Source: an uncultured Clostridia bacterium
Lineage (GTDB): Bacteria; Bacillota; Clostridia; Oscillospirales; QAKW01
NCBI GenBank assembly: GCA_944385895.1
Contig: CALWYZ010000002.1
Location: forward strand, 1 to 64,000
Length of the DNA stretch: 64,000 nucleotides
Direction of reading: 5' to 3'
Part shown: piece after piece, positions 1 to 64,000 of the stretch
Layout of the letters: each line of letters opens with the position of its first letter
Position numbering within the stretch: the first letter of the stretch is position 1
Notes under the pieces: generated by a model
Seen by the model: only the letters and a program-made list of their open reading frames with translations
What the model was told of the DNA's origin: nothing
The model's database searches: none
Translations under genes and position numbers: made by a program

Positions 1-471
1 ACAACATTTGAGCCTACAACAACACTTAACCGTGCGATGTTTGCTCAGATACTTGCAAACATGAGCGGAGTAGATACGTCAGACAACAGTGTAGGTACAG
101 TATTCACAGACGTACCTGCCGGCAAGTGGTTTACCCCTGCAGTCAAGTGGGCATATGACAACGGAATCGTAGACGGTATGACACCGACAACGTTTGAGCC
201 GTTAGAGCCTATCCAGCGTCAGCAGATATGCGTAATGGTAGTAAGATATGCGGAGAAATTCGGCATAGAGCTTACAGCAGACATAGAGAAGAAAGAGTTT
301 GCCGATGACGCGAATATCCAGGGTTACGCAAAAGACGCAGTATATATCTGTCAGCAGGCAGGAATCGTAGACGGCAAGACAGAAACAGAATTCTTACCCA
401 AAGACAATGCTACCCGTGCAGAGATAGCTACCATAATCATGAGATTCCATAAAAATTTCATAGCAAAATAA
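1..471 (+). CDS. SLH-domain surface protein, C-terminal part (5' end outside window)
   Basis: The reading frame is open from base 1 and ends at the TAA at 469-471, so only the last 156 residues are visible. They hold S-layer-homology repeats: FTDVPAGKWFTPAVKWAYDN followed by GIVDGMTPTTFEP, then a last repeat ending GKTETEFLPKDNATRAE. In the SLH family such repeats bind pyruvylated secondary cell-wall polysaccharide, so the missing N-terminus should carry a signal peptide and a surface-exposed module. The segment matches the 3' end of the next gene (2732-3202) without gaps, with about 33 mismatches counted by eye. The methionine at 37 is internal, not a start. The original length and the function of the exposed part cannot be judged. 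Confidence 0.9.
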   Translation, partial: TTFEPTTTLNRAMFAQILANMSGVDTSDNSVGTVFTDVPAGKWFTPAVKWAYDNGIVDGMTPTTFEPLEPIQRQQICVMVVRYAEKFGIELTADIEKKEFADDANIQGYAKDAVYICQQAGIVDGKTETEFLPKDNATRAEIATIIMRFHKNFIAK

Positions 472-480
472 TAAAACAAA

Positions 481-511
481 AAAACAGGCAAGCGCCGCTT
501 GCCTGTTTTTA
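481..511 (+). terminator. Intrinsic terminator after the first SLH gene
   Basis: An 11-bp perfect stem (ACAGGCAAGCG and its complement, one central base) is followed by TTTTT. The same hairpin occurs after the second SLH gene at 3243-3274, so the terminator was duplicated with the gene end. Confidence 0.9.
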
Positions 512-576
512 TTACATTACATAATATAGAAATTATTTATAGGTTTTAATAATTGCAATTATTTTTAAATAAAAAC

Positions 577-604
577 TTGATATTAAATTTACATATGTTA
601 AAAT
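577..604 (+). promoter_or_regulatory. Putative promoter of the LRR/SLH gene
   Basis: TTGATA at 577-582 and TAAAAT at 599-604 are separated by 16 bp, just upstream of the strong AAAGGAGG ribosome binding site and the ATG at 638. With the terminator at 481-511 this makes the second SLH gene a separate transcription unit. Confidence 0.5.
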
Positions 605-637
605 AAGAATATCAAATATCTGTAAAAGGAGGAAAAT

Positions 638-3202
638 ATGAGAAAACAGAAAACAAAGATCTTATCCGTAATAGTTTCCGCAGTTTTTGCACTCAGCTGC
701 TTTGCGGGCGTGTCACCTGCCGGTGTATCGGCATCGGAGTCAGAAGCTTTCGGAGCAACAGCGGCATGCAGCGGCAATATGCTTGAGAGCTTTAACGGAG
801 TCGACGCATGCGTAAATACCTATGGAGAGCTGCATGTGTGTAAAAACAATTTTCCCGATGCAAACTTCAGAGACTATTTGCTGGGTTATGCAAATGGAGA
901 TGGATATATTTCTCAAGATAAAGCAGCTGATATCTCTAATATTTCGGTATATGGCTTCTCAATATCAAGCCTTAAGGGCATTGAGTATTTTACCGGTCTT
1001 GAGTCATTATCATGCTACAACAATCCGCTGACAGAGCTTGATGTGAGCAATAATACCGAGCTTATGTATCTGTATTGTAACAATAACCAGTTGACAGAGC
1101 TTGATGTAAGCAATAACACTGCACTTGATATACTGGGTTGTACTAATAACCGGCTGACAGAGCTTGATTTAAGCAATAACACTGAGCTTACAGAGCTGTA
1201 TTGCTACAACAACCAACTGACAGAGCTTGATTTAAGCAATAACACCGCGCTTAAAGTTCTTGGTTGCAACGGTAACCAACTGACAGAGCTTGATGTGAGC
1301 AATAACACTGAGCTTACAGATCTGGATTGCTACAACAACCAACTGACAGAGCTTGATTTAAGCAGCAATGACAAGTTGACAAATATGGATATCGGTGCTC
1401 AGACCGTTTCAGCTTTCATATCACAGCAGGAAGGCAGCATTGTGTTCGATCTGGGGAAATTGGTCGCACCGGAGAATCTTGGACGTATAACGTCAGTTAA
1501 GGACGGAAATTTTGATAAGGACAGCGGCCTTGTTTACTTTGACAGCGAGCCTGAAAGCTTTATATACTATTACGATACGGGCCGGGACGGCAATACAATG
1601 TCTGTAATTGTGACTGTTAAAAATATATTTGCCACCTCACCGTCGGAGGCGGTATTTGACAGCCTGTGGGTTGGAGACACGGTGACGTTTTTAGCATTTG
1701 AGTTTAACTCCGGTGATGAAGACAGCACAGGATACAGTATAAAGATACAGAGCGGCAGCGGCGTTGAGCTGACAGAGGTTGATGCAGTGCCTGGCGGCAT
1801 TTTTCCGGGACTTAAATTTACCGCGCCGGGACAGTCAAGCGTGCTTGTGACAGCAGTCGACCCGGGCACGGGAAATACTCTGACATGTACGTATAATTTC
1901 ACGGTCACAGAGCGGCCTGCCGACAGACCCGTAACCGCGGAGCAGACGCTGCCCTCTAAGCTTAGCTATATTCTCGGCGACTACAGTGATAATATAGATG
2001 AATACAGCGTACATTACAGCAACCTCAATTATGGTGCCAGATTGCCGATATATTTTAGTCAAGTTGATGACCTTTTCTTCTGTCAGGGCGGTGCCGGCGG
2101 AGGAGGCGGAGATTTCATAGCGGACGACCGCAGCTTTGACCAGAAATATTTACTTACAGGAGGAAATGTGGCATACAGACCGGGCAGTACTGAATTTCAG
2201 CCATATTGTCAGGACGGGCCGGTGGGCGAGCCGACCGTCATAACGGTACAGGAGCCTGTGATCACTGATAATGCGCCCTCAGATATACACGCAGGCAGCA
2301 CAGTAAGACTTGAGACTGCGCTTACCAATACGTCTCTTAAAAATATCAAGGTGGCGGACTTTACGGCGGATATAAATGAATACGGCTTTTATTGCGGCAG
2401 TGAAAAACCGCTTGCGTTCAGACCGTCCGTAACGGTCATAGAAGGACAGGACTGTGTTTTGCAAAGTGAACAGGACTATACAAACACATTGACAAGCGCC
2501 GAGACGCTGACCTTTACAAAACCCGGTGTCGTAAAGCTGAGTGTAAAATATGAAAATATCCTGATACCGAACGGGAATCAAAGCTTTCCTGCATATAATC
2601 CGGAAAAGATAATAACGATATATGTAACAGGCGACAGCGCCGAGATGTTTACTGATATGGAATCTGGCAGATGGTACAAAGAGTATGTTGACTATGCAGC
2701 AACATTCAAGCTTATGAACGGAATGACACCGACAACATTTGAGCCTACAACAACACTTAACCGTGCGATGTTTGCTCAGATACTTGCAAACATGAGCGGA
2801 GTAGATACATCAGACAGCAGTGTGGGCACAGTATTCACAGACGTACCTGCCGGCAAGTGGTACACCCCTGCGGTCAAGTGGGCATATGACAACGGAATCG
2901 TAGACGGTATGACACCGACAACATTTGAGCCGTTAGAGCCGATCCAGCGTCAGCAGATATGCGTAATGGTAGTAAGATACGCGGAGAAATTCGGCATAGA
3001 GCTTACAGCGGACATAGAGAAGAAGGCATTTGAAGACGATTCAAATATCCAAAACTATGCAAAAGAGGCAGTATATATCTGTCAGCAGGCAGGAATCGTA
3101 GACGGCAAGACCGAGACAGAATTCTTACCCAAAGACAATGCTACCCGTGCAGAGATAGCTACCATAATCATGAGATTCCATAAGAATTTCATAGCTGGAT
3201 AA
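638..3202 (+). CDS. Secreted leucine-rich-repeat protein with C-terminal SLH anchor
   Basis: An 854-residue surface protein. Residues 1-32 form a signal peptide (KTK, hydrophobic ILSVIVSAVFALSCFAGV, small residues). About residues 130-250 contain six leucine-rich repeats of exactly 21 residues built on LTELDxSNNTxLxxLxCxNN, as in internalin-like and other bacterial LRR adhesins. A central region (about 250-660) has Ig-like or beta-rich character with a Gly-rich patch (GGAGGGGGDF). The C-terminus (about 670-854) holds SLH repeats that should anchor it non-covalently to the cell wall. The start is set by AAAGGAGGAAAAT before ATG. The role is probably ligand or substrate binding at the cell surface; the ligand is unknown. 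The last 157 codons are nearly identical to the upstream gene end, suggesting duplication or gene conversion. Confidence 0.9.
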   Translation: MRKQKTKILSVIVSAVFALSCFAGVSPAGVSASESEAFGATAACSGNMLESFNGVDACVNTYGELHVCKNNFPDANFRDYLLGYANGDGYISQDKAADISNISVYGFSISSLKGIEYFTGLESLSCYNNPLTELDVSNNTELMYLYCNNNQLTELDVSNNTALDILGCTNNRLTELDLSNNTELTELYCYNNQLTELDLSNNTALKVLGCNGNQLTELDVSNNTELTDLDCYNNQLTELDLSSNDKLTNMDIGAQTVSAFISQQEGSIVFDLGKLVAPENLGRITSVKDGNFDKDSGLVYFDSEPESFIYYYDTGRDGNTMSVIVTVKNIFATSPSEAVFDSLWVGDTVTFLAFEFNSGDEDSTGYSIKIQSGSGVELTEVDAVPGGIFPGLKFTAPGQSSVLVTAVDPGTGNTLTCTYNFTVTERPADRPVTAEQTLPSKLSYILGDYSDNIDEYSVHYSNLNYGARLPIYFSQVDDLFFCQGGAGGGGGDFIADDRSFDQKYLLTGGNVAYRPGSTEFQPYCQDGPVGEPTVITVQEPVITDNAPSDIHAGSTVRLETALTNTSLKNIKVADFTADINEYGFYCGSEKPLAFRPSVTVIEGQDCVLQSEQDYTNTLTSAETLTFTKPGVVKLSVKYENILIPNGNQSFPAYNPEKIITIYVTGDSAEMFTDMESGRWYKEYVDYAATFKLMNGMTPTTFEPTTTLNRAMFAQILANMSGVDTSDSSVGTVFTDVPAGKWYTPAVKWAYDNGIVDGMTPTTFEPLEPIQRQQICVMVVRYAEKFGIELTADIEKKAFEDDSNIQNYAKEAVYICQQAGIVDGKTETEFLPKDNATRAEIATIIMRFHKNFIAG
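1028..1405 (+). repeat. 63-nt tandem repeat encoding six LRR units
   Basis: Units start at 1028, 1091, 1154, 1217, 1280 and 1343, each opening with CTGACAGAGCTTGAT or a close variant. Each encodes a 21-residue LRR. Codons are highly conserved between units, which fits recent expansion by unequal recombination; the sixth unit decays (SSNDKL). Confidence 0.9.
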
Positions 3203-3242
3203 CAGATTACGGTTTTACAGTTCAGCAAAATAATAAAATAAA

Positions 3243-3274
3243 AAAACAGGCAAGCGCCGCTTGCCTGTTTTTTT
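3243..3274. terminator. Bidirectional terminator between SLH gene and nuclease gene
   Basis: The same 11-bp hairpin as at 481-511, here flanked by AAAAAA on the left and TTTTTTTT on the right. It can therefore stop the SLH transcript on plus and the nuclease transcript on minus, whose stop codon is at 3278. Confidence 0.85.
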
Positions 3275-3277
3275 ATT

Positions 3278-4246
3278 TTAAGGATTACAATTCCTGCAAG
3301 GATCGTATCCTTTATTGATCAGCTCATCTCTCTTTCCGGTATACTCTTTTTTGTTTTCAGATTTTATCTGTTGGGCATACTCGCAGTTTTGCAGGTGAAA
3401 CTTGTTTGTGTTTGTATTGATAATATATGTAGTGTCTGTATTTTGTGAGTCTGAAATATTATCGTCGGCAGAATCATCATTTTTTTGTACAGCTCTGCTG
3501 TCGCCGCTGGCATAATCTATTTCTATTCCAGGCTGGCAGTTATATACATATACATTGCAGCATATTCCTTCGCCTTTATCTTCAACTGAATATGCCTCGA
3601 TTTGTACACCGCTTGCAACTAAGTTTTCATTATCAAACAAAGGGGTGACACGGTACATAACATGATTGTCAGTTTCTTTTATATAGTCTGCCACCATATT
3701 TTCAAACGGAAGCATTCCTTCAGTATTCATAAAGCGTGTACCGGTAATAAGATTTCTAATATTTGCATTTTCCCCAGTTAGCTGATATCCGATTAAGTGA
3801 CATCTATTATATAAATACATTCCGTCTATCGTGTCATATTTGACGGTGTGCCATCCACTTGGCTTTATTTGACCTATGCTGCCTCTGCTTTCTGTTGGCA
3901 TTATATCTTTTCCTATACATGCCATCGCAGTGCCGCATCTTCCTAAATTATCAAGTTCACTGTATTTTTCATAAGAAATATCAGTAATTTCAGTCTCTGT
4001 AAATTCAGGCTCATTATCATTTAAAATAATATATGGACTTCCGGTAAATTCAGGTATTGATTCTGTTGTTACAGACTCGCTGCTTGTTGTAATCGAGTTA
4101 TTATCTGTTAAACCTGCAGAGTAGTATTTTCCCGCAATAAATGAAGCAGCAACGACAAATACCGTGATTACCGAAAATAAAGTGACTTTAAATTTAATTG
4201 TTTTTATTTTACGCATGCTTCCAGACCTGCCGTATAACCAGCTCAT
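3278..4246 (-). CDS. Membrane-anchored or secreted DNA/RNA non-specific endonuclease
   Basis: A 322-residue protein. Residues about 17-40 form an N-terminal membrane segment or signal anchor. Residues about 85-250 match the DNA/RNA non-specific (beta-beta-alpha metal) endonuclease family of EndA/DNA-entry type, with NRCHLIGYQL around His150 in the place of the classical DRGH motif and the conserved Asn-rich NLITGTRFMN after it. The last 45 residues (TNTNKFHLQNC ... DPCRNC) look like a small Ada-type zinc-binding module often appended to these nucleases. The start at 4246 has AAAGGT 8 nt upstream; Met11 at 4216 is a weaker alternative. It overlaps the upstream small gene by 38 nt, so the two are likely co-transcribed. 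The probable role is extracellular nucleic acid degradation or DNA processing during uptake; substrate not visible. Confidence 0.85.
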   Translation of the reverse strand: MSWLYGRSGSMRKIKTIKFKVTLFSVITVFVVAASFIAGKYYSAGLTDNNSITTSSESVTTESIPEFTGSPYIILNDNEPEFTETEITDISYEKYSELDNLGRCGTAMACIGKDIMPTESRGSIGQIKPSGWHTVKYDTIDGMYLYNRCHLIGYQLTGENANIRNLITGTRFMNTEGMLPFENMVADYIKETDNHVMYRVTPLFDNENLVASGVQIEAYSVEDKGEGICCNVYVYNCQPGIEIDYASGDSRAVQKNDDSADDNISDSQNTDTTYIINTNTNKFHLQNCEYAQQIKSENKKEYTGKRDELINKGYDPCRNCNP

Positions 4247-4619
4247 GAGAATTACCTTTCATACTATTTGTTGATATAATAAAAAAATTTGTGCTGATCA
4301 AGTCTATATCAAGAAAAATATCTGCCGGATATTTTCTGTTCCAGTTATATATTATTAAATTTTCTGCTTTATATATCAAGTCTTTATAGTGGACATTCTC
4401 AATAAAGCAGTAATTAAACGTATTATTTTCATTTGTAATATTTTCAGAGACGATGTATTTTTGGCTATGGTATTCAAATAATTTTTCAGAGTATTTGTCT
4501 ATATAAATAGGTTTTTTTGCAGTATTTACCATATCATTTATTATTTTTCTGTCCCTGCTTAATCTTTTGCCGTGAAACAACATTCCCATTCTATTATCTA
4601 CACAAACAAAAACTGTAAT
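4209..4619 (-). CDS. Small conserved protein beside the nuclease, probable ATT start
   Basis: A protein of 136 residues if it starts at the ATT codon at 4619-4617. The first ATG (4589) has no Shine-Dalgarno sequence, whereas GGGGTGA sits 6 nt before the ATT, and the extra residues (ITVFVCVDNR) continue naturally into GMLFHGKRLSRD. I recall a clostridial family of about this size with an N-terminal hydrophobic strand plus Asp-rich turn followed by GMLF and RRxSxD, often mislabelled ribonuclease Z although it has no metallo-beta-lactamase motifs. Other recognisable parts are ENVHYKDLI, YNWNRKYPADIFLDIDL and the C-terminal SHELVIRQVW. Its 3' end overlaps the nuclease gene by 38 nt, suggesting coupled expression. 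Function unknown; regulation or inhibition of the nuclease is only a guess. Confidence 0.7.
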   Translation of the reverse strand: MTVFVCVDNRMGMLFHGKRLSRDRKIINDMVNTAKKPIYIDKYSEKLFEYHSQKYIVSENITNENNTFNYCFIENVHYKDLIYKAENLIIYNWNRKYPADIFLDIDLISTNFFIISTNSMKGNSHELVIRQVWKHA

Positions 4620-4755
4620 ATTTTCTCACCCCGTATCTTTAAATATGTTTTACAATATATTAGGTTTATATTGTTTTTACAAAGTCATTATATTTAAATA
4701 TAAACTGTTAAAATTATTAAAAAAGCTTTGAAAGGTATTATATTGGATTTATTGT

Positions 4756-5289
4756 TTAAGTCCTATCAATATAATAATCTTTAGCTTTAACTGAAAAGAC
4801 TAAATGCGGCATATAAGTGTTATAATAATATTTAATTAATCTGCCGGTTAATTTCATACCGTTTTTTATTGCAACATTTTGGGACGGAATGTTATTGTCG
4901 CGGATTATTGAATATACTTCTTTTGCATTTAGAACTTCAAATGCATATTTTTTGCACGCCCTTGCAGCTTCAATTGCATATCCTTTGTGCCAGTATGCTT
5001 TTTGAAAAAGATAACCGATTTCAATTATCGGGTTATTATTGAAATTTTGTATAGTAAGACCACATTGACCTATTAGCTTGTTGTTTTCTTTGAGTATTAC
5101 AGCCCATAATCCAAAACCGTCGTTTTTATATCTTAACAGCTGTTTTTCCAGCCAATCATGTACTTCATTGTCAGTGAAGGCGTGCTGGTAAGCGTACATT
5201 ACATCTTTATCCTGAAGTATATTACATAAGCTTTTAAAATCATTTTGATAAAGCTCTCTTAAGTACAGTCTTTCAGTTTGTACAATCAT
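4756..5289 (-). CDS. GNAT-family N-acetyltransferase (RimJ/RimL type)
   Basis: A 177-residue single-domain protein. It begins TERLYLREL, typical of the Acetyltransf_3 group that acetylates protein N-termini or small amines with acetyl-CoA. The IGYLFQKAYWHKGYAIEAA stretch is the beta4-acetyl-CoA-binding loop, followed by YSIIRDNNIPSQNVAIKNGM, the classical Asn/Ser-containing beta5-alpha4 region. The start at 5289 has GGTGAT about 6 nt upstream. It begins 14 nt after the stop of the permease gene, so the two are probably one operon. The acceptor substrate cannot be inferred. Confidence 0.85.
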   Translation of the reverse strand: MIVQTERLYLRELYQNDFKSLCNILQDKDVMYAYQHAFTDNEVHDWLEKQLLRYKNDGFGLWAVILKENNKLIGQCGLTIQNFNNNPIIEIGYLFQKAYWHKGYAIEAARACKKYAFEVLNAKEVYSIIRDNNIPSQNVAIKNGMKLTGRLIKYYYNTYMPHLVFSVKAKDYYIDRT

Positions 5290-5303
5290 AATATCACCGT
5301 AAT

Positions 5304-6419
5304 TTATAATATAAAACTTACTGTAAAAAGTAAGGTGAGCAGAGCAAAATTGCTTATTGTGAACTTTATAAAATACTGCTTTTTCAAATTTGGGTATTGC
5401 TTAGCCACAATTTTATATGATATAAGACTTGCCATTGATGCTATAAGTGTACCCAGTCCGCCAATATTACAGCCTGTTACTAAGTCGTTCCAGTTATCCG
5501 TAAAACCGGACAGGAGCAGGGCAGAGGGGACATTACTTATTATCTGACTCGTTATCACCGCCAAGGCTTTTACATGCCCGTTTATAACAGACGACAAAAA
5601 AATCCTGAAGCCTTCTATGCTTTTTATGTTGCCGATGAAGATAAAAAATGCAAAGAATGTAGCCAAAAGAGAGTAGTCAACACTAAGCAGTATTTTTCTG
5701 TCGGCAATTAACAGAAACACAGCAATTACAGCCGCTATTGCCAAAGCAGGTATAATTTTAAAAATCCCTAACAGGCATATAATAAATCCCAGCCAACAGC
5801 AAGACAATGTTTTTAAATTGCCTGATTGTGTGTTGACATGTATCTGGCAAACCTGCTCTGATTTACTTATCAAAACAAAAATCAAAAGAAATATTGCTGT
5901 AATGATTACATAAGGCAACATCAAAACAAGCAAATTTGAAAAGCTTATTTCAAATTTTGTATATAAATAGAGGTTTTGAGGATTGCCCATAGGTGTAAGA
6001 GAGCTGCCAATATTGGCAGCTATTGTCTGCATGATTGTTACAGGTACCACAAGTCTTTGCAGACCTGCTATACGTAATACTATTATACTAAACGGCACAA
6101 ATGTAATAAGAGAGACATCATTTGTTATAACTGTACTAAAAACAAATGGAAGAAAAACCAGTATAAGCGAAATTTTTCTTGATGTTTTAGCTGTTTTTAG
6201 AAGCTGATTGGCAAGATATACAAACACTCCCGCTTTCTGAAATCCCTGCATTACTGCCATCAAACCGAATAAAAGCGCTAAAGTGTCCCAGTCTATATAA
6301 TTTATGTATCCTAGGTTGGGCGGTACTATCGCGCATGATATCAGCGCAAGGATTACTGCAAAAAACAATACAGTTTCGTTGCGTATAAAATATAAAAATT
6401 TATTTGCTATTTTAATCAT
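5304..6419 (-). CDS. SLC13/CitMHS-type anion permease
   Basis: A 371-residue, very hydrophobic protein with about ten membrane segments. It belongs to the ion-transporter superfamily that includes divalent-anion/Na+ symporters (SLC13), CitM and ArsB-like permeases. Recognisable signatures are WDTLALLFGLMAVMQGFQ in the first half, the re-entrant TNDVSLITFVPF, and IAANIGSSLTPMGNPQN, the SNT-like substrate-binding hairpin. The second half repeats the fold with ISNVPSALLLSGF. Substrate could be a dicarboxylate, citrate, sulfate or arsenite; there is no arsR or arsC nearby, so a carboxylate or sulfate is more likely. The start at 6419 has only a weak A-rich ribosome site. The GNAT gene follows in the same direction. 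Confidence 0.8.
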   Translation of the reverse strand: MIKIANKFLYFIRNETVLFFAVILALISCAIVPPNLGYINYIDWDTLALLFGLMAVMQGFQKAGVFVYLANQLLKTAKTSRKISLILVFLPFVFSTVITNDVSLITFVPFSIIVLRIAGLQRLVVPVTIMQTIAANIGSSLTPMGNPQNLYLYTKFEISFSNLLVLMLPYVIITAIFLLIFVLISKSEQVCQIHVNTQSGNLKTLSCCWLGFIICLLGIFKIIPALAIAAVIAVFLLIADRKILLSVDYSLLATFFAFFIFIGNIKSIEGFRIFLSSVINGHVKALAVITSQIISNVPSALLLSGFTDNWNDLVTGCNIGGLGTLIASMASLISYKIVAKQYPNLKKQYFIKFTISNFALLTLLFTVSFIL

Positions 6420-6675
6420 AATCTTTTTAATACAAAATGACTTTTTTAATAATCCTTAAATCTTAAAGCATTTACTATTAAGATAAATTACAGTAACATA
6501 TAAAATGTAATATGACCAATATTACTATAAAATTATAAACCTATGTGCCGAAATGTAAATCTGATATAACTGAATTATTATCTGCACAAAGTTCTTTAGT
6601 ATAATACTCTTAATCTTTTTAACGGCCAAAACTTAAAACTGCTGTAATGTCATGCCAGGTGCTTCAGTTAAATAA

Positions 6676-7087
6676 TCATAAGCGTACTTTTACAGGCATA
6701 ACGTTCGATCGGCTGATATCGTCAGCAAAGGGTAGTGGTTTTATACCCGCTTGGTTTAATGCTGAGTCCGCTGTATAACCAAGTACATTATAATTTGGAG
6801 CGGCTCCCATATAATAAGCAAATCATTTACCTTAATTGTTGCAGTTGAAAACGGCATATTTTTATAAAAACCATTACAAAACAGTATATTACTTTTGCTT
6901 ACACAACGATCGTATTAGGGAAAACTTCAGCAGTTGCAGAGGCTGCGACTGTTAAATAAATTCGATTCCATTCCTTTACGCTTTTAGTTTTCTCTATAAA
7001 CAGTGTAAAAAGGCGGTTACAGTCTGACGGTATAACTTTACAAATTGACAAATTGTTATTATGATCTTTTTTTGCTGATTCAGGCAC
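6676..7087 (-). pseudogene. Decayed coding remnant, possibly of a carbohydrate-active enzyme
   Basis: No intact gene fits, but the minus strand shows protein-like stretches in different frames. The first, from about 7087, includes KVIPSDCNRLFTLFI and VKEWNRIYLTVAASATAEVF and hits a stop at 6899. The last, ending in TGA at 6676, includes NYNVLGYTADSALNQAG and IKPLPFADDISRSNVMPVKV. Between them at least one frameshift is needed. The amphipathic strand pattern and the position just downstream of a sugar symporter suggest the end of a glycoside hydrolase or a carbohydrate-binding domain that has been lost, but I do not recognise the family. It may also be random open frame. Confidence 0.4.
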
Positions 7088-7123
7088 CCGCTGATCGCAA
7101 TAAAAGTCAAAGCCTAAAGCTTA

Positions 7124-8527
7124 TTAATTTTCCTTGTCATTTAAAGGATATTCTTTGCTTTGGATTTTATCAGTTTCCTCGCCATGCAGTACAGCAAGTA
7201 TATGCTTGTAATACTTATCATTCATTTTGTACCCCAGATTATAGACTATAAAGCATAGCACTGACAGAATTGAAGGAATCACTATCATGATGACTCGCAT
7301 ACCCAAAACAGTAGATTCGCTTGCAGGTTCATTTGCCACCCAACCTATAAGCTTGAGCCCGACACCGGAAATCAATGCGCTGAAAGCACCGGCAAACTTT
7401 ACAACAAACGTCTGTGTGGAGAAAATAATACTTTCATTGCGTGTTCCTAATTTATACTCTCCGTAATCTACCGCTTCAGAAAGAATTACAGTTACAAGTA
7501 CAAGCATAAAGCCTATACCTATATTTATAACGGCACTGCATAGACCTACAAGAAATAAATTTTGAGGTGCTGTGAATCCAATTACCAGCAGCATTATAAA
7601 TCCTACTGCCGGAAGCAGGCTGGCTGCTATAAATATTACTTTTTTCTGAACTTTTTGAGAAAGAACAGGGAAGAAAAGCAAAGCTGCCATTTGAGCAAAA
7701 CCGGCAACACTTGTATATACTGCGTATAATGCCTCTTTTATACCGCATACATATTCGAAATAATAAAGAGCAAAACTGTTTGACAGCTGATATGCCATAT
7801 TAAAGAACAAAGCTATGCCCAAAACAACAAGTACCTGATCGTTTTTTAACAGTACGCGTATCATTCCTTTTGCGGTGGTTTTTTCTCCTGTACCGCGAGT
7901 AGCTATTACACGCTCCTTGCTGTTAAAAACCATCAGCAAAATCGTGACAACAAATATCAGCGCAACTGCGATTGAAAATCGTGAAAAGCCTAAGATCTGA
8001 TCGCCTTTGCCAAAGTATTTAACTATATAAAGACCGGCGCTGCCAACTATCAGCCAAGCAGCGCTTGCAAAAAAACGCGGTATTGCGCTTATCTGACTTC
8101 TTTCTGATTCATTGTCGGTAAGAGCTGGCACCATACTCCAGTAAGGAATATCCATAATTGTATATGTCATGCCCCATAGTATATACATTATAGCAATATA
8201 AACGGCATATTGACCTGCCGGAAGGTCTACATCAAGATACAATAATATAAGTATGATTGCATTTAAAACGGTACCTATAAGTATCCACGGCCTGAATTTC
8301 CCCCAGCGAGAGCGGGTGTTATCAACTACCATTCCCATAAATGGATCATTAAAAGCATCCCAAATGCGAGCTGCCATAAACAGTATACCCGCAAACAGAG
8401 GGTCAACCAGGCGTATATCCGTTAAGTATTTCATTAAATAGGTACTTACAATAGCATAAACAAGATCTTTACCAAATCCGCCCAGGCCAAAACAAAGTTT
8501 GTTTCTCCATGATAATTTTTGCTGCAA
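7124..8527 (-). CDS. GPH-family sugar:cation symporter (MelB/XylP/YicJ type)
   Basis: A 467-residue transporter of the glycoside-pentoside-hexuronide:cation family within the major facilitator superfamily, with twelve predicted membrane segments. Family signatures include the N-terminal WRNKLCFGLGGFGKDLVY, then WDAFNDPFMGMVVDNTRSRW (the Asp-containing helix 2 and loop 2-3 motif) and PYWSMVPALT. It should import a glycoside or pentoside with Na+ or H+. The start is a TTG at 8527-8525 with AAGGAG 8 nt upstream; no ATG nearby fits the family alignment. The remnant at 6676-7087 lies directly downstream and may be what is left of its partner hydrolase. There is no regulator next to it. Confidence 0.88.
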   Translation of the reverse strand: MQQKLSWRNKLCFGLGGFGKDLVYAIVSTYLMKYLTDIRLVDPLFAGILFMAARIWDAFNDPFMGMVVDNTRSRWGKFRPWILIGTVLNAIILILLYLDVDLPAGQYAVYIAIMYILWGMTYTIMDIPYWSMVPALTDNESERSQISAIPRFFASAAWLIVGSAGLYIVKYFGKGDQILGFSRFSIAVALIFVVTILLMVFNSKERVIATRGTGEKTTAKGMIRVLLKNDQVLVVLGIALFFNMAYQLSNSFALYYFEYVCGIKEALYAVYTSVAGFAQMAALLFFPVLSQKVQKKVIFIAASLLPAVGFIMLLVIGFTAPQNLFLVGLCSAVINIGIGFMLVLVTVILSEAVDYGEYKLGTRNESIIFSTQTFVVKFAGAFSALISGVGLKLIGWVANEPASESTVLGMRVIMIVIPSILSVLCFIVYNLGYKMNDKYYKHILAVLHGEETDKIQSKEYPLNDKEN

Positions 8528-9013
8528 GTCTATTTCTCCTTAGATTAAATAATTTATTTATATTTATTTTACTGCATTTTTATAAAAATTCAACCATATT
8601 TGTTTTATGCAGTTTAAAGAATTTTTTATCATTTAAGCTATGGTAATTTATGTGAGGCGTCAAGAAAGTTGGAGTCAAAATAAAGATCGATAATGGTGTT
8701 TGCAGCGGGGTGATAAGATTGGTGTGACAAAACTTTGTCTTTTGCAAAATGAAAAAAGCGACACAAAGCTTGCCTGCGCTTGCATTTGCAGAGAAAAATA
8801 AAACAGTACCTTAGACACGTAAAATATTTTTTAGGTAAAAAAGAATCCAAACGCAATTTGCGTTTGGATTCTTTTGGGCTTATCTTGAAAATTTAGATTT
8901 AAAAATTTTAATATTACTAAAAACGACTTTTATATCATATACCGAAAATAAGTATTATAAATGAGAATATGCGGGGAGTATTTATTTATCAAATAAAAAG
9001 GGGAGGGTTCAGC
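8528..9013. other. Intergenic stretch without recognisable gene
   Basis: About 490 bases between the TTG start of the symporter and a small ORF. Apart from the symporter ribosome site and the hairpin at 8842-8872, I see no gene, RNA family or repeat. The short open frames present have no ribosome binding site or family resemblance. Confidence 0.6.
8842..8872. terminator. Near-perfect palindrome, bidirectional terminator-like
   Basis: AGAATCCAAACGCAA and its exact complement form a 15-bp stem around one central base, with AAAA on the left and CTTTT on the right. No gene abuts it, so it may be the leftover terminator of a lost gene. Confidence 0.55.
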
Positions 9014-9106
9014 ATGACGCAGTTCAATAAAACAGTTAAAAAGTTAACTTCCGATTGCAAAACAGCGACAGTATTTCGATTTTTATTGCAAAAAAATATG
9101 AAATAG
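9014..9106 (+). CDS. Candidate 30-residue small protein
   Basis: ATG at 9014 is preceded by GGGAGGG with a 6-nt spacer, a better ribosome site than many real genes here. The predicted peptide is basic (MTQFNKTVKKL ... FRFLLQKNMK) with no recognised domain and ends at the TAG at 9104-9106, 66 nt before the truncated regulator. It could be a leader peptide, a small protein, or chance. Confidence 0.3.
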   Translation: MTQFNKTVKKLTSDCKTATVFRFLLQKNMK

Positions 9107-9172
9107 TTATATATAATATACGGAATTGCGAATAGTTTTTTGGCTGCTCTAAGGCAATCAAGGAGGTTACAT

Positions 9173-9672
9173 ATGGAATATATCACAGTACAGGAAGCTG
9201 CAAAAAAATGGAAGATATCAGAGCGGCTGGTGCAGAAATATTGTGCTCAGGGTCGGATCGATGGAATACGTAAATTCGGAAAATCCCGGGGAATTCCGTC
9301 CAGTGCGGTAAAACCGCAGGATCCCCGAAAGAAAAAGGAGCGATTCCAGCACTCTCAACCACAGCCGGAAGTCTTTCCGGGATTTATGCCTATGCCAATT
9401 TAACCGTCGGTCAGATCCAGCACGCCCGGTATGCGCTTAATGAAATCAAAAATACGTTGGCGGCCAATGCGCAAGAAGCTCCGCATATCCGTGCGATAGA
9501 AGCCTTTGTCGTATTTGCATCTTCCGTGCTTTTGCATCTTCCGCTGCCGGATAAAATGCCACTGACGCAGGAGTTTCTGCCATTATTGCCATTCGGTCTG
9601 CGGTCGTTTGTTCTGTATGTCCAGGCCCATTATCTTTATCTGAAAGAGGACTATGGTCGGCAGTCAGCAGAT
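9173..9672 (+). pseudogene. LuxR-like transcriptional regulator with two deletions
   Basis: The first 76 codons (9173-9403, strong AAGGAGGT site) encode MEYITVQEAAKKWKISERLV, an excisionase/MerR-like helix-turn-helix, then a proline-rich linker ending GFMPMPI and a stop. In another frame, from about 9385, the sequence continues as IYAYANLTVGQIQHARYAL through LRSFVLYVQAHYLYLKEDYG, which matches the helical-repeat middle of a clostridial regulator family I recall as about 420 residues with a C-terminal LuxR helix-turn-helix. The part between PMP and AYAN (some 60 residues) is missing, the frame is shifted, and the whole C-terminal half is lost where the sequence runs into an opposite-strand gene at about 9670. 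It is therefore not functional as the full regulator; the N-terminal 76-residue DNA-binding piece might still be made. Confidence 0.75.
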
Positions 9673-10078
9673 ACAAAACAGCGAGAGTCTTTTTACCGGG
9701 CTTTCGCATAGATAATCGCTCGGCTTCAAAAATCTGCTTATGCCTGTTGTTTTGGAAAATCATTTCTGCATCATCCTTTCGGTGGTATATTTGTGACAGG
9801 CGTTTTTGAAATGCTGTATTTTGGGCATCTCTGAAAACAGCTTTTACTGCATCGCCGGCAGAAGCAGCGCCGCAGGCAAGCCGGATATCCAGCACCGGAC
9901 AGACCTGGACAGTGCATCCGTCTTTTTTCCTGTAGTAGAGACAGAATTTGCAATCGCAGTCTTTCCCGGTGTATTTGTATAGGCTGCAGTTTCTGCCTCC
10001 GCCACGCTGTATGCCGCCGGGAGGACGTTTCATCATCGCCTCCATACTGTTGAGAGACGGGGTGTTGGTAAAATACAT
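9446..10078 (-). pseudogene. Truncated cysteine-cluster protein of mobile-element type
   Basis: The start at 10078 (MYFTNTPSLNSMEAMM) has AAGGAG 8 nt upstream. The protein carries RGGGRNCSLYKYTGKDCDC, CKFCLYYRKKDGC and CPVLDIRLACGAAS, then FQKRLSQI and TLAVLYLLTAD. This order matches a family of about 250 residues that I associate with integrative elements and their relics in gut Firmicutes. After LLTAD (about 9665) the similarity stops abruptly and the frame continues with residues derived from the antisense of the truncated regulator, until a stop at 9446. The gene is thus a 3'-truncated remnant fused head-on to the plus-strand pseudogene. Function of the family is unknown to me; the Cys pattern suggests metal binding. 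Confidence 0.7.
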
Positions 10079-10108
10079 TTTGATCGCTCCTTTTTGTGAA
10101 ATGAAAAA

Positions 10109-10138
10109 AGCCCGAAGTCTTTTGCAAAACTTCGGGCT
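10109..10138 (-). terminator. Terminator-like hairpin in front of the minus-strand pseudogene
   Basis: Stem AGCCCGAAGT/ACTTCGGGCT with a 10-nt loop; read on the minus strand it is followed by TTTTTT. It lies 31-60 nt before the ATG at 10078, so it either ends an upstream transcript (such as tRNA read-through) or acts as an attenuator in the leader. Confidence 0.6.
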
Positions 10139-10292
10139 GAGGGCAATAAAAAACGGCAGGCAAGTTTTTGATGACTTGTCTGCCGACATTTGTGTTTATT
10201 TTGATTTACAGGAGTTCATATCCTTTTTCAAAGGGAAATTAGCTATTTTATATCTTTGTTTTTGGATTCTGAAATTCAGTCACATGGATAGC

Positions 10293-10319
10293 AAAACCCC
10301 CGATAAAATCGGGGGTTTT
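10293..10319 (-). terminator. Terminator of the tRNA-Thr/tRNA-Tyr operon
   Basis: Perfect 12-bp stem AAAACCCCCGAT/ATCGGGGGTTTT with loop AAA, 31 nt downstream of tRNA-Tyr on the minus strand. The T-run is short (TTTT then GC), being part of the stem. Confidence 0.65.
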
Positions 10320-10349
10320 GCGGAACATATCTTTTTTATGTTCCTATTA

Positions 10350-10434
10350 TGGTGGGAGCGGGTGGATTCGAACCACCGTAGCTGATAGCAACAGATTTAC
10401 AGTCTGCCCCCTTTGGCCGCTCGGGAACACTCCC
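10350..10434 (-). tRNA. tRNA-Tyr (GTA)
   Basis: The minus strand gives a complete 85-nt class II tRNA: acceptor GGGAGTG paired with CGCTCCC, a long variable arm, anticodon loop CTGTAAA with anticodon GTA, T-loop GGTTCGAATCC and encoded CCA. It follows tRNA-Thr in one transcript. Confidence 0.95.
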
Positions 10435-10440
10435 AGGTTA

Positions 10441-10515
10441 TGGAGCTGGTGAACGGAGTCGAACCATCAACCTGCTGATTACAAATCAGCTGCTCTGCCA
10501 TTGAGCCACACCAGC
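10441..10515 (-). tRNA. tRNA-Thr (TGT)
   Basis: The minus strand gives a 75-nt tRNA: acceptor GCTGGTG/CACCAGC, anticodon stem CTGAT/ATCAG around loop TTTGTAA (anticodon TGT), T-loop GGTTCGACTCC and encoded CCA. It lies 6 nt upstream of tRNA-Tyr. Confidence 0.95.
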
Positions 10516-10529
10516 GGATAACGAAAATA

Positions 10530-10558
10530 ATTATATCTGGTATGTTCTTTTTTGTCAA
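10530..10558 (-). promoter_or_regulatory. Consensus sigma-A promoter of the tRNA operon
   Basis: On the minus strand TTGACA (10558-10553) and TATAAT (10535-10530) are separated by exactly 17 bp, placing the start a few bases before the tRNA-Thr 5' end. Confidence 0.9.
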
Positions 10559-10601
10559 CACTTTTTTGAAGTTTTTTTTAATAGTACCGTTGGAGTTAAT
10601 G

Positions 10602-10628
10602 TTGACAATCTGTACAAAATAATATAAT
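10602..10628 (+). promoter_or_regulatory. Possible mscS promoter
   Basis: TTGACA at 10602-10607 and TATAAT at 10623-10628 are both perfect hexamers, but the 15-bp spacer is shorter than optimal. Confidence 0.45.
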
Positions 10629-10677
10629 GTATATATAAAATTAAATATAACGCAAAAAATCAGAAAAGGGAATAAGT

Positions 10678-11487
10678 ATGGATTTTTTATTTGAGCAGTT
10701 AAAAAAGTTCGGTGATGCTACATTTGAATTTTTGCTGAGACTTGCGGTTTGTATCGTTATACTTTCCGTAGGTGTGTGCTTGATACAATGGCTTATTAAG
10801 CGTTTGACCAAAAGCCGGTTATATGGCAAAATGGACGAAAGCCTGGGAAGATTTCTTGCCAGCTTTTTAAAAATTTTGATGTATGTGCTGTTATTTATGA
10901 CAGCGGCATCAATAGTCGGTGTTCCGATGACCTCTTTTGTAACTTTGCTTGCAAGTGCCGGTGTGGCCATCGGCCTTGCGCTTCAGGGCGCGCTTTCCAA
11001 TTTGGCCGGAGGTGTGATGATACTTATCTTTAAGCCGTTTAAAATCGGTGATTATATAGAAATATCATCAGGCGGCGGCACAGTTACGGATATAACGGTG
11101 TTTTATACAAAACTTTGCACACCTGACAATAGACTTATAACCGTGCCTAACGGTCAGCTGACAGGTACGGCTATCACTAATTTTTCAGCAAATGACACCC
11201 GTAGAGTTGACTTTGCTTTTACGGCATCCTACAATAGCGATACGGACACGGTCATTGGTATATTATTAAATGTAGCCGATAGTAATAATCTTGTACTCAA
11301 AGATCCTGCACCTTTTGCGGCGCTGAGTGCTCAGAAGGACAGCTCACTGGAGTTTGTTCTGCGGGTTTGGTGTGCATCCGGCGATTATTGGACTGTAAAC
11401 TATGATATTCAAAGCGCCGTGAAAAAGTCGTTTGATGAAAACGGTATTGAAATTCCGTTCCCACAGCTTGATATTCATACAAAATAA
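10678..11487 (+). CDS. mscS: Small-conductance mechanosensitive channel (MscS family)
   Basis: A 269-residue protein with three hydrophobic segments in the first about 120 residues and a C-terminal cytoplasmic domain. The pore-lining third helix is recognisable as LLASAGVAIGLALQGALSNLAGG, followed by IFKPFKIGDYIEI and the beta-domain motif TVPNGQL, all typical of MscS. The family opens on membrane tension and releases solutes during hypo-osmotic shock. The start at 10678 has AAAGGGA 6 nt upstream. Length is close to the minimal MscS (about 286 residues in E. coli). It is monocistronic, bounded by tRNA genes on one side and a terminator on the other. Confidence 0.92.
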   Translation: MDFLFEQLKKFGDATFEFLLRLAVCIVILSVGVCLIQWLIKRLTKSRLYGKMDESLGRFLASFLKILMYVLLFMTAASIVGVPMTSFVTLLASAGVAIGLALQGALSNLAGGVMILIFKPFKIGDYIEISSGGGTVTDITVFYTKLCTPDNRLITVPNGQLTGTAITNFSANDTRRVDFAFTASYNSDTDTVIGILLNVADSNNLVLKDPAPFAALSAQKDSSLEFVLRVWCASGDYWTVNYDIQSAVKKSFDENGIEIPFPQLDIHTK

Positions 11488-11510
11488 CAACTTGTGTGTA
11501 TATTTTAAAA

Positions 11511-11541
11511 AAAGGCTTACTGTTAAAGCAGTAAGTCTTTT
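11511..11541 (+). terminator. mscS terminator
   Basis: Stem AGGCTTACTG paired with CAGTAAGTCT (one G-U pair), loop TTAAAG, followed by TTTTT. Confidence 0.8.
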
Positions 11542-11595
11542 TATTGCTTTGAATATCAAAAAATTTAAACTGTAATGATTAATTATTAAAATTGC

Positions 11596-11624
11596 TTGAC
11601 ACATTGAAACAGCTGTGATAGAAT
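11596..11624 (+). promoter_or_regulatory. rpoB promoter
   Basis: TTGACA (11596-11601), 17-bp spacer, TAGAAT (11619-11624). It gives a leader of about 120 nt before rpoB with weak T-rich hairpins but no recognised RNA family. No rplJ or rplL lies upstream, so this is the main promoter of rpoBC. Confidence 0.85.
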
Positions 11625-11754
11625 ACTATACTGTATCATAATGGCTGATTATGCCTTTTTATGGCAGATTTTTATGTCGGAAGCGCTTTTTTTCTGTCGT
11701 AATTATTCAGTCTGAAGGTGTGATCAACTTTTTATAAATAAAAGGGACGGAGTG

Positions 11755-14700
11755 ATGGTATTTATGCCGAAATTAAAGGTTTTGGGCAAAAACGAGAGAA
11801 TGAGTTTTTCTAAAATCAATGAGATCCTGGAAATGCCTAATTTGATAGCCATTCAAAAGGATTCTTACAACTGGTTTTTGGAAAAAGGACTGAAAGAAGT
11901 ATTTGAGGATGTGTCATCAGTCGTTGATTATTCCGGTAATATCGTTCTTGATTTCATTGATTACAAAATGGACGAGGGTCCCAAATACTCTATTGTTGAA
12001 TGTAAGGAGCGCGACGCGACATATTCTGCGCCTCTGAAAGCTCTTGTACGTTTGACAAATAAGGAGACAGGCGAGATCAAGGAACAGGAAATATTTATGG
12101 GTGAATTTCCTATCATGACCGAGAGCGGAACATTCATTATCAACGGAGCTGAGCGTGTTGTTGTTTCGCAGCTGGTTCGTTCTCCCGGTATTTATTATTC
12201 AAAAACTCTCGATAAAAGCGGTAACCCGGTGTATGCCACAACCGTTATCCCTAACCGCGGCGCATGGCTCGAGTATGAGTCTGATTCGTCAAATGTAATT
12301 TCCGTTAGAATAGATAAAAACAGAAAGCTTCCGATAACCACATTTGTCCGTGCTTTAGGTGCGTTTAATGAGGGAGATAAGTACAGCCCGTTTTCACAGA
12401 TGCAGCTGGGAGATGCTCAGACCATCAAATCAATTTTTGGCGAGTGCGATTTCCTTGAAAAAACGCTTGACAAAGATATAGCTGTAGATACAGAAAGCGC
12501 ACTTATTGAAGTGTATAAGAAAATACGTCCGGGTGAACCGGCGACTGTTGAAGGCTCTCTTACTCATATTAATAATTTATTCTTCGACGATAAGAGATAT
12601 GATCAATCCCGTGTAGGTATATATAAGTATAATCTGAAACTAGCGCTTTCCGAACGTATTACAGGTCATGTTCTTGCGGATATTGTTGTTGACCCGATGA
12701 CAGGTGAGGTTATAGCACAGGCTGGTGATAACATAACCAAAGAACTTGCCCATAAAATAGAAAATGCAGGCGTGTTCAAAGTAAGCCTTGACGTAAACGG
12801 AGTGTCTGTTCCTGTATTTTCTAACGCAATGGTTGAGATGAAAAATTTTGTTGATTTCGATCCCCTTGAGTGCGGAATAAATGAAAAAGTCCGTTTTAAC
12901 GTACTTAGGGAGATACTCGACGCTTGTGAAAATGATGAGCAGATCAAACAGCAGTGTGAGCTGCGTCACAATGAGCTTATTCCTAAGCACATAATCATAG
13001 ATGATATTATGGCGTCTGTCAACTATGTTTTCAATATGACTATGGGAATAGGAAATTCAGATGATATAGACCATTTGGGCAACAGACGTATACGCTGTGT
13101 AGGAGAACTGCTGCAGAATCAGTTCCGTATTGGATTTGCAAGAATGGAACGTACCATAAAGGAGCGCATGTCGCTTCAGGATCTTGATGTAGTTACGCCT
13201 CAGGCGCTTATAAATGTCCGTCCGGTGGTCGCGGCAATCAAGGAATTTTTCGGTTCTTCACCTTTGTCTCAGTTTATGGATCAGAACAATCCTCTGGCGG
13301 AACTCACGCATAAAAGACGTCTTTCTGCATTGGGCCCCGGCGGCTTGTCGAGAGATCGTGCCGGATTTGAAGTACGAGATGTTCATTATACTCATTACGG
13401 AAGAATGTGCCCGATTGAGACCCCTGAAGGTCCGAATATAGGTCTTATTTCTTATCTTGCCTCTTTTGCACGCATTAATGAATACGGTTTTATTGAAGCT
13501 CCATATAGAAAAGTTGACAAACAAACCGGTATTGTTACAGATGAAATCGTTTACATGACCGCTGATAAAGAAGATGAATTTACTGTTGCACAGGCAAATG
13601 AGCCGCTTGACAGTGAGGGCAGATTTGCAAACGATATGGTAACCGCACGCCGCTGCGAGGAAATAATCGAAATAGAAAAAGAAAGAATCGATTATATGGA
13701 CGTGTCACCTAAGATGATGGTATCAGTTGCAACGGCATTTATTCCGTTCCTCGAAAATGATGACGCCAACCGTGCGCTTATGGGCGCTAACATGCAGCGT
13801 CAGGCAGTACCGCTTCTTAAAACTGAGTCTCCGATAGTAGGTACCGGTATGGAGTATAAATCAGCTCATGACTGCGGCTGCTGTGTTGTATCAAAACACG
13901 CCGGTGTTGTTGAATATGTAAGCGCGGATAAAATTATAGTAAAAGCCGATAACGGTGAGCGTGATGAATATAACCTTATAACTTTCCTGCGTTCCAACCA
14001 GGGAACTTGTATAAATCAGAAGCCTATTGTCAGTGTGGGCGAGCATATAGAAGAAGATGAAATTATAGCTGACGGCCCCTCAACGGCCAACGGTGAGATA
14101 GCTCTTGGTAAAAATATGCTTATCGGCTTCCTTACTTGGGAGGGCTATAACTATGAGGATGCTGTTCTTCTAAACGAAAAGCTTGTAAAGGAAGATACTT
14201 TTACATCTGTTCATATAGAAGAATATGAAATCGAGGCAAGAAGCACAAAACTCGGACCGGAAGAGATTACTAGAGAAATACCGAATGTTGGTGATGACGC
14301 TCTTAAAGATCTTGACTCAAGGGGAATAATAAGAATCGGAGCCGAGGTAAGAAGCGGAGATATTCTTGTCGGTCGTGTCACGCCCAAAGGCGAGACTGAG
14401 CTTACGGCAGAGGAAAAGCTTCTCCGCGCCATTTTCGGTGAAAAAGCCAGAGAAGTGCGTGATACATCACTTCGAGTACCCCACGGCGAATACGGTACAA
14501 TAATAGATATTAAAGTATTTACGCCGGAAAATTCAGAGGAGCTGTCACCGGGTGTAAATAAAGTAGTTAGATGTTATATTGCGCAGAAGAGAAAAATCTC
14601 TGTCGGCGATAAAATGGCGGGCCGCCACGGTAATAAAGGCGTTGTTTCAAGAATACTTCCGCAGGAGGATATGCCGTATCTTCCCGACGGTACGCCTCTT

Positions 14701-15603
14701 GATATAGTTTTAAATCCACTGGGTGTTCCTTCACGTATGAATATAGGACAGGTTTTGGAAGTTCACCTCGGACGTGCTGCGCAGGCTCTTGGCTGGAAGA
14801 TAATGACGCCTGTATTTGACGGTGCAGTTGAAGAGGATATCCGTGAATGTCTTGAAAAGGCAGGCCTTGATACAGACGGAAAGACAGTCCTTTACGACGG
14901 AAGAACCGGTGTGCCTTTCGATAACCGTGTAACTGTCGGATATATGTACTTCCTTAAACTGCATCATCTTGTTGACGATAAGATACATGCGCGTTCTACA
15001 GGACCATATTCGCTTGTGACTCAGCAGCCGCTTGGCGGTAAAGCTCAGTTCGGCGGTCAGCGTTTCGGTGAAATGGAAGTCTGGGCTCTTGAGGCGTATG
15101 GCGCTGCATATACGCTCCAGGAAATTCTTACAGTGAAGTCAGATGATGTCGTAGGAAGAGTTAAGACGTATGAAGCTATTGTAAAGGGTCAGAATGTGCC
15201 CAAGCCAGGCATTCCAGAATCGTTTAAGGTGCTTGTAAAAGAGCTTCAGGCGCTCGGTCTTGACTTTAAAGTCCTGTCAAAGGATATGGAGGAAATCGAC
15301 CTTAAAGAGACATTTGAAGATGATGATGACGATATCTACGACGATAAGCTCAGAAAGAAAGCAGAAAGCGGCGTAGGAGCCGATGAGGTCTTCAACGATA
15401 TTGACGATGCGGATGATGCTGAGAGTGATCCGGAATCTGATGAGGATTTTGTTACTGACGATGATTATGATGATGATTGCGATGAAGATGAAAATCCTGA
15501 TGATAACATACTGGATGACGAGTGGGATGAAGATGCATCTGAGGATGAAGAAGATGATCTGTTTGATCGTGACCTCATGATCAATGACGGAGAAGACGAA
15601 TAA
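11755..15603 (+). CDS. rpoB: RNA polymerase beta subunit
   Basis: About 1282 residues. It forms the catalytic core with RpoC. The order of conserved parts is complete: N-terminal [11 protein letters not shown], the rifampicin region with [20 protein letters not shown] (wild type at the usual resistance sites Gln, Asp, His, Arg and Ser), [17 protein letters not shown], the [10 protein letters not shown] active-site motif, and [19 protein letters not shown] near the C-terminus. An ATG at 11755 is favoured by AGGGACGG upstream; a GTG at 11752 and an ATG at 11764 (MPKLKV) are alternatives. After the conserved end (about residue 1185) there is an unusual tail of some 95 residues made mostly of Asp and Glu (see findings). 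rpoC follows after 33 nt. Confidence 0.98.
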
Positions 15604-15636
15604 TCAATCGGTAAATTGAAAGGAGTAAATATATAT

Positions 15637-18600
15637 ATGGAATTCAATGCTTTTGAAGCCATAAAAATAGGTCTTGCGTCTCCTGAGAAAATTAGAGAGT
15701 GGTCTTACGGTGAGGTCAAGAAGCCGGAAACAATAAATTACAGGACTTTAAAGCCTGAAAAGGACGGTCTTTTCTGCGAAAGGATCTTTGGACCGACAAA
15801 GGATTGGGAATGTCATTGCGGTAAATATAAAAGAATAAGATTCAAAGGCAAAATATGTGATAAATGCGGTGTTGAGGTGACAAAAGCCAAAGTCCGCCGT
15901 GAGAGAATGGGACATATAGAGCTTGCCGCACCGGTGTCTCATATATGGTATTTTAAAGGTATTCCGGCCAGAATGGGACTTATGCTGGATTTGTCTCCCA
16001 AGGAACTGGAAAAGGTTTTGTATTTCGATTCATATATAGTCACAGATCCCGGTGATACGCCGCTTCTTAAAAAGCAGCTTTTGACAGATGCTGAGTATGC
16101 TGAAATGCGCGAGCGCTATGAAGACGATTTTGAAGCCGGAATGGGCGCAGAGTATATCAAAAAGCTTTTGTGTGAGATAGATCTTGAAAAAACGTCGGAG
16201 GAACTGAAAGAAGCTCTTAAAGACGCCACAGGTCAGAAACGTGCAAAGCTTATAAAGAAAATGGAAGTTGTAGAGGCGTTTAAAAATTCCGGAAACCGTC
16301 CGGAGTGGATGATACTTGATGTTATACCTGTAATTCCGCCTGAGATCCGTCCTATGGTTCAGCTTGACGGAGGAAGATTTGCGACATCTGATCTAAACGA
16401 CCTTTACAGACGGGTAATAAACAGAAACAACAGACTTAAAAGACTTTTGGAGCTGGGCGCTCCGGATGTAATAGTCAGAAACGAGAAGCGTATATTGCAG
16501 CAGGCTGTTGATGCGCTTATTGATAACGGAAGACGCGGCAGACCTGTGACCGGTCAGAATAACCGCCCCTTGAAATCTCTTTCTGATATGCTCAAGGGTA
16601 AGCAGGGCCGTTTCCGTCAAAATCTTCTCGGAAAACGTGTTGACTATTCCGGCCGTTCGGTTATCGTTGTCGGGCCTGAACTGAAAATATATCAGTGCGG
16701 TGTACCGAAAGAAATGGCTATTGAGCTTTTCAAACCTTTTGTTATGAAAAAGCTTGTTGCCGACGGTCATGCTACAAATATCAAGTCTGCCAAAAAAATG
16801 GTGGAGAAAATGCGCAAGGAGGTATGGGACGCGCTGGAGGATGTTATCAAGGACCATCCTGTTTTGCTCAACCGTGCGCCTACGCTTCATCGTCTGGGTA
16901 TACAGGCGTTTGAGCCTGTGCTTGTAGAAGGCAGGGCGCTTAAGCTGCATCCCTTGGTATGTACTGCGTATAACGCCGACTTTGACGGAGACCAGATGGC
17001 TATACATGTGCCCCTTTCAGCAGAAGCTCAGGCGGAAGCACGTTTCCTTATGCTTTCGGCAAATAACCTGTTAAAGCCGCAGGACGGACGTCCCGTTACT
17101 GTTCCTACCCAGGATATGGTACTTGGTTCCTATTACCTTACAATAATAAAAGAAGATGAGCCCGGTGCAGGTAAGATATTCCGCGATAAGGACGAGGCGC
17201 TTATGGCTTATGAAAACGGAGTAGTAGGACTTCATGCGCCTATCAAGGTCAGGGTTACCGGTGAGTGGAACGGCAAGACTGAATCGCGTATAATCAGCTG
17301 CACGGTCGGTCTTATCATTTTTAACAATCCTATACCTCAGGATCTGGGATTTGTGGACAGAAGCGATCCTGATAAAATATTCGATCTGGAAGTTGATTTT
17401 ATTGTAACTAAAAAGACTCTGGATAAGATTATTTACAGCTGTATAAAAGTACACGGTTCAACCGTTACTGCTGAGGTTCTGGATAATATCAAGGCTCAGG
17501 GCTATAAATTTTCTACACGCGGCGCAATAACCGTATCATGCTCTGACATGACTGTTCCTCCTCAGAAAAAAGAATGTATAGAGCGCGCTGAGAAGAAAAT
17601 CAATGAGATAACCCGAAATTACAAAATGGGATTTATATCAAACGATGACAGATATAATCTTGTCATCAAGACATGGGATGAGACTACCAAGGAAGTAACA
17701 AATGCGCTTCAGAATCACCTTGACAGATTCAATCCAATATATATGATGGCCAATTCCGGAGCCCGTGGTTCTATGAATCAGATACGTCAGCTTGCGGGTA
17801 TGCGCGGACTTATGGCTAATACTTCCGGTAAAGCGATTGAAATTCCTATCCGTGCCAACTTCCGTGAAGGACTTAATGTTATTGAGTATTTTATTTCTTC
17901 AAGAGGTGCTCGTAAAGGTCTTGCTGATACGGCTTTGCGTACAGCGGACTCAGGTTATCTTACACGTCGTCTTGTCGATGTGTCTCAGGATGTAATAATC
18001 AGAGAAGACGATTGCGGAGCCTCAGACGGACTTATTGCATGTGATATTGTCGAAGGCGACGGTAAAGAAAAGACGATCATTGAGGCACTGCGCGACAGAC
18101 TTATCGGCAGATATCTTGTAAGAGATTTTGTGGATGATAAGACAGGGGAAGTGCTTATATCAAAAGATAAAATGATGGATGACGCGGATGTTGATATAAT
18201 TGAAGCGCATGGTGTTGAGGAAATTGAAATACGCTCAACTCTTACATGTCGTTCCCATCACGGCGTATGCGCCAAGTGCTACGGCGCAAATCTTGCAAAC
18301 GGCAACCCGGTGCCTGTAGGTGAAGCGGTCGGAATTATTGCTGCACAGTCGATAGGTGAGCCCGGCACGCAGCTGACGATGAGAACTTTCCATACCGGAG
18401 GTGTTGCGTCAGCTGAAGATATTACACAGGGTCTTCCCAGAGTTGAAGAGCTGTTTGAGGCGCGTAAGCCTAAAAAGACTGCGGTGCTTGCCGAAGAGTC
18501 AGGAGTTATTCACCTTGATGAGAGCGAACGTCCGGATAATGATAACAATACTCATGTTATTATCACGCTGGATGACGGCGGAGAGCTGGCAATGTCTATA

Positions 18601-19197
18601 CCGTTTGGCCTTAAGTTCAAGGATTCTCTTGAAGGTCAGCATGTTGAAAAAGGACAGATAATTTCCGATGGTGTTGTCAATCCGCATGATGTTCTGCGCC
18701 TTAAGGGCGAGATAGCCGTTCAGGATTATCTTATAAAAGAAGTGCAGAATGTTTACCGTCTTCAGGGTGTTGATATCAATGATAAGCATATAGAAGTCAT
18801 CGTGCGTCAAATGATAAGAAAGGTCCGTATAGAAGAGAACGGTACTGATGACATGCTTGTCGGAACTCTGGTGGATAAATACGCTGTTGAAGAAAAGAAT
18901 AAGGAAATACGTGAAAAGATCGCAGCGGGAGACAATACTCTTGCAGAAATAGTAAGCTCACCAGTCCTGCTCGGTATTACCAAAGCGGCACTTGCTACAG
19001 ATTCATTCTTCTCGGCAGCATCCTTCCAGGAGACAACCAAGGTGCTCACAGACGCTGCCATCAAGGGTAAGATAGATCCTCTGGTCGGACTTAAGGAGAA
19101 TGTAATAATCGGTCGTCTCGTTCCGGCGGGAACAGGAATGGAAATATACAGAAATGCCGAGCCGGAACTTGTAAGTATTTCCATGGATGAGGAATAA
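15637..19197 (+). CDS. rpoC: RNA polymerase beta' subunit
   Basis: 1186 residues. The N-terminal zinc site has Cys59, Cys61, Cys74 and Cys77 (CHCGKYK ... CDKCG). The catalytic NADFDGDQM places Asp448, Asp450 and Asp452 for the active-site Mg2+. The second zinc cluster ([14 protein letters not shown]) precedes the bridge/trigger region with [17 protein letters not shown]. The true start is the ATG at 15637, with AAAGGAG about 11 nt upstream; an in-frame TTG at 15616 is upstream of the ribosome site and is not used. It is co-transcribed with rpoB. Confidence 0.98.
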
Positions 19198-19209
19198 ATA
19201 ATAAATTTC

Positions 19210-19237
19210 TTGACAAATTATAGTATATTATGATAAT
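19210..19237 (+). promoter_or_regulatory. Promoter of the rpsL-rpsG-fusA operon
   Basis: TTGACA (19210-19215), 16-bp spacer, GATAAT (19232-19237), directly after the rpoC stop. The -10 box overlaps the inverted repeat at 19234-19272. Confidence 0.65.
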
Positions 19238-19272
19238 CTATTAGGTGCTGAATTTTAGCACCTAATAGATTA
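19234..19272. promoter_or_regulatory. Perfect 16-bp inverted repeat between rpoC and rpsL
   Basis: TAATCTATTAGGTGCT (19234-19249) is repeated in exact inverse at 19257-19272 with a 7-nt centre GAATTTT. No T-run follows, so it is not a typical intrinsic terminator for rpoBC. It overlaps the predicted -10 box and transcription start of the rpsL operon, so it could be an operator, or an RNA hairpin in transcripts reading through from rpoC. Confidence 0.7.
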
Positions 19273-19338
19273 AATCTGTTTGTTAGCAAGAGTGTTTTAC
19301 CGCTCTTTCTATATATAATTAAAGGAAAGGAGAAAAAC

Positions 19339-19755
19339 ATGCCTACATTTAATCAGTTAGTACGTAAGGGCAGGTCAACAACAGAGAAAAAATCAACAGC
19401 ACCTGCACTGAACAGAGGTTTGAACACACTTAAAAACGTTCCCACCAAAGTAAGCTCACCGCAGAAGCGCGGCGTATGTACTTCTGTTAAAACAACTACG
19501 CCTAAAAAGCCGAACTCTGCTTTGAGAAAAATTGCCAGAGTACGTCTCACAAACGGTGTAGAGGTTACGTCCTATATTCCGGGTGTCGGTCATAATCTTC
19601 AGGAACACAGCGTTGTTCTTATCCGCGGCGGAAGAGTAAAGGATCTCCCTGGCGTGCGTTACCACATAATTCGCGGTACGCTTGATACCCAGGGCGTAGC
19701 AAACAGAAATCAGGCCCGCTCCAAATATGGCGCTAAAAAGCCTAAGAAGAGCTAA
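19339..19755 (+). CDS. rpsL: 30S ribosomal protein S12
   Basis: 138 residues, complete. S12 sits at the decoding centre of the small subunit. [20 protein letters not shown] carries the universally conserved lysine that mutates to streptomycin resistance; here it is the wild-type residue. The second hallmark loop [20 protein letters not shown] is intact, as is the end [12 protein letters not shown]. The ribosome site AGGAAAGGAG precedes the ATG. It is the first gene of the str operon. Confidence 0.98.
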
Positions 19756-19878
19756 ACGGAATTAAAGATTCCCAGCTTTAGAGTGTTAATATATAAATTT
19801 AACCTCTTAAAGCATTCCGAGGACGGTGTGCCCGTCGTCGAGTACCAATGATATCATAAATATGAAGGAGGGAAGAAC
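19756..19878 (+). promoter_or_regulatory. rpsL-rpsG spacer with possible hairpin
   Basis: The 123-nt spacer contains GCTTTAGAG and, 30 nt later, CTCTTAAAGC, which can pair with one bulged A, and a smaller GACGG/CCGTC hairpin. In E. coli protein S7 represses translation by binding this spacer; whether this sequence acts the same way is inference. Confidence 0.3.
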
Positions 19879-20349
19879 ATGCCCAGAAGAGGTTTTGTCC
19901 CTAAAAGAGAAGTGTTGCCCGATCCTATGTACAACAGTATTGTTGTAACAAAACTTATAAATAATATAATGTATGACGGAAAAAAGGGTGTAGCACAGAA
20001 AATAGTTTACGATGCATTTGACATTGTAAAAGAAAAAACAGGTAAAGATGCGATCGACGCTTTTAACGAGGCGCTTGAGAACATTATGCCTAAGCTTGAA
20101 GTAAAAGCCCGTCGTGTCGGTGGTGCTACTTATCAGGTGCCTATGGAGGTAAGAGCGGATCGTCGTCAGACATTGGGTCTGCGCTGGCTGACAGCTTATT
20201 CAAGACAGAGAAACGAGCGCACAATGGCAGAACGTTTGGCTGCAGAGATCATGGATGCCATAAATAATGCCGGCGGCGCGTGCAAAAAACGTGATGAAAC
20301 ACATAAAATGGCAGAGGCTAATAAGGCTTTTGCTCATTACAGATGGTAA
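19879..20349 (+). CDS. rpsG: 30S ribosomal protein S7
   Basis: 156 residues. S7 nucleates assembly of the 30S head by binding 16S rRNA. The start [16 protein letters not shown], the rRNA-binding [17 protein letters not shown] and the helix [10 protein letters not shown] are standard. GAAGGAGGG precedes the ATG. fusA begins 24 nt after the stop. Confidence 0.98.
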
Positions 20350-20373
20350 TAGCTTGTTTAGGAAGGAGAAAAC

Positions 20374-22458
20374 ATGCCTAGAGAATTCCCGATTGAAAAG
20401 TATAGAAATATAGGTATAATGGCGCATATCGATGCCGGTAAAACGACAACGACAGAGCGTATTCTTTTCTATACAGGTATAAATCACCGTATCGGTGAGA
20501 CTCATGACGGTACTGCTACAATGGACTGGATGGAGCAGGAGCAGGAGCGTGGTATTACAATCACATCCGCGGCCACAACAGCACATTGGAAAGGCTATAG
20601 AATCAATATAATCGATACTCCCGGACACGTTGACTTTACAGTTGAGGTTGAGCGTTCATTGAGAGTACTTGATGGTTCTGTTACCGTTTTCTGCGCCAAG
20701 GGTGGAGTTGAGCCTCAGTCTGAGACAGTTTGGCGTCAGGCTGATAAATATAAGGTCCCACGCATGGCGTATATAAATAAAATGGATATAATGGGCGCCG
20801 ATTTTTATCGTGTTGTCCAGATGATGAAGGATAGGCTTAAAACAAATGCCGTACCTGTACAGCTCCCTATCGGTAAAGAGGATACATTTAAAGGTATAAT
20901 CGATCTTATCGAGATGAAGGCATTTGTTTATTATGACGATCTGGGTAAGGATATCCGTACGGAAGAAATACCTGAGGATATGAAAGAGCTTGCAGAAAAG
21001 TATCGTTCGGATCTTGTCGAGCATGTAGCTGAGACCTCAGAAGAGCTTATGATGAAGTATCTTGAGGGCGAGGAACTTACAAACGACGAAATAAAAAAGG
21101 CTATTCGTGAGTCAACAATAGCAAATACAATGGTTCCCGTATGCTGCGGAACGTCATATAAAAACAAGGGCGTTCAGCTTCTTCTGGATAATATAGTTGA
21201 GTATATGCCCTCTCCGGTTGATATTCCATCAATAAAGGGCGTTGTTCCGCGTACAGATGAAGAACAAGAAAGACATGCCGACGATAATGAACCGTTTTCG
21301 GCTCTTGCTTTTAAGATCATGACAGATCCGTTTGTCGGTAAGCTCTGCTTTTTCAGAGTATATTCAGGTAAGCTGACATCAGGATCAACTGTTTATAATT
21401 CAAATAAGGACTCAAACGAGAGAATAGGCCGTATAGTTGCAATGCATGCAAATCACCGTAAGGATATAACAGAGGTTTATGCAGGCGATATCGCGGCTGC
21501 TGTTGGGCTTAAAAACGTAACGACAGGTGATACACTCTGCAGTGAGGATCATCCCATTGTTCTTGAGTCAATGGAATTTCCTGAGCCTGTTATACGTGTT
21601 GCAATAGAGCCCAAATCTAAGGCATCACAGGAGAAGATGGGCATAGCGCTTGCAAAGCTTGCCGAGGAAGATCCCACATTCAAGACATATACAGATGAAG
21701 AGACAGGCCAGACGATAATAGCAGGTATGGGTGAGCTTCATCTTGAAATCATCGTAGACAGACTTACCCGTGAATTCAAGGTCGAAGCCAATGTCGGCAA
21801 GCCTCAGGTATCTTATAAAGAGACAATCAGGAAAAGTGCTGATGTCGATCATAAATATGCACGTCAGTCAGGCGGTAAGGGCCAGTATGGTCATGTCAAA
21901 ATCAAGGTCGAGCCCAATGAGTCAGGCAAAGGCTATGAGTTCATCAACGCAATTGTCGGCGGCGCGATACCCAAGGAATATATCCCTGCTGTTGACGCAG
22001 GTATACAGGGAGCTATGCAGTCCGGTGTTCTTGCGGGATACAATGTAGTTGATATCAAGGTTACACTGTATGATGGTTCATATCATGAGGTCGACTCATC
22101 AGAAATGGCATTTAAGATAGCTGGTTCAATGGCTATCAAAGAGGCGTTGAGGAAAGCAGATCCTGTGCTTCTTGAACCGGTAATGAAAGTTGTGGCAATA
22201 GTTCCGGAAGAGTATATGGGCGACGTAATGGGAGATCTCAACTCACGCCGCGGACTTATCCAGGGAATGGAAGCCAATAACGGAACACAGAGCATAACCG
22301 CTCTTGTACCTCTTGCCGAAATGTTTGGATATGCTACTGATCTTCGCTCAAAAACCCAGGGTCGCGGTCAGTATACAATGGAACCGCATTCATATGTAGA
22401 GGTGCCTAAATCCTTGGCTGAAAAGATTATCAGCAATCATCAGAAGTCTGCTGAATAA
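20374..22458 (+). CDS. fusA: Elongation factor G
   Basis: 694 residues, the usual length for the canonical translocase. The GTPase domain has [10 protein letters not shown] (residues 17-26), DTPGHVDF and NKMD. Switch I contains [11 protein letters not shown]. Domain IV loop residues near [11 protein letters not shown] and the C-terminal [20 protein letters not shown] are conserved. It drives GTP-dependent translocation and, with RRF, ribosome recycling. AGGAAGGAG precedes the ATG. It is co-transcribed with rpsL and rpsG; tuf is 86 nt downstream with its own promoter. Confidence 0.98.
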
Positions 22459-22472
22459 ATTTAAAAAAAGTC

Positions 22473-22501
22473 TTGCAAAATAAGGCTTTATCAATTACAA
22501 T
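22473..22501 (+). promoter_or_regulatory. Internal promoter for tuf
   Basis: TTGCAA (22473-22478), 17-bp spacer, TACAAT (22496-22501) in the fusA-tuf spacer. No terminator is visible after fusA, so tuf would be fed both by read-through and by this promoter. Confidence 0.6.
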
Positions 22502-22544
22502 AAACTTATATGATTATATTTTCTTCTAAAGGGAGGACATTACA

Positions 22545-23744
22545 ATGGCAAAAGCTAAATTTGAAAGATCCAAGCCGCACGTCAACATTGGTACAATCGG
22601 CCATGTTGACCACGGTAAGACAACACTTACAGCTGCAATCACAAAAGTACTTTCTTTTAAGGGTCAGGCTGCTTACTCAGAGTACGGCGATATAGATAAG
22701 GCTCCTGAGGAAAGAGAGCGTGGTATTACAATCAATACAGCTCACGTTGAGTATGAGACAGATAAACGTCACTATGCTCATGTTGATTGCCCCGGACATG
22801 CTGACTATGTTAAAAACATGATCACCGGCGCAGCTCAGATGGACGGCGCTATCCTTGTTGTTTCAGCTGCTGACGGTGTTATGCCTCAGACAAGAGAGCA
22901 TATATTGCTTGCACGTCAGGTTGGCGTTCCTTCAATCGTAGTATTCATGAACAAATGTGATCAGGTTGATGATGAAGAGCTTCTGGAACTTGTTGAAATG
23001 GAAATCAGAGAGCTTCTTAACGAATATGAGTTCCCCGGTGATGAAGTACCGATAATCAGAGGTTCAGCTCTTGCGGCTATCGAGTGTACATCAACAGATA
23101 TCAATGATCCTGCATATGCTCCGATTGTTGAACTTATGGAAGCTGTAGACAGCTATATTCCTACACCTGCAAGAAACGCAGATCAGGATTTTCTTATGCC
23201 TGTTGAAGACGTATTCACCATCACAGGTCGTGGTACTGTTGCTACCGGTAGAGTTGAGCGTGGTATGATCAAGCTTAATGAGGAAGTTGAGATAGTAGGT
23301 ATCAAAGAGACAAAGAAGACTGTTGCTACAGGACTTGAAATGTTCAGAAAGCTGCTTGACTTTGCAGAAGCCGGCGATAATGTAGGTGTACTTCTTCGTG
23401 GTGTTACAAGACAGGACGTTGTAAGAGGTCAGGTTCTTGCAAAACCCGGTTCAATTAAACCGCATACTAAGTTTCAAGGTCAGGTATACGTATTGACTAA
23501 GGAAGAGGGCGGACGTCACAGCCCGTTCTTTACCAACTATCGTCCCCAGTTCTATTTCAGAACAACAGACGTTACAGGTATAGTAACTCTTCCCGAGGGT
23601 ACTGACATGTGTAAGCCCGGCGATAACGTTGTTATGGATGTTGAGCTTATCACACCTATCGCTATCGAAGTCGGTCTTCGTTTCGCTATCCGTGAGGGCG
23701 GCAGAACAGTTGGTTCCGGCGTTGTTACAGCTATCAACGGCTAA
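22545..23744 (+). CDS. tuf: Elongation factor Tu
   Basis: 399 residues. It carries aminoacyl-tRNA to the ribosome. GTPase motifs are GHVDHGKTT (19-27), [15 protein letters not shown] and MNKCDQV; the effector region has [13 protein letters not shown]. Domain 2 and 3 signatures ([31 protein letters not shown]) are complete. The ribosome site AGGGAGGA precedes the ATG. It is followed 19 nt later by the FMN riboswitch without an intervening terminator. Only one tuf copy is visible here. Confidence 0.98.
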
Positions 23745-23763
23745 TTAAAAAATATCAATATTG

Positions 23764-23873
23764 TCTTTTCGGGGCGAGGTGAAAATCCTCACCGGCGGTC
23801 AAAGTCCGCAAGCATTTTGCATGAGCAGGTGAAATTCCTGCACCGACGGTATAGTCCGGATGGTAGAAAAGAT
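23764..23873 (+). promoter_or_regulatory. FMN riboswitch (RFN element)
   Basis: The conserved core is plain: GGGGCGAGGTGAAAATCCTC, ACCGGCGGTCAAAGTCCGC, GCAGGTGAAATTCCTGC and ACCGACGGTATAGTCCGG, closed by TCTTTTC and GAAAAGA at the ends. It senses flavin mononucleotide and controls the downstream riboflavin transporter. It starts only 19 nt after the tuf stop; I see no separate promoter between them. Confidence 0.97.
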
Positions 23874-23886
23874 ATGGCTTTGCTTT

Positions 23887-23918
23887 AAACGCCCCTTTAT
23901 AAGGGGCGTTTATTTAAT
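23887..23918 (+). terminator. Expression platform terminator of the FMN riboswitch
   Basis: An 11-bp stem AAACGCCCCTT/AAGGGGCGTTT with a 3-nt loop, followed by ATTTAATTT. In the FMN-bound state it should stop transcription before ribU; it would also stop read-through from tuf. Confidence 0.85.
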
Positions 23919-23993
23919 TTATAAACCATACCATTCTGTATATAATATAAATAATCCCCAAAAAGACCTTACTTTAAGAAAGAAGGCTTTTTT

Positions 23994-24581
23994 GTGAACA
24001 ATAAAACAATAAGACGCATGACTGTCACAGCCATGCTTACAGCGGTTGCTGTCGCGCTTCAGTACATAGAAATCTCAATTCCGATAATGCCCAGCTTTAT
24101 AAAGCTCGACTTTTCCGATTTACCGGAACTGATAGGAGCGTTTGTATGCGGTCCGGTTCACGGCGTGATAGTTGCACTGCTTAAAAATCTGATACATCTT
24201 CCTGTAAGCCAGAGCGCTTTTATAGGTGAATTGTCCAACTTTTTGATGGGTGCGGTTTTTGCTTTGGTTGCCGGACTGATATATCAGCGTAAAAGAACAG
24301 TCGCCAACGCTGCTGTTGCAGGCGTATGCGGAGCTTTGGCGATGGCACTGGTCGGTTTGCCGATTAATTATTTTGTTATTTACCCACTTTACTATTCTGT
24401 GCTCGGTCTGCCGGAAACTACTATTCTCGATATGTACAGGCTGATACTGCCGAGTATTAAAAATATGATTCAAGCACTTATTATATTTAATGTACCCTTC
24501 ACATTTGTTAAAGGTATGATAAGTGTACTGGTCTCTGTTGTAATACATAAACATTTATTTAAATTGATAAATAAATTGTAA
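23994..24581 (+). CDS. ribU: Riboflavin ECF transporter S component
   Basis: 195 residues, about six membrane segments. The N-terminal TAMLTAVAVALQYIEI and PSFIKLDFSDLPELIGAFVCGP are characteristic of RibU, the substrate-binding subunit that works with the shared EcfA/A'/T module to import riboflavin. The FMN riboswitch upstream supports the assignment. The start is GTG at 23994 with AGAAGG about 7 nt before it; this ribosome site lies in the 3' arm of a second hairpin (23960-23993), so translation may also be controlled. No ecfAT genes are in the window. Confidence 0.92.
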   Translation: MNNKTIRRMTVTAMLTAVAVALQYIEISIPIMPSFIKLDFSDLPELIGAFVCGPVHGVIVALLKNLIHLPVSQSAFIGELSNFLMGAVFALVAGLIYQRKRTVANAAVAGVCGALAMALVGLPINYFVIYPLYYSVLGLPETTILDMYRLILPSIKNMIQALIIFNVPFTFVKGMISVLVSVVIHKHLFKLINKL

Positions 24582-24614
24582 TTGATAAATTACGCAAAGT
24601 GTGATATACTTTGC
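24582..24614 (+). promoter_or_regulatory. Promoter with overlapping palindrome before the exporter-like gene
   Basis: TTGATA (24582-24587), 17-bp spacer, TATACT (24605-24610). The inverted repeat GCAAAGT-N7-ACTTTGC (24594-24614) spans the -10 box and could be an operator. Confidence 0.6.
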
Positions 24615-24639
24615 TAAATATCGTCTAGGAGGAAAATCG

Positions 24640-25128
24640 ATGCTTGATTTTTTACAAAGTATATCTAAAGAAGTTTATGTGTTTGTTGTATCCATGCTGC
24701 CGATTTTTGAATTGCGTGCAGCAATTCCAATCGGTGCTGCTTTGGATATGAATATTTTTGAATGTTTTATTATCAGTGTTTTGGGTAATCTGCTGCCAAT
24801 ACCTTTTATACTCATATTTATAAAGAAAATAATAGAATATATGAGTGTCTCAAAAATCAAGCTATTTAATAAAGTATCAAACTTTCTTATCAAAAAAGCG
24901 GATAAGCGCAGTGATAAGGTAAATAAATATTCACTGCTCGGACTTTTTATTTTTGTTGCGATCCCTTTGCCGGGTACCGGTGCATGGACGGGTGCGCTTA
25001 TTGCATCGCTTATGGAGATGCGTTTTAAAAAAGCATTGTTGTCTATTTCTGCCGGCGTACTTGTTGCCGGTGCTGTCATGTGTGCGGCAAGCTATGGGGT
25101 TGTGTCGTTTCTTAAAATATTTGCTTGA
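24640..25128 (+). CDS. Small multidrug-export family membrane protein (COG2426-like)
   Basis: 162 residues with four or five membrane segments. ELRAAIPIGAALDM near the N-terminus and AIPLPGTGAWTGALIASLM in the second half are the signature of the family named small multidrug export protein (PF06695). The real transport substrate of the family is poorly known. The start is the ATG at 24640 behind TAGGAGGA; the in-frame GTG at 24601 lies upstream of the ribosome site. The stop overlaps the metK promoter, so metK is a separate unit. Confidence 0.8.
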   Translation: MLDFLQSISKEVYVFVVSMLPIFELRAAIPIGAALDMNIFECFIISVLGNLLPIPFILIFIKKIIEYMSVSKIKLFNKVSNFLIKKADKRSDKVNKYSLLGLFIFVAIPLPGTGAWTGALIASLMEMRFKKALLSISAGVLVAGAVMCAASYGVVSFLKIFA

Positions 25129-25153
25129 CATTTGCAACAATAAGTCATATAAT
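25125..25153 (+). promoter_or_regulatory. Perfect consensus promoter for the SAM riboswitch-metK unit
   Basis: TTGACA (25125-25130), 17-bp spacer, TATAAT (25148-25153). The -35 box overlaps the stop codon of the preceding gene. Confidence 0.9.
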
Positions 25154-25175
25154 ATATAATTGTAATAAATAATGT

Positions 25176-25262
25176 ACTTTTATCAAGAGCGGCGGAGGGA
25201 CAGGCCCTGTGAAGCCCGACAACCTGCATTTTGTAAGGTGTCAATTCCTGACAGATAAATGT
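25176..25262 (+). promoter_or_regulatory. SAM-I (S-box) riboswitch
   Basis: It contains the conserved core TATCAAGAGCGGCGGAGGGA, GGCCCTGTGAAGCCCGACAACC and AAGGTGTCAATTCCTGACAG, closed by P1 TTTATC/GATAAA. It binds S-adenosylmethionine and should shut off metK when SAM is plentiful. Confidence 0.95.
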
Positions 25263-25264
25263 TT

Positions 25265-25291
25265 GCCGCTCTGATTGCAGGGCGGTTTTTT
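25265..25291 (+). terminator. SAM riboswitch terminator hairpin
   Basis: GCCGCTCT pairs with AGGGCGGT (two G-U pairs) over a 6-nt loop and is followed by TTTTT. Its 5' arm can alternatively pair with AGAGCGGC at 25187-25194 in the aptamer, giving a visible antiterminator. Confidence 0.85.
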
Positions 25292-25310
25292 AATGCCCGG
25301 AAAGGAAAAA

Positions 25311-26492
25311 ATGTCAAAAAAATATTATTTTACTTCTGAATCGGTAACAGAGGGACATCCTGATAAAATATGCGACAGAATTTCGGATTCTATTCTTGAT
25401 GCTATACTTGAACAGGATAAATATGCCCGTGTTGCCTGTGAAACTACTATTACAACTGGTGTTGTACATATTATGGGAGAGATAACCACCAGTGCAAATG
25501 TTGATTATGCCAAAATAGCAAGAAAAGCTATAAATGATGTCGGATATAATGATCCTTCAATGGGGTTTGACGGCAATAGCTGTGCTGTAATTGTGTCAGT
25601 AGATAACCAGTCCGCAGATATAGCTATGGGTGTCGATAGATCAGATGCACTAAATGACGCCGAAAAAATCGGGGCAGGGGATCAGGGTATGATGTTTGGC
25701 TACGCATGTGATGATACGCCTGAATTGATGCCTATAACCATTTCACTAGCTCATAAGCTGGCAAAACAACTGGCTAATGTCCGTAAGGACGGTACTCTGC
25801 CATATCTTCGTCCGGATGGTAAAACACAGGTTACAGCAGAGTATCAAGACGGAGAATTTAAAAGAATTGATGCTATTGTTGTATCGTCTCAGCACAGTGA
25901 TAATGTTTCAATGGAAAAGATACGTAGTGATATAAAAGAGTATGTGATTGAAAGTGTTATACCGCAAGACATTATAGATAAACAAACAAAAATATATATA
26001 AATCCTACCGGCAGATTTGTAATTGGTGGCCCTGCAGGTGACAGCGGTCTTACCGGCCGTAAAATAATTGTCGATACATATGGTGGAGTGGGCCGTCACG
26101 GCGGTGGCTGTTTTTCCGGAAAGGATCCGACAAAAGTCGACAGAAGCGCAGCATATGCAGCAAGATATGTAAGCAAAAATATCGTGGCGGCCGGTCTGGC
26201 AAAGCGCTGCGAAGTACAGCTGGCATACGCTATCGGTGTTGCGCGTCCTGTCTCTGTCTTTATTGAAACCTTTGGTACAGAGACTGTGCCTCTGGATACA
26301 ATATATAAGGCGGTCGATAGTTTTTTTGATCTCCGACCCAGTTCAATAATAAATAGTTTTGATCTGTGCCGTCCTATATATACCGCTCTTTCGTCATACG
26401 GACATATGGGCAGGGAAGAATTAAACTTGCCATGGGAAAATACTCAAATATCGGAAAAAATACGTAAATGGGCTAAGGAGAATGTGAAGTGA
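25311..26492 (+). CDS. metK: S-adenosylmethionine synthetase
   Basis: 393 residues, standard length. It makes SAM from methionine and [18 protein letters not shown] carries the ATP-contacting His17; [12 protein letters not shown] and [14 protein letters not shown] are the two PROSITE signatures. The start at 25311 has AAAGGA 5 nt upstream. An in-frame TTG at 25275 falls inside the terminator and an ATG at 25293 is less well placed. It is controlled by the SAM-I riboswitch, so the product feeds back on its own synthesis. The Dabb gene overlaps its stop codon. Confidence 0.97.
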
Positions 26493-26794
26493 TACGACAT
26501 GTTTGTATGTTTAAATTTAAAGATCAGGCCGGTGGTCGGTCAAAGTCGGAAAATGTAGCAATAACCAAGGAAATGCTGGATAAGCTGCCTCAAACTATAG
26601 ACTATATCCTATCATCAAAGACTTATGTTTCTGACAGTAAACAAGACCCTCAAAACTATGACCTGATTCTAATCTCAGATTTTGAAAGTTTTGAGACGCT
26701 TGAAAAATACAAAGTTCATCCCGATCATGTTGCGGTCGGAAATTTTATGCGGCCTGTGAGACTTTCTCGTACTTGTATAGACTACACTGTTTAG
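26489..26794 (+). CDS. Dabb (stress-responsive A/B barrel) domain protein
   Basis: 101 residues. [12 protein letters not shown] at the start and [18 protein letters not shown] followed by [14 protein letters not shown] at the end are typical of the dimeric alpha-beta barrel (Dabb, PF07876) fold. Some members are enzymes, others have unknown roles in stress. It starts at a GTG overlapping the metK stop by 4 nt with AAGGAG 8 nt upstream, so translation is coupled to metK and subject to the SAM riboswitch. The role here is unknown. Confidence 0.85.
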
Positions 26795-26844
26795 AATGAC
26801 CGTTTTCACAATCATAGCATAATATGTTATGAGGTGATTAATAT

Positions 26845-27162
26845 ATGCTTGAAACCGCACTGATTATAATCCTGTCGTTTTTTGCAGTGATCGGATTTAT
26901 TGAATGTGTACTGAGTATGCTTGAAACTGTATCGACTGCTAAATACAAAAAAATAAAGGATATATCGATTGTGGTAGAACTGACGGGTAAAATTGATAAT
27001 GTTACATTTTTGCTCAATACTTTGCTTCTTCAGGCACAGAGGATAAATTATAGGGATGCCCAAACGCGTGTGGTGATACGTGATTGCGGACTTGATGAGG
27101 ATACCTATACGGAAATACATAATTTTTGTCAGGAAAATGATAATGTAACTGTAGAAATGTAA
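26845..27162 (+). CDS. Small single-pass membrane protein of unknown function
   Basis: 105 residues. Residues 4-24 form one hydrophobic segment (TALIIILSFFAVIGFIECV), followed by a soluble alpha/beta domain (KDISIVVELTGKIDNVTFLL, QTRVVIRDCGLDED). I do not recognise the family. GAGGTGA about 7 nt before the ATG supports translation. It lies 50 nt after the Dabb gene in the metK transcript and ahead of a strong terminator. Confidence 0.7.
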   Translation: MLETALIIILSFFAVIGFIECVLSMLETVSTAKYKKIKDISIVVELTGKIDNVTFLLNTLLLQAQRINYRDAQTRVVIRDCGLDEDTYTEIHNFCQENDNVTVEM

Positions 27163-27177
27163 AAACAAATATGGTAT

Positions 27178-27214
27178 AATATTCCCGTGAATTTTACCAC
27201 GGGAATATTTTTAT
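27178..27214 (+). terminator. Terminator of the metK operon
   Basis: A 12-bp stem AATATTCCCGTG/CACGGGAATATT followed by TTTTTA, 14 nt before the recD2 start. recD2 must start from within or just after it, as its ribosome site (TGGAG) lies in the tail. Confidence 0.85.
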
Positions 27215-27227
27215 GGAGTAATAATCA

Positions 27228-29435
27228 GTGCCAGATTTTGAAGAAAATATGATCGACGGGATAGTCGAGGAGATAATATTTGAAAATGACGACACAGGAT
27301 ATCGTGTGTTTACTGTAAACTGTGACGGGATATTAAATACTGCAGTTGCAGTTTGTCCTCCGATATATGCAGGTGAGGCAATTACAGCCTCTGGAGAATG
27401 GAAGGAACATTCGGCTTACGGCAGACAGTTTGTATGTGATGAAATAGAAAAAACGTTTCCGTATGAACTTCAAGGCATGCTTAAATTTCTTGCAAGCGGT
27501 GCTGTAAAAGGCGTGGGCCCGTCGACAGCGCAGAAAATTGTCGATACTTTTAAAGATGACAGTTTTTTTGTAATTGAGAATGAGCCGGAAAAACTGACCA
27601 GGATACGCGGTATTTCCCGGGAAAAGGCACTTATTATATCCGATTCTTTTAAAACAACTCTTGGTATAAGAGATATCATGGTACAGCTAAATCAATACAG
27701 TATAAGTCCAAATACGGCTGTAAAAATATACAAGCGGTTCGGCGGATTTTCATTAAATATAATAAATGAAGAGCCCTACAGACTTTGGGAGGAAATAGAG
27801 GACTTTTCGTTTGCCGCGGCGGATAAAATAGCACTTGAAAACGGCTTTGCTCCTGACTGTGGCATGCGTCTTAGTTATTTTATAAAATATGTTTTAACTC
27901 ATAATCTGTCCAACGGCCATTCGTTTTTGCCTTTTGAAAAGCTTTCACAAATAGCTGCTGAAAATATCGGGGTAGAAGTATCGGATTCCAATGACTGCAT
28001 TGAACAAATGATATCGGGAAATATGCTTGTAAGCCGTAAAATAGGACAGATCAGAGCAGTTTATTTGCCTGCACTGTACAGCGCGGAAAGCTATGCAGCT
28101 GAAAAGCTGAAAAAAATAGCGGATTTTGCATCAGATGATATCAAAGATATTGAAACACATATCGACAAAATACAAGAAATTCTGCATATCACTTATGCAC
28201 GCAATCAACGTATGGCAATACGTATATCAGTTGAAAATAAAGTAATGATCTTGACCGGCGGACCGGGGACAGGCAAGACCACCGCACTTAACGGCATAAT
28301 CAGGCTGTTTGACAATGCAGGTCTTAATGTAACGCTTTGCGCTCCTACAGGACGCGCTGCAAAACGCATGAGTGAGGTATGCGGTAAAGAGGCAAAGACC
28401 ATACACCGGCTTTTAGAGGTTGATATGGCAAAGCAAAACGCATTTGTCAAAAATGAATCAAATCCGCTTAAAACAGATGTGGTCATTGTTGATGAAATGT
28501 CAATGGTAGATATACGCTTGTTTGAAGCTTTACTCAAAGCTGTTCCGTATTCTTCAAGACTTATTCTTGTCGGTGATGCAGATCAGCTGCCGAGTGTCGG
28601 ACCGGGCAATGTGTTTTGTGACATTATACGCTCCGGTAAAATTAAAACAGTCTTTTTAAATGAGGTGTTCCGTCAGGCATCTCAAAGTAAGATAATAATA
28701 AATGCACATAAGATAAACCATGGTCAGTATCCGGATATTACAAATTCAAGCGATTTCTTTTTTATAAAGAAATCATCTGCAAACAGCGTAAAAGAAGCTG
28801 TCAGCACTTTGGTTTGCGAGCGAATACCGGAGCGCTACGGAAAGAATGTATTAAACGGTTTACAGGTTATCATACCAACCAAAAAGACTCCTTGCGGCGC
28901 ACAGGCAATGAATATGATGATAAGAGAGCTGGTAAATACGGCTAGTCCGCAAAAAACCGAGGTCGTGATAAAAAACCGCAGCTACCGTGTCGGCGATAAA
29001 GTTATGCAGATAAAGAATAATTATGATATTGTTTGCCGCAGAAAAAACGGAACTTATGAAACGGGTGTTTTTAACGGCGATATCGGCATAATAGACTCTA
29101 TAGATAAAAAGCAAAGGCTATTATCTGTTGCGTATGACGATAAAACAGCAGTTTATGAGTTTTCAGATTGTGATCAGCTTGAATACGCATACGCAATAAC
29201 CGTTCATAAAAGTCAAGGTTCTGAGTTTGACGCCGTATTGCTTGTCATATCTGATATGACGCCGCTTCTGCAGTACAGAAATTTATTGTATACCGCTGTT
29301 ACACGTGCCAGACAATTACTTGTTATTGTGGGAAATGAGCAGGTGATATACAACATGGTGGATAATAATAAAAAATCAAACAGATATTCCGGCCTTAGAC
29401 AAATGCTGGCAGATATGTTTGAAATAGGAGGTTAG
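27228..29435 (+). CDS. recD2: ATP-dependent RecD2-type DNA helicase
   Basis: 735 residues, the length of RecD-like helicases found without RecBC. It is a 5'-3' superfamily 1B helicase. The N-terminal OB-like domain (GIVEEIIFENDDTGYRVFTV) and helix-hairpin-helix repeats (ASGAVKGVGPSTAQKIV) are typical. Walker A is LTGGPGTGKTT near residues 342-352; Walker B is VVIVDEMSMVD; later motifs include VGDADQLPSVGPG and AYAITVHKSQGSEFD (motif V/VI). The start is GTG at 27228 with GGAG 9 nt upstream. It is followed by comF, a pairing seen in several clostridia. It should act in DNA repair and replication fork processing. Confidence 0.93.
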   Translation: MPDFEENMIDGIVEEIIFENDDTGYRVFTVNCDGILNTAVAVCPPIYAGEAITASGEWKEHSAYGRQFVCDEIEKTFPYELQGMLKFLASGAVKGVGPSTAQKIVDTFKDDSFFVIENEPEKLTRIRGISREKALIISDSFKTTLGIRDIMVQLNQYSISPNTAVKIYKRFGGFSLNIINEEPYRLWEEIEDFSFAAADKIALENGFAPDCGMRLSYFIKYVLTHNLSNGHSFLPFEKLSQIAAENIGVEVSDSNDCIEQMISGNMLVSRKIGQIRAVYLPALYSAESYAAEKLKKIADFASDDIKDIETHIDKIQEILHITYARNQRMAIRISVENKVMILTGGPGTGKTTALNGIIRLFDNAGLNVTLCAPTGRAAKRMSEVCGKEAKTIHRLLEVDMAKQNAFVKNESNPLKTDVVIVDEMSMVDIRLFEALLKAVPYSSRLILVGDADQLPSVGPGNVFCDIIRSGKIKTVFLNEVFRQASQSKIIINAHKINHGQYPDITNSSDFFFIKKSSANSVKEAVSTLVCERIPERYGKNVLNGLQVIIPTKKTPCGAQAMNMMIRELVNTASPQKTEVVIKNRSYRVGDKVMQIKNNYDIVCRRKNGTYETGVFNGDIGIIDSIDKKQRLLSVAYDDKTAVYEFSDCDQLEYAYAITVHKSQGSEFDAVLLVISDMTPLLQYRNLLYTAVTRARQLLVIVGNEQVIYNMVDNNKKSNRYSGLRQMLADMFEIGG

Positions 29436-29446
29436 GACTGCTTATT

Positions 29447-30115
29447 ATGTCTTTCTTGTTTCCAAACAAATGTGTCGCATGCGGAGAAATTATAGAAGAC
29501 GGTGTTTCAGTCTGTGAAAACTGCAGAAAAACTTTATATAGAATTGACAGACAATGCTGTAAATACTGCGGCAGAGATATTCCGCTTTGCGGATGCTTGG
29601 GCAAAAATAACTATTTTTTCCGTAATGTTTCCGTGTTCCGTTATGACGGCAGTGCCGGTAAAATAGTAAAACGATATAAGATGGGAAAAATCACCCAGAT
29701 ATCTGTTTACATTTGCAAAGAATTGTCTATGTTAATCAGTGAGGCATATAGAGATGTTTATTTTGACTGTATGACGTTTGTGCCAGTGTCGCGCGTCAAA
29801 AAGCTATTTCGTGGATTTGATCATGCCGAACTTATAGCAAAGGGCGTTTCCGAAATATTGGGCTTGGAAAATACAGCGCTTTTAAAACGCAGATTTTCTT
29901 TCAAGCCACAGAAAAGTTTACACACTAAAGAAAAAAGACAAAAGAATATTTACGGTAAATTCCGTGCTATGAAAAATGTTAAAGGCAAGACAATTCTGCT
30001 AATTGATGATGTCATGACAACAGGCTCAACATTAAATGAATGTGCCAGGGTGTTGAAAGCGGCAGGCGCAGCTGATATTTTCTGTGCTACTTTCGCCGCA
30101 ACTTATAAAAAGTGA
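29447..30115 (+). CDS. comF: ComF-family phosphoribosyltransferase-like protein
   Basis: 222 residues. The N-terminal zinc-finger-like part has CVACGEIIEDG, CENCRK, CKYCG and CGC. The C-terminal PRTase fold has TFVPVSRVKKLFRGFDHAEL and the PRPP-binding motif ILLIDDVMTTGST. ComF proteins act in DNA transformation in B. subtilis, but the family is widespread in non-competent species and its reaction is unsettled. It lies 11 nt after recD2 and is probably co-transcribed. Confidence 0.9.
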   Translation: MSFLFPNKCVACGEIIEDGVSVCENCRKTLYRIDRQCCKYCGRDIPLCGCLGKNNYFFRNVSVFRYDGSAGKIVKRYKMGKITQISVYICKELSMLISEAYRDVYFDCMTFVPVSRVKKLFRGFDHAELIAKGVSEILGLENTALLKRRFSFKPQKSLHTKEKRQKNIYGKFRAMKNVKGKTILLIDDVMTTGSTLNECARVLKAAGAADIFCATFAATYKK

Positions 30116-30144
30116 TTGATAAATGAAAATTGATATTGTATAAT
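30116..30144 (+). promoter_or_regulatory. mreB promoter
   Basis: TTGATA (30116-30121), 17-bp spacer, TATAAT (30139-30144), just after the comF stop. Confidence 0.8.
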
Positions 30145-30213
30145 ATCTATTACAAACAAATCTTGTGGTTTAAATCATGACTATTAATGTTGTGACAATA
30201 TGAGGAGATAAAA

Positions 30214-31239
30214 ATGATTGGACAGGATGTAGGAATTGATTTGGGTACGGCTACCGTACTTGTGTATGTAAAAGGTAAAGGAATAGTATTGAAAGAGCCA
30301 AGCGTTGTTGCGATAGATAAAGTCAACAACAAAGTTCTTGCCGTAGGTGAGGAGGCAAGACGAATGGTCGGCAGGACTCCAAATAATATTGTTGCCATTC
30401 GGCCTTTGAGAGACGGGGTTATATCTGATTATGAGACAACAGAAAAAATGATAAAGTATTTTTTGACCCGTGTCATTAAATCTTCGGTATTCAAACCTCG
30501 TGTAATAATATGCGTTCCCTCCGGTGTAACTGAGGTTGAGGAAATGGCAGTGGAAGAAGCGGCGAAAAATGCAGGCGCTAAATATGTTGGTCTTATAGAG
30601 GAGCCCAAAGCCGCGGCCATTGGAGCCGGTATTGACATTATGAAACCGAACGGAAATATAGTTGTTGATGTGGGCGGCGGCACTACAGATATTGCTGTAT
30701 TGTCTTTGGGAGAAGTAGTACTTTCTGATTCAATAAAGCTTGCCGGTGATAAGTTTGATGAATCCATAGTTAAATATATACGCCGTGAGTACAGCATGCT
30801 TATAGGCGAGCGTACTGCTGAAAATATAAAGCAGCAAATCGGCTGTGTATATGAGCAGCCTGAAATCACTACTATGATAATAAAAGGTAGATGCCTGCTT
30901 ACAGGGCTTCCTAAATCAATAGAAATTAATTCAAAAGAGATAATGCAGCCGTTGCAGGAGTGCGCATTCAGTATAATAGATGCATTGCATGGCGTACTTG
31001 AGAGAACACCTCCAGAACTTGTAGGAGATATTTATCAAAACGGTGTGGTAATGACCGGCGGAGGAGCTTTGGTGCGCGGTTTTGATAAGCTTATTTCAAG
31101 CAAAATAGGAATTTCCACACGTGTTGCAGACGATGCAGTGTCATGCGTGGCAATAGGAACAGGAAAATCGCTGGATTATATAGATAAAATGGAAAACTCT
31201 GATGCGTCATTGTTTGCACGTTCTAAAAGAAAGTATTGA
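30214..31239 (+). CDS. mreB: MreB/Mbl-type actin-like cell-shape protein
   Basis: 341 residues. It has the actin-fold nucleotide motifs DVGIDLGTATVLVYV (phosphate 1), NIVVDVGGGTTDIAVLSLGE (phosphate 2) and GVVMTGGGALVRGFDKL (adenosine). The family polymerises under the membrane and directs lateral wall synthesis with MreC, MreD and RodA. No mreC or mreD follows, so this may be a stand-alone paralogue (Mbl- or MreBH-like). It starts with ATG behind GAGGAGA-like sequence and ends before a shared terminator. Confidence 0.93.
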   Translation: MIGQDVGIDLGTATVLVYVKGKGIVLKEPSVVAIDKVNNKVLAVGEEARRMVGRTPNNIVAIRPLRDGVISDYETTEKMIKYFLTRVIKSSVFKPRVIICVPSGVTEVEEMAVEEAAKNAGAKYVGLIEEPKAAAIGAGIDIMKPNGNIVVDVGGGTTDIAVLSLGEVVLSDSIKLAGDKFDESIVKYIRREYSMLIGERTAENIKQQIGCVYEQPEITTMIIKGRCLLTGLPKSIEINSKEIMQPLQECAFSIIDALHGVLERTPPELVGDIYQNGVVMTGGGALVRGFDKLISSKIGISTRVADDAVSCVAIGTGKSLDYIDKMENSDASLFARSKRKY

Positions 31240-31240
31240 T

Positions 31241-31274
31241 AAAAAAACCGAGTCATTAAGACTCGGTTTTTTTT
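31241..31274. terminator. Bidirectional terminator between mreB and trmD
   Basis: Stem CCGAGTC/GACTCGG extended by A/T pairs, with seven A on the left and eight T on the right. It ends mreB (plus) and trmD (minus); the trmD stop at 31256 lies inside it. Confidence 0.9.
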
Positions 31275-31945
31275 ATCAAATCAGGACGCAATTGTTTTGT
31301 CAGTTCCAAACTTTGCTGTTCTTTCCATTTTTCAATATTGGCATGGTGCCCCGACAACAGTGTTTGAGGAACACACCTGTTTTTCCAAACCTCAGGTCTT
31401 GTGTACTGAGGATATTCAAGATATCCGTTAAAATGGCTTTCATTTTGAAAGCCTTCGCTGTCAGACAGCACACCGTCTATCATGCGGCTGACACAGTCGA
31501 TAAGTACGCATGCCGGCAGTTCGCCACCTGTAAGCACATAATCACCTATTGATATTTCCTCGTCTATTATCTCATCCAGTATCCTCTGGTCGACGCCTTC
31601 ATAATGGCCGCAAAGAATAACGATGCGCTGCAGCTTTGAAAGCTCCAATACTCGCTTTTGTGTAAGTACGGCACCCTTTGGTGACATGTATACAGTATGC
31701 GGTTTGCTGCTGCAATCTCGTGTTATATGTTTATAGCAGTCGTATATAGGCTGGCACTGCATTATCATGCCGTGGCCTCCGCCGTAAGGATAATCGTCTA
31801 CACGCTTATGCTTATCTTTGGTATAGTCACGGATGTTGAATGTGTTTACTTCAATTATGCCTTTCTCTTTTGCTCTGCCGATTATGCTTTCGTCAGTGAC
31901 AAGGCGGATCATGTCAGGAAACAGTGTCATAATATCAAAAATCAT
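31256..31945 (-). CDS. trmD: tRNA (guanine37-N1)-methyltransferase
   Basis: 229 residues. It methylates G37 next to the anticodon, preventing +1 frameshifting. The SPOUT trefoil knot signature is present: YPYGGGHGMIMQCQPI, LCGHYEGVDQRI and EISIGDYVLTGGELPA. The start at 31945 overlaps the rimM stop by 4 nt, so translation is coupled. In many Firmicutes rplS follows; here the operon ends at a terminator. Confidence 0.97.
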   Translation of the reverse strand: MIFDIMTLFPDMIRLVTDESIIGRAKEKGIIEVNTFNIRDYTKDKHKRVDDYPYGGGHGMIMQCQPIYDCYKHITRDCSSKPHTVYMSPKGAVLTQKRVLELSKLQRIVILCGHYEGVDQRILDEIIDEEISIGDYVLTGGELPACVLIDCVSRMIDGVLSDSEGFQNESHFNGYLEYPQYTRPEVWKNRCVPQTLLSGHHANIEKWKEQQSLELTKQLRPDLIKKTES

Positions 31946-32442
31946 ATATCCAGAAGCCCCTTTATCGGTGTGATACGGATAATACCGTTTTCAATATCAA
32001 TTTCTTTTACCACATCGTCAATTTTAGGAATCAGCAGTGTTTTTCCTTCGGGCGGTTTTACTTCAAAAACATCATTTGCTCCGGTTGCAATAACGTTAAT
32101 TACATTTCCGTAGTTTTGGCTTGTATTAAAGTCGATTACAGTCAATCCTATTATATCGTCAATAAAATATCTGCCTGCTTCAAGTTCTATTTCATTTTTG
32201 TCTATATACACAAGACTGCCTATAAGCAGCTTTGCGCTTTCTATATCGTCAATGCCATCCAGTTTTACGAGAGCTTGGCCTTTATGCTCCCTTGCAGCCC
32301 TAATGTCGATTCTCTTGTTGTTTATAAATATATGTTTTAATTGGCATAAAAACTTTGCACTGTCACAATACGGATATATGCGCACTTCGCCTTTGAGAGA
32401 GTGTGTATTTATAATTTTACCTGCGACAAGTAAGTCTTCCAT
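31942..32442 (-). CDS. rimM: 16S rRNA processing protein RimM
   Basis: 166 residues from the ATG at 32442, which has GAGGTG 5 nt upstream. LLVAGKIINTHSLKGEVRIY is the conserved N-terminal beta-barrel start and the PRC-barrel end has GNVINVIATGANDVFEV and LLIPKIDDVVKEIDIENG. RimM assists maturation of the 30S head by binding S19. A longer frame begins at 32490 but has no family match before the ATG. Confidence 0.95.
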   Translation of the reverse strand: MEDLLVAGKIINTHSLKGEVRIYPYCDSAKFLCQLKHIFINNKRIDIRAAREHKGQALVKLDGIDDIESAKLLIGSLVYIDKNEIELEAGRYFIDDIIGLTVIDFNTSQNYGNVINVIATGANDVFEVKPPEGKTLLIPKIDDVVKEIDIENGIIRITPIKGLLDI

Positions 32443-32507
32443 AAAGCACCTCATAAAATGCCGTATTGGTACAAAATCAAAGTTTTGCACGGCATTTAGT
32501 TATATCT

Positions 32508-32540
32508 GATAAAAAATAAAGGAAGGCAGATACCTTCCTC
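32508..32540 (-). terminator. Hairpin between khpA and rimM
   Basis: Stem AGGAAGG/CCTTCCT with loop CAGATA; on the minus strand it is followed by TTATTTTTTA. It may partly stop transcription after khpA, lowering rimM-trmD expression. Confidence 0.6.
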
Positions 32541-32551
32541 AAAAAAAGCTG

Positions 32552-32779
32552 TTATTTTATTTCTACCACAACTTTTTTAGGCAACTTGTAAGATGCCGAT
32601 TTGACAATCGACCGTATCGCTTTGGCAATTTTACCGTGTTTGCCGATAATTCTGCCCATATCGTCCGGTGCAACGCTCAAAATATAAGTTACAGTATCCT
32701 CTGTTTCCTGTTCTTCGACCGTTACTGAGTCAGGAGCGTCTACAAGTGATTTAGCAAGGTAGGTTATAAGTTCTTTCAT
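32552..32779 (-). CDS. khpA: KH-domain RNA-binding protein KhpA
   Basis: 75 residues. The single KH domain has the GxxG loop in MGRIIGKHGKIAKAIRSIVK. KhpA pairs with KhpB (Jag/EloR) and affects cell division and RNA binding in Gram-positives. It lies between rpsP and rimM, its standard position. Confidence 0.95.
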   Translation of the reverse strand: MKELITYLAKSLVDAPDSVTVEEQETEDTVTYILSVAPDDMGRIIGKHGKIAKAIRSIVKSASYKLPKKVVVEIK

Positions 32780-32821
32780 GCTTTCATTCCGTTTCTTAGA
32801 TATTGAAAATAATAGACTTAA

Positions 32822-33064
32822 TTAAAGAACACCCTGCTTTTTGAGTAAAGCTTTAACTGTATCGGTAGGCTGGGCGCCGTTTTTAATCCAGTTTTTCGCC
32901 TTTTCCTCATCGATAGTTAAAGATGACGGCTCTGTGCAGGGATTATAAGTACCGATTTCCTCTATAAATCTGCCATCTCTGGGAAATCTTGAATCGGCAA
33001 CGACGATTCTGTAAGTCGGTGCGGCTTTGGCACCTAAACGTCTGAGTCTGATTTTAACAGCCAT
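32822..33064 (-). CDS. rpsP: 30S ribosomal protein S16
   Basis: 80 residues. [20 protein letters not shown] and [20 protein letters not shown] are diagnostic. GAAAGGAGAAT precedes the start. It is 25 nt downstream of ffh and 42 nt upstream of khpA in one operon. Confidence 0.97.
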
Positions 33065-33089
33065 TGCTAAATTCTCCTTTCTTTTTTAT

Positions 33090-34418
33090 TTATATACCAA
33101 ATCCTCTGAGAAAACTTTTGTTTTTCTTTTTGGAATTCAGTTGCTTAAATAATTTATTCATTTGTTCAAACTGACGCAGTAGCCTGTTTACCTCTTCAAC
33201 AGAACGTCCGCTTCCCGCGGCGATTCTTTTTCTTCTTGAAGCATTTATAACAGAAGGATCTTCGCGTTCTTGCAAAGTCATTGAAAGTATAATTGCCTCT
33301 GCATGTGACATGGCTTTCTGGTCAATTGTGGCGTCCTTGAGTGCTTTGCCCGCACCGGGTATCATACCGATAAGATTTTCAAGAGGTCCCATTTGCTTGA
33401 GCTGCTGCATCTGAGCAAGATAGTCTGTCAAGGTGAATTTATTTTTTCGCATTTTTTCTTCAAGCTCTGCAGCCTGCTTTTCATCGAAAGCCGCTTGAGC
33501 CTTATCAATAAGCGTAAGAACATCACCCATACCCAAAATGCGCGAAGCCATACGATCAGGATAAAACGGTTCGATATCACCTATTTTTTCACCAATACCG
33601 GCAAATTTTATAGGCTTACCGGTTATGTGCTTTACGGAAAGTGCAGCACCGCCGCGTGTGTCGCCGTCCAATTTTGTAAGAACAATACCGTCTATATCAA
33701 GCAGTTCATTAAAACTTTGCGCAACGTTTACGGCATCCTGTCCTGTCATGGCATCAACCACAAGCAGTATCTCAGTCGGATTTACCTGAGCTTTTATGTT
33801 TTTCAGTTCATCCATTAGCTGATCGTCAATATGCAGCCGTCCTGCCGTGTCGATAAATACTATGTCATTGCCATGCTTTTTTGCATGTTCAATACCTTCT
33901 TTTGCAATCCTTACAGGACTTTTTTCACCGTCGATTTTGAATACCGGAACACTCGCGGATTCTCCTACGATACACAGTTGGCTTATTGCAGCCGGACGGT
34001 ATACGTCGCAGGCTACAAGCAGGGGACGCTTGCCCTGTTTTTTAAAATAGTATGCAAGCTTTCCGCAGTGAGTTGTCTTACCGGTACCTTGCAGTCCTAC
34101 CATCATAACAATAGTGGGGGGTGCAGAGGCAATCTTGATTTTAGATACTTGCGAGCCCATGATTTTTGTGAGCTCTTCGTTGACAATTTTTATAACCTGC
34201 TGAGACGGAGTAAGGCTTTCAAGTACTTCATTTCCGACGCATCTTTCGGATACATTGTTTATAAATTCCTTGACTACCTTGTAGGAAACATCCGCTTCTA
34301 ATAAAGCAAGCTTTATTTCGCGCATGGCAGCTTTGACATCACTTTCGCTCAGCTTGCCTTTGCGCTTTAAATTTTTGAATGCCTGTGAAAGTTTATCTGC
34401 AAGTCCTTCAAATGCCAT
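33090..34418 (-). CDS. ffh: Signal recognition particle protein Ffh
   Basis: 442 residues. The N domain is followed by the GTPase (G) domain with VGLQGTGKTT (108-116), DVYRPAA, FIDTAGRLH and TKLDGDTRGG, and the methionine-rich M domain (QMQQLKQMGPLENLIGMIPG, GSGRSVEEVNRLLRQF) that binds 4.5S/6S SRP RNA and signal peptides. It targets membrane and secreted proteins with FtsY. ylxM lies 13 nt upstream. Confidence 0.98.
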   Translation of the reverse strand: MAFEGLADKLSQAFKNLKRKGKLSESDVKAAMREIKLALLEADVSYKVVKEFINNVSERCVGNEVLESLTPSQQVIKIVNEELTKIMGSQVSKIKIASAPPTIVMMVGLQGTGKTTHCGKLAYYFKKQGKRPLLVACDVYRPAAISQLCIVGESASVPVFKIDGEKSPVRIAKEGIEHAKKHGNDIVFIDTAGRLHIDDQLMDELKNIKAQVNPTEILLVVDAMTGQDAVNVAQSFNELLDIDGIVLTKLDGDTRGGAALSVKHITGKPIKFAGIGEKIGDIEPFYPDRMASRILGMGDVLTLIDKAQAAFDEKQAAELEEKMRKNKFTLTDYLAQMQQLKQMGPLENLIGMIPGAGKALKDATIDQKAMSHAEAIILSMTLQEREDPSVINASRRKRIAAGSGRSVEEVNRLLRQFEQMNKLFKQLNSKKKNKSFLRGFGI

Positions 34419-34431
34419 ATTTCGCTCCCGG

Positions 34432-34797
34432 TTATTTATGTTCAGTCAGAGGCTTTAAGACGGCCTGAATATCATCACAAAACTCTGATATTTCAACAGA
34501 CCGGCAATGCCTGGAATTGATATCTCTGATATTTTCCGTTAAATTCAATACGTTTATGATCTTATCTTCAAGATCATGATATTTTTCATAAAAGCCAAGC
34601 TTCTCTTCCATTTCAAACAGTATTGCCTCACCGCGCTTTATAGAATCTCGCACACCCTGACGCGTTATTTTTGTATGCTGTGAGATTTCCGCCAGTGACA
34701 GGTCCTCATTATAATACAATTCAAGAGCATCAAGCTGTTTGTCGGTAAGAATTGAGCCGTAAAAATCAAGCAGCAGGGAAACTTTTAAGTCTTTCAT
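34432..34797 (-). CDS. ylxM: YlxM/p13-like HTH protein (UPF0122)
   Basis: 121 residues from the ATG at 34797, preceded by AAGGAGGG 5 nt upstream; a longer frame to 34875 lies across the promoter. DFYGSILTDKQLDALELYYN and LSLAEISQHTKITRQGVRDS form a sigma4-like helix-turn-helix. YlxM stimulates or regulates the SRP pathway and always precedes ffh. The C-terminal coiled part varies. A palindrome over its transcription start could mean autoregulation. Confidence 0.93.
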   Translation of the reverse strand: MKDLKVSLLLDFYGSILTDKQLDALELYYNEDLSLAEISQHTKITRQGVRDSIKRGEAILFEMEEKLGFYEKYHDLEDKIINVLNLTENIRDINSRHCRSVEISEFCDDIQAVLKPLTEHK

Positions 34798-34822
34798 ATG
34801 CCCTCCTTGATAATTTATACGA

Positions 34823-34847
34823 TGTGTAAAGCTTATTACTTTACACA
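34823..34847. promoter_or_regulatory. Palindromic operator candidate at the ylxM transcription start
   Basis: TGTGTAAAG (34823-34831) and CTTTACACA (34839-34847) form a perfect 9-bp inverted repeat around a 7-nt centre, abutting the -10 box on its downstream side and covering roughly +1 to +20. In RNA it would be a 5'-terminal hairpin. Confidence 0.65.
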
Positions 34848-34875
34848 TTATACAGTATTTAAGGTGTTTTGTCAA
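34847..34875 (-). promoter_or_regulatory. Perfect consensus promoter of the ylxM-ffh operon
   Basis: On the minus strand TTGACA (34875-34870) and TATAAT (34852-34847) with 17 bp between them. Confidence 0.92.
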
Positions 34876-35076
34876 TAGTATATATAATATTTGAAAACTA
34901 AATTAGCGGTATTTAAGGTAAGCTTTGGGATTTTAAAAACAATTTTAAGATTGTATATTCAAGATAAAGGCTTAAGAATTTAAGTTTCCTGGATTGAGAA
35001 TGGTTTAAACAATATTGGAATAAATCGTTTTTAGTAAGTATTGAAATAAAAAATATTGCTGAATAAAAATATAAAA

Positions 35077-35098
35077 CCGTACGAAACATATCGTACGG
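35077..35098 (-). terminator. Terminator of the S1-domain gene
   Basis: Perfect 8-bp stem CCGTACGA/TCGTACGG, loop AACATA, followed on the minus strand by TTTTATATTTTT. Confidence 0.85.
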
Positions 35099-35107
35099 CT
35101 TGAATTG

Positions 35108-36046
35108 TCAGTTTGCCGTTTGCAGAAATACCGTTTCAATAACTTTATTGCTGCATTCCGGGGAATATCGCCAGAAATCAATTCTGTCGCCGTCGTATAA
35201 ATACTTGATAGGCTCTGGTTCACTTTGTTCGGACAGTGCCTCTACGACAGCAAGCTTGATTTTCATTTTTTCGGGGATAATACTTTTTATGTAAACGCTG
35301 ACCCGGCTGCCGGCGACTACTCCCGGAGTCAACTCAGCAAGCCCTGCCAGGTTTGGTGTCAGTTCAATAAAAATTCCGTAGCTTTCGATGCTCCTTACAA
35401 TTCCTGAAACTGTTTCTCCTGCTTTGAATAACTGTGCGTTTTGCTCCCACGTGCCCAGTAACTCCTTATGTGACAGGTTGATTCTTGAAGTTGTATAGTC
35501 TATTGACTTTACAACAGCCTTTATATCCATCCCCGCAAAAAATCTGTTTTTCGGGTGCTCTATTCTTGAAACGGAAATATTATCTATGGAAATCATAGAA
35601 ATAATACCGCAGCCGATGTCCGCGAATGCTCCGAACTGCTCAAGATGAGTGATTCTGGCATCAATAATATCACCGGTTCTTAAGTTGTCAAAAATGTATT
35701 TTTCGCAGTCCTCCTGAGCTTTGCGACGGGATAAAAATGCAACAGTCTGGCCGTCTTTCTGTGCAAAATTGATTACTTTAAAACAAACCATTTTATTGAC
35801 ACGTGTAATGATTGCAACATCTTTTACAGTGCCCTCCCTTATGCCGAGCGCGGCTTCTTCGCGCGGGATAATGGCTTTTATGTTGCCCAGACGTAAATGC
35901 AGATTATGATCGGCATCGCACATAAGACAGCGTGCCTGTAAAATCCGACCTTCTGTCATGGCTTTTGTAAGTCCTTTTATACCGCATAGATAGGCGTTGT
36001 CATTTACGTCTGCTATACCCTCAGGTCTGTATTCCTGTTTTTTCAT
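35108..36046 (-). CDS. S1 RNA-binding domain protein
   Basis: 312 residues. At least two S1 (OB-fold) domains are visible: about 120-195 (GDIIDARITHLEQFGAFADI ... VKSIDYTTSRINLSHKELLG) and about 205-270 (GETVSGIVRSIESYGIFIEL ... AELTPGV). The N-terminal 110 residues look like a degenerate third repeat (IKAIIPREEAALG). Proteins of this build are common in clostridia, usually labelled ribosomal protein S1-like; it is shorter than true S1. It probably binds mRNA or ribosomes. It is divergently placed to DUF951/prfA. Confidence 0.85.
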   Translation of the reverse strand: MKKQEYRPEGIADVNDNAYLCGIKGLTKAMTEGRILQARCLMCDADHNLHLRLGNIKAIIPREEAALGIREGTVKDVAIITRVNKMVCFKVINFAQKDGQTVAFLSRRKAQEDCEKYIFDNLRTGDIIDARITHLEQFGAFADIGCGIISMISIDNISVSRIEHPKNRFFAGMDIKAVVKSIDYTTSRINLSHKELLGTWEQNAQLFKAGETVSGIVRSIESYGIFIELTPNLAGLAELTPGVVAGSRVSVYIKSIIPEKMKIKLAVVEALSEQSEPEPIKYLYDGDRIDFWRYSPECSNKVIETVFLQTAN

Positions 36047-36145
36047 ATTCAGCCCTCCGTTTAGTGTCCTATAAAATTTATATGTTGCTTTTGATAATTA
36101 ATAACCGCTTTTTTTGTATTTATGCTTTTAATTTACAGTCTGTTG

Positions 36146-36154
36146 TGGTATAAT
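36146..36154 (+). promoter_or_regulatory. Extended -10 promoter for the DUF951-prfA operon
   Basis: TGGTATAAT, that is a TG plus one base before TATAAT, 37 nt before the ATG at 36191. No good -35 box is seen, which fits an extended -10 promoter. Confidence 0.5.
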
Positions 36155-36190
36155 TACAAAATAATACTATAAATAAATAACGGAGGAAGT

Positions 36191-36373
36191 ATGGACGTTA
36201 ACGTCGGTGATATATTATTGATGAAAAAGCAGCATCCTTGCGGCAGCAAGCGGTTTGAAGTGCTGCGCGTCGGTATGGACTTCAGGATTCGCTGTACTGT
36301 CTGCGGTAGGGAAGTAATGGTTGCGCGCAATAAAATACAGAGAAACATCAAAAAAATAGAAAGCGGTGATTAG
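36191..36373 (+). CDS. DUF951 small zinc-ribbon-like protein
   Basis: 60 residues. VGDILLMKKQHPCGSKRFEV, FRIRCTVCGREVM and NKIQRNIKKI match DUF951, an about 65-residue family widespread in Firmicutes with CG and CxxC motifs. Its role is not established; it is often near translation or chromosome-segregation genes. GGAGGAAGT before the ATG is a strong ribosome site, and prfA begins 42 nt later. Confidence 0.93.
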   Translation: MDVNVGDILLMKKQHPCGSKRFEVLRVGMDFRIRCTVCGREVMVARNKIQRNIKKIESGD

Positions 36374-36415
36374 CCCGTATTTTTATAATAAAAAATAAAT
36401 GATTCGGAGAAGTAA

Positions 36416-37486
36416 ATGATAGAAAAAGTAAAAGAAATAAGTACGCATTATGACCAGCTTTCAAAAAAGCTTGCAGATCCAGATGTTGTCTCGGACCGGG
36501 CGGCTTATACAAAACTAATGCGCGAGCATAAGCATCTGACACCTATAATTGATAAGTATAATGAGTATGTTGCTCATGAAAAAAGCTATAAAGAGGCGAT
36601 GGAACTTCTTGAAACTGAATCAGACCCTGAACTTAAAAGTCTTGCGGAAGATACAATGCTTGCAGACAAGGAAGCTATTGCCAAGTGTGAAGAAGAACTG
36701 AAGATTTTATTGCTGCCGCATGATGAAAACGATGACAAGAATGTTATTATTGAAATTCGCGGCGGTGCAGGAGGCGAAGAGGCCGCTCTTTTTGCGGCGG
36801 ATCTGTACCGTATGTATACAATGTATGCAGAAACAAAGGGTTTTAAATACGAGGTTTTGAATCTGTATGAAACCGAGCTTGGCGGCATTAAGGAAATATC
36901 GTTTTTGGTAAGCGGAGAAGGTGCGTATTCCAGGTATAAATTTGAAAGCGGGGTTCACCGTGTCCAACGCGTTCCTGAGACTGAAAGCGGGGGAAGGATT
37001 CATACATCCACTGTTACTGTTGCAGTGCTTCCGGAGGCGGAGGAAGTGGATTTTGAGATAAACCCGGCGGATCTTGAAATTGATACATTTCGTTCATCCG
37101 GTGCAGGCGGTCAGCATGTAAATAAAACTGAAAGTGCAATAAGAATAACACATGTGCCAACAGGTCTGGTCGTAGAGTGTCAGGATGAACGCTCTCAGCA
37201 CAAAAATAAAGAAAGAGCTATGAAAATCTTGCGCTCCAGACTGGTTGAAATGGAGCGCGAGAAGCAAAACGCCGAGATTGCCAGTGAGCGTAAATCACAG
37301 GTTGGAACCGGCGACAGAAGTGAGCGTATAAGGACATATAATTTTCCGCAGGGAAGAGTGACAGATCACCGTATAGGACTTACTCTGTATAAATTGGAAC
37401 AGATTTTAAACGGAGCTCTTGATGAGCTTATAGATGCGCTCATAACAAACGATCAGGCGGAAAAGCTGAAGGGAACACAGGAATGA
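36416..37486 (+). CDS. prfA: Peptide chain release factor 1
   Basis: 356 residues. It reads UAG and UAA stop codons. The tripeptide anticodon is P187-E188-T189 (PxT class, not the SPF of RF2) and the peptidyl-tRNA hydrolysis GGQ motif is in [15 protein letters not shown] around 231-233. The N-terminal coiled region and the C-terminal [16 protein letters not shown] are complete. It precedes the sua5 gene with a 4-nt overlap. The methyltransferase prmC, usual at this spot, is absent here. Confidence 0.96.
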
Positions 37487-38532
37487 TAAATACTGTCATT
37501 GATAAAATCAGCCCTGATGACATAGATATTACATGCCTTAAAAAATATGCGGATATAATTAAGTCCGGGGGCCTTGTTGCATTCCCGACTGAAACGGTTT
37601 ACGGTCTGGGGGCCAATGCGTTGGACGATTTGGCTGTGCGGAAAATTTTTAAGGTAAAAAACCGCCCTGTAAATAATCCTTTGATAGCGCATATATGCAG
37701 TGCTGATATGCTTGATATTGTTGCCCGGGATGTGCCGGATCAGATGAAGATATTATTCGAATCTTTTTGGCCTGGAGCGCTTACCGTGGTTTTGCCAAAG
37801 CGGGCGTCAGTACCGTATTCGGTCACGGCCGGAGGGGAGACGGTTGCGGTGCGCTGCCCGTCCCATCCTATAGCAAATGAATTGATACGCCTGTCTGGTG
37901 TGCCTATTGTGGCACCGAGTGCAAATCTTTCCGGCAAACCGTCTCCCACATGCTTTGAACATGTTAATTCAGATCTTTGCGGTAAAGCGGAAGGAATAAT
38001 TGACGGCGGGGATTGCGATATCGGTATAGAAAGTACTGTAATTGTCCAAACCGGAGAAAAACAGCTGAAAATATTGAGGCCCGGTGCGGTGACTGACAGC
38101 ATGCTTAAAGATAAGGGCTTTGAGGTCGAAATTGATAAAAATGTATTTAGTCCGGTAATTGGCAACGCTCCTGTTGCGTCGCCTGGAATGCTGTATCGTC
38201 ATTATGCGCCGCGTGCAAAAATGGAGCTTGTTAGGGGACATGACGATAAGGTGATTGAATATATACGCTCTGAGATTAAAAAGAGCAAAGCTTGTGTCGG
38301 TGTGCTTTGCTTTGACGGGGAGAGCGTTCTGTTCGACGGTGCAGTGACTATCGAATATGGTTTGGCTTCGGACCCGCGGACATTGTCCAGAAAATTGTTT
38401 TATGCTTTGCGTGAGTTTGACAAAACCAATGTTGACAAAATATACGCAAGGATTATCGAGCCTTACGGTCTGGGCTTGGGAATTTATAATCGTATGCTGC
38501 GTGCGGCAAGCTTTAATGTGACCGCGCTCTGA
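37483..38532 (+). CDS. L-threonylcarbamoyladenylate synthase (Sua5 type)
   Basis: 349 residues, so the long Sua5 form with a C-terminal Rossmann-like domain rather than the short TsaC. It makes threonylcarbamoyl-AMP for t6A37 tRNA modification. The YrdC domain has [31 protein letters not shown] and [17 protein letters not shown]. The linker [16 protein letters not shown] is the Sua5 hallmark. ATG overlaps the prfA stop by 4 nt (translational coupling). Confidence 0.95.
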
Positions 38533-38548
38533 AACGGAGGTGTTGAAT

Positions 38549-39133
38549 ATGTTTATTGTCGGAATCACAGGTCAGAGCGGGAGCGGTAAAACAACCGCGG
38601 CAGAAATATTATCCAGAAGGGGATTTTATCATATCGATTGCGATTTTATTGTACATAATAAAGTATATAAGAACACTCAGCTGCTCGAAAAGATTGCACA
38701 AAATTTTTCGGCTGACTGTGTCACTTCTGATGGAATAAACAGACGTAAGTTATCACGGCTTGTTTTTTCGGACAGAAAACAGTATGAAAAGCTTATGAAC
38801 ATTGTAATGCCGTTTGTTACAGATCAGATCAGACTTGAAATTAAATCTCAGACAGGACATGTCATAGTAGATGCGCCGCTGCTTTTTGAGTATGGACTCG
38901 AAAAACTCTGCGACTGTACAATAGGGGTTGTATCCGATAATATAGTACAAAGGATATGCATGCGTGACGGAATATCACAGCAAGAGGCGGCACAGCGTCT
39001 TGCAAATCAGAAAGATTCTCTATTTTACAGACGGCACTGCGATTATATAATAGAAAACAATTCTGATGTTGAGACACTTGAGGCGGCTGTCAATAAAATT
39101 GCAGATACAATATTGAAAGGAACAAGTTGTTGA
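38549..39133 (+). CDS. coaE: Dephospho-CoA kinase
   Basis: 194 residues. It phosphorylates dephospho-CoA in the last step of CoA synthesis. Walker A is GQSGSGKTT (residues 8-16); the conserved FYHIDCDFIVH, VDAPLLFEYGLE and RLANQKD lid region follow. The start at 38549 has GGAGG 8 nt upstream; a GTG at 38540 is too close to it. Confidence 0.95.
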   Translation: MFIVGITGQSGSGKTTAAEILSRRGFYHIDCDFIVHNKVYKNTQLLEKIAQNFSADCVTSDGINRRKLSRLVFSDRKQYEKLMNIVMPFVTDQIRLEIKSQTGHVIVDAPLLFEYGLEKLCDCTIGVVSDNIVQRICMRDGISQQEAAQRLANQKDSLFYRRHCDYIIENNSDVETLEAAVNKIADTILKGTSC

Positions 39134-39672
39134 GCACAAAATTATTACGAGTATTTTTTGTTGTCGCAGGTGTGCTGGCAGCATTTATTGTGTCGTTGGC
39201 ATTGATGAGAATAGTATATCCGCGAAAATATTCTCAGTTGGTATCACAATATGCTAAAGAGTACGGATTGAGTGAAAATTTAGTTTATGCAATAATAAAA
39301 TGTGAGAGCAATTTCAGACCGGATTCAGTGTCACATGCGGGCGCGATAGGTCTTATGCAAATTACTCCGGATACAATGCAATGGGCGGTAATGAAAGAGG
39401 GAAATACTTGTGCTGATACTGATACATTGTATGACGAAAATACAAATATAAAATATGGATGCTGTATCTATTCACTGTTTTTTGAAGAATTCGGGGATAT
39501 GTCTGTATCGCTTGCCGCATATAACGCAGGCAGAGGAAATGTTCTTGAGTGGCTTGCCGATAAGAAATATTCTGAAGATGGGATACTGCTAAAAAATGTA
39601 CCTTTTTCCGAAACTGCCAAATATATAAAAAAGGTAACAGCGGTAAAGCGAATATATGAACTTATATATTAG
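39127..39672 (+). CDS. Membrane-anchored lytic transglycosylase (SLT family)
   Basis: 181 residues. Residues 7-27 are a signal anchor. The SLT domain starts at YAKEYGLSENLVYAIIKCES, with catalytic Glu60, then GAIGLMQITPDTMQW and SLAAYNAGRGNV. It cleaves peptidoglycan glycan strands with formation of 1,6-anhydro ends. It starts at TTG (39127) or the next TTG (39130), overlapping the coaE stop, with AAAGGA upstream. An additional Cys pair (KYGCCIYSL) is unusual but not informative. Confidence 0.9.
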   Translation: MLSTKLLRVFFVVAGVLAAFIVSLALMRIVYPRKYSQLVSQYAKEYGLSENLVYAIIKCESNFRPDSVSHAGAIGLMQITPDTMQWAVMKEGNTCADTDTLYDENTNIKYGCCIYSLFFEEFGDMSVSLAAYNAGRGNVLEWLADKKYSEDGILLKNVPFSETAKYIKKVTAVKRIYELIY

Positions 39673-39684
39673 GAGGAAAAATAA

Positions 39685-41031
39685 ATGTCAGAAGATATCA
39701 CCTACAAAAAAGTAAATGTTTACGAGACAGATGCGGACGTTGAGCAAATATCAGAACTTGGCGATAAATATATTGAGTTTTTGAATAAATGCAAAACCGA
39801 GCGGGCGTGTGTTAGGTATTTTGTTGAAAAGGCGGAGAAAAATGGGTATAAGGCTCTGGATTTTAAATCCCCGCTCAAGCCTGGCGATAAGTTTTATGCA
39901 GTGAACAGAAGTAAATCCGTCTTTTTGGGAATAATGGGAAACGACCCTGAAAAAGACGGCATACACTATTGCGTTGCGCATATAGATTCTCCGCGTCTTG
40001 ACCTGAAGCCTCAGCCTCTTTGTGAGGACAGCGGTCTTGCACTTTTAAAGACCCATTATTATGGCGGTATTAAAAAATACCAGTGGACGGCTCTGCCGCT
40101 GCAAATGGAAGGAACAGTGGTGACAAGAGACGGAAAAACAATTGACTTATCCGATAATGATTACACTTTTTGCGTTACCGATCTTCTGCCGCATCTTGCG
40201 TCTGAACAGTCAGCAAAGACAGTTTCCAAGGCGATAGAGGGTGAAGACTTGAAAATCCTTTGCGGGTCGGTTTGTGCTGACACCGAAGAGTCTGATAAGG
40301 TCAAATATAATGTTCTTAAAATATTAAATAAGCGCTACGGGATTACAGAACGCGATCTTATCAGTGCAGAAATAAGTTTTGTACCAAAGCTTACAGCAAG
40401 CAGTGTCGGATTTGACAACAGTCTTATCGGTGCCTATGGTCACGATGACAGAATATGTGCGTGGACTGCCTTTGAGGCTCTTATGAATGCAAAGCCGAGC
40501 GGGCGTACTGTAATTGTAGCTCTTGTAGATAAAGAGGAGACCGGTTCTGACGGTGTTACCGGAATGCAGAGTGCATTTTTTGATATGGTTGCGGACAAGG
40601 TTTGTGAAAACTGCAATAGACATATTGCAAACTATAACAGTAAATGTCTGTCAGCGGATGTAAATGCTGCTTTTGACCCCATCTATCCGTCTGTTTTGGA
40701 CAAACAGAATGCGAGCATACTGGGTTGCGGACCGACTATTACAAAATATACCGGCGCGCGCGGAAAATCCGGTACATCTGATGCCTCAGCAGAAACAATG
40801 GCGTATTTTGCAAATCTGTTTGATAAAAACAAAGTTGTATGGCAGTCGGGACTTTTAGGTAAAGTCGATGCCGGAGGCGGAGGTACAGTTGCCAAGTATA
40901 TTGCAAACAGGAATATCGATACTGTTGATATCGGAGTGGGACTGCTGTCTATGCACGCTCCGTATGAGATAGCTTCAAAGGCAGATGTATATGAGACAGT
41001 AAGAGCCTTTAGGGTGTTTATGGAGGATTGA
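39685..41031 (+). CDS. M18 family zinc aminopeptidase
   Basis: 448 residues. M18 aminopeptidases are cytosolic dodecamers that cleave acidic or neutral N-terminal residues. The metal ligands are recognisable in YCVAHIDSPRLDLKP (His), YGHDDRICAWTAFEA (Asp), ALVDKEETGSDGVTG (Glu-Glu) and a C-terminal His in LLSMHAPYEI. Length and motif order fit the family. AGGAGGAA precedes the ATG. It is followed within 1 nt by the DUF1015 gene. Confidence 0.93.
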   Translation: MSEDITYKKVNVYETDADVEQISELGDKYIEFLNKCKTERACVRYFVEKAEKNGYKALDFKSPLKPGDKFYAVNRSKSVFLGIMGNDPEKDGIHYCVAHIDSPRLDLKPQPLCEDSGLALLKTHYYGGIKKYQWTALPLQMEGTVVTRDGKTIDLSDNDYTFCVTDLLPHLASEQSAKTVSKAIEGEDLKILCGSVCADTEESDKVKYNVLKILNKRYGITERDLISAEISFVPKLTASSVGFDNSLIGAYGHDDRICAWTAFEALMNAKPSGRTVIVALVDKEETGSDGVTGMQSAFFDMVADKVCENCNRHIANYNSKCLSADVNAAFDPIYPSVLDKQNASILGCGPTITKYTGARGKSGTSDASAETMAYFANLFDKNKVVWQSGLLGKVDAGGGGTVAKYIANRNIDTVDIGVGLLSMHAPYEIASKADVYETVRAFRVFMED

Positions 41032-41032
41032 T

Positions 41033-42271
41033 ATGAAAAATTACGGTTTTATACCTGCGGATATATTGCTTCCGGCAAATGCCGATATGACAAAATGGAG
41101 CTGTGTGGCGTGCGATCAGTATACAAGTGAACCGGATTATTGGGAAAGTGTAGAAAACATAGTGGGTGACAGTGTGTCTACGTTGCGTCTTATGCTTCCG
41201 GAAATATATCTTGATCAGGCTGATAAAAGATTTGATCAGATTACAGGCACGATGAAAAAATATATTGAAGACGGAATTTTTAAGGAAATAAAGAACAGTT
41301 TTGTATTTGTGGAAAGAACGCTGGCAAACGGGAAAATAAGATACGGACTTGTAGGCGCTATCGATCTTGAAATTTATGATTTTTGTGAGGGTACAAAATC
41401 TTTGTGCCGGCCGACGGAAGCTACTGTAACTTCACGTCTTCCCGCACGGGTGAAGGTACGCTCCAAAGCGATATTGGAAATGCCGCATATAATGATGCTG
41501 ATTGACGATCCGCAAAAAACCGTTATACAACCGTTTGCCGAACTGACAGGCAGCCTTGAAAAGCTTTATGATTTTAAGCTTATGATGAACAGCGGCTATA
41601 TAAAAGGCTATCGGGTAAACGGCAGATACGCAGACTATGCACTTAAAGCAATAGAAAAATTGTACATAGATTCTTGTGAAAACGATCCTATGCTGTTTGC
41701 TATGGGCGACGGCAACCACTCTCTTGCCGCGGCAAAACTGTATTACGAGCAGTTGAAAGAAAAATACGGACAAAAGGCTATAAATCACCCTGCAAGATAT
41801 GCACTTGTTGAGCTTGTCAATCTTCATGACAGCGCACTTGAGTTTGAACCTATACACAGAGTGCTGTTTGATGTTGATACGGAAAAATTCATGAAAGAGT
41901 TTAATAACTGCTGCGGTCTTAAAAGCGGGCAGCATGCCGGACAGACTTTTACTGTTGTAATCAACGGAAATGAAAGCAAGTATACTTTTACTTCTCCTAA
42001 AAGCTCAGTTACAGTCGGTAATATACAAAATTTCATTGATGATTATGTTTTGAAATACGGGGGCAAGACAGATTACATACACGGTGATGATGTTGTGAGA
42101 AGCCTTGCGTCAGTTCCGGATAGGATAGGTTTTTTGGTTGACGGTATAAGTAAAGACAGCTTTTTTGATGTCATAAAATCGGACGGAATCCTGCCGCGTA
42201 AGACATTTTCAATGGGTCATGCACAGGATAAAAGATTTTATCTTGAGTGCAGACTCATAAACAGGCTGTAA
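41033..42271 (+). CDS. DUF1015 family protein
   Basis: 412 residues. The family (PF06245) is widespread in anaerobes, with unproven biochemical function. Recognisable elements are the N-terminal WSCVACDQYTSEPDYW, then GLVGAIDLEIYDF, MFAMGDGNHSLAAAKLYYEQ and the end FDVIKSDGILPRKTFSMGHA. The GDGNHS motif suggests a nucleotide- or metal-binding site. It follows the M18 gene immediately with a ribosome site (GGAGG) inside the M18 end. A terminator ends the transcript. Confidence 0.85.
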   Translation: MKNYGFIPADILLPANADMTKWSCVACDQYTSEPDYWESVENIVGDSVSTLRLMLPEIYLDQADKRFDQITGTMKKYIEDGIFKEIKNSFVFVERTLANGKIRYGLVGAIDLEIYDFCEGTKSLCRPTEATVTSRLPARVKVRSKAILEMPHIMMLIDDPQKTVIQPFAELTGSLEKLYDFKLMMNSGYIKGYRVNGRYADYALKAIEKLYIDSCENDPMLFAMGDGNHSLAAAKLYYEQLKEKYGQKAINHPARYALVELVNLHDSALEFEPIHRVLFDVDTEKFMKEFNNCCGLKSGQHAGQTFTVVINGNESKYTFTSPKSSVTVGNIQNFIDDYVLKYGGKTDYIHGDDVVRSLASVPDRIGFLVDGISKDSFFDVIKSDGILPRKTFSMGHAQDKRFYLECRLINRL

Positions 42272-42282
42272 AAATAAAGACT

Positions 42283-42320
42283 ATCCGAATATTGATTAAA
42301 ACAATATTCGGATTTATTTT
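42283..42320 (+). terminator. Terminator after the DUF1015 gene
   Basis: A perfect 12-bp stem ATCCGAATATTG/CAATATTCGGAT, loop ATTAAAA, then TTATTTT. It closes the DUF951-to-DUF1015 run. Confidence 0.85.
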
Positions 42321-42445
42321 CTTATAATTATGCTTTAAAAAATAGTAGTTATTTTTTTATTGAAAAAATATATTTATATGTTAAACTAATAGTAAATATA
42401 GCAATAATTAGCAAGAAATTATATTATCGTGGTGGAATTGAATTT

Positions 42446-43432
42446 ATGAAAAAATTAGTATCACTTTTAATTATCGCGGCAATTTTATTCTCATTCGGAG
42501 GTTGTAATAAAGGCGGTAAGATCGTCTCTGTTGCTACTTCGGATACGTTGTCTTTTATTATAAAAAGCAACGGTACGGTAGAACCAATCGGTCTTGGTGA
42601 AAACGACACTTCAACAGATGGTTGGAAAAACATCAAGAAAATTGCGGTAGCTTTTAATTACATAACATATGAGGGCAGTGTTGCCGCTGCTTTAACAAAC
42701 GACGGCAAAGTTATGGTGAATTATTATGATTTTTCCAATAATGACGGAGTTGTTGAAAATACATATAATGCCGAAGAAAGCGGAAATTTTGAAAAAATAC
42801 TGGAATGTGAAAATGTAATAGATATCGCTACTGACGGCAAATATGTTTACGCTTTAAAGGATAACGGAGAAATTGTTTTAGACGTGTGTTCAAATATGTA
42901 TAATTCAAATTCTTTACCTGAATATGACTTTTCTGATTTTAAAGATATAAAAAGCATCTCTGCAGGTGATACATTTTTGGTCGGACTAAAAAATGACGGT
43001 ACGGTTGTTTCTGTAGGATACAGTGCTCTTGGCGGTACAAATGTTTCTGATTGGAAAGATATCACTGCAATTACCTCTGTGAATGAATATACAATAGGTG
43101 TTAAATCAGACGGAACTGTTATAGCGGCAAAATGTATAATTAATGACGATGATCATGACATGATAAAGACGTATAAACAAGATTATTATAATGCAGAAGG
43201 AGAACTCGACTTCGAGAACTGGACAGATATTAAAGATATAGCTTCAAGCGGCAGACATACTGTAGGTCTTAAATCAGACGGAACTGTTATAGCTGTAGGA
43301 AATAATGATGACGGACAGTGTGATGTAAGCGAATGGACTGATATAATTAAGATATCAGCTTGCAGGCATAATACATACGGTATCAAATCAGACGGAACTA
43401 TTGTTGTAGCCGGACGTGATCTTGAAGAATAA
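42446..43432 (+). CDS. Lipoprotein with RCC1-like beta-propeller repeats
   Basis: 328 residues. The signal sequence ends in a lipobox (FSFGGC, Cys20 region), so the protein should be lipid-anchored outside the membrane. The body repeats the motif WxDIxxIxxxxxxTxGLKSDGTVIAxG at intervals of about 40-55 residues (for example DFKDIKSISAGDTFLVGLKN, DIKDIASSGRHTVGLKSDG), typical of bacterial RCC1-type propellers. The ligand is unknown. GGTGGA lies about 9 nt before the ATG. The downstream membrane gene is in the same direction with a 75-nt gap and may be co-transcribed. Confidence 0.8.
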   Translation: MKKLVSLLIIAAILFSFGGCNKGGKIVSVATSDTLSFIIKSNGTVEPIGLGENDTSTDGWKNIKKIAVAFNYITYEGSVAAALTNDGKVMVNYYDFSNNDGVVENTYNAEESGNFEKILECENVIDIATDGKYVYALKDNGEIVLDVCSNMYNSNSLPEYDFSDFKDIKSISAGDTFLVGLKNDGTVVSVGYSALGGTNVSDWKDITAITSVNEYTIGVKSDGTVIAAKCIINDDDHDMIKTYKQDYYNAEGELDFENWTDIKDIASSGRHTVGLKSDGTVIAVGNNDDGQCDVSEWTDIIKISACRHNTYGIKSDGTIVVAGRDLEE

Positions 43433-43507
43433 AATACTGCATTTCCATAAAATGAATAGTATAAAATATTTTATATCTATTTGATAAAGTATCTCGGAGC
43501 CAAAAGA

Positions 43508-44167
43508 ATGTATAATATTGACGATAAACCTCAAAGAGCAATACTGAGAAAAGAAAATATTTACAGTGATATTAAACCGATTTTATACTATAATATGTTT
43601 TTGTGCGTATTATTTTCAACAGCAATGTGCAGTATGATTATGCCTTTTGTGATTTTATCGAGAAATACGTGGTGGCTGTATGTATTCTTGTTTCCCATTG
43701 CCGTAATACAGTTTTGTTACGGCTGGTGTTTTTGGAGATATGTTTTACAGTTATATCTTGCAAAAAAATTCAAGTTTAAGATTGAAGAGAGTAAAGTATA
43801 TGATAAGTTTCTCTCAGACCGTCACCATTGGTATAAGAGCATGGGAGTAATTGCTCCGCTTTCTGACGGTTTTTCGTTTGTTAATCTACAGAATTATTTT
43901 ATTACATACAGGGCACCTACTGACAGAGAAATATTTGAGCGAGTATATACGCGAAGAGTAATTTACTATTACAAATGGTGTCCTGATTATACTATGAATA
44001 ATTTTGAACTTTACAGAAGGACTGACCCCGGAGATGAATTCTATCTGATAACATATGAGGGGAAAAATTTAATTACGCGTTTTTTGCTGACTGACAAAGT
44101 CTTTTTCAAAAATTATAGATATATAATGGTTTACAATAAAAAGTTTTTTGAATATAAAGATGTGTAA
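43508..44167 (+). CDS. Two-pass membrane protein of unknown function
   Basis: 219 residues from the ATG at 43508, which has CGGAG 8 nt upstream; the frame extends to a TTG at 43481 without a ribosome site. Two hydrophobic segments lie at about 35-58 and 62-85 (VLFSTAMCSMIMPFVIL; WLYVFLFPIAVIQFCYG). The remainder is basic, rich in Tyr and Phe, and predicted cytoplasmic (YYYKWCPDY, VFFKNYRYIMVY). I do not recognise the family; the TM-pair plus beta-rich C-terminus resembles small stress or YcxB-like proteins. The stop codon lies within the terminator stem. Confidence 0.7.
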   Translation: MYNIDDKPQRAILRKENIYSDIKPILYYNMFLCVLFSTAMCSMIMPFVILSRNTWWLYVFLFPIAVIQFCYGWCFWRYVLQLYLAKKFKFKIEESKVYDKFLSDRHHWYKSMGVIAPLSDGFSFVNLQNYFITYRAPTDREIFERVYTRRVIYYYKWCPDYTMNNFELYRRTDPGDEFYLITYEGKNLITRFLLTDKVFFKNYRYIMVYNKKFFEYKDV

Positions 44168-44200
44168 AGGCAAATAGCCTTTACACATCTCATTTTATTT
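44159..44200 (+). terminator. Terminator overlapping the stop codon of the membrane protein gene
   Basis: Perfect 13-bp stem GATGTGTAAAGGC/GCCTTTACACATC, loop AAATA, then TCATTTTATTT. The TAA stop is in the 5' arm. Confidence 0.85.
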
Positions 44201-44302
44201 ATAAGAAAACCATCATCAGAGATTGCAGCTTCAACAAGATATATTATTAACAAAAAAATTTCCTGATTTAGACTGGCTATGGGTTTGCCAGCTACAGTAA
44301 AA

Positions 44303-44400
44303 AAAGCCCCCTTAGGACACCCGGTAAAAAAGCTGCTTGTTCAGACTTTTTTAACAAGCCTGTAGACTTTTGCGGTCGTGTACCCTAAGGGGTCAATGTA
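44303..44400 (-). ncRNA. Candidate structured RNA or extended terminator
   Basis: On the minus strand ACCCCTTAGGG pairs with CCTAAGGGGG about 85 nt later; within it CAC/GTG, CCG/CGG and AAAAG/CTTTT can pair, capped by GCTTGTT/AACAAGC. The 3' arm is followed by TTTTTTT. It lies 43 nt after the stop of the P-loop gene, so it could be that gene's terminator with an unusually elaborate stem, or a processed RNA. It fits no riboswitch or small RNA family I know. Confidence 0.45.
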
Positions 44401-44442
44401 AACTACCGTCTGTGATGGCAGTTATGATTTGAGGAAAACTTA

Positions 44443-44847
44443 TTATATCATATATTTTTTGACTGATTCAGGAACATTCTGCAAATCTGCCGAAACAAGA
44501 ACAGTTATAACGACGTCTCCTGCCGTGGCGTTAAGATCGGCAAGCACCTCACCCAGTTTTTCCAGATCATTTCCGGTTATCTTAAGCATTCCGTCAACAA
44601 ATATAGAAGAAATATCATAATTGCATGCCAAAAGGCCTTTGATAAATCCGCAAAATGCATCAAAACCTTTTATGTTATAGTCTAATATGTTTATAAGTCT
44701 GACCTGAGAGGAAATATCATATTTAAGACCGTCTCCGTACTCCAGACATACGATATGTCCCTTTTCTGCATCCACAGCGGAATTTACCATTTCAATAAGT
44801 CGTTTGGTTTTTCCGGTGCCCTTTGTTCCGATAATTGCTTTGATCAT
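44443..44847 (-). CDS. Small P-loop protein (clostridial conserved family)
   Basis: 134 residues. Residues 1-13 contain a Walker A motif (IIGTKGTGKTKRLI). Other conserved parts are GHIVCLEYGDGLKYDI, FIKGLLACNYDISSIFVDG (with a Walker B-like FVDG) and the end PESVKKYMI. I recall this as a compact clostridial family often annotated twitching motility protein PilT by weak similarity; no pilus genes are here. The function is unknown. AAAGGAG lies about 7 nt before the ATG at 44847. Confidence 0.8.
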   Translation of the reverse strand: MIKAIIGTKGTGKTKRLIEMVNSAVDAEKGHIVCLEYGDGLKYDISSQVRLINILDYNIKGFDAFCGFIKGLLACNYDISSIFVDGMLKITGNDLEKLGEVLADLNATAGDVVITVLVSADLQNVPESVKKYMI

Positions 44848-44982
44848 GTTGAAACTCCTTTCACCGCGGTAGCGGGGGTTAAATTACAAGTATCCGCGTC
44901 CGTTTTGACTTAACAAAATTGATATATATCTGTAGATAACATAAAATTTTTAAAGGTCCGGACACAGCAATACAGGTCTTTA

Positions 44983-46314
44983 TTATCTGCCGATTTTTTT
45001 CATTATTTCGGCTGTTTCCTTTTCATAGCCTGGCTTTCCTAATAAAGCAAACATATTCTTCTTGTAAGCCTCAACGCCGGGCTGGTCAAACGGGTTGATA
45101 CCAAGCAAATACCCCGAAAGTGCACATGCTTTTTCAAAGAAATACACAAGGTATCCAAAATTATATTCATCATATTTGTCAAATTCAAGTATAATATTCG
45201 GGACCCCACCGTCGGTGTGAGCAAGAACAGTTCCCAAAAATGCGTTGTCGTTGACATACTGTACCGTTTTACCTGCCAAAAAGTTAAGTCCGTCAATATT
45301 TCCGTTTACCTCTTGAAGAGTTATATTACGCTTTACCTGTTTTGCCTTTAAAACGGTTTCAAAGATATTCCGGCTGCCTTCCTGAATAAATTGACCAAGA
45401 GAATGCAGGTCTGTTGAAAAGTTGGCGGCGGATGGGAAAATACCCTTGTTGTCCTTGCCTTCGCTTTCAGCCATAAGCTGTTTAAACCATTCGCCGAAGT
45501 AGACCGCGCACGGCTCATAACTGATAAGCATTTCTATATTTTTGTTTTTTCTCAGCAGAATGTTTCTGTCTATTGCATATTTGTAGCATTCATTGTCATA
45601 GGTGAGAAAATCGCATCTGGCATCTTCCGCTCCGCGAAGCATCTCATCTATATCTGCTCCTGAAACTGCAATGGGCAGCAGACCAACTGCAGTTAGTACG
45701 GAATAACGTCCGCCCACATCGTCAGGTACGACAAATGTTTCGTAACCCTGCTCGTCAGCGAGGGCTTTTAAAGTTCCTTTGGCCTTGTCGGTAGTTACAA
45801 AAATGTGATCTTTTGCGACTTCCGTACCGTATTTCTTTTCCGCCAGCTCTTTAAAAATTCTGAAAGCAATTGCCGGTTCAGTGGTTGTGCCTGATTTGGA
45901 AATAACATTTATGGAAAAATCCTTACCGTCGCACAAATCAATAATATCATTCAGATAATCTGCACTGATGTTATTTCCTGCAAAATAAATTTCCGGTGTG
46001 CTTTTTCTCAGGTTGTTATATAACTGGGAATGAACAAATTCAATAGCCGCTCTTGCCCCCAGATATGATCCTCCGATACCGATAACGATAAGAATATCTG
46101 AATTGCTTTTGATTTTTTCCGCTGCCGCTTTTATTCTGACAAATTCATCTTTGTCATAATTGAGAGGAAGGTCAAGCCAGCCCAAAAAGTCATTTCCCTG
46201 TCCTTTTTTTGAATGAAGAAGGTTATGGGCAACCTCGACATATGGCGTTAAATACTCGCGTTCTGATTCGCTTATAAACAAATCCACATATTTTCTGTTT
46301 ACAGATACAGACAT
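44983..46314 (-). CDS. pgi: Glucose-6-phosphate isomerase
   Basis: 443 residues from the ATG at 46314, with AAGGAGAG about 10 nt upstream. It interconverts glucose-6-P and fructose-6-[31 protein letters not shown] and [14 protein letters not shown] bind the sugar phosphate; the base Glu is in [11 protein letters not shown] and the conserved His in STDLHSLGQ. The length is that of Firmicute PGI (about 450). The carboxypeptidase gene lies 66 nt upstream in the same direction without a clear terminator. Confidence 0.96.
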
Positions 46315-46380
46315 GTCAGTAATGCTCTCCTTTTTATCCTTATGTCTGTATAATACCATATCTTAATTATTTATTCAAGA

Positions 46381-47517
46381 CTAAAGAATCAAAAAATAGT
46401 TAATCATATCCAGAAAAATATCAAAAACGCTTGCTTTCGGTATCGGTTTTTGTGCTATTATGTCGCTTGAAGCCAAAATGTTTCCGTCATAGGACAGACT
46501 GATTTCACCAAGCTTTTGACCTTGTTCTACGGGTGCCAGAACATCTTCACAGAGTGTAATGTCACATTTTATGTCTTTTTCCGTTCCTTTTTCAACGACT
46601 ATACTTGTAAGCTTTTGCATTTCAGGTTGTACGGATTTTTCCTTACCTTTGATCACCTTTATCGGTGTAAGCTCCTGTATGTCCGGAGTATATAAAACAT
46701 ATTTTGAAAAACCGTAATTAAGCAGAGTTTTGGCATCGTTGTTTCTTTCGTCTGAGGACGGAGCTGCCATTACAACGGCAATCAGCTCCATTCCGTTATC
46801 CTGTGCACTCGCTGACATACAGTACATGGATTCTTTTGTATAGCCGGTTTTAAGACCGGTTGCTTTATCGTAAAAGCGTATGAGCTTGTTTGTGTTTGTC
46901 AGCCCGAATTGACCGTCCCTTATACTATCCATCCATATAGTGGTATATTTTTTTATATCCTCGTGCTTTAACAGCTCTCTTGACATAATGGATATATCCC
47001 GTGCAGTTGTCAGATGCCCAGGTGCCTCAAGTCCGGTGCAGTTTATAAAAGTAGTATTTGTCATACCAAGCTCAGCGGCTCTTTCGTTCATTCTGTTAAC
47101 AAACTCGTCAACAGATCCCGAAATATGTTCTGCCATTGCTACACATGCGTCGTTGGCTGAGGCAATGACAATGCATTTGAGCATTTCATCAACAGTCATC
47201 TGTTCGTTTTCTTTAAGATATACCTGAGATCCGCCCATGGATGTTGCATACGCCGATGCCGTTACGATATCGTCATATCCCAACTGACCCCGTTCTATTG
47301 CTTCCATTATTAATAATAAGGTCATTATTTTTGTTACAGAAGCCGGACGCAGTTTTTCATCGGCATTTTTTTCATATAATACCTTTCCGGTGCTTTTTTC
47401 AACAAGAATGGCGCTGGGAGCGGTTAATTGCAAATCGCTTTCAGCTTGAGCCACAATGCCGGACGGTATTATCAGCATAATTGCTATGATAAGCATCACC
47501 GAAATTACTTTTTTCAT
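46381..47517 (-). CDS. dacF: D-alanyl-D-alanine carboxypeptidase (DacF/PBP5 type)
   Basis: 378 residues from ATG 47517 behind AGGAGGAA. A signal peptide covers about 1-26 (VISVMLIIAIMLIIPSG, cut near AQA). The peptidase S11 motifs are SVTK (Ser60, Lys63), SAN (Ser120-Asn122) and KTG (Lys223-Gly225). It trims the terminal D-Ala from peptidoglycan stem peptides. A C-terminal PBP5-like domain is followed by a hydrophobic end (ASVFDIFLDMINYFLIL), likely an amphipathic membrane anchor. DacF is sporulation-linked in B. subtilis; no sporulation genes are adjacent here. Confidence 0.94.
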   Translation of the reverse strand: MKKVISVMLIIAIMLIIPSGIVAQAESDLQLTAPSAILVEKSTGKVLYEKNADEKLRPASVTKIMTLLLIMEAIERGQLGYDDIVTASAYATSMGGSQVYLKENEQMTVDEMLKCIVIASANDACVAMAEHISGSVDEFVNRMNERAAELGMTNTTFINCTGLEAPGHLTTARDISIMSRELLKHEDIKKYTTIWMDSIRDGQFGLTNTNKLIRFYDKATGLKTGYTKESMYCMSASAQDNGMELIAVVMAAPSSDERNNDAKTLLNYGFSKYVLYTPDIQELTPIKVIKGKEKSVQPEMQKLTSIVVEKGTEKDIKCDITLCEDVLAPVEQGQKLGEISLSYDGNILASSDIIAQKPIPKASVFDIFLDMINYFLIL

Positions 47518-47677
47518 AGTATTCCTCCTATCTATATATAATAGATATATGTTCAGACTTTGTTTTAAATGACAATACACCAGTTTATGCCTATTTAAAT
47601 ATTGTAAAATAGTAACAAAAAAATCGCATTTAGTAGTATATATGCAACATAAAGATATGCCTTTTAATAATCGTATT

Positions 47678-47686
47678 TGCTATAAT
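47678..47686 (+). promoter_or_regulatory. Extended -10 promoter of the large surface protein gene
   Basis: TGCTATAAT, 66 nt before the ATG at 47752. The -35 region is not consensus. Confidence 0.45.
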
Positions 47687-47751
47687 AACTATGTATTATT
47701 ATATCTTTTAGTATAGTAATACAGTTTTATAAACCAGAGAGGAAGAAAGTT

Positions 47752-50700
47752 ATGAAGCAAACAGCAAAACGTGTACTGTCAATAATTTTGTCTGTACTCA
47801 TGCTGTTTTCGGTAATGTCTGTGTATGTGTTTGCCGAAAACAACTATAAGCCTGACGAAGAATATTATGACAGAATAATCAATGATGCAGTCATTGTAAA
47901 TCCTGAATGGGCAGGACTTTCCGATGGGGATCCGGTCTCATATAATTTCAGAGGTAAGACAATAAACGAGTCATTTAGCAGTGATATCCATTTTTCATCA
48001 ATTGAAGCTGCGTATAATTATTGTCTCGATATGAATATAATGAGCCCTACAATTATTCTTTGCTCAGGTACTTATGTTGAAAAAATAACAATCAGTTCCA
48101 GTGTAACTATTCTCGGTCCTAACGCGGGAATAAATCCTAGCATAAGATCAGATGATCCGGAGCAGCCCTGGGAGAGCAATTACGACAGAATTGCAGAAGC
48201 TAATCTTAAGGGTTATATTGCCGTTGGCAAGACTGTAAAGTCCAATATTGAGGCGGTTTTTGACGGATTGACACTCGCTGCGGGATTTGCATATATAGAT
48301 ACAAATGACAAAGAAGCAATTTCTTCCGCGGTTCTGAGAAACTCAATAATAAAGGGTGCAGGCGGTACAACTTACGGCGCAAGTGCTGTTACAAATGTTT
48401 TCTATTTTGCCAATTCATCATCTTCAACAAATGATGTTAAAATAGAAAATGTTCGCTGTACTAACATGAGATCTACAAGTATCACCGGTACCGGTGTTAC
48501 CAATTTGGAAATCAGCGGTCTGTACTATACCGGAAATACTTATCCGGCAATACAGTATGGTGATGCTCCGTATAACCAGAATGCAAATTATTTGATAAAA
48601 GACTCTATGTTTTATAACAACAAGTCGGTTAGCGGCGTTATAGCAATAGATCATTCTTTGGAAGACGGCGGCGGAAGAAACGACACATATGTTGAAATAA
48701 CCGGCTGTGTATTTAAAGATGATCCTTCTAGCGAAGTAGAAAGTGCGATGCTTGGTTCGTCTCCGATTACATTTACTGTTGTTACTTCCAAAAACAGATT
48801 GAACGTTCACGATAATGCATTTATAGGCGCTGCAGATTATGATGCATCGGTTGTTGAATTTGTATTTATGGATTCAGCCAAAGCAGCTGCATTTTCAGGT
48901 AATATTACCATTTCTCAAAATAGTATATTGGGATACTGTAATTTGCCTGATACCTATGGCCTCTTCCCCGAGACAAAAATGACATATACCGGTAATTATT
49001 TTGCAGATCACACCGGTGTACAGCATGATCCTGTTTATCCGTCAGATGCTTCAATGTCTAATATTGTTATGGATTATTTTTGGATTGACAGCGATATGAC
49101 AATTCCCAGTAATATCTATCATCTGACAAATACAGGAATAGGCGGCGCACAAGTCGATCATATATCAAAAACCATTTACGGCGTTGTAGATTACGGTAAT
49201 ACTGATGTTCTTAATTTCATTGCAAACGACAGTTCTGTAACATATGAGATATATAATGAGACAATGACAGAAAAAGTTACTGAATTAGATTCTGCAAAAT
49301 TACTGTCAGGTTTGAATAAAAATATATTCTATGCAATAGGAACATCTTCTAAATCAGATTATAAATTCATTTATAAGATTTATATTTCTACTTATGATCC
49401 TGCAAGCTCAATAGATTTTAATTTGAAGAATACATACCTTTTATCCGAAGATATAGATTCAATTCCGACAGGTTCTACACATTTTGCTACTTGGAACGGC
49501 ATGACTTATAAATTCATTGTGGGAGTAACTGCTTTTTCAAATGTTGCTGATATATTTAACGCGTGCGACGGGGTACCAACAATTATTATTCCGTCCGGCA
49601 CATATTCAAAGCAGATTACCCTTACTGAATCCGCAATACTCTTAGGTGCAAAATACGGCGTAAATCCTAATATACCGCAGTTTGATAATCCTGATGTTGC
49701 ATGGCAGCAAAATCCAGAACGTTCATCGTCAATAAATGAAACTATTCTTCAGGGTAGTGCAATCGTTGTAGCTGACAGTGCGATAAATTCAACTGTTGTA
49801 ATTGACGGATTTACGTTTGGAAATGACAGCGGTGTTGGCAGCAGAGGTGAAAATGTTTCAACTTATACCACTGTTATTATTAAGAATTCTATAATTGACG
49901 GTGCAGATGAATTTGAATGGACCGACGCGGGAAGGCCTCAGCATGCAACCTCAGTATTTTCTTTTGCCGGCGGTACAGAAGCATATACAAATAATCATAA
50001 AGATGTTCGTCTTGAAAATATCAGAATGGTTTCGCAGGGTAAAGCTCAGCTTATAGGCGACTATTACGAAACTCTTATAATGGATGGCGTTTATACAGCT
50101 GATAACAGTACAACGCTTCATAAAAACGAATGGACTCATAATATGGGACAGAATTTCTATCTTGAAATAAGAAATTCATGTTTCTATAGAAACAATACGT
50201 CTAATTACTACTTCCTTGTTAATAACAGTTCAAACGATTCTCCTGCTACAACAAGCAATCGCGTAGTGCTGAATAATAATATATTCTACAATACGTCTAC
50301 CAATCCCCACGGTATTTTCGGTATTCGTTTTTGTGGCTCAAAAGACAGCGTGCTGTTTACTAATAACACGTTTATTACTGATAATGCAAGTTGTGTTATT
50401 CCCGGTTATGTAAACTGGTTCCTTGGTAATGCACAGGTGGATCCCACCAAAGAATATACTGAGGAAGAATTGAGTGCAAAAGAGTGTGTCAATAATGTTG
50501 TCATGAACTTTAACCGCTTTGTTAAGTGCAATCAGCAGGTTGATATGAGAGCATGTAAAAAAGGCACAGTATGGGATATGAATTACAATTATTTTGCTGA
50601 TTCATATAGCAAGGAATCTGCCGGAAAGAGCATTAAGTTCAGACAAGGATATGAATCTTATGCAAAAGCAAGCTATTACTATACAGATTGGAACCTTACT

Positions 50701-52815
50701 TCTGTTAATGAATCTGACAGCAGCTTTGGTAAAGCTCTTGATTATTCTATATACGGTCCAGGTGTTATAGATACAGTTTCCAAGACCTATACCGACAGTG
50801 TATCAGAAAATGTAGATACATATGATTTTCAGATTGAGCTTAATACACCTCAGGCTTCTTACGGTATTTATTCTGATGCTGAATTCCAGAATAAAGTAGA
50901 AGAACCTGTTGCAGTATTTGGTGGGGAAAATATATTTTACATTAAATTCTCATCATATGATGGCAGTGTATTAGATGTATATAAAGCTGTAATCAATAAA
51001 TCAACGCTTATTGGCGCAGATTTACTGCGTTTTGGTGACTGGAGAATATCCGATAATGCAGTATATGCATGTGTTTCTAAAGATGAAACAGAATTTGTTA
51101 TTCCTGATATTGTAGTGTCAACCGGTGCTACTTATGGAATTTATGATGATATACAGTGTACAGTACCGTTTACCGCTAATAAGATCAGTGGTATCGGTGC
51201 TACACCGACCATTAAGTATATTAAGGTCGTTTCTGAGGATGGCAGCATTTCTAATGTATATTCGTTAAGTGTATTCCAGACTGAGAATGATCAGACAGAG
51301 CTTACTTATATTGAAAATGCTACAAAGATTTCTGATACCGAATTTGAAGCAGTAATACCTGCAGATAGCTCATCATTTAATGTTTTACCTTATTGCTCCG
51401 AGGGTGCAGAAATAACGGTTTACGAAAGAGGTCTTAAGCTTAATCCCACATCTGATGGATCTTATCTTATCGACAGCATTAATGTAAGCAAAACAATAGA
51501 AATCGGTGTACAAAGGCCCGGATTTCCTGAAAAAATATTTAAGCTTACCATTAAGCAGGATATTTCCTCTGTAGGTGTTGCATCTGTATTCGGTATGACA
51601 AATGATGGTGATATGGTATATGAGACATGGATAAACGGCAACTCATTTACTGTTGTACCTTTGCTTGAAAATGTTAATGCAACATTTGCAGTATATTCCG
51701 ATCGTCAGTGCACAAATGCTTTTGCAGATAATACAGTAGTTCTTAATGCTGTTGATAACTTGGCATATCTTAAAGTTATTTCCGCTGATGGTAAATACAG
51801 CGCAGTTTATACTTTGAAAATTCATACTTCATCTGCCGACTTTGAGCCGGTAGTTCCTGTACCTGATAATAACTACTATTCAGTGGAAAACGGTACTCAG
51901 ACATCAGTTGGAGTATATGCTATTGATGCTGCTGAAAACCTTTCTGAATATGAACTTAAATTGAATATTCTTGATGATAGATATTCACCAACGACATATT
52001 CAGTATATTCAGATAAAGATTGCACAGTTTCTGTAGCTTCCGAACGTTCTATAAGCGAAAGTGCAGTTATTCCAGTATTTGCAAAATACACAAGCGTTTA
52101 TGTGAAGATAGCTGTTAAGGAACTTGCTGATGGTTCGGATACACCTACAGATGTAAGTACCGAAATTATAAAGGTTACAATCAACTCCAACAGACCTAAG
52201 GCTGTATATAATGATGCAGGTACTATCTCTTCATGGGCTGTTGATGAGATTAACTTCCTTAACGATAACGGATTTGGTTATTTTGAAGGTGATAACGGTA
52301 ACTTTAGACCTAAGGATAATATAACAAGATTTGAAGTAGCCGCAATAGCTATCAGAGTACTTGGAATTGATCAGACACTTTATAGTGATGTAGCTGTTCC
52401 TTATACTGATGAAATTCCCAACTGGGCAAGTGATTATGTCAAAGCCTGCTATAAGCTTGGAATCATGACAGGTGTCAGCGATACGGTATTTGACGGTAAA
52501 AAATCTACTACAAGACAGGAATTTGCTAAGATCGCAGTTAGTACTATTGTAATTGCAAATGGCGAGGCTGATGACGCTCTCACTCTTTATAATTCAAACC
52601 AGGCAGCTATAGATACTGCTTATAATGAGCGTGGATTTGCGGATGAAAGCAATATATCTAATTGGGCTAAGCCTTACGTAAGACTTGCTGTTGTTAATTA
52701 TGGCTTGATTAACGGTTCTAACGATTATGGTGTTCTTAATATCAATCCTAAGAATTCGATAACACGTCAGGAAGTTGCAGTTATTCTTGCAAACTATAAC
52801 GGTTATTCTGAGTAA
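47752..52815 (+). CDS. Giant beta-helix surface protein with SLH anchor
   Basis: 1687 residues. A signal peptide (about 1-28) ends at VFAENN. Two parallel beta-helix modules follow: one near 75-450 and one near 580-980, each starting with a similar segment (IILCSGTYVEKITIS at about 100; IIIPSGTYSKQITLT at about 610) and the conserved LGxxxGxNPxI. Such right-handed helices are typical of polysaccharide lyases, pectin-active enzymes and adhesins; I see no clear catalytic site. About 1000-1470 are repeated beta-sandwich (Ig- or cadherin-like) units with the pattern YGIYxDxxxxxxV. Three SLH repeats end the protein (INFLNDNGFGYFEGDNG; YKLGIMTGVSDTVFDGKKST; VNYGLINGSNDYGVLN). GAGGAAGAAAG precedes the ATG. 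It is likely a wall-bound plant polysaccharide binding or degrading protein. Confidence 0.88.
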   Translation: MKQTAKRVLSIILSVLMLFSVMSVYVFAENNYKPDEEYYDRIINDAVIVNPEWAGLSDGDPVSYNFRGKTINESFSSDIHFSSIEAAYNYCLDMNIMSPTIILCSGTYVEKITISSSVTILGPNAGINPSIRSDDPEQPWESNYDRIAEANLKGYIAVGKTVKSNIEAVFDGLTLAAGFAYIDTNDKEAISSAVLRNSIIKGAGGTTYGASAVTNVFYFANSSSSTNDVKIENVRCTNMRSTSITGTGVTNLEISGLYYTGNTYPAIQYGDAPYNQNANYLIKDSMFYNNKSVSGVIAIDHSLEDGGGRNDTYVEITGCVFKDDPSSEVESAMLGSSPITFTVVTSKNRLNVHDNAFIGAADYDASVVEFVFMDSAKAAAFSGNITISQNSILGYCNLPDTYGLFPETKMTYTGNYFADHTGVQHDPVYPSDASMSNIVMDYFWIDSDMTIPSNIYHLTNTGIGGAQVDHISKTIYGVVDYGNTDVLNFIANDSSVTYEIYNETMTEKVTELDSAKLLSGLNKNIFYAIGTSSKSDYKFIYKIYISTYDPASSIDFNLKNTYLLSEDIDSIPTGSTHFATWNGMTYKFIVGVTAFSNVADIFNACDGVPTIIIPSGTYSKQITLTESAILLGAKYGVNPNIPQFDNPDVAWQQNPERSSSINETILQGSAIVVADSAINSTVVIDGFTFGNDSGVGSRGENVSTYTTVIIKNSIIDGADEFEWTDAGRPQHATSVFSFAGGTEAYTNNHKDVRLENIRMVSQGKAQLIGDYYETLIMDGVYTADNSTTLHKNEWTHNMGQNFYLEIRNSCFYRNNTSNYYFLVNNSSNDSPATTSNRVVLNNNIFYNTSTNPHGIFGIRFCGSKDSVLFTNNTFITDNASCVIPGYVNWFLGNAQVDPTKEYTEEELSAKECVNNVVMNFNRFVKCNQQVDMRACKKGTVWDMNYNYFADSYSKESAGKSIKFRQGYESYAKASYYYTDWNLTSVNESDSSFGKALDYSIYGPGVIDTVSKTYTDSVSENVDTYDFQIELNTPQASYGIYSDAEFQNKVEEPVAVFGGENIFYIKFSSYDGSVLDVYKAVINKSTLIGADLLRFGDWRISDNAVYACVSKDETEFVIPDIVVSTGATYGIYDDIQCTVPFTANKISGIGATPTIKYIKVVSEDGSISNVYSLSVFQTENDQTELTYIENATKISDTEFEAVIPADSSSFNVLPYCSEGAEITVYERGLKLNPTSDGSYLIDSINVSKTIEIGVQRPGFPEKIFKLTIKQDISSVGVASVFGMTNDGDMVYETWINGNSFTVVPLLENVNATFAVYSDRQCTNAFADNTVVLNAVDNLAYLKVISADGKYSAVYTLKIHTSSADFEPVVPVPDNNYYSVENGTQTSVGVYAIDAAENLSEYELKLNILDDRYSPTTYSVYSDKDCTVSVASERSISESAVIPVFAKYTSVYVKIAVKELADGSDTPTDVSTEIIKVTINSNRPKAVYNDAGTISSWAVDEINFLNDNGFGYFEGDNGNFRPKDNITRFEVAAIAIRVLGIDQTLYSDVAVPYTDEIPNWASDYVKACYKLGIMTGVSDTVFDGKKSTTRQEFAKIAVSTIVIANGEADDALTLYNSNQAAIDTAYNERGFADESNISNWAKPYVRLAVVNYGLINGSNDYGVLNINPKNSITRQEVAVILANYNGYSE

Positions 52816-52828
52816 AATACTTGATTTA

Positions 52829-52863
52829 TTAAAAATACCCGTGATTTTCACGGGTATTTTTTT
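52829..52863 (+). terminator. Terminator after the large SLH gene
   Basis: Stem AAAAATACCCGTGA/TCACGGGTATTTTT with a 3-nt loop and a tail of seven T. Confidence 0.9.
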
Positions 52864-52915
52864 AGGAATTTTAAAATATTACAAAAATTATTTTATATTA
52901 TTTAGTAGGTATAAT

Positions 52916-54823
52916 ATGAAAAATAAATCAAAATGGATATGGACAGATAATTTACTACAGTATGATACATATGGAGAGTTTTACGATAGCTTTAAATATT
53001 GTACTGGAAATATTAAACTGAATATTTCTGCTGATTCCAATTACGTGGTATATGTAAACGGCAAATTCGTAGATTCAGATCAATATCCTGATTTTCCTTA
53101 TTATAAAGTATATGATACAATCGATATTACAAAATTTTGTTTGCCTGGCAAAAACAGCATTGCAATAACAGTATGGTATTACGGCAAGGAGAATATGAGC
53201 TATTATCCGGGCAATCCGGCTTTGCGTTATGAGATATGTGCCGATCAAGAGCTGTTGTGCTGTTCTGATAGCAGTACTCTTTCAAGAATCAGCAGAGCAT
53301 ATAAGAATGGATATTGTAAATTAATAACGGGTCAGTTGGGATTTAGTTATTTATACGATTGTACACAAGAGGATAACTGGAAAACCGGTGATCTCTCCGG
53401 TTTTTCATATAGTATAGAGATTGACCAAAATCTACCTATGTATCATCGCCCCATAAAAAAGCTCACTGTTTCCGATAGGCTCCAGCCAAAGCTTATATTT
53501 AATGAGAACGGCAAGCATTTTCTGTATGACATTGGTTATGAGGAAGTAGGATACTTTACCGTTAAGTTGAAATCCGCTGTTAAGCAAAATGTACTAATCT
53601 GCTATGGAGAACATATAACAGACGGAGGTGTCCGGAGAAAAATTCATGGTCGTGACTTTAGTTTTGAATTGACAGTAGGTCCTGGACAAAATGAGTATAC
53701 AAATTATTTTCGCAGACTGGGGCTAAGATATCTAGAGGTTTATACTCAAAGCCAGATAGATATAGAATATATAGGCGTTTATCCATGTTATTACCCGGTT
53801 TTGAAAGTAAATAAAAAACTTGAATATGATTTGGATCAAAAAATATACGATGTAGCTGTTCGAACGCTTGAACTATGTATGCATGACCATTATGAGGACT
53901 GTCCGTGGCGTGAGCAGGGGCTGTATGCCATGGACAGCCGCAATCAGATGCTCTGTGGTTATTATGCTTTCAAGGAATATGAATATCCTCGTGCTAACTT
54001 ATATTTAATGAGCAAGGACGACAGAGAAGACGGTCTGCTTTCTATTTGTATCCCGAGCGGAAACAATCTTACAATTCCGTCTTTTTCTTTGCATTATTTT
54101 ATAGAAGTGTATGAATACACAAAATATTCAGGAGACTTGACTCTTGCCCGTGAAATTCTTTTGAAGCTAAATTCTATATTGAATGTATTTCTTGAACGCA
54201 TTGATTGCAATGGTCTGGTACCCAATTTTCCTGACAGCTGCCATTGGAATTTTTATGAGTGGTCAGATGATATGGACGGTAAAAAAGGAAAGAACAGCAC
54301 ACAAATATATGACGCTGCACTTAACTGTTTGCTTTCTGTTGCTCTTGACAGAATGGATAAAATTTATTGTCTGTTAGGTCAAAATGCACATTATCAAGAT
54401 ACAATATGCCGGCTAAACAAGAAGATATTTGAGGTCTATTATGATAAGGAAAGACAGCTGTTTAAAAACAGCAGTTTAGGAACCGGTTTTAGCGAACTTG
54501 TAAATTCACTTGCAATTTTGTGCAATGCGGCAGAGGGAACAATAGCTGAAAATATTGCAAAACAGCTTGCATCAGATAACATGCTTACTAAAGCAACTTT
54601 AAGTATGACTTGCTTTAAATATGATGCTTTGCTGAAAACAGATTTTAAAAGATATAAAGATTATATTCTTGCAGATATACGTATAAAATACAAGCATATG
54701 CTCGATGCTGGTGCTACATCTTTTTGGGAAACAGAAAAGGGAGAAAGTGATTTTAATAACGCCGGTAGTCTATGCCATGGCTGGAGCGCAATGCCGGTAT
54801 ATTATTATAATATATTATTATAA
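52916..54823 (+). CDS. GH78-like alpha-L-rhamnosidase family protein
   Basis: 635 residues from ATG 52916 (TAGGT 5 nt upstream); a frame from 52775 runs through the upstream terminator and is rejected. No signal peptide is visible, so it should be cytoplasmic. The N-terminal part is beta-sandwich (ADSNYVVYVNGKFV, KVYDTIDITKFCLPGKNSI), followed by an (alpha/alpha)6-barrel with DCPWREQGLYAMDSRNQ (about 328-344), the GH78 motif that usually reads DCPxRxERxGWxGD. The catalytic Glu/Asp equivalents are in this region and near FPDSCHWNFYEWSDDMDG. It is shorter than classical GH78 enzymes (about 900). The likely substrate is a rhamnose-containing oligosaccharide from pectin; the specific bond is unknown. 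Confidence 0.75.
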   Translation: MKNKSKWIWTDNLLQYDTYGEFYDSFKYCTGNIKLNISADSNYVVYVNGKFVDSDQYPDFPYYKVYDTIDITKFCLPGKNSIAITVWYYGKENMSYYPGNPALRYEICADQELLCCSDSSTLSRISRAYKNGYCKLITGQLGFSYLYDCTQEDNWKTGDLSGFSYSIEIDQNLPMYHRPIKKLTVSDRLQPKLIFNENGKHFLYDIGYEEVGYFTVKLKSAVKQNVLICYGEHITDGGVRRKIHGRDFSFELTVGPGQNEYTNYFRRLGLRYLEVYTQSQIDIEYIGVYPCYYPVLKVNKKLEYDLDQKIYDVAVRTLELCMHDHYEDCPWREQGLYAMDSRNQMLCGYYAFKEYEYPRANLYLMSKDDREDGLLSICIPSGNNLTIPSFSLHYFIEVYEYTKYSGDLTLAREILLKLNSILNVFLERIDCNGLVPNFPDSCHWNFYEWSDDMDGKKGKNSTQIYDAALNCLLSVALDRMDKIYCLLGQNAHYQDTICRLNKKIFEVYYDKERQLFKNSSLGTGFSELVNSLAILCNAAEGTIAENIAKQLASDNMLTKATLSMTCFKYDALLKTDFKRYKDYILADIRIKYKHMLDAGATSFWETEKGESDFNNAGSLCHGWSAMPVYYYNILL

Positions 54824-54824
54824 T

Positions 54825-54857
54825 AATAAGCGGTCCGCGAAAAGCGGACCGCTTATT
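54825..54857. terminator. Bidirectional terminator between rhamnosidase and GDPD genes
   Basis: A 14-bp perfect stem AATAAGCGGTCCGC/GCGGACCGCTTATT with loop GAAAA. The stop of the GDPD gene (54853) is inside the right arm. Confidence 0.85.
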
Positions 54858-55665
54858 TATCAGGTAAAAATCCTTCAAAAATATATATGTCAAAATTTTT
54901 GCTTATTTTTCTAAGTTGATCGTAGCTTGTAACAGTCCAGCCTGCTCTAATAGCTCCCAAAAAGGAACAGATTTTCCTTGGAAAGGAATTTACATATTGT
55001 ATGTCGTAGGAAATAAAATCTGGTCTGGAAATCATGTTCAGCATTAGCAATCCCGCGGCGGCCTTGAGCGCGTTTATTTTCGGTTGTCTGAAAAAGTCGG
55101 TTGATAGCTGTCCGCGGCAGACATCGGGACGATTTTTTCTGTACCACAGCATTGCCAGAGGATTAAAGGATTGAACAATATATTTTCCTTTGTAATCAGT
55201 AAGTATCCTATTTGCCGCACTGCAAAGTTTTTTATAACTTATGTCTGAACATTTGAATTCAATTATAAGCATAGTTCTTCCGCCGATTATTTCAAGTACT
55301 TGACTTAATGTAGGTATGTGCTCTTTGGTATTAAAAATTTCATATTTGCTTAGTTCCTGATAGGTGGTATTTTTAATTCTTTTATTAATACCACATGCAC
55401 GCATTAAAGTCTCGTCATGGAATACAACAACCTCACCATCCATTGTCAGATGAATATCAATCTCGATTCCGTATCCAAGATCGACAGCTTTTTTTATCGC
55501 TGCTAAAGAATTTTCAGGTATACCGTCTTTTAATGAGTGCAGACCTCTGTGAGCGGCATAAAGATTCTTACATAATTCGGCGTCGGGATGTTGCCGAAGG
55601 GCGGGGGAGACACAATATAAAAATAATATAGCTACCCCCATTATAATTAAAATCAACCACCACAT
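54853..55665 (-). CDS. Glycerophosphodiester phosphodiesterase, membrane-anchored
   Basis: 270 residues. Residues 2-22 are a membrane anchor (WWLILIIMGVAILFLYCV). The GDPD TIM-barrel has YAAHRGLHSLKDGIPENSLA (His and Glu/Asn of the active site), YGIEIDIHLTMDGEVVVFHD and the later TLSQVLEIIGGRTMLIIEFK. It hydrolyses glycerophosphodiesters to glycerol-3-phosphate and alcohol, for lipid turnover or polyol scavenging. It is followed (on the minus strand) by the terminator. Confidence 0.9.
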   Translation of the reverse strand: MWWLILIIMGVAILFLYCVSPALRQHPDAELCKNLYAAHRGLHSLKDGIPENSLAAIKKAVDLGYGIEIDIHLTMDGEVVVFHDETLMRACGINKRIKNTTYQELSKYEIFNTKEHIPTLSQVLEIIGGRTMLIIEFKCSDISYKKLCSAANRILTDYKGKYIVQSFNPLAMLWYRKNRPDVCRGQLSTDFFRQPKINALKAAAGLLMLNMISRPDFISYDIQYVNSFPRKICSFLGAIRAGWTVTSYDQLRKISKNFDIYIFEGFLPDK

Positions 55666-55690
55666 TTTTTAAACCTCATAAATATTTGTA

Positions 55691-55721
55691 ATACCCGTCT
55701 GATTAGAAAACAGACGGGTAT
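55691..55721 (-). terminator. Hairpin after the PAP2 gene
   Basis: 11-bp stem ATACCCGTCTG/CAGACGGGTAT with loop ATTAGAAAA, six nt past the PAP2 stop; the T tract on the minus strand is weak (TTACAAATATTT). Confidence 0.6.
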
Positions 55722-55726
55722 ATTTA

Positions 55727-56389
55727 TTATTGACAAGTTTGCAAGAATTTAAGTTTGGGCTTGTAAGCCAGAAAATACAACGGCACACTAAGAGCAATTG
55801 CGGCAAAAACATCAAGTATTGAGTGCTGTTTTATAAACACCGTGGAAAGAATAATAAGAATCATCAGCAAAAATGATGACCAGACTATTATATTTCTGTG
55901 TTTATTTATTTTGTTGGATTTAACAATTGCAATATGCATTCCTATAGAATTCAAGCAATGTATGCTTGGAAAAACATCATATGGTGTATCAATGCTTTGA
56001 AGAGATCGTATAGCTTCTATCAAAATATTGTTTCTGCCTAATGTTTCGTAATCGACACGCAGCTGCTGGCAATTAGGAAAGACAGTATATATTAATAGAC
56101 ATAATGTCATTCCCGTATAAAGAAATATGCACAAGCGAACAAACTCTTCTCGAGAAGTAAGAAACAAAAAAATGTATCCTGCTGCTATATAAACAAACCA
56201 AATAAAATACGGTATGACAAATAATTCTGCAAATGGAATATAATCATCCAATCGACTGTAAATTACAGTAACGTCTTTTCTGGTTGGTGTAAATGTATTT
56301 AAAAAAGTAAAATACGGCATGTATAATAAAAAGTATAAAACCAAAACTGCATGTTTATACTTCTTTATAATTAATTTAAATTTTTCCAT
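55727..56389 (-). CDS. PAP2-superfamily membrane protein
   Basis: 220 residues, six membrane segments. Two phosphatase-like motifs are visible: FPSIHCLNSIGMHIA (PSxHC) and KQHSILDVFAAIALSVPLYF (a shortened SRxxxxxHxxxD equivalent, with His and Asp). The first motif KXXXXXXRP is not clear. Members include lipid phosphatases and transferases such as inositol phosphorylceramide synthase. Gene start overlaps the glycosyltransferase stop by 1 nt, so both probably act on the same lipid-linked substrate. Confidence 0.8.
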   Translation of the reverse strand: MEKFKLIIKKYKHAVLVLYFLLYMPYFTFLNTFTPTRKDVTVIYSRLDDYIPFAELFVIPYFIWFVYIAAGYIFLFLTSREEFVRLCIFLYTGMTLCLLIYTVFPNCQQLRVDYETLGRNNILIEAIRSLQSIDTPYDVFPSIHCLNSIGMHIAIVKSNKINKHRNIIVWSSFLLMILIILSTVFIKQHSILDVFAAIALSVPLYFLAYKPKLKFLQTCQ

Positions 56390-57414
56390 TAGTTAAACTT
56401 ATATACCCTTCTGACAATTTTATATATAGCTTTTGAAACACGCTTTCCAGCTTTCCCGGGCAAAGCCATAAAGAACGCTTTGGAAAAATATCTTATTTTT
56501 TTGTAAAGCTTATTATCCTTATCTTTAAGTCTTTGCCAAAGTTCAACAAATTTTTGATCAGACTGCGGGGTGTTGTCCAGGGCAAGAAGTGTCGAAGTAA
56601 TGGTGTAAATTATAGAAAGATAATATATCATATATTTGCCGAGCTTAGGGGAATCGGCTTTTATACTGTTTAAATCATGATCATCCAGCAGTATATTAGT
56701 TATTTTGATTTGCTGGTCAATGCGCCCGATCATAACTTTTTCGTTAACAGACTGATCTGTTCTGCCTATATAATAACGGTAAAAATCCACATTAAGATAA
56801 AACATTCTTTTAACATAGGGCAGGGGATGATAAAGAACCAGATTATCAACATAAAAAGTATGCTCTGGAAGTACAAGACCGCAGTCTCTTAATAACTTGG
56901 TACGGTACGTAACCGAGTGCATAATAATATATCTGATAGGGTCAATACGTATCATATCTTCCCAGCCAAATACTTTGTTTTCCGGAAAAACTCCGGTATA
57001 TGAAATAATATTCTGTTTGCCGTCTGCAACATGCTCATAAACATAATTTGTTATCATCATGTCAAGAGCTATGTCGGATGATACAAACATTCTTAATGCA
57101 GTCAGTACAGCTTCTAAAGCTTTAGGATCTACCCAGTCATCTGAATCGATAACTTTAAAAAATTCACCCGTGGCATATTTAAGACCTGTGTTTACACCTT
57201 TTCCGTGACCACCGTTTGTTTGGTGCACAGTCTTAATAATATCGGGATAGTCAGCTTCAAACTTGTCGGCAATAGAAGCAGTATTGTCAGTTGAACCGTC
57301 GTCAACTATAATAATTTCAATATCGCTGTCGTTATTGACAAGCAGCGAATTTATGCATTTTTCCATGTATTCCTGAGAGTTGTAGCACGGTACAACAAAA
57401 GATATTATTTTCAT
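56389..57414 (-). CDS. Family 2 glycosyltransferase
   Basis: 341 residues. GT-A fold: ISFVVPCYNSQEYMEKCINS, IIIVDDGSTDNTA and the metal-binding FKVIDSDDWVDPKAL are diagnostic. NGGHGKGVNTGLKYATGEFF is the usual region before it. The C-terminal part is helical and basic (KAGKRVSKAIYKIVRRVY). It transfers a sugar from a nucleotide donor to a lipid or polymer; donor and acceptor are unknown. The PAP2 gene follows with 1-nt overlap. Confidence 0.92.
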   Translation of the reverse strand: MKIISFVVPCYNSQEYMEKCINSLLVNNDSDIEIIIVDDGSTDNTASIADKFEADYPDIIKTVHQTNGGHGKGVNTGLKYATGEFFKVIDSDDWVDPKALEAVLTALRMFVSSDIALDMMITNYVYEHVADGKQNIISYTGVFPENKVFGWEDMIRIDPIRYIIMHSVTYRTKLLRDCGLVLPEHTFYVDNLVLYHPLPYVKRMFYLNVDFYRYYIGRTDQSVNEKVMIGRIDQQIKITNILLDDHDLNSIKADSPKLGKYMIYYLSIIYTITSTLLALDNTPQSDQKFVELWQRLKDKDNKLYKKIRYFSKAFFMALPGKAGKRVSKAIYKIVRRVYKFN

Positions 57415-57461
57415 CGTTAAGCTCCGTTATAATGCAACTGATGTGTTAAATATTTTTTATA

Positions 57462-57490
57462 ATTATAACATTATAAATCATAAAAAGCAA
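57462..57490 (-). promoter_or_regulatory. Putative promoter of the GT2-PAP2 operon
   Basis: On the minus strand TTGCTT (57490-57485), 17-bp spacer, TATAAT (57467-57462). Confidence 0.55.
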
Positions 57491-57524
57491 TAATTATGAC
57501 TAATATATTATTTAAGTAATACAA

Positions 57525-57553
57525 AAAGCTGCAGTAGTTGACACTGCAGCTTT
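57525..57553 (-). terminator. Terminator of the P-loop ATPase gene
   Basis: 11-bp stem AAAGCTGCAGT/ACTGCAGCTTT; on the minus strand the T tail is provided by TTTTTGTATT. Confidence 0.8.
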
Positions 57554-57574
57554 ATTTTAAGCATTAAAAATATT

Positions 57575-58648
57575 TTAATGTAAATTTTTAATAAAATCAT
57601 CAGTAAATTTATTTAAAGCTTTAAAGTCCATTGCATTAATATAAAATTTCTCTAATTCATCATGCTTTGTTTTAATATCTGCTATTCCTTTTGCGGCATT
57701 TGAAGTTAGTTCGCGTATAGTTTTTTTGGCAAATGTTATTTTATTTTTGTTTTCGGAATAGAAATCTTTATTAATATAGCTTTTTGAATTGATTTTTTTA
57801 ATTATTTTGCGCTCGTCTATTTGCGGTGAATAAATATGTCCGCTTGCAATAAAACCAAGTCTCAACTGAGGTATGATTACCTGCTCCAGTCTTTTTTCGG
57901 GAGACAGGGGAGAATGGATAAGCATCGTATTGTAACCCAATTTATTAAAATACAGAGCGGCTTTATTAAGGAATATCCCTGCAATTCCTGCGGTGTCCTC
58001 AATAATAATGTATTCGCTGCAAAGGGTATCGGTCGTTTTGCTGTATGTTATTATCCCGTCTCCTGAGAATGCGGACAGCATTCTGTTTGATATGTTGGGT
58101 TTTGAGGATATTGGAGAAATCGCGTTCTGTTTTATAATCTTTTTTATCTGAGTAGTTATTTTTTCAAAGTCTGTTTTATTTTCAATAAGCATCGACATCC
58201 AGTTTTCCACGCAGCCTGCAGCTTTTAAAAGACTGTACACCGGTTTGTATGCGCAGGATATTTGGGAGAAGAGCTGTCTTATTTGCTGTCTGTTGCATGC
58301 CAGCTTGTTTTCGTCCCAGAATTTGCTCAGATCAATTAACGATTCATACGCCCCCGGAATACTCATTTCATATGCATGCGGTGACGTCGCGTCAATAACG
58401 GATATGTTTTTTTCTTTTATTTGTACTCCGTCAAGACTGTTAGGATCACTGGAGCAATGTATTCGTTCCACAGTCATTCCGTCATCTGCAAATTTGTCTG
58501 CTATTTTTCTCATAAAAGTGCTTTTGCCAGTTCCTGGACCGCCCTTGATAAGGTATACACGATCAAGAGAATTATCGTGAACCAGCTCATCAAAATATGA
58601 AAAAAATCCTTTTTCAGTATTTGCTGCTGTAAATGTATCGTAAATCAT
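57575..58648 (-). CDS. P-loop ATPase of unknown role (PRK06851-like)
   Basis: 357 residues from ATG 58648. Walker A is LIKGGPGTGKSTFMRKIA (residues 33-51). ERIHCSSDPNSLDGVQI and VIDATSPHAYEMSIPGAYES follow; this order matches a Firmicute family with two related ATPase halves found in spore-formers, though its function is not established. The second half (IIEDTAGIAGIFLNKAALYF, LIHSPLSPEKRLEQVIIP) resembles the second half of that family, but I do not see a second canonical Walker A. It is flanked by terminators and stands alone. Confidence 0.75.
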   Translation of the reverse strand: MIYDTFTAANTEKGFFSYFDELVHDNSLDRVYLIKGGPGTGKSTFMRKIADKFADDGMTVERIHCSSDPNSLDGVQIKEKNISVIDATSPHAYEMSIPGAYESLIDLSKFWDENKLACNRQQIRQLFSQISCAYKPVYSLLKAAGCVENWMSMLIENKTDFEKITTQIKKIIKQNAISPISSKPNISNRMLSAFSGDGIITYSKTTDTLCSEYIIIEDTAGIAGIFLNKAALYFNKLGYNTMLIHSPLSPEKRLEQVIIPQLRLGFIASGHIYSPQIDERKIIKKINSKSYINKDFYSENKNKITFAKKTIRELTSNAAKGIADIKTKHDELEKFYINAMDFKALNKFTDDFIKNLH

Positions 58649-58833
58649 AAATCCCCTTTTCCTTTCCGGCAATAGCCGTAATTGTCGCTTTATACTTAAG
58701 CGGCGCTTTGATTTTTAGCAGTTATAAAATACTCTCTGTTTTTATAATATATCAAATAAAAGAAAAGGTTACACAAAATAGTCGGCTGTTGCACACGTGG
58801 TATATGTATGATTGCTCATAAGCAGTAAATAAA

Positions 58834-58864
58834 AAGACCCGTGGGAATTTTTCCCACGGGTCTT
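58834..58864 (-). terminator. Terminator of the glutamate synthase-glnA operon
   Basis: A 14-bp stem AAGACCCGTGGGAA/TTCCCACGGGTCTT with loop TTT, followed on the minus strand by TTTTATTTA. It ends the ANTAR gene's transcript. Confidence 0.9.
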
Positions 58865-58905
58865 GGTATATTTAATATAAAGGTATATTGAAAAATGGTG
58901 ATTTC

Positions 58906-59490
58906 TTAAGTATAAATTTTTATTATGCAGTTTGCTGCATCTTTTTTTGAAATGCAGTTATCCATTGCATATTTTTCAAGATAATGATGAGCATCAGGCT
59001 CTGTCATTTTCAATTCACTTATGAGCACGCATTTCGCACGGTTGATTATTCGAATTTCTTCCATACGTTCCTCTACTGACAACGTTTTTTTCTCAAGATT
59101 GCCAAGTCGCTCTCTTGCAGCGGCCATCCAGGTAAGAGCCTGTATAAGTGTTGCTTTAGAAATTGGCTTTTGCAGGGCAAATATTCCATTGTCTACCGCT
59201 TTATCGCATATTTCAGCAAAAATGTCGCTTTTGGAAAGTACTAAGACAACTGAAGTCTGTATACGACAGCAATCGATTGCCAATCTAATACCCAATTCAT
59301 CCGGCAGAGGCAAGTTAATAATGACAAAGTCAAAACTTCTCTCAAAAATACAGCGTTTAGCCTCATTTGCGCTTGTTGTAATATGTATCGGCTGATACTT
59401 TGAGGAAGAAAACATTTCGCTGAAAGCAGTATTGAATTTTTCGGAACAAGATACCACAAGTATGCTGTAACCCCGTTCTTTTAAACTCAT
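58906..59490 (-). CDS. ANTAR-domain antiterminator with degenerate receiver
   Basis: 194 residues from ATG 59490 (AAGGAG 7 nt upstream). The N-terminal 120 residues have a CheY-like fold, but the usual acidic pair is SC (residues 14-15, in ILVVSCSEKF) and the phospho-acceptor position is Asn59 (FVIINLPLPDELG). The Lys before Pro (ALQKPI) remains. A short coiled coil (ERMEEIRIINRAKCVLISEL) leads into the C-terminal ANTAR RNA-binding domain (AKCVLI ... MTEPDAHHYLEKYAM ... ISKKDAANCII), which in NasT, EutV and AmiR binds dual-hairpin RNA and blocks terminators. It is last in the nitrogen operon, 27 nt after glnA, pointing to control of nitrogen genes. Ligand or partner instead of phosphorylation is inferred. 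Confidence 0.9.
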   Translation of the reverse strand: MSLKERGYSILVVSCSEKFNTAFSEMFSSSKYQPIHITTSANEAKRCIFERSFDFVIINLPLPDELGIRLAIDCCRIQTSVVLVLSKSDIFAEICDKAVDNGIFALQKPISKATLIQALTWMAAARERLGNLEKKTLSVEERMEEIRIINRAKCVLISELKMTEPDAHHYLEKYAMDNCISKKDAANCIIKIYT

Positions 59491-59516
59491 AGATTCGCTC
59501 CTTTTAAACAAAGTGA

Positions 59517-60728
59517 TTATCTGTTACAGTAAATATCTATAATCGATTTTGGAATATGCTTGCTGATAAACTCGCTTTGTTTTGCTATTTCACATGCTTT
59601 TTGCAAAGTCTGAGGGATTGTTTTCATATTATCAAGTATATCGGGGCCGGCTTTAAAAAGATTAAAGTCAGAAACAACTGGAAGATCAAGTTTTCTGTTT
59701 ATGCCGTCAAGTCCGGCATAAATAATCAGAGCAAATGCAAGATACGGATTTGCTGTCGGATCAGGTGAGCGCAGCTCTGCACGTCTGTATTCACCGATAG
59801 CTGCCGGTATTCTTACAAGCTGGCTTCTGTTTTCGCTTGACCATGAAATGTATTTAGGCGCTTTATCATGGCCAAAACGCAGATAGGAATCTGGCAGGGG
59901 ATTAAAAAAAGCGGTCATTTGTGCTGTTTTATCCAAAATTCCCCCGATTACATACGGCAGATTATCATCACCGTTTGCTGATTTGACGGAAATGTTTATA
60001 TGGAATCCGTTACCTGGCTGATCTTTAAGCGGCTTTGGCGAAAAATCTGCATAAAGTCCGTTTCTTCGGGCAACAGTTTTGACTACTGTCTGAAAAGTCA
60101 GTACATTGTCAGCTGCGGTAAGCGGATCTGAGTATCTGAAATCAATTTCATTTTGTCCGGGCCCTTCCTCATGATGAGAGCTTTCCGGACGTATCCCCAT
60201 TTGTTCAAGTGTAAGACAGATCTCCCGACGAACGTTTTCTCCTTTGTCTTCTGGAGCAATGTCCATATATCCCGCAGTGTCATATGGTTGGCTTGTAGCA
60301 TTGCCTTGCTGATCTAGAGTAAACAGATAAAACTCCTGCTCGGCGCCAAAGAAAAATGAAATCCCGGCCTGTGCTGCTTGGTCAACGGCCTTTTTAAGCA
60401 AGCTGCGCGTATCACAGTCAAAAATTTTTCCTGACGGATGTGTTATACTACTGAACATACGCACAACTTTGCCGTGTTCCGGCCTCCATGGCAGAACAGC
60501 CAGGGTTTCGCTTTCAGGTTTTAAAAAGAGGTCAGAGTGTGTTTCGTCACCGAAACCTTTTATGGAAGATGCATCAAAAGCAATACCGTATTCAAAAGCC
60601 CGAGGCAGTTCCTGTGGCATTATCGAAATATTCTTCTGCTTACCGAAAACATCGCAAAACGCCAGACGTATAAATTTTACGTCATCTTCCTGTATATACT
60701 GAATTACCTCTTCTTTTGAATATTTCAT
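59517..60728 (-). CDS. glnA: Glutamine synthetase type I (short form)
   Basis: 403 residues, shorter than the usual about 440-470 residues of GSI. It makes glutamine from glutamate, ammonia and ATP. FDASSIKGFGDETHSDLFLKP is the N-terminal beta-grasp end; the catalytic barrel has FFGAEQEFYLF, GPGQNEIDFRY, NGFHINISV and SSENRSQLVRIPA plus RRAELRSPDPTANPYLAFA. The missing length is at the C-terminus. The adenylylation loop of GlnE-controlled enzymes is not evident, as in other Firmicutes. It lies 18 nt after the GXGXG gene; an ANTAR regulator follows. Confidence 0.95.
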   Translation of the reverse strand: MKYSKEEVIQYIQEDDVKFIRLAFCDVFGKQKNISIMPQELPRAFEYGIAFDASSIKGFGDETHSDLFLKPESETLAVLPWRPEHGKVVRMFSSITHPSGKIFDCDTRSLLKKAVDQAAQAGISFFFGAEQEFYLFTLDQQGNATSQPYDTAGYMDIAPEDKGENVRREICLTLEQMGIRPESSHHEEGPGQNEIDFRYSDPLTAADNVLTFQTVVKTVARRNGLYADFSPKPLKDQPGNGFHINISVKSANGDDNLPYVIGGILDKTAQMTAFFNPLPDSYLRFGHDKAPKYISWSSENRSQLVRIPAAIGEYRRAELRSPDPTANPYLAFALIIYAGLDGINRKLDLPVVSDFNLFKAGPDILDNMKTIPQTLQKACEIAKQSEFISKHIPKSIIDIYCNR

Positions 60729-60746
60729 AATAATACCTCTTTTCTT

Positions 60747-61466
60747 TTAATTGGCAACATACATCTGCTTGTATGGGTTTTTGCTGTCAGGAGTAATTAC
60801 CGAAAACTGTGATTTCAGTATATCCTTTGTTTCAAATCCGAACAGACTGCAGAATTCTGAAAGATTTTCTTTCACAGATTCCATATCCGAGCTATCTGCG
60901 GTTGTTACGCAGACATTGCTAGGAAATTTAATACCGCTTATATCGCCTCTGAGAAAAATTTTTCCTCCGTGCATTCCCGTGCAGGGAAAATTACCGACGA
61001 TTTTTTTGTCATTTTTATCAAGGCCTAAAACTATAATAATGCCGCCTGCCTGATATTCGCCGAGGAAACTGCCCGTAATACCACCTATTATCATAACGGG
61101 TACTTTGTTTTTGTACTCTTTCATATGTATACCTGCACGATAGCCTGCGTTGCCTTTTACATAGATTTTGCCTCCGCGCATTGCGTAACCTGCAGCGTCC
61201 CCGGTGTTGCCGTGTATTACTATTTGTCCGTCGTTCATAGTGTCTCCGACTGCGTCCTGAGCATTAGCGTTTACTGTTATTGATGCACCGTTGAGATATG
61301 CTCCCAGAGCGTTGCCTGGCACACCGTCAATGGTAATATTCTTCCCACTCATGCCTGCCCCTATAAATCTTTGCCCGCAGCAACCGGTTATATGGCATTT
61401 ATCGCTGACATCCCGTATTTTTTCGTTAAGAGATTTATAATCCAAACCATTTACATTCAGTACCAT
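60747..61466 (-). CDS. Glutamate synthase GXGXG domain subunit
   Basis: 239 residues, the third domain of glutamate synthase alpha chain as a separate protein, as in archaea and clostridia. It is a right-handed beta-helix made of repeated GxxGxxxGxxxxG units (VPGNALGAYLNGASITVN, GNTGDAAGYAMRGGKIYVKG). In the large enzyme this domain supports the FMN domain. The ATG at 61466 has GGAGG 14 nt upstream, slightly far; a GTG at 61481 is directly against that site and less likely. It overlaps the stop of the preceding FAD gene's ribosome region by spacing of 4 nt. Confidence 0.92.
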   Translation of the reverse strand: MVLNVNGLDYKSLNEKIRDVSDKCHITGCCGQRFIGAGMSGKNITIDGVPGNALGAYLNGASITVNANAQDAVGDTMNDGQIVIHGNTGDAAGYAMRGGKIYVKGNAGYRAGIHMKEYKNKVPVMIIGGITGSFLGEYQAGGIIIVLGLDKNDKKIVGNFPCTGMHGGKIFLRGDISGIKFPSNVCVTTADSSDMESVKENLSEFCSLFGFETKDILKSQFSVITPDSKNPYKQMYVAN

Positions 61467-61470
61467 TTTA

Positions 61471-62718
61471 TTATACCACACCTCCGAATTGTTTTCTACG
61501 TTTTTTTTCAGAAAATGCCGTAAAAGTCGGAATATTTTTCAGCAATTCAAAGTTTATTGTGTCAAGAGGCACCTGATTGCGTATAAGTGAAGTGAAAATA
61601 CCGGCTTTTTCAGTCTCGTTTATAAAAATATATCCTTTAAGTACACCGTCATCCACAAAAAACTTTTTGGCTGATGTATCTTCCATCTGTGTGTCTGTAA
61701 GACTGCTGTCATTACCGGAAATATAGCTTCCTGCGGTCATGACATGGTATCCGAAAAGTCCTATAGAGTTCATAGGGATCGCATTGTCAAATACTGCTGA
61801 ACCCGATGCCATGTTAACCCCAGCGGTAAATCCCTGCATATAGGCATTTGGCAGAAGAGCAAGAACACGGTCTGATTTCAAAGAAGCGTCATAGCCCTCT
61901 GTGCAGTCTCCTGCTGCATATATATCATCAAGACTTGTCTTCATGTGTTCATCAATTAAAATACCTCGGTTTACCTTTCCATTAGCGTCTGATACCAATG
62001 ATATATTCGGACGGACTCCTACTGCGGTTATAAGGATATCAAAGTCTACAACTTTTTTGCTTTTCATAACTGCTTTTCCGTCTTCAAAGTAGTCGACGCT
62101 ATCCGACAGCAGCAGCTCTATTCCTATGTCTTTTAAATGTTTTTCTATTATAGGTGATGTATCTTTATCAAGAATACTGGAAAGTATCATGTCCGACAGA
62201 TCGCATACCGTTATTTTTGCAACTCGGTTGTGAAGTCCCTCTGCGCACTTGAGTCCTATCAGACCTGCTCCCACTATAAGGACTTTGGACTCTTTGGTTA
62301 TTACTTTTTCTATTTCTAAAGCATCATCCAGAGAGATAAACGAAAAACGATGCTTCACGTTTTCAATCCCTTTGAATTGAGGCGTAAACGGAGACGATCC
62401 AGTTGCTATACATAATGTTGTATAGTGTAGTTCTGTACCGTCGGAAAGCTTGACGGTTTTATTGACAGTATCAATCTTATCAGCTGTTTTGTTATATATC
62501 ACATCACAGTTATTTACTTTATAAAAATCATCAGGCCGGTAATTGATATGATCCAGACTGGTTTTGCCTTCAAGATAATAGGAAATAAGCGGACGACAGT
62601 ATACCGGATGATTTTCTTTAGAGACAACAGTGATGCTGCCGTTTTTATCCTTGCTTCTTATCCCTTCAATGCAGCCGGCAGCCGCAATACCATTTCCGAT
62701 AATGACATATTGTTTCAT
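61471..62718 (-). CDS. FAD/NAD(P)H-dependent oxidoreductase of the glutamate synthase operon
   Basis: 415 residues from ATG 62718 (GGAGAG about 9 nt upstream). The FAD-binding motif is YVIIGNGIAAAG and the NAD(P)H motif is VLIVGAGLIGLKCAEGL; DIYAAGDCTEG is the second FAD motif. The class resembles NirB/rubredoxin reductase-like enzymes, with VYCRPLISYYLEGK. It should pass electrons from NAD(P)H to the 4Fe-4S protein and the glutamate synthase FMN domain. The C-terminal extension after 350 (KGYIFINETEKAGIF) is typical. Confidence 0.9.
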   Translation of the reverse strand: MKQYVIIGNGIAAAGCIEGIRSKDKNGSITVVSKENHPVYCRPLISYYLEGKTSLDHINYRPDDFYKVNNCDVIYNKTADKIDTVNKTVKLSDGTELHYTTLCIATGSSPFTPQFKGIENVKHRFSFISLDDALEIEKVITKESKVLIVGAGLIGLKCAEGLHNRVAKITVCDLSDMILSSILDKDTSPIIEKHLKDIGIELLLSDSVDYFEDGKAVMKSKKVVDFDILITAVGVRPNISLVSDANGKVNRGILIDEHMKTSLDDIYAAGDCTEGYDASLKSDRVLALLPNAYMQGFTAGVNMASGSAVFDNAIPMNSIGLFGYHVMTAGSYISGNDSSLTDTQMEDTSAKKFFVDDGVLKGYIFINETEKAGIFTSLIRNQVPLDTINFELLKNIPTFTAFSEKKRRKQFGGVV

Positions 62719-62722
62719 CTTA

Positions 62723-63151
62723 TTATCTCTCCTCATAAACAATCGCTTTGTTTGGGCACCCGGCAACACAAGCGGGTCCGGACACTGAGTTTTCAATGCA
62801 TAACTCGCATTTCTGTACAGTTCCGTGTTCTGAAACCGAAAGGGCACCGTAAGGACATACCAGTATGCATGTCAGACATCCTACGCATTTATCGGTATCA
62901 ACACAGATTCTGCCGTCGACTTTATGTAAGGCTCCTGAAATGCAGCTCTTTACACAAATAGGATCCTGACAATGCCGACATGAAACCGCAAAATTGATTT
63001 TATCATCTCCGTCCACCGTTATTCTGGGAAAAATCTGTTTTCCTTTTAAAGCTTTTACCATGTCTGAGATACCTGAATTTGCAAAAGCGCAGTTATATTC
63101 GCAAAGATGACATCCTAAACACCATTCTTCATTTACATATACACGTTTCAT
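62723..63151 (-). CDS. 4Fe-4S ferredoxin-type electron transfer protein
   Basis: 142 residues from ATG 63151 (AAGGAG about 9 nt upstream). Four cysteine groups are visible: CLGCHLCEYNC, CRHCQDPICVKSC, CVGCLTCILVCP and CELCIENSVSGPACVAGCP, enough for three to four [4Fe-4S] clusters. The first group is broken by a HLCEYNC spacing. It resembles the HycB/DmsB-like electron-carrier subunits, here serving the split glutamate synthase. It lies 12 nt after the FMN-domain gene and 4 nt before the FAD gene. Confidence 0.92.
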   Translation of the reverse strand: MKRVYVNEEWCLGCHLCEYNCAFANSGISDMVKALKGKQIFPRITVDGDDKINFAVSCRHCQDPICVKSCISGALHKVDGRICVDTDKCVGCLTCILVCPYGALSVSEHGTVQKCELCIENSVSGPACVAGCPNKAIVYEER

Positions 63152-63163
63152 ACAATTCACTCC

Positions 63164-64000
63164 TTATTCTCCGGCATGGGAGATACCGAGTATCTCCAGC
63201 TCTTTATCAGTAAGACCGATACCGCGCAGCATCAGTCTGTTACCTTTTAGAGCCTCTATTGAGTTGATACCCATACCGCCCATAAGCTCCTTTATCTCAT
63301 GTCTCCATGCGTTCATAAGATTTATAAGACGCTGGCTTCCAATTTCAGGATTCAGTCGTTTTACAAGTTCAGGCTGCTGAGTTGCTATGCCCCAGTTGCA
63401 TTTACCGCTTTGACATGTTCTGCACAAATGACAGCCTAAGGCAAGCAATGCTGCGGTTGCGATATAGCAGGCGTCAGCGCCTAAAGCTATTGCTTTTACA
63501 ACATCTGCTGAGCTGCGGATACTGCCTCCCACAACGATAGAAACATTATTGCGTATGCCCTCGTCTCTAAGTCTTTTATCAACAGACGCCAGAGCCAATT
63601 CAATAGGGATACCGACGTTATCTCTGATTCTTGTCGGAGCAGCGCCTGTGCCTCCCCTGAACCCGTCGATTGCTATTATATCAGCCCCGCTTCTTGCAAT
63701 TCCGCTGGCAATGGCTGCAATGTTGTGAACCGCAGCAACTTTAACTATAATAGGCTTTTTATATTCAGTTGCTTCTTTAAGAGAAAACACCAGCTGACGC
63801 AGATCCTCAATAGAGTATATATCATGATGCGGAGCAGGGGAAATTGCATCAGAGCCTTCCGGTATCATTCGCGTGCGAGAAACATCTCCTACAATTTTGG
63901 TGCCAGGCAGGTGTCCGCCGATACCGGGCTTTGCTCCTTGACCCATTTTTATTTCTATTGCAGCGCCTGCTTCAAGATAGTCTTTATATACGCCGAAACG
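63164..64000 (-). CDS. gltB: Glutamate synthase FMN-binding (central) domain subunit, N-terminus outside window
   Basis: 278 residues are visible; the frame is still open at base 64000. It is the FMN/TIM-barrel domain that makes glutamate from 2-oxoglutarate and ammonia. KMGQGAKPGIGGHLPG, SPAPHHDIYSIEDLRQLVF, IAIDGFRGGTGAAPT and VGGSIRSSADVVKAIALGAD are all diagnostic, and the 3Fe-4S cysteines are in ALGCHLCRTCQSGKCNWGIAT. The C-terminal end (GLTDKELEILGI) is complete. It is first in the visible part of the operon; the amidotransferase subunit (class II GATase) is expected upstream, beyond the window. Confidence 0.95.
   Translation of the reverse strand, partial: RFGVYKDYLEAGAAIEIKMGQGAKPGIGGHLPGTKIVGDVSRTRMIPEGSDAISPAPHHDIYSIEDLRQLVFSLKEATEYKKPIIVKVAAVHNIAAIASGIARSGADIIAIDGFRGGTGAAPTRIRDNVGIPIELALASVDKRLRDEGIRNNVSIVVGGSIRSSADVVKAIALGADACYIATAALLALGCHLCRTCQSGKCNWGIATQQPELVKRLNPEIGSQRLINLMNAWRHEIKELMGGMGINSIEALKGNRLMLRGIGLTDKELEILGISHAGE

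Follow-up and report, generated by a model that had tools for sequence, protein, structure and literature searches.

The gene on the minus strand at positions 58906-59490 of the stretch of DNA analysed here (the window; 64,000 nucleotides, contig positions 1-64000) encodes a NitR-like REC-ANTAR protein which, in all likelihood, acts as a phosphorylation-independent antiterminator on attenuators with a single hexaloop at transcript +1, serving the gltB operon and the glnN-amtB/P-II genes. We propose that this pseudo-receiver ANTAR protein controls exactly two divergent units, its own gltB operon and glnN-amtB/P-II. From a near-consensus promoter, the transcript would open with one A1/G4 hexaloop hairpin, whose loop and 3' strand would also form the 5' arm of a stronger terminator, leading to premature termination by default. 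The protein, probably as a dimer held by its long helix, would capture the loop G as the hairpin leaves the RNA polymerase and keep the terminator from forming, which would turn the operon on. Because the ANTAR gene lies in an operon that its own product would open, positive feedback is predicted. The input is likelier to come from a ligand or a partner protein, be it glutamine synthetase (GS) or another, that acts on the pseudo-receiver than from a kinase. We also lean towards a wider reading, in which a large branch of gut Clostridia would use one-hairpin ANTAR antitermination, the hexaloop making up roughly the first 20 nt of the RNA, the upstream P1 hairpin being dispensable and a phosphorylation-independent pseudo-receiver being set by nitrogen-assimilation machinery of the same operon.

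By its sequence the protein is a member of the REC-ANTAR antiterminators. It comprises 194 amino acids from an ATG, and this start, with MSLKE, is common to its homologs; an alternative TTG start seven codons upstream is possible. The match to Pfam ANTAR scores 52.7 bits (E 3.5e-14, curated cut-off 27.3), in agreement with the preliminary description, which had called this domain (58921-59073, minus strand) intact, and the receiver family PF00072 scores 29.3 bits, slightly below its cut-off of 30.2. With one PF03861 match in 1.95 Mb of genome, it is the sole ANTAR protein there. A protein search recovered a homolog in 37 of 59 genomes, its own included. At least 80 loci exist in named genomes, and the best 80 of a longer list, to which counts for named homologs and loci refer throughout, span Lachnospiraceae, Oscillospiraceae, Christensenella and other Clostridia.

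The ANTAR gene ends an operon on the minus strand that starts at contig position 65766, 1.8 kb beyond the window end, and has the order gltB1-gltB2-FeS-oxidoreductase-gltB3-glnA-antar. The GltB1 amidotransferase (contig 64669-65766) lies outside the window, upstream of a GltB2-like glutamate synthase FMN domain protein that begins in the window at 63164-64000, is cut by its end and runs to contig 64669. These are followed, likewise on the minus strand, by a 4Fe-4S electron-transfer subunit (62723-63160; Fer4_11), an NAD(P)H/FAD oxidoreductase subunit (61471-62718; Pyr_redox_2), a GltB3-like glutamate synthase GXGXG subunit (60747-61481; Pfam GXGXG) and glnA (59517-60728), a short type-I GS of 403 aa that is separated from the co-directional ANTAR gene by 26 nt. 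We take nitR of Clostridium saccharobutylicum to lie after glnA as well. An inverted repeat with a T run at 58830-58864 (minus strand), read from the sequence by eye, is the likely operon terminator; it separates the ANTAR gene from a gene at 57575-58672 (minus strand) for a PRK06851-like P-loop ATPase, which falls below the family cut-off and to which we assign no function. Divergent to the operon lie glnN (type III GS), an AmtB-P-II fusion and asnB. The short GS-I and the GSIII are divergently transcribed from a shared control region (L046:8767-9178, where L046 is the locus at contig 57001-77000), an arrangement that recurs in relatives, and AmtB with its fused C-terminal P-II domain is encoded outside the window at contig 68262-70046 (L046:11262-13046). 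As read, the operon holds neither a kinase gene nor an AmiC-like gene. Elsewhere the window contains an FMN riboswitch (23761-23875, plus strand, 109 bits) and a SAM riboswitch (25177-25261, plus strand, 73.9 bits), both above gathering score, and two adjacent tRNA genes (10353-10434 and 10444-10515, minus strand); no ANTAR-like Rfam family reaches gathering score in it.

The linkage to GS is near-complete among the named loci listed: the gene that immediately precedes the ANTAR gene is one for GS (glnA) at 74 of the best 80, and the other six are undecidable, being too near a sequence end. Among the 30 best class-level loci, a GS lies within the fetched flank in 28. It is possible, and we hold it as a tentative refinement of the best explanation rather than as an alternative to it, that the linked short GS-I is the sensor, which would bind the pseudo-receiver in nitrogen excess and sequester the antiterminator as AmiC does AmiR. 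The linked enzymes are uniform in size (391-416 aa in 67 of the 69 that are measurable, exactly 403 in 45), retain their catalytic motifs and share an ending that resembles I-L-D-I-Y-C or comes close to ILDIYCNK. Adjacency alone, however, proves no contact, and we rate the GS low as the partner because no other positive evidence supports it. These enzymes lack the C-terminal tail of solved GS, and where other GS-I have an Arg they carry an Asp (66 of the 70 with a residue there; D61 in our sequence). In the GS of B. subtilis this Arg mediates glutamine feedback; a copy of the TnrA/GlnR scheme is therefore not favoured for a short GS that has neither feedback Arg nor tail. A canonical feedback-inhibited GS as sensor is likewise weakened by D61 and the missing tail. 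A free P-II protein was rejected as the sensor, as the genome's single P-II domain is part of the AmtB fusion, and this fused AmtB/P-II could sense nitrogen equally well.

The fold of the protein was modelled with AlphaFold2 from 29 sequences (pLDDT 87.9, pTM 0.67). The model and its fold matches have the layout of a CheY-like N-terminal domain, a long helix and a three-helix ANTAR domain. Over the full length, RNA-bound EutV is the best match (6ww6_B, TM 0.77; the EutV structures matched are 6ww6/6wsh), followed by AmiR (0.64) and Rv1626 (0.58). The EutV residues K143, K147, Tyr164 and Met172, which contact RNA, correspond to R147, R151, His168 and Met176 of the ANTAR domain here; the exchange of Tyr for His at 168 is a difference from EutV, and EutV R142 is matched by Ile146. 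Among the best 80 named homologs listed, R147, His168 and Met176 are present in all 80, R151 in 70, with Lys in a further nine. RNA binding by the protein is predicted. It probably dimerizes by way of the long helix, which is uninterrupted from residue 112 to 160 in the model, although a single-chain model cannot show dimerization.

The same features would suit a pseudo-receiver that is a constitutive dimerization module, with no ligand and with control by dosage and positive feedback only. We consider this rather improbable. The uninterrupted helix, as in the active EutV dimer, and the closer match of the model to RNA-bound EutV than to monomeric Rv1626 speak for it as far as a model of one chain can, but the conservation of Pro61, Asp64 and Pro109 in all of the best 80 named homologs listed suggests a kept receiver function, and it would be unusual for a nitrogen operon to receive no signal.

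That the receiver is not switched in the canonical way is indicated by its residues. The preliminary description had read an Asn at the phospho-acceptor position, residue 59, and no acidic pair, and both readings are correct: in a phmmer alignment, Asn59 (codon 59314-59316, minus strand) pairs with the Asp of 'VIMD' in Rv1626, and Ser14-Cys15 (59446-59451, minus strand) take the place of the acidic pair. The acceptor Asp and the acidic pair of a phosphorylation-controlled regulator of the EutV type are thus replaced; the receiver Lys is retained as Lys108. Asn59 and Ser14 each occur in 80 of the best 80 named homologs listed, in all of which residue 15 is Ala, Ser or Val, and Lys108 occurs in 74. 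In the 30 best class-level loci, residue 59 is Asn in 26, Asp in two and His in two. As judged from these sequences, Asn59 together with Ser14 is a family trait and not a one-off, and phosphorylation at the usual Asp is excluded across the family. The earlier suggestion that a partner or ligand rather than a kinase exerts control is borne out to this extent, in that the usual Asp and the acidic pair are absent from all of the best 80 named homologs listed; for the partner itself it stays a proposal. There is only a slim chance that the receiver is still phosphorylated by a histidine kinase at another residue, e.g., Asp64: this residue and Lys108 are widely conserved and two class-level homologs do have an Asp at 59, but the family-wide loss of acceptor and acidic pair and the lack of a kinase gene in the operon argue against it. 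Asp is common at the position of Asp64 in normal receivers, so its conservation is no evidence of phosphorylation.

In the preliminary description no ANTAR-type dual hairpin was seen in the short gaps of the operon and the targets were expected elsewhere, such as upstream of it. The gaps of 26 and 18 nt leave no room for a hairpin target, and three strong candidate sites lie upstream as anticipated; a complete absence of ANTAR-type RNA targets from the genome, which had been named as grounds for abandoning the idea, was not what was found. The three sites fall in a divergent control region of 412 bp outside the window (contig 65767-66178), between the gltB operon and glnN-amtB/P-II. In this region lie several terminators and, on either strand, a promoter that matches the consensus at 11 of 12 bases. 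The candidate hexaloop hairpin-terminator sites are at contig 65836-65857 (minus strand), 65981-66002 and 66104-66125 (both plus strand), a single one ahead of gltB1 and a tandem pair ahead of glnN, and have the loops A-A-A-G-G-C, A-A-A-G-A-C and A-A-G-G-G-T (found by eye, then by script). At each, the loop and 3' strand of the hairpin are also the 5' arm of an overlapping terminator. The terminator folds have -33.8, -24.6 and -23.4 kcal/mol compared to -18.2, -10.5 and -9.6 kcal/mol with the hairpin forced; folding prefers the terminator by about 14-16 kcal/mol at each of the three sites, and termination is therefore the predicted default.

A covariance model (R1) built from 42 hairpins, 36 of them distinct, finds three strong sites in the genome, all in the control region (E 1.2e-5, 4.7e-4 and 3.9e-3); the next match has E 0.086. 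The pattern RGCAANGRYGTY means nothing on its own, as it matches the genome 25 times and a reversed control 22 times, and among these matches only the three of the control region have stems of at least 6 bp and terminators. Rfam gave only implausible weak matches on the control region.

The hairpins recur in relatives above chance. A scan of 34 loci, from relatives and the genome itself, gave 67 matches against 5-10 in five shuffled sets. Pair counting in the hairpin alignment gave 53 cells in which both sides had changed; shuffles gave 23.3, and slid alignments no more than 16. The count is biased because the aligned sequences had been chosen for stems of at least 5 bp. CAANGRYG sites, listed with no stem asked for, avoid this selection: those of the best 80 named loci listed that have a promoter of at least 10/12 just upstream carry a stem of at least 5 bp in 90 of 94 cases, the other sites in 76 of 962, and some of these 76 are second glnN modules. 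In a free-loop test, which escapes this selection as well, the strongest promoter before GltB1 and GlnN starts was taken at 114 loci, together with the best hairpin near +1 with a loop of 3-9 nt and any sequence. A hexaloop was best in 48 of 57 promoter-linked GltB1 leaders and 40 of 58 GlnN leaders (88/115), and all 88 hexaloops have A at position 1 and G at position 4. The leaders without a hexaloop as best hairpin (9/57 GltB1, 18/58 GlnN) have another loop size or no hairpin, and 2 of 59 GltB1 and 10 of 68 GlnN regions were left unscored for want of a 10/12 promoter. As controls, none of 23 AsnB regions has a 10/12 promoter, and of 66 GltB2 regions ten have one, none with a hexaloop. The leaders thus combine an A1/G4 hexaloop on a short stem with an overlapping intrinsic terminator.

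An inverted repeat just after the -10 box is also typically placed for a DNA operator, but that the repeat at +1 serves a repressor and only happens to coincide with terminator-like structures is highly improbable, since stem pair 7-16, as a G.U in 31 of the 36 distinct sequences, breaks the symmetry of a DNA site, the gltB and glnN stems differ within a genome and their loops agree, second glnN modules have no promoter, terminators overlap each hairpin, and A1/G4 is the published ANTAR loop rule (PMC3369931).

The hairpins are single rather than dual. Among 56 distinct modules of relatives, 44 have a promoter just upstream, compared to 221 of 4000 random positions; many of these promoters are a perfect TTGACA-17-TATAAT, and the stem mostly begins 6-10 nt after the -10 box. 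In the best 80 named loci listed, all 94 sites have loop A1 at a distance of 13-17 nt downstream of the -10 box. This spacing would put the hairpin at, or a few nt from, +1 and hence leave no room for a second hexaloop hairpin (P1) close upstream, as dual RNAs have. None of the 94 has an A1/G4 hexaloop between the predicted start and the stem, a space of 2 nt on average. Extra A1/G4 hexaloops are no more frequent than by chance, with 5/94 down to the T tract against 5.4 in shuffles and 11/94 over 60 nt upstream of the -10 box against 15.3 (best 80 named loci listed), and in relatives with 7/56 upstream (shuffles 5.4) and 7/56 downstream (5.85). The leaders of glnN often have two modules with a terminator apiece, and the first must therefore work alone. 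Dual-hairpin targets were considered and rejected: a dual with a terminator occurred in 8 of 228 strands (114 loci) and in 3 of one shuffle, and the dual matches listed resembled chance or a main hairpin with a weak neighbour. The scan likewise found no dual at seven loci that surround a second or a more distant ANTAR gene, and it therefore lacks a positive control. The paired hexaloop hairpins envisaged at the outset were not what was seen: the candidate targets, which lie before nitrogen genes, bear a single A1/G4 hexaloop at the predicted transcript start. As a NitR-like REC-ANTAR member whose RNA targets, by their sequences, lack the dual hairpin, the system is to be called a single-hexaloop variant. 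An objection to the proposed mechanism is that published work on EutV finds both hexaloops needed for antitermination (PMC8934654, PMC3369931).

The distribution of modules delimits the putative regulon. Of the GltB1 and GlnN starts, 54 of 59 and 61 of 69 are preceded by a hairpin module at 700 nt or less, compared to 3 of 31 AmtB and 0 of 24 AsnB starts; 74 of 234 distinct modules have none of the tested genes downstream, and some of these are chance matches. Among the 59 relatives, R1 has a best E below 1e-3 in 23 genomes, 21 with an ANTAR protein match and two without (G011 and G032), whose R1 matches show no terminator by inspection; this co-occurrence is circular in part, as the loci used to build R1 themselves bear ANTAR genes. 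Among 118 class genomes, R1 reaches E <= 1e-3 in 15, of which only 12 have an ANTAR gene, several of these matches (e.g., in G120, G136 and G151) being chance-like and without terminator, and three do not (G094, G062 and G110). G094 is an exception that tells against the proposed antiterminator, as this genome (97% complete) has glnN-type hairpin modules, but neither an ANTAR gene nor a short GS. Its contig C57 (locus L265), however, ends one base after a gltB-type hairpin match, and we infer that the operon probably falls in an assembly gap.

If the proposed mechanism is correct, co-transcriptional ANTAR antitermination would not depend on two hexaloops in every case, a question that Walshe et al. 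(2022) did not settle. It would provide dozens of naturally occurring attenuators with a single hexaloop and a strong promoter, some of them in cultured gut bacteria, together with a protein that phosphorylation of the usual Asp cannot switch. Cultured relatives with such a locus include Neglectibacter timonensis (L142) and Mediterraneibacter glycyrrhizinilyticus (L158). Both the sufficiency of one hairpin and the source of the nitrogen signal to the ANTAR protein would become testable, and the GS/GOGAT genes of many gut Clostridia may be under control of this kind.

Published ANTAR systems provide both parallels and differences. In current models, one hexaloop recruits the protein and the other blocks the terminator. 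The dual hexaloop was defined, and genomes were searched with the dual motif, by Ramesh et al. 2012 (PMC3369931). According to Walshe et al. 2022 (PMC8934654), a single hexaloop constitutes the unit of binding and is enough for it, EutV antitermination needs both hexaloops and a dimer, and the role of single hexaloops is left open with a call for bioinformatic work. Beyond this remark, the open-access literature searched yielded no paper on single-hexaloop ANTAR attenuators. ANTAR RNAs predicted by covariance search before glutamate synthase genes of Desulfotomaculum reducens and others (PMC3369931) resemble the leaders described here, but that search demanded a dual hairpin and would therefore have missed leaders with a single hexaloop.

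The eut leaders of Enterococcus faecalis and their regulator EutV share with our system the layout of receiver, coiled coil and ANTAR domain and an A1/G4 hexaloop that overlaps the terminator. EutV, however, requires phosphorylation at Asp54 and two hexaloops (PMC3369931, PMC8934654), whereas here Asn59 is combined with one hexaloop at +1, and the EutV Tyr164 that stacks on G4 (PMC8934654) is replaced by a His168 that is invariant among the best 80 named homologs listed. AmiR of Pseudomonas aeruginosa is likewise a pseudo-receiver without phosphorylation residues, controlled by its partner AmiC (PMC8934654). By contrast, the operon here has no counterpart of amiC, the fold match to AmiR is weaker than that to EutV, and the amiE leader is a dual hairpin (PMC3369931), unlike the single ones here. 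A close parallel is NitR of Clostridium saccharobutylicum (Stutz et al. 2007), which PMC6316151 summarises as an ANTAR antiterminator of GS/GOGAT genes on nitrogen limitation. The protein described here is encoded downstream of glnA in nearly all of the named loci listed and has candidate sites before gltB and glnN, control of which it would exert; the likeness to NitR lies in this gene order and in these target genes.
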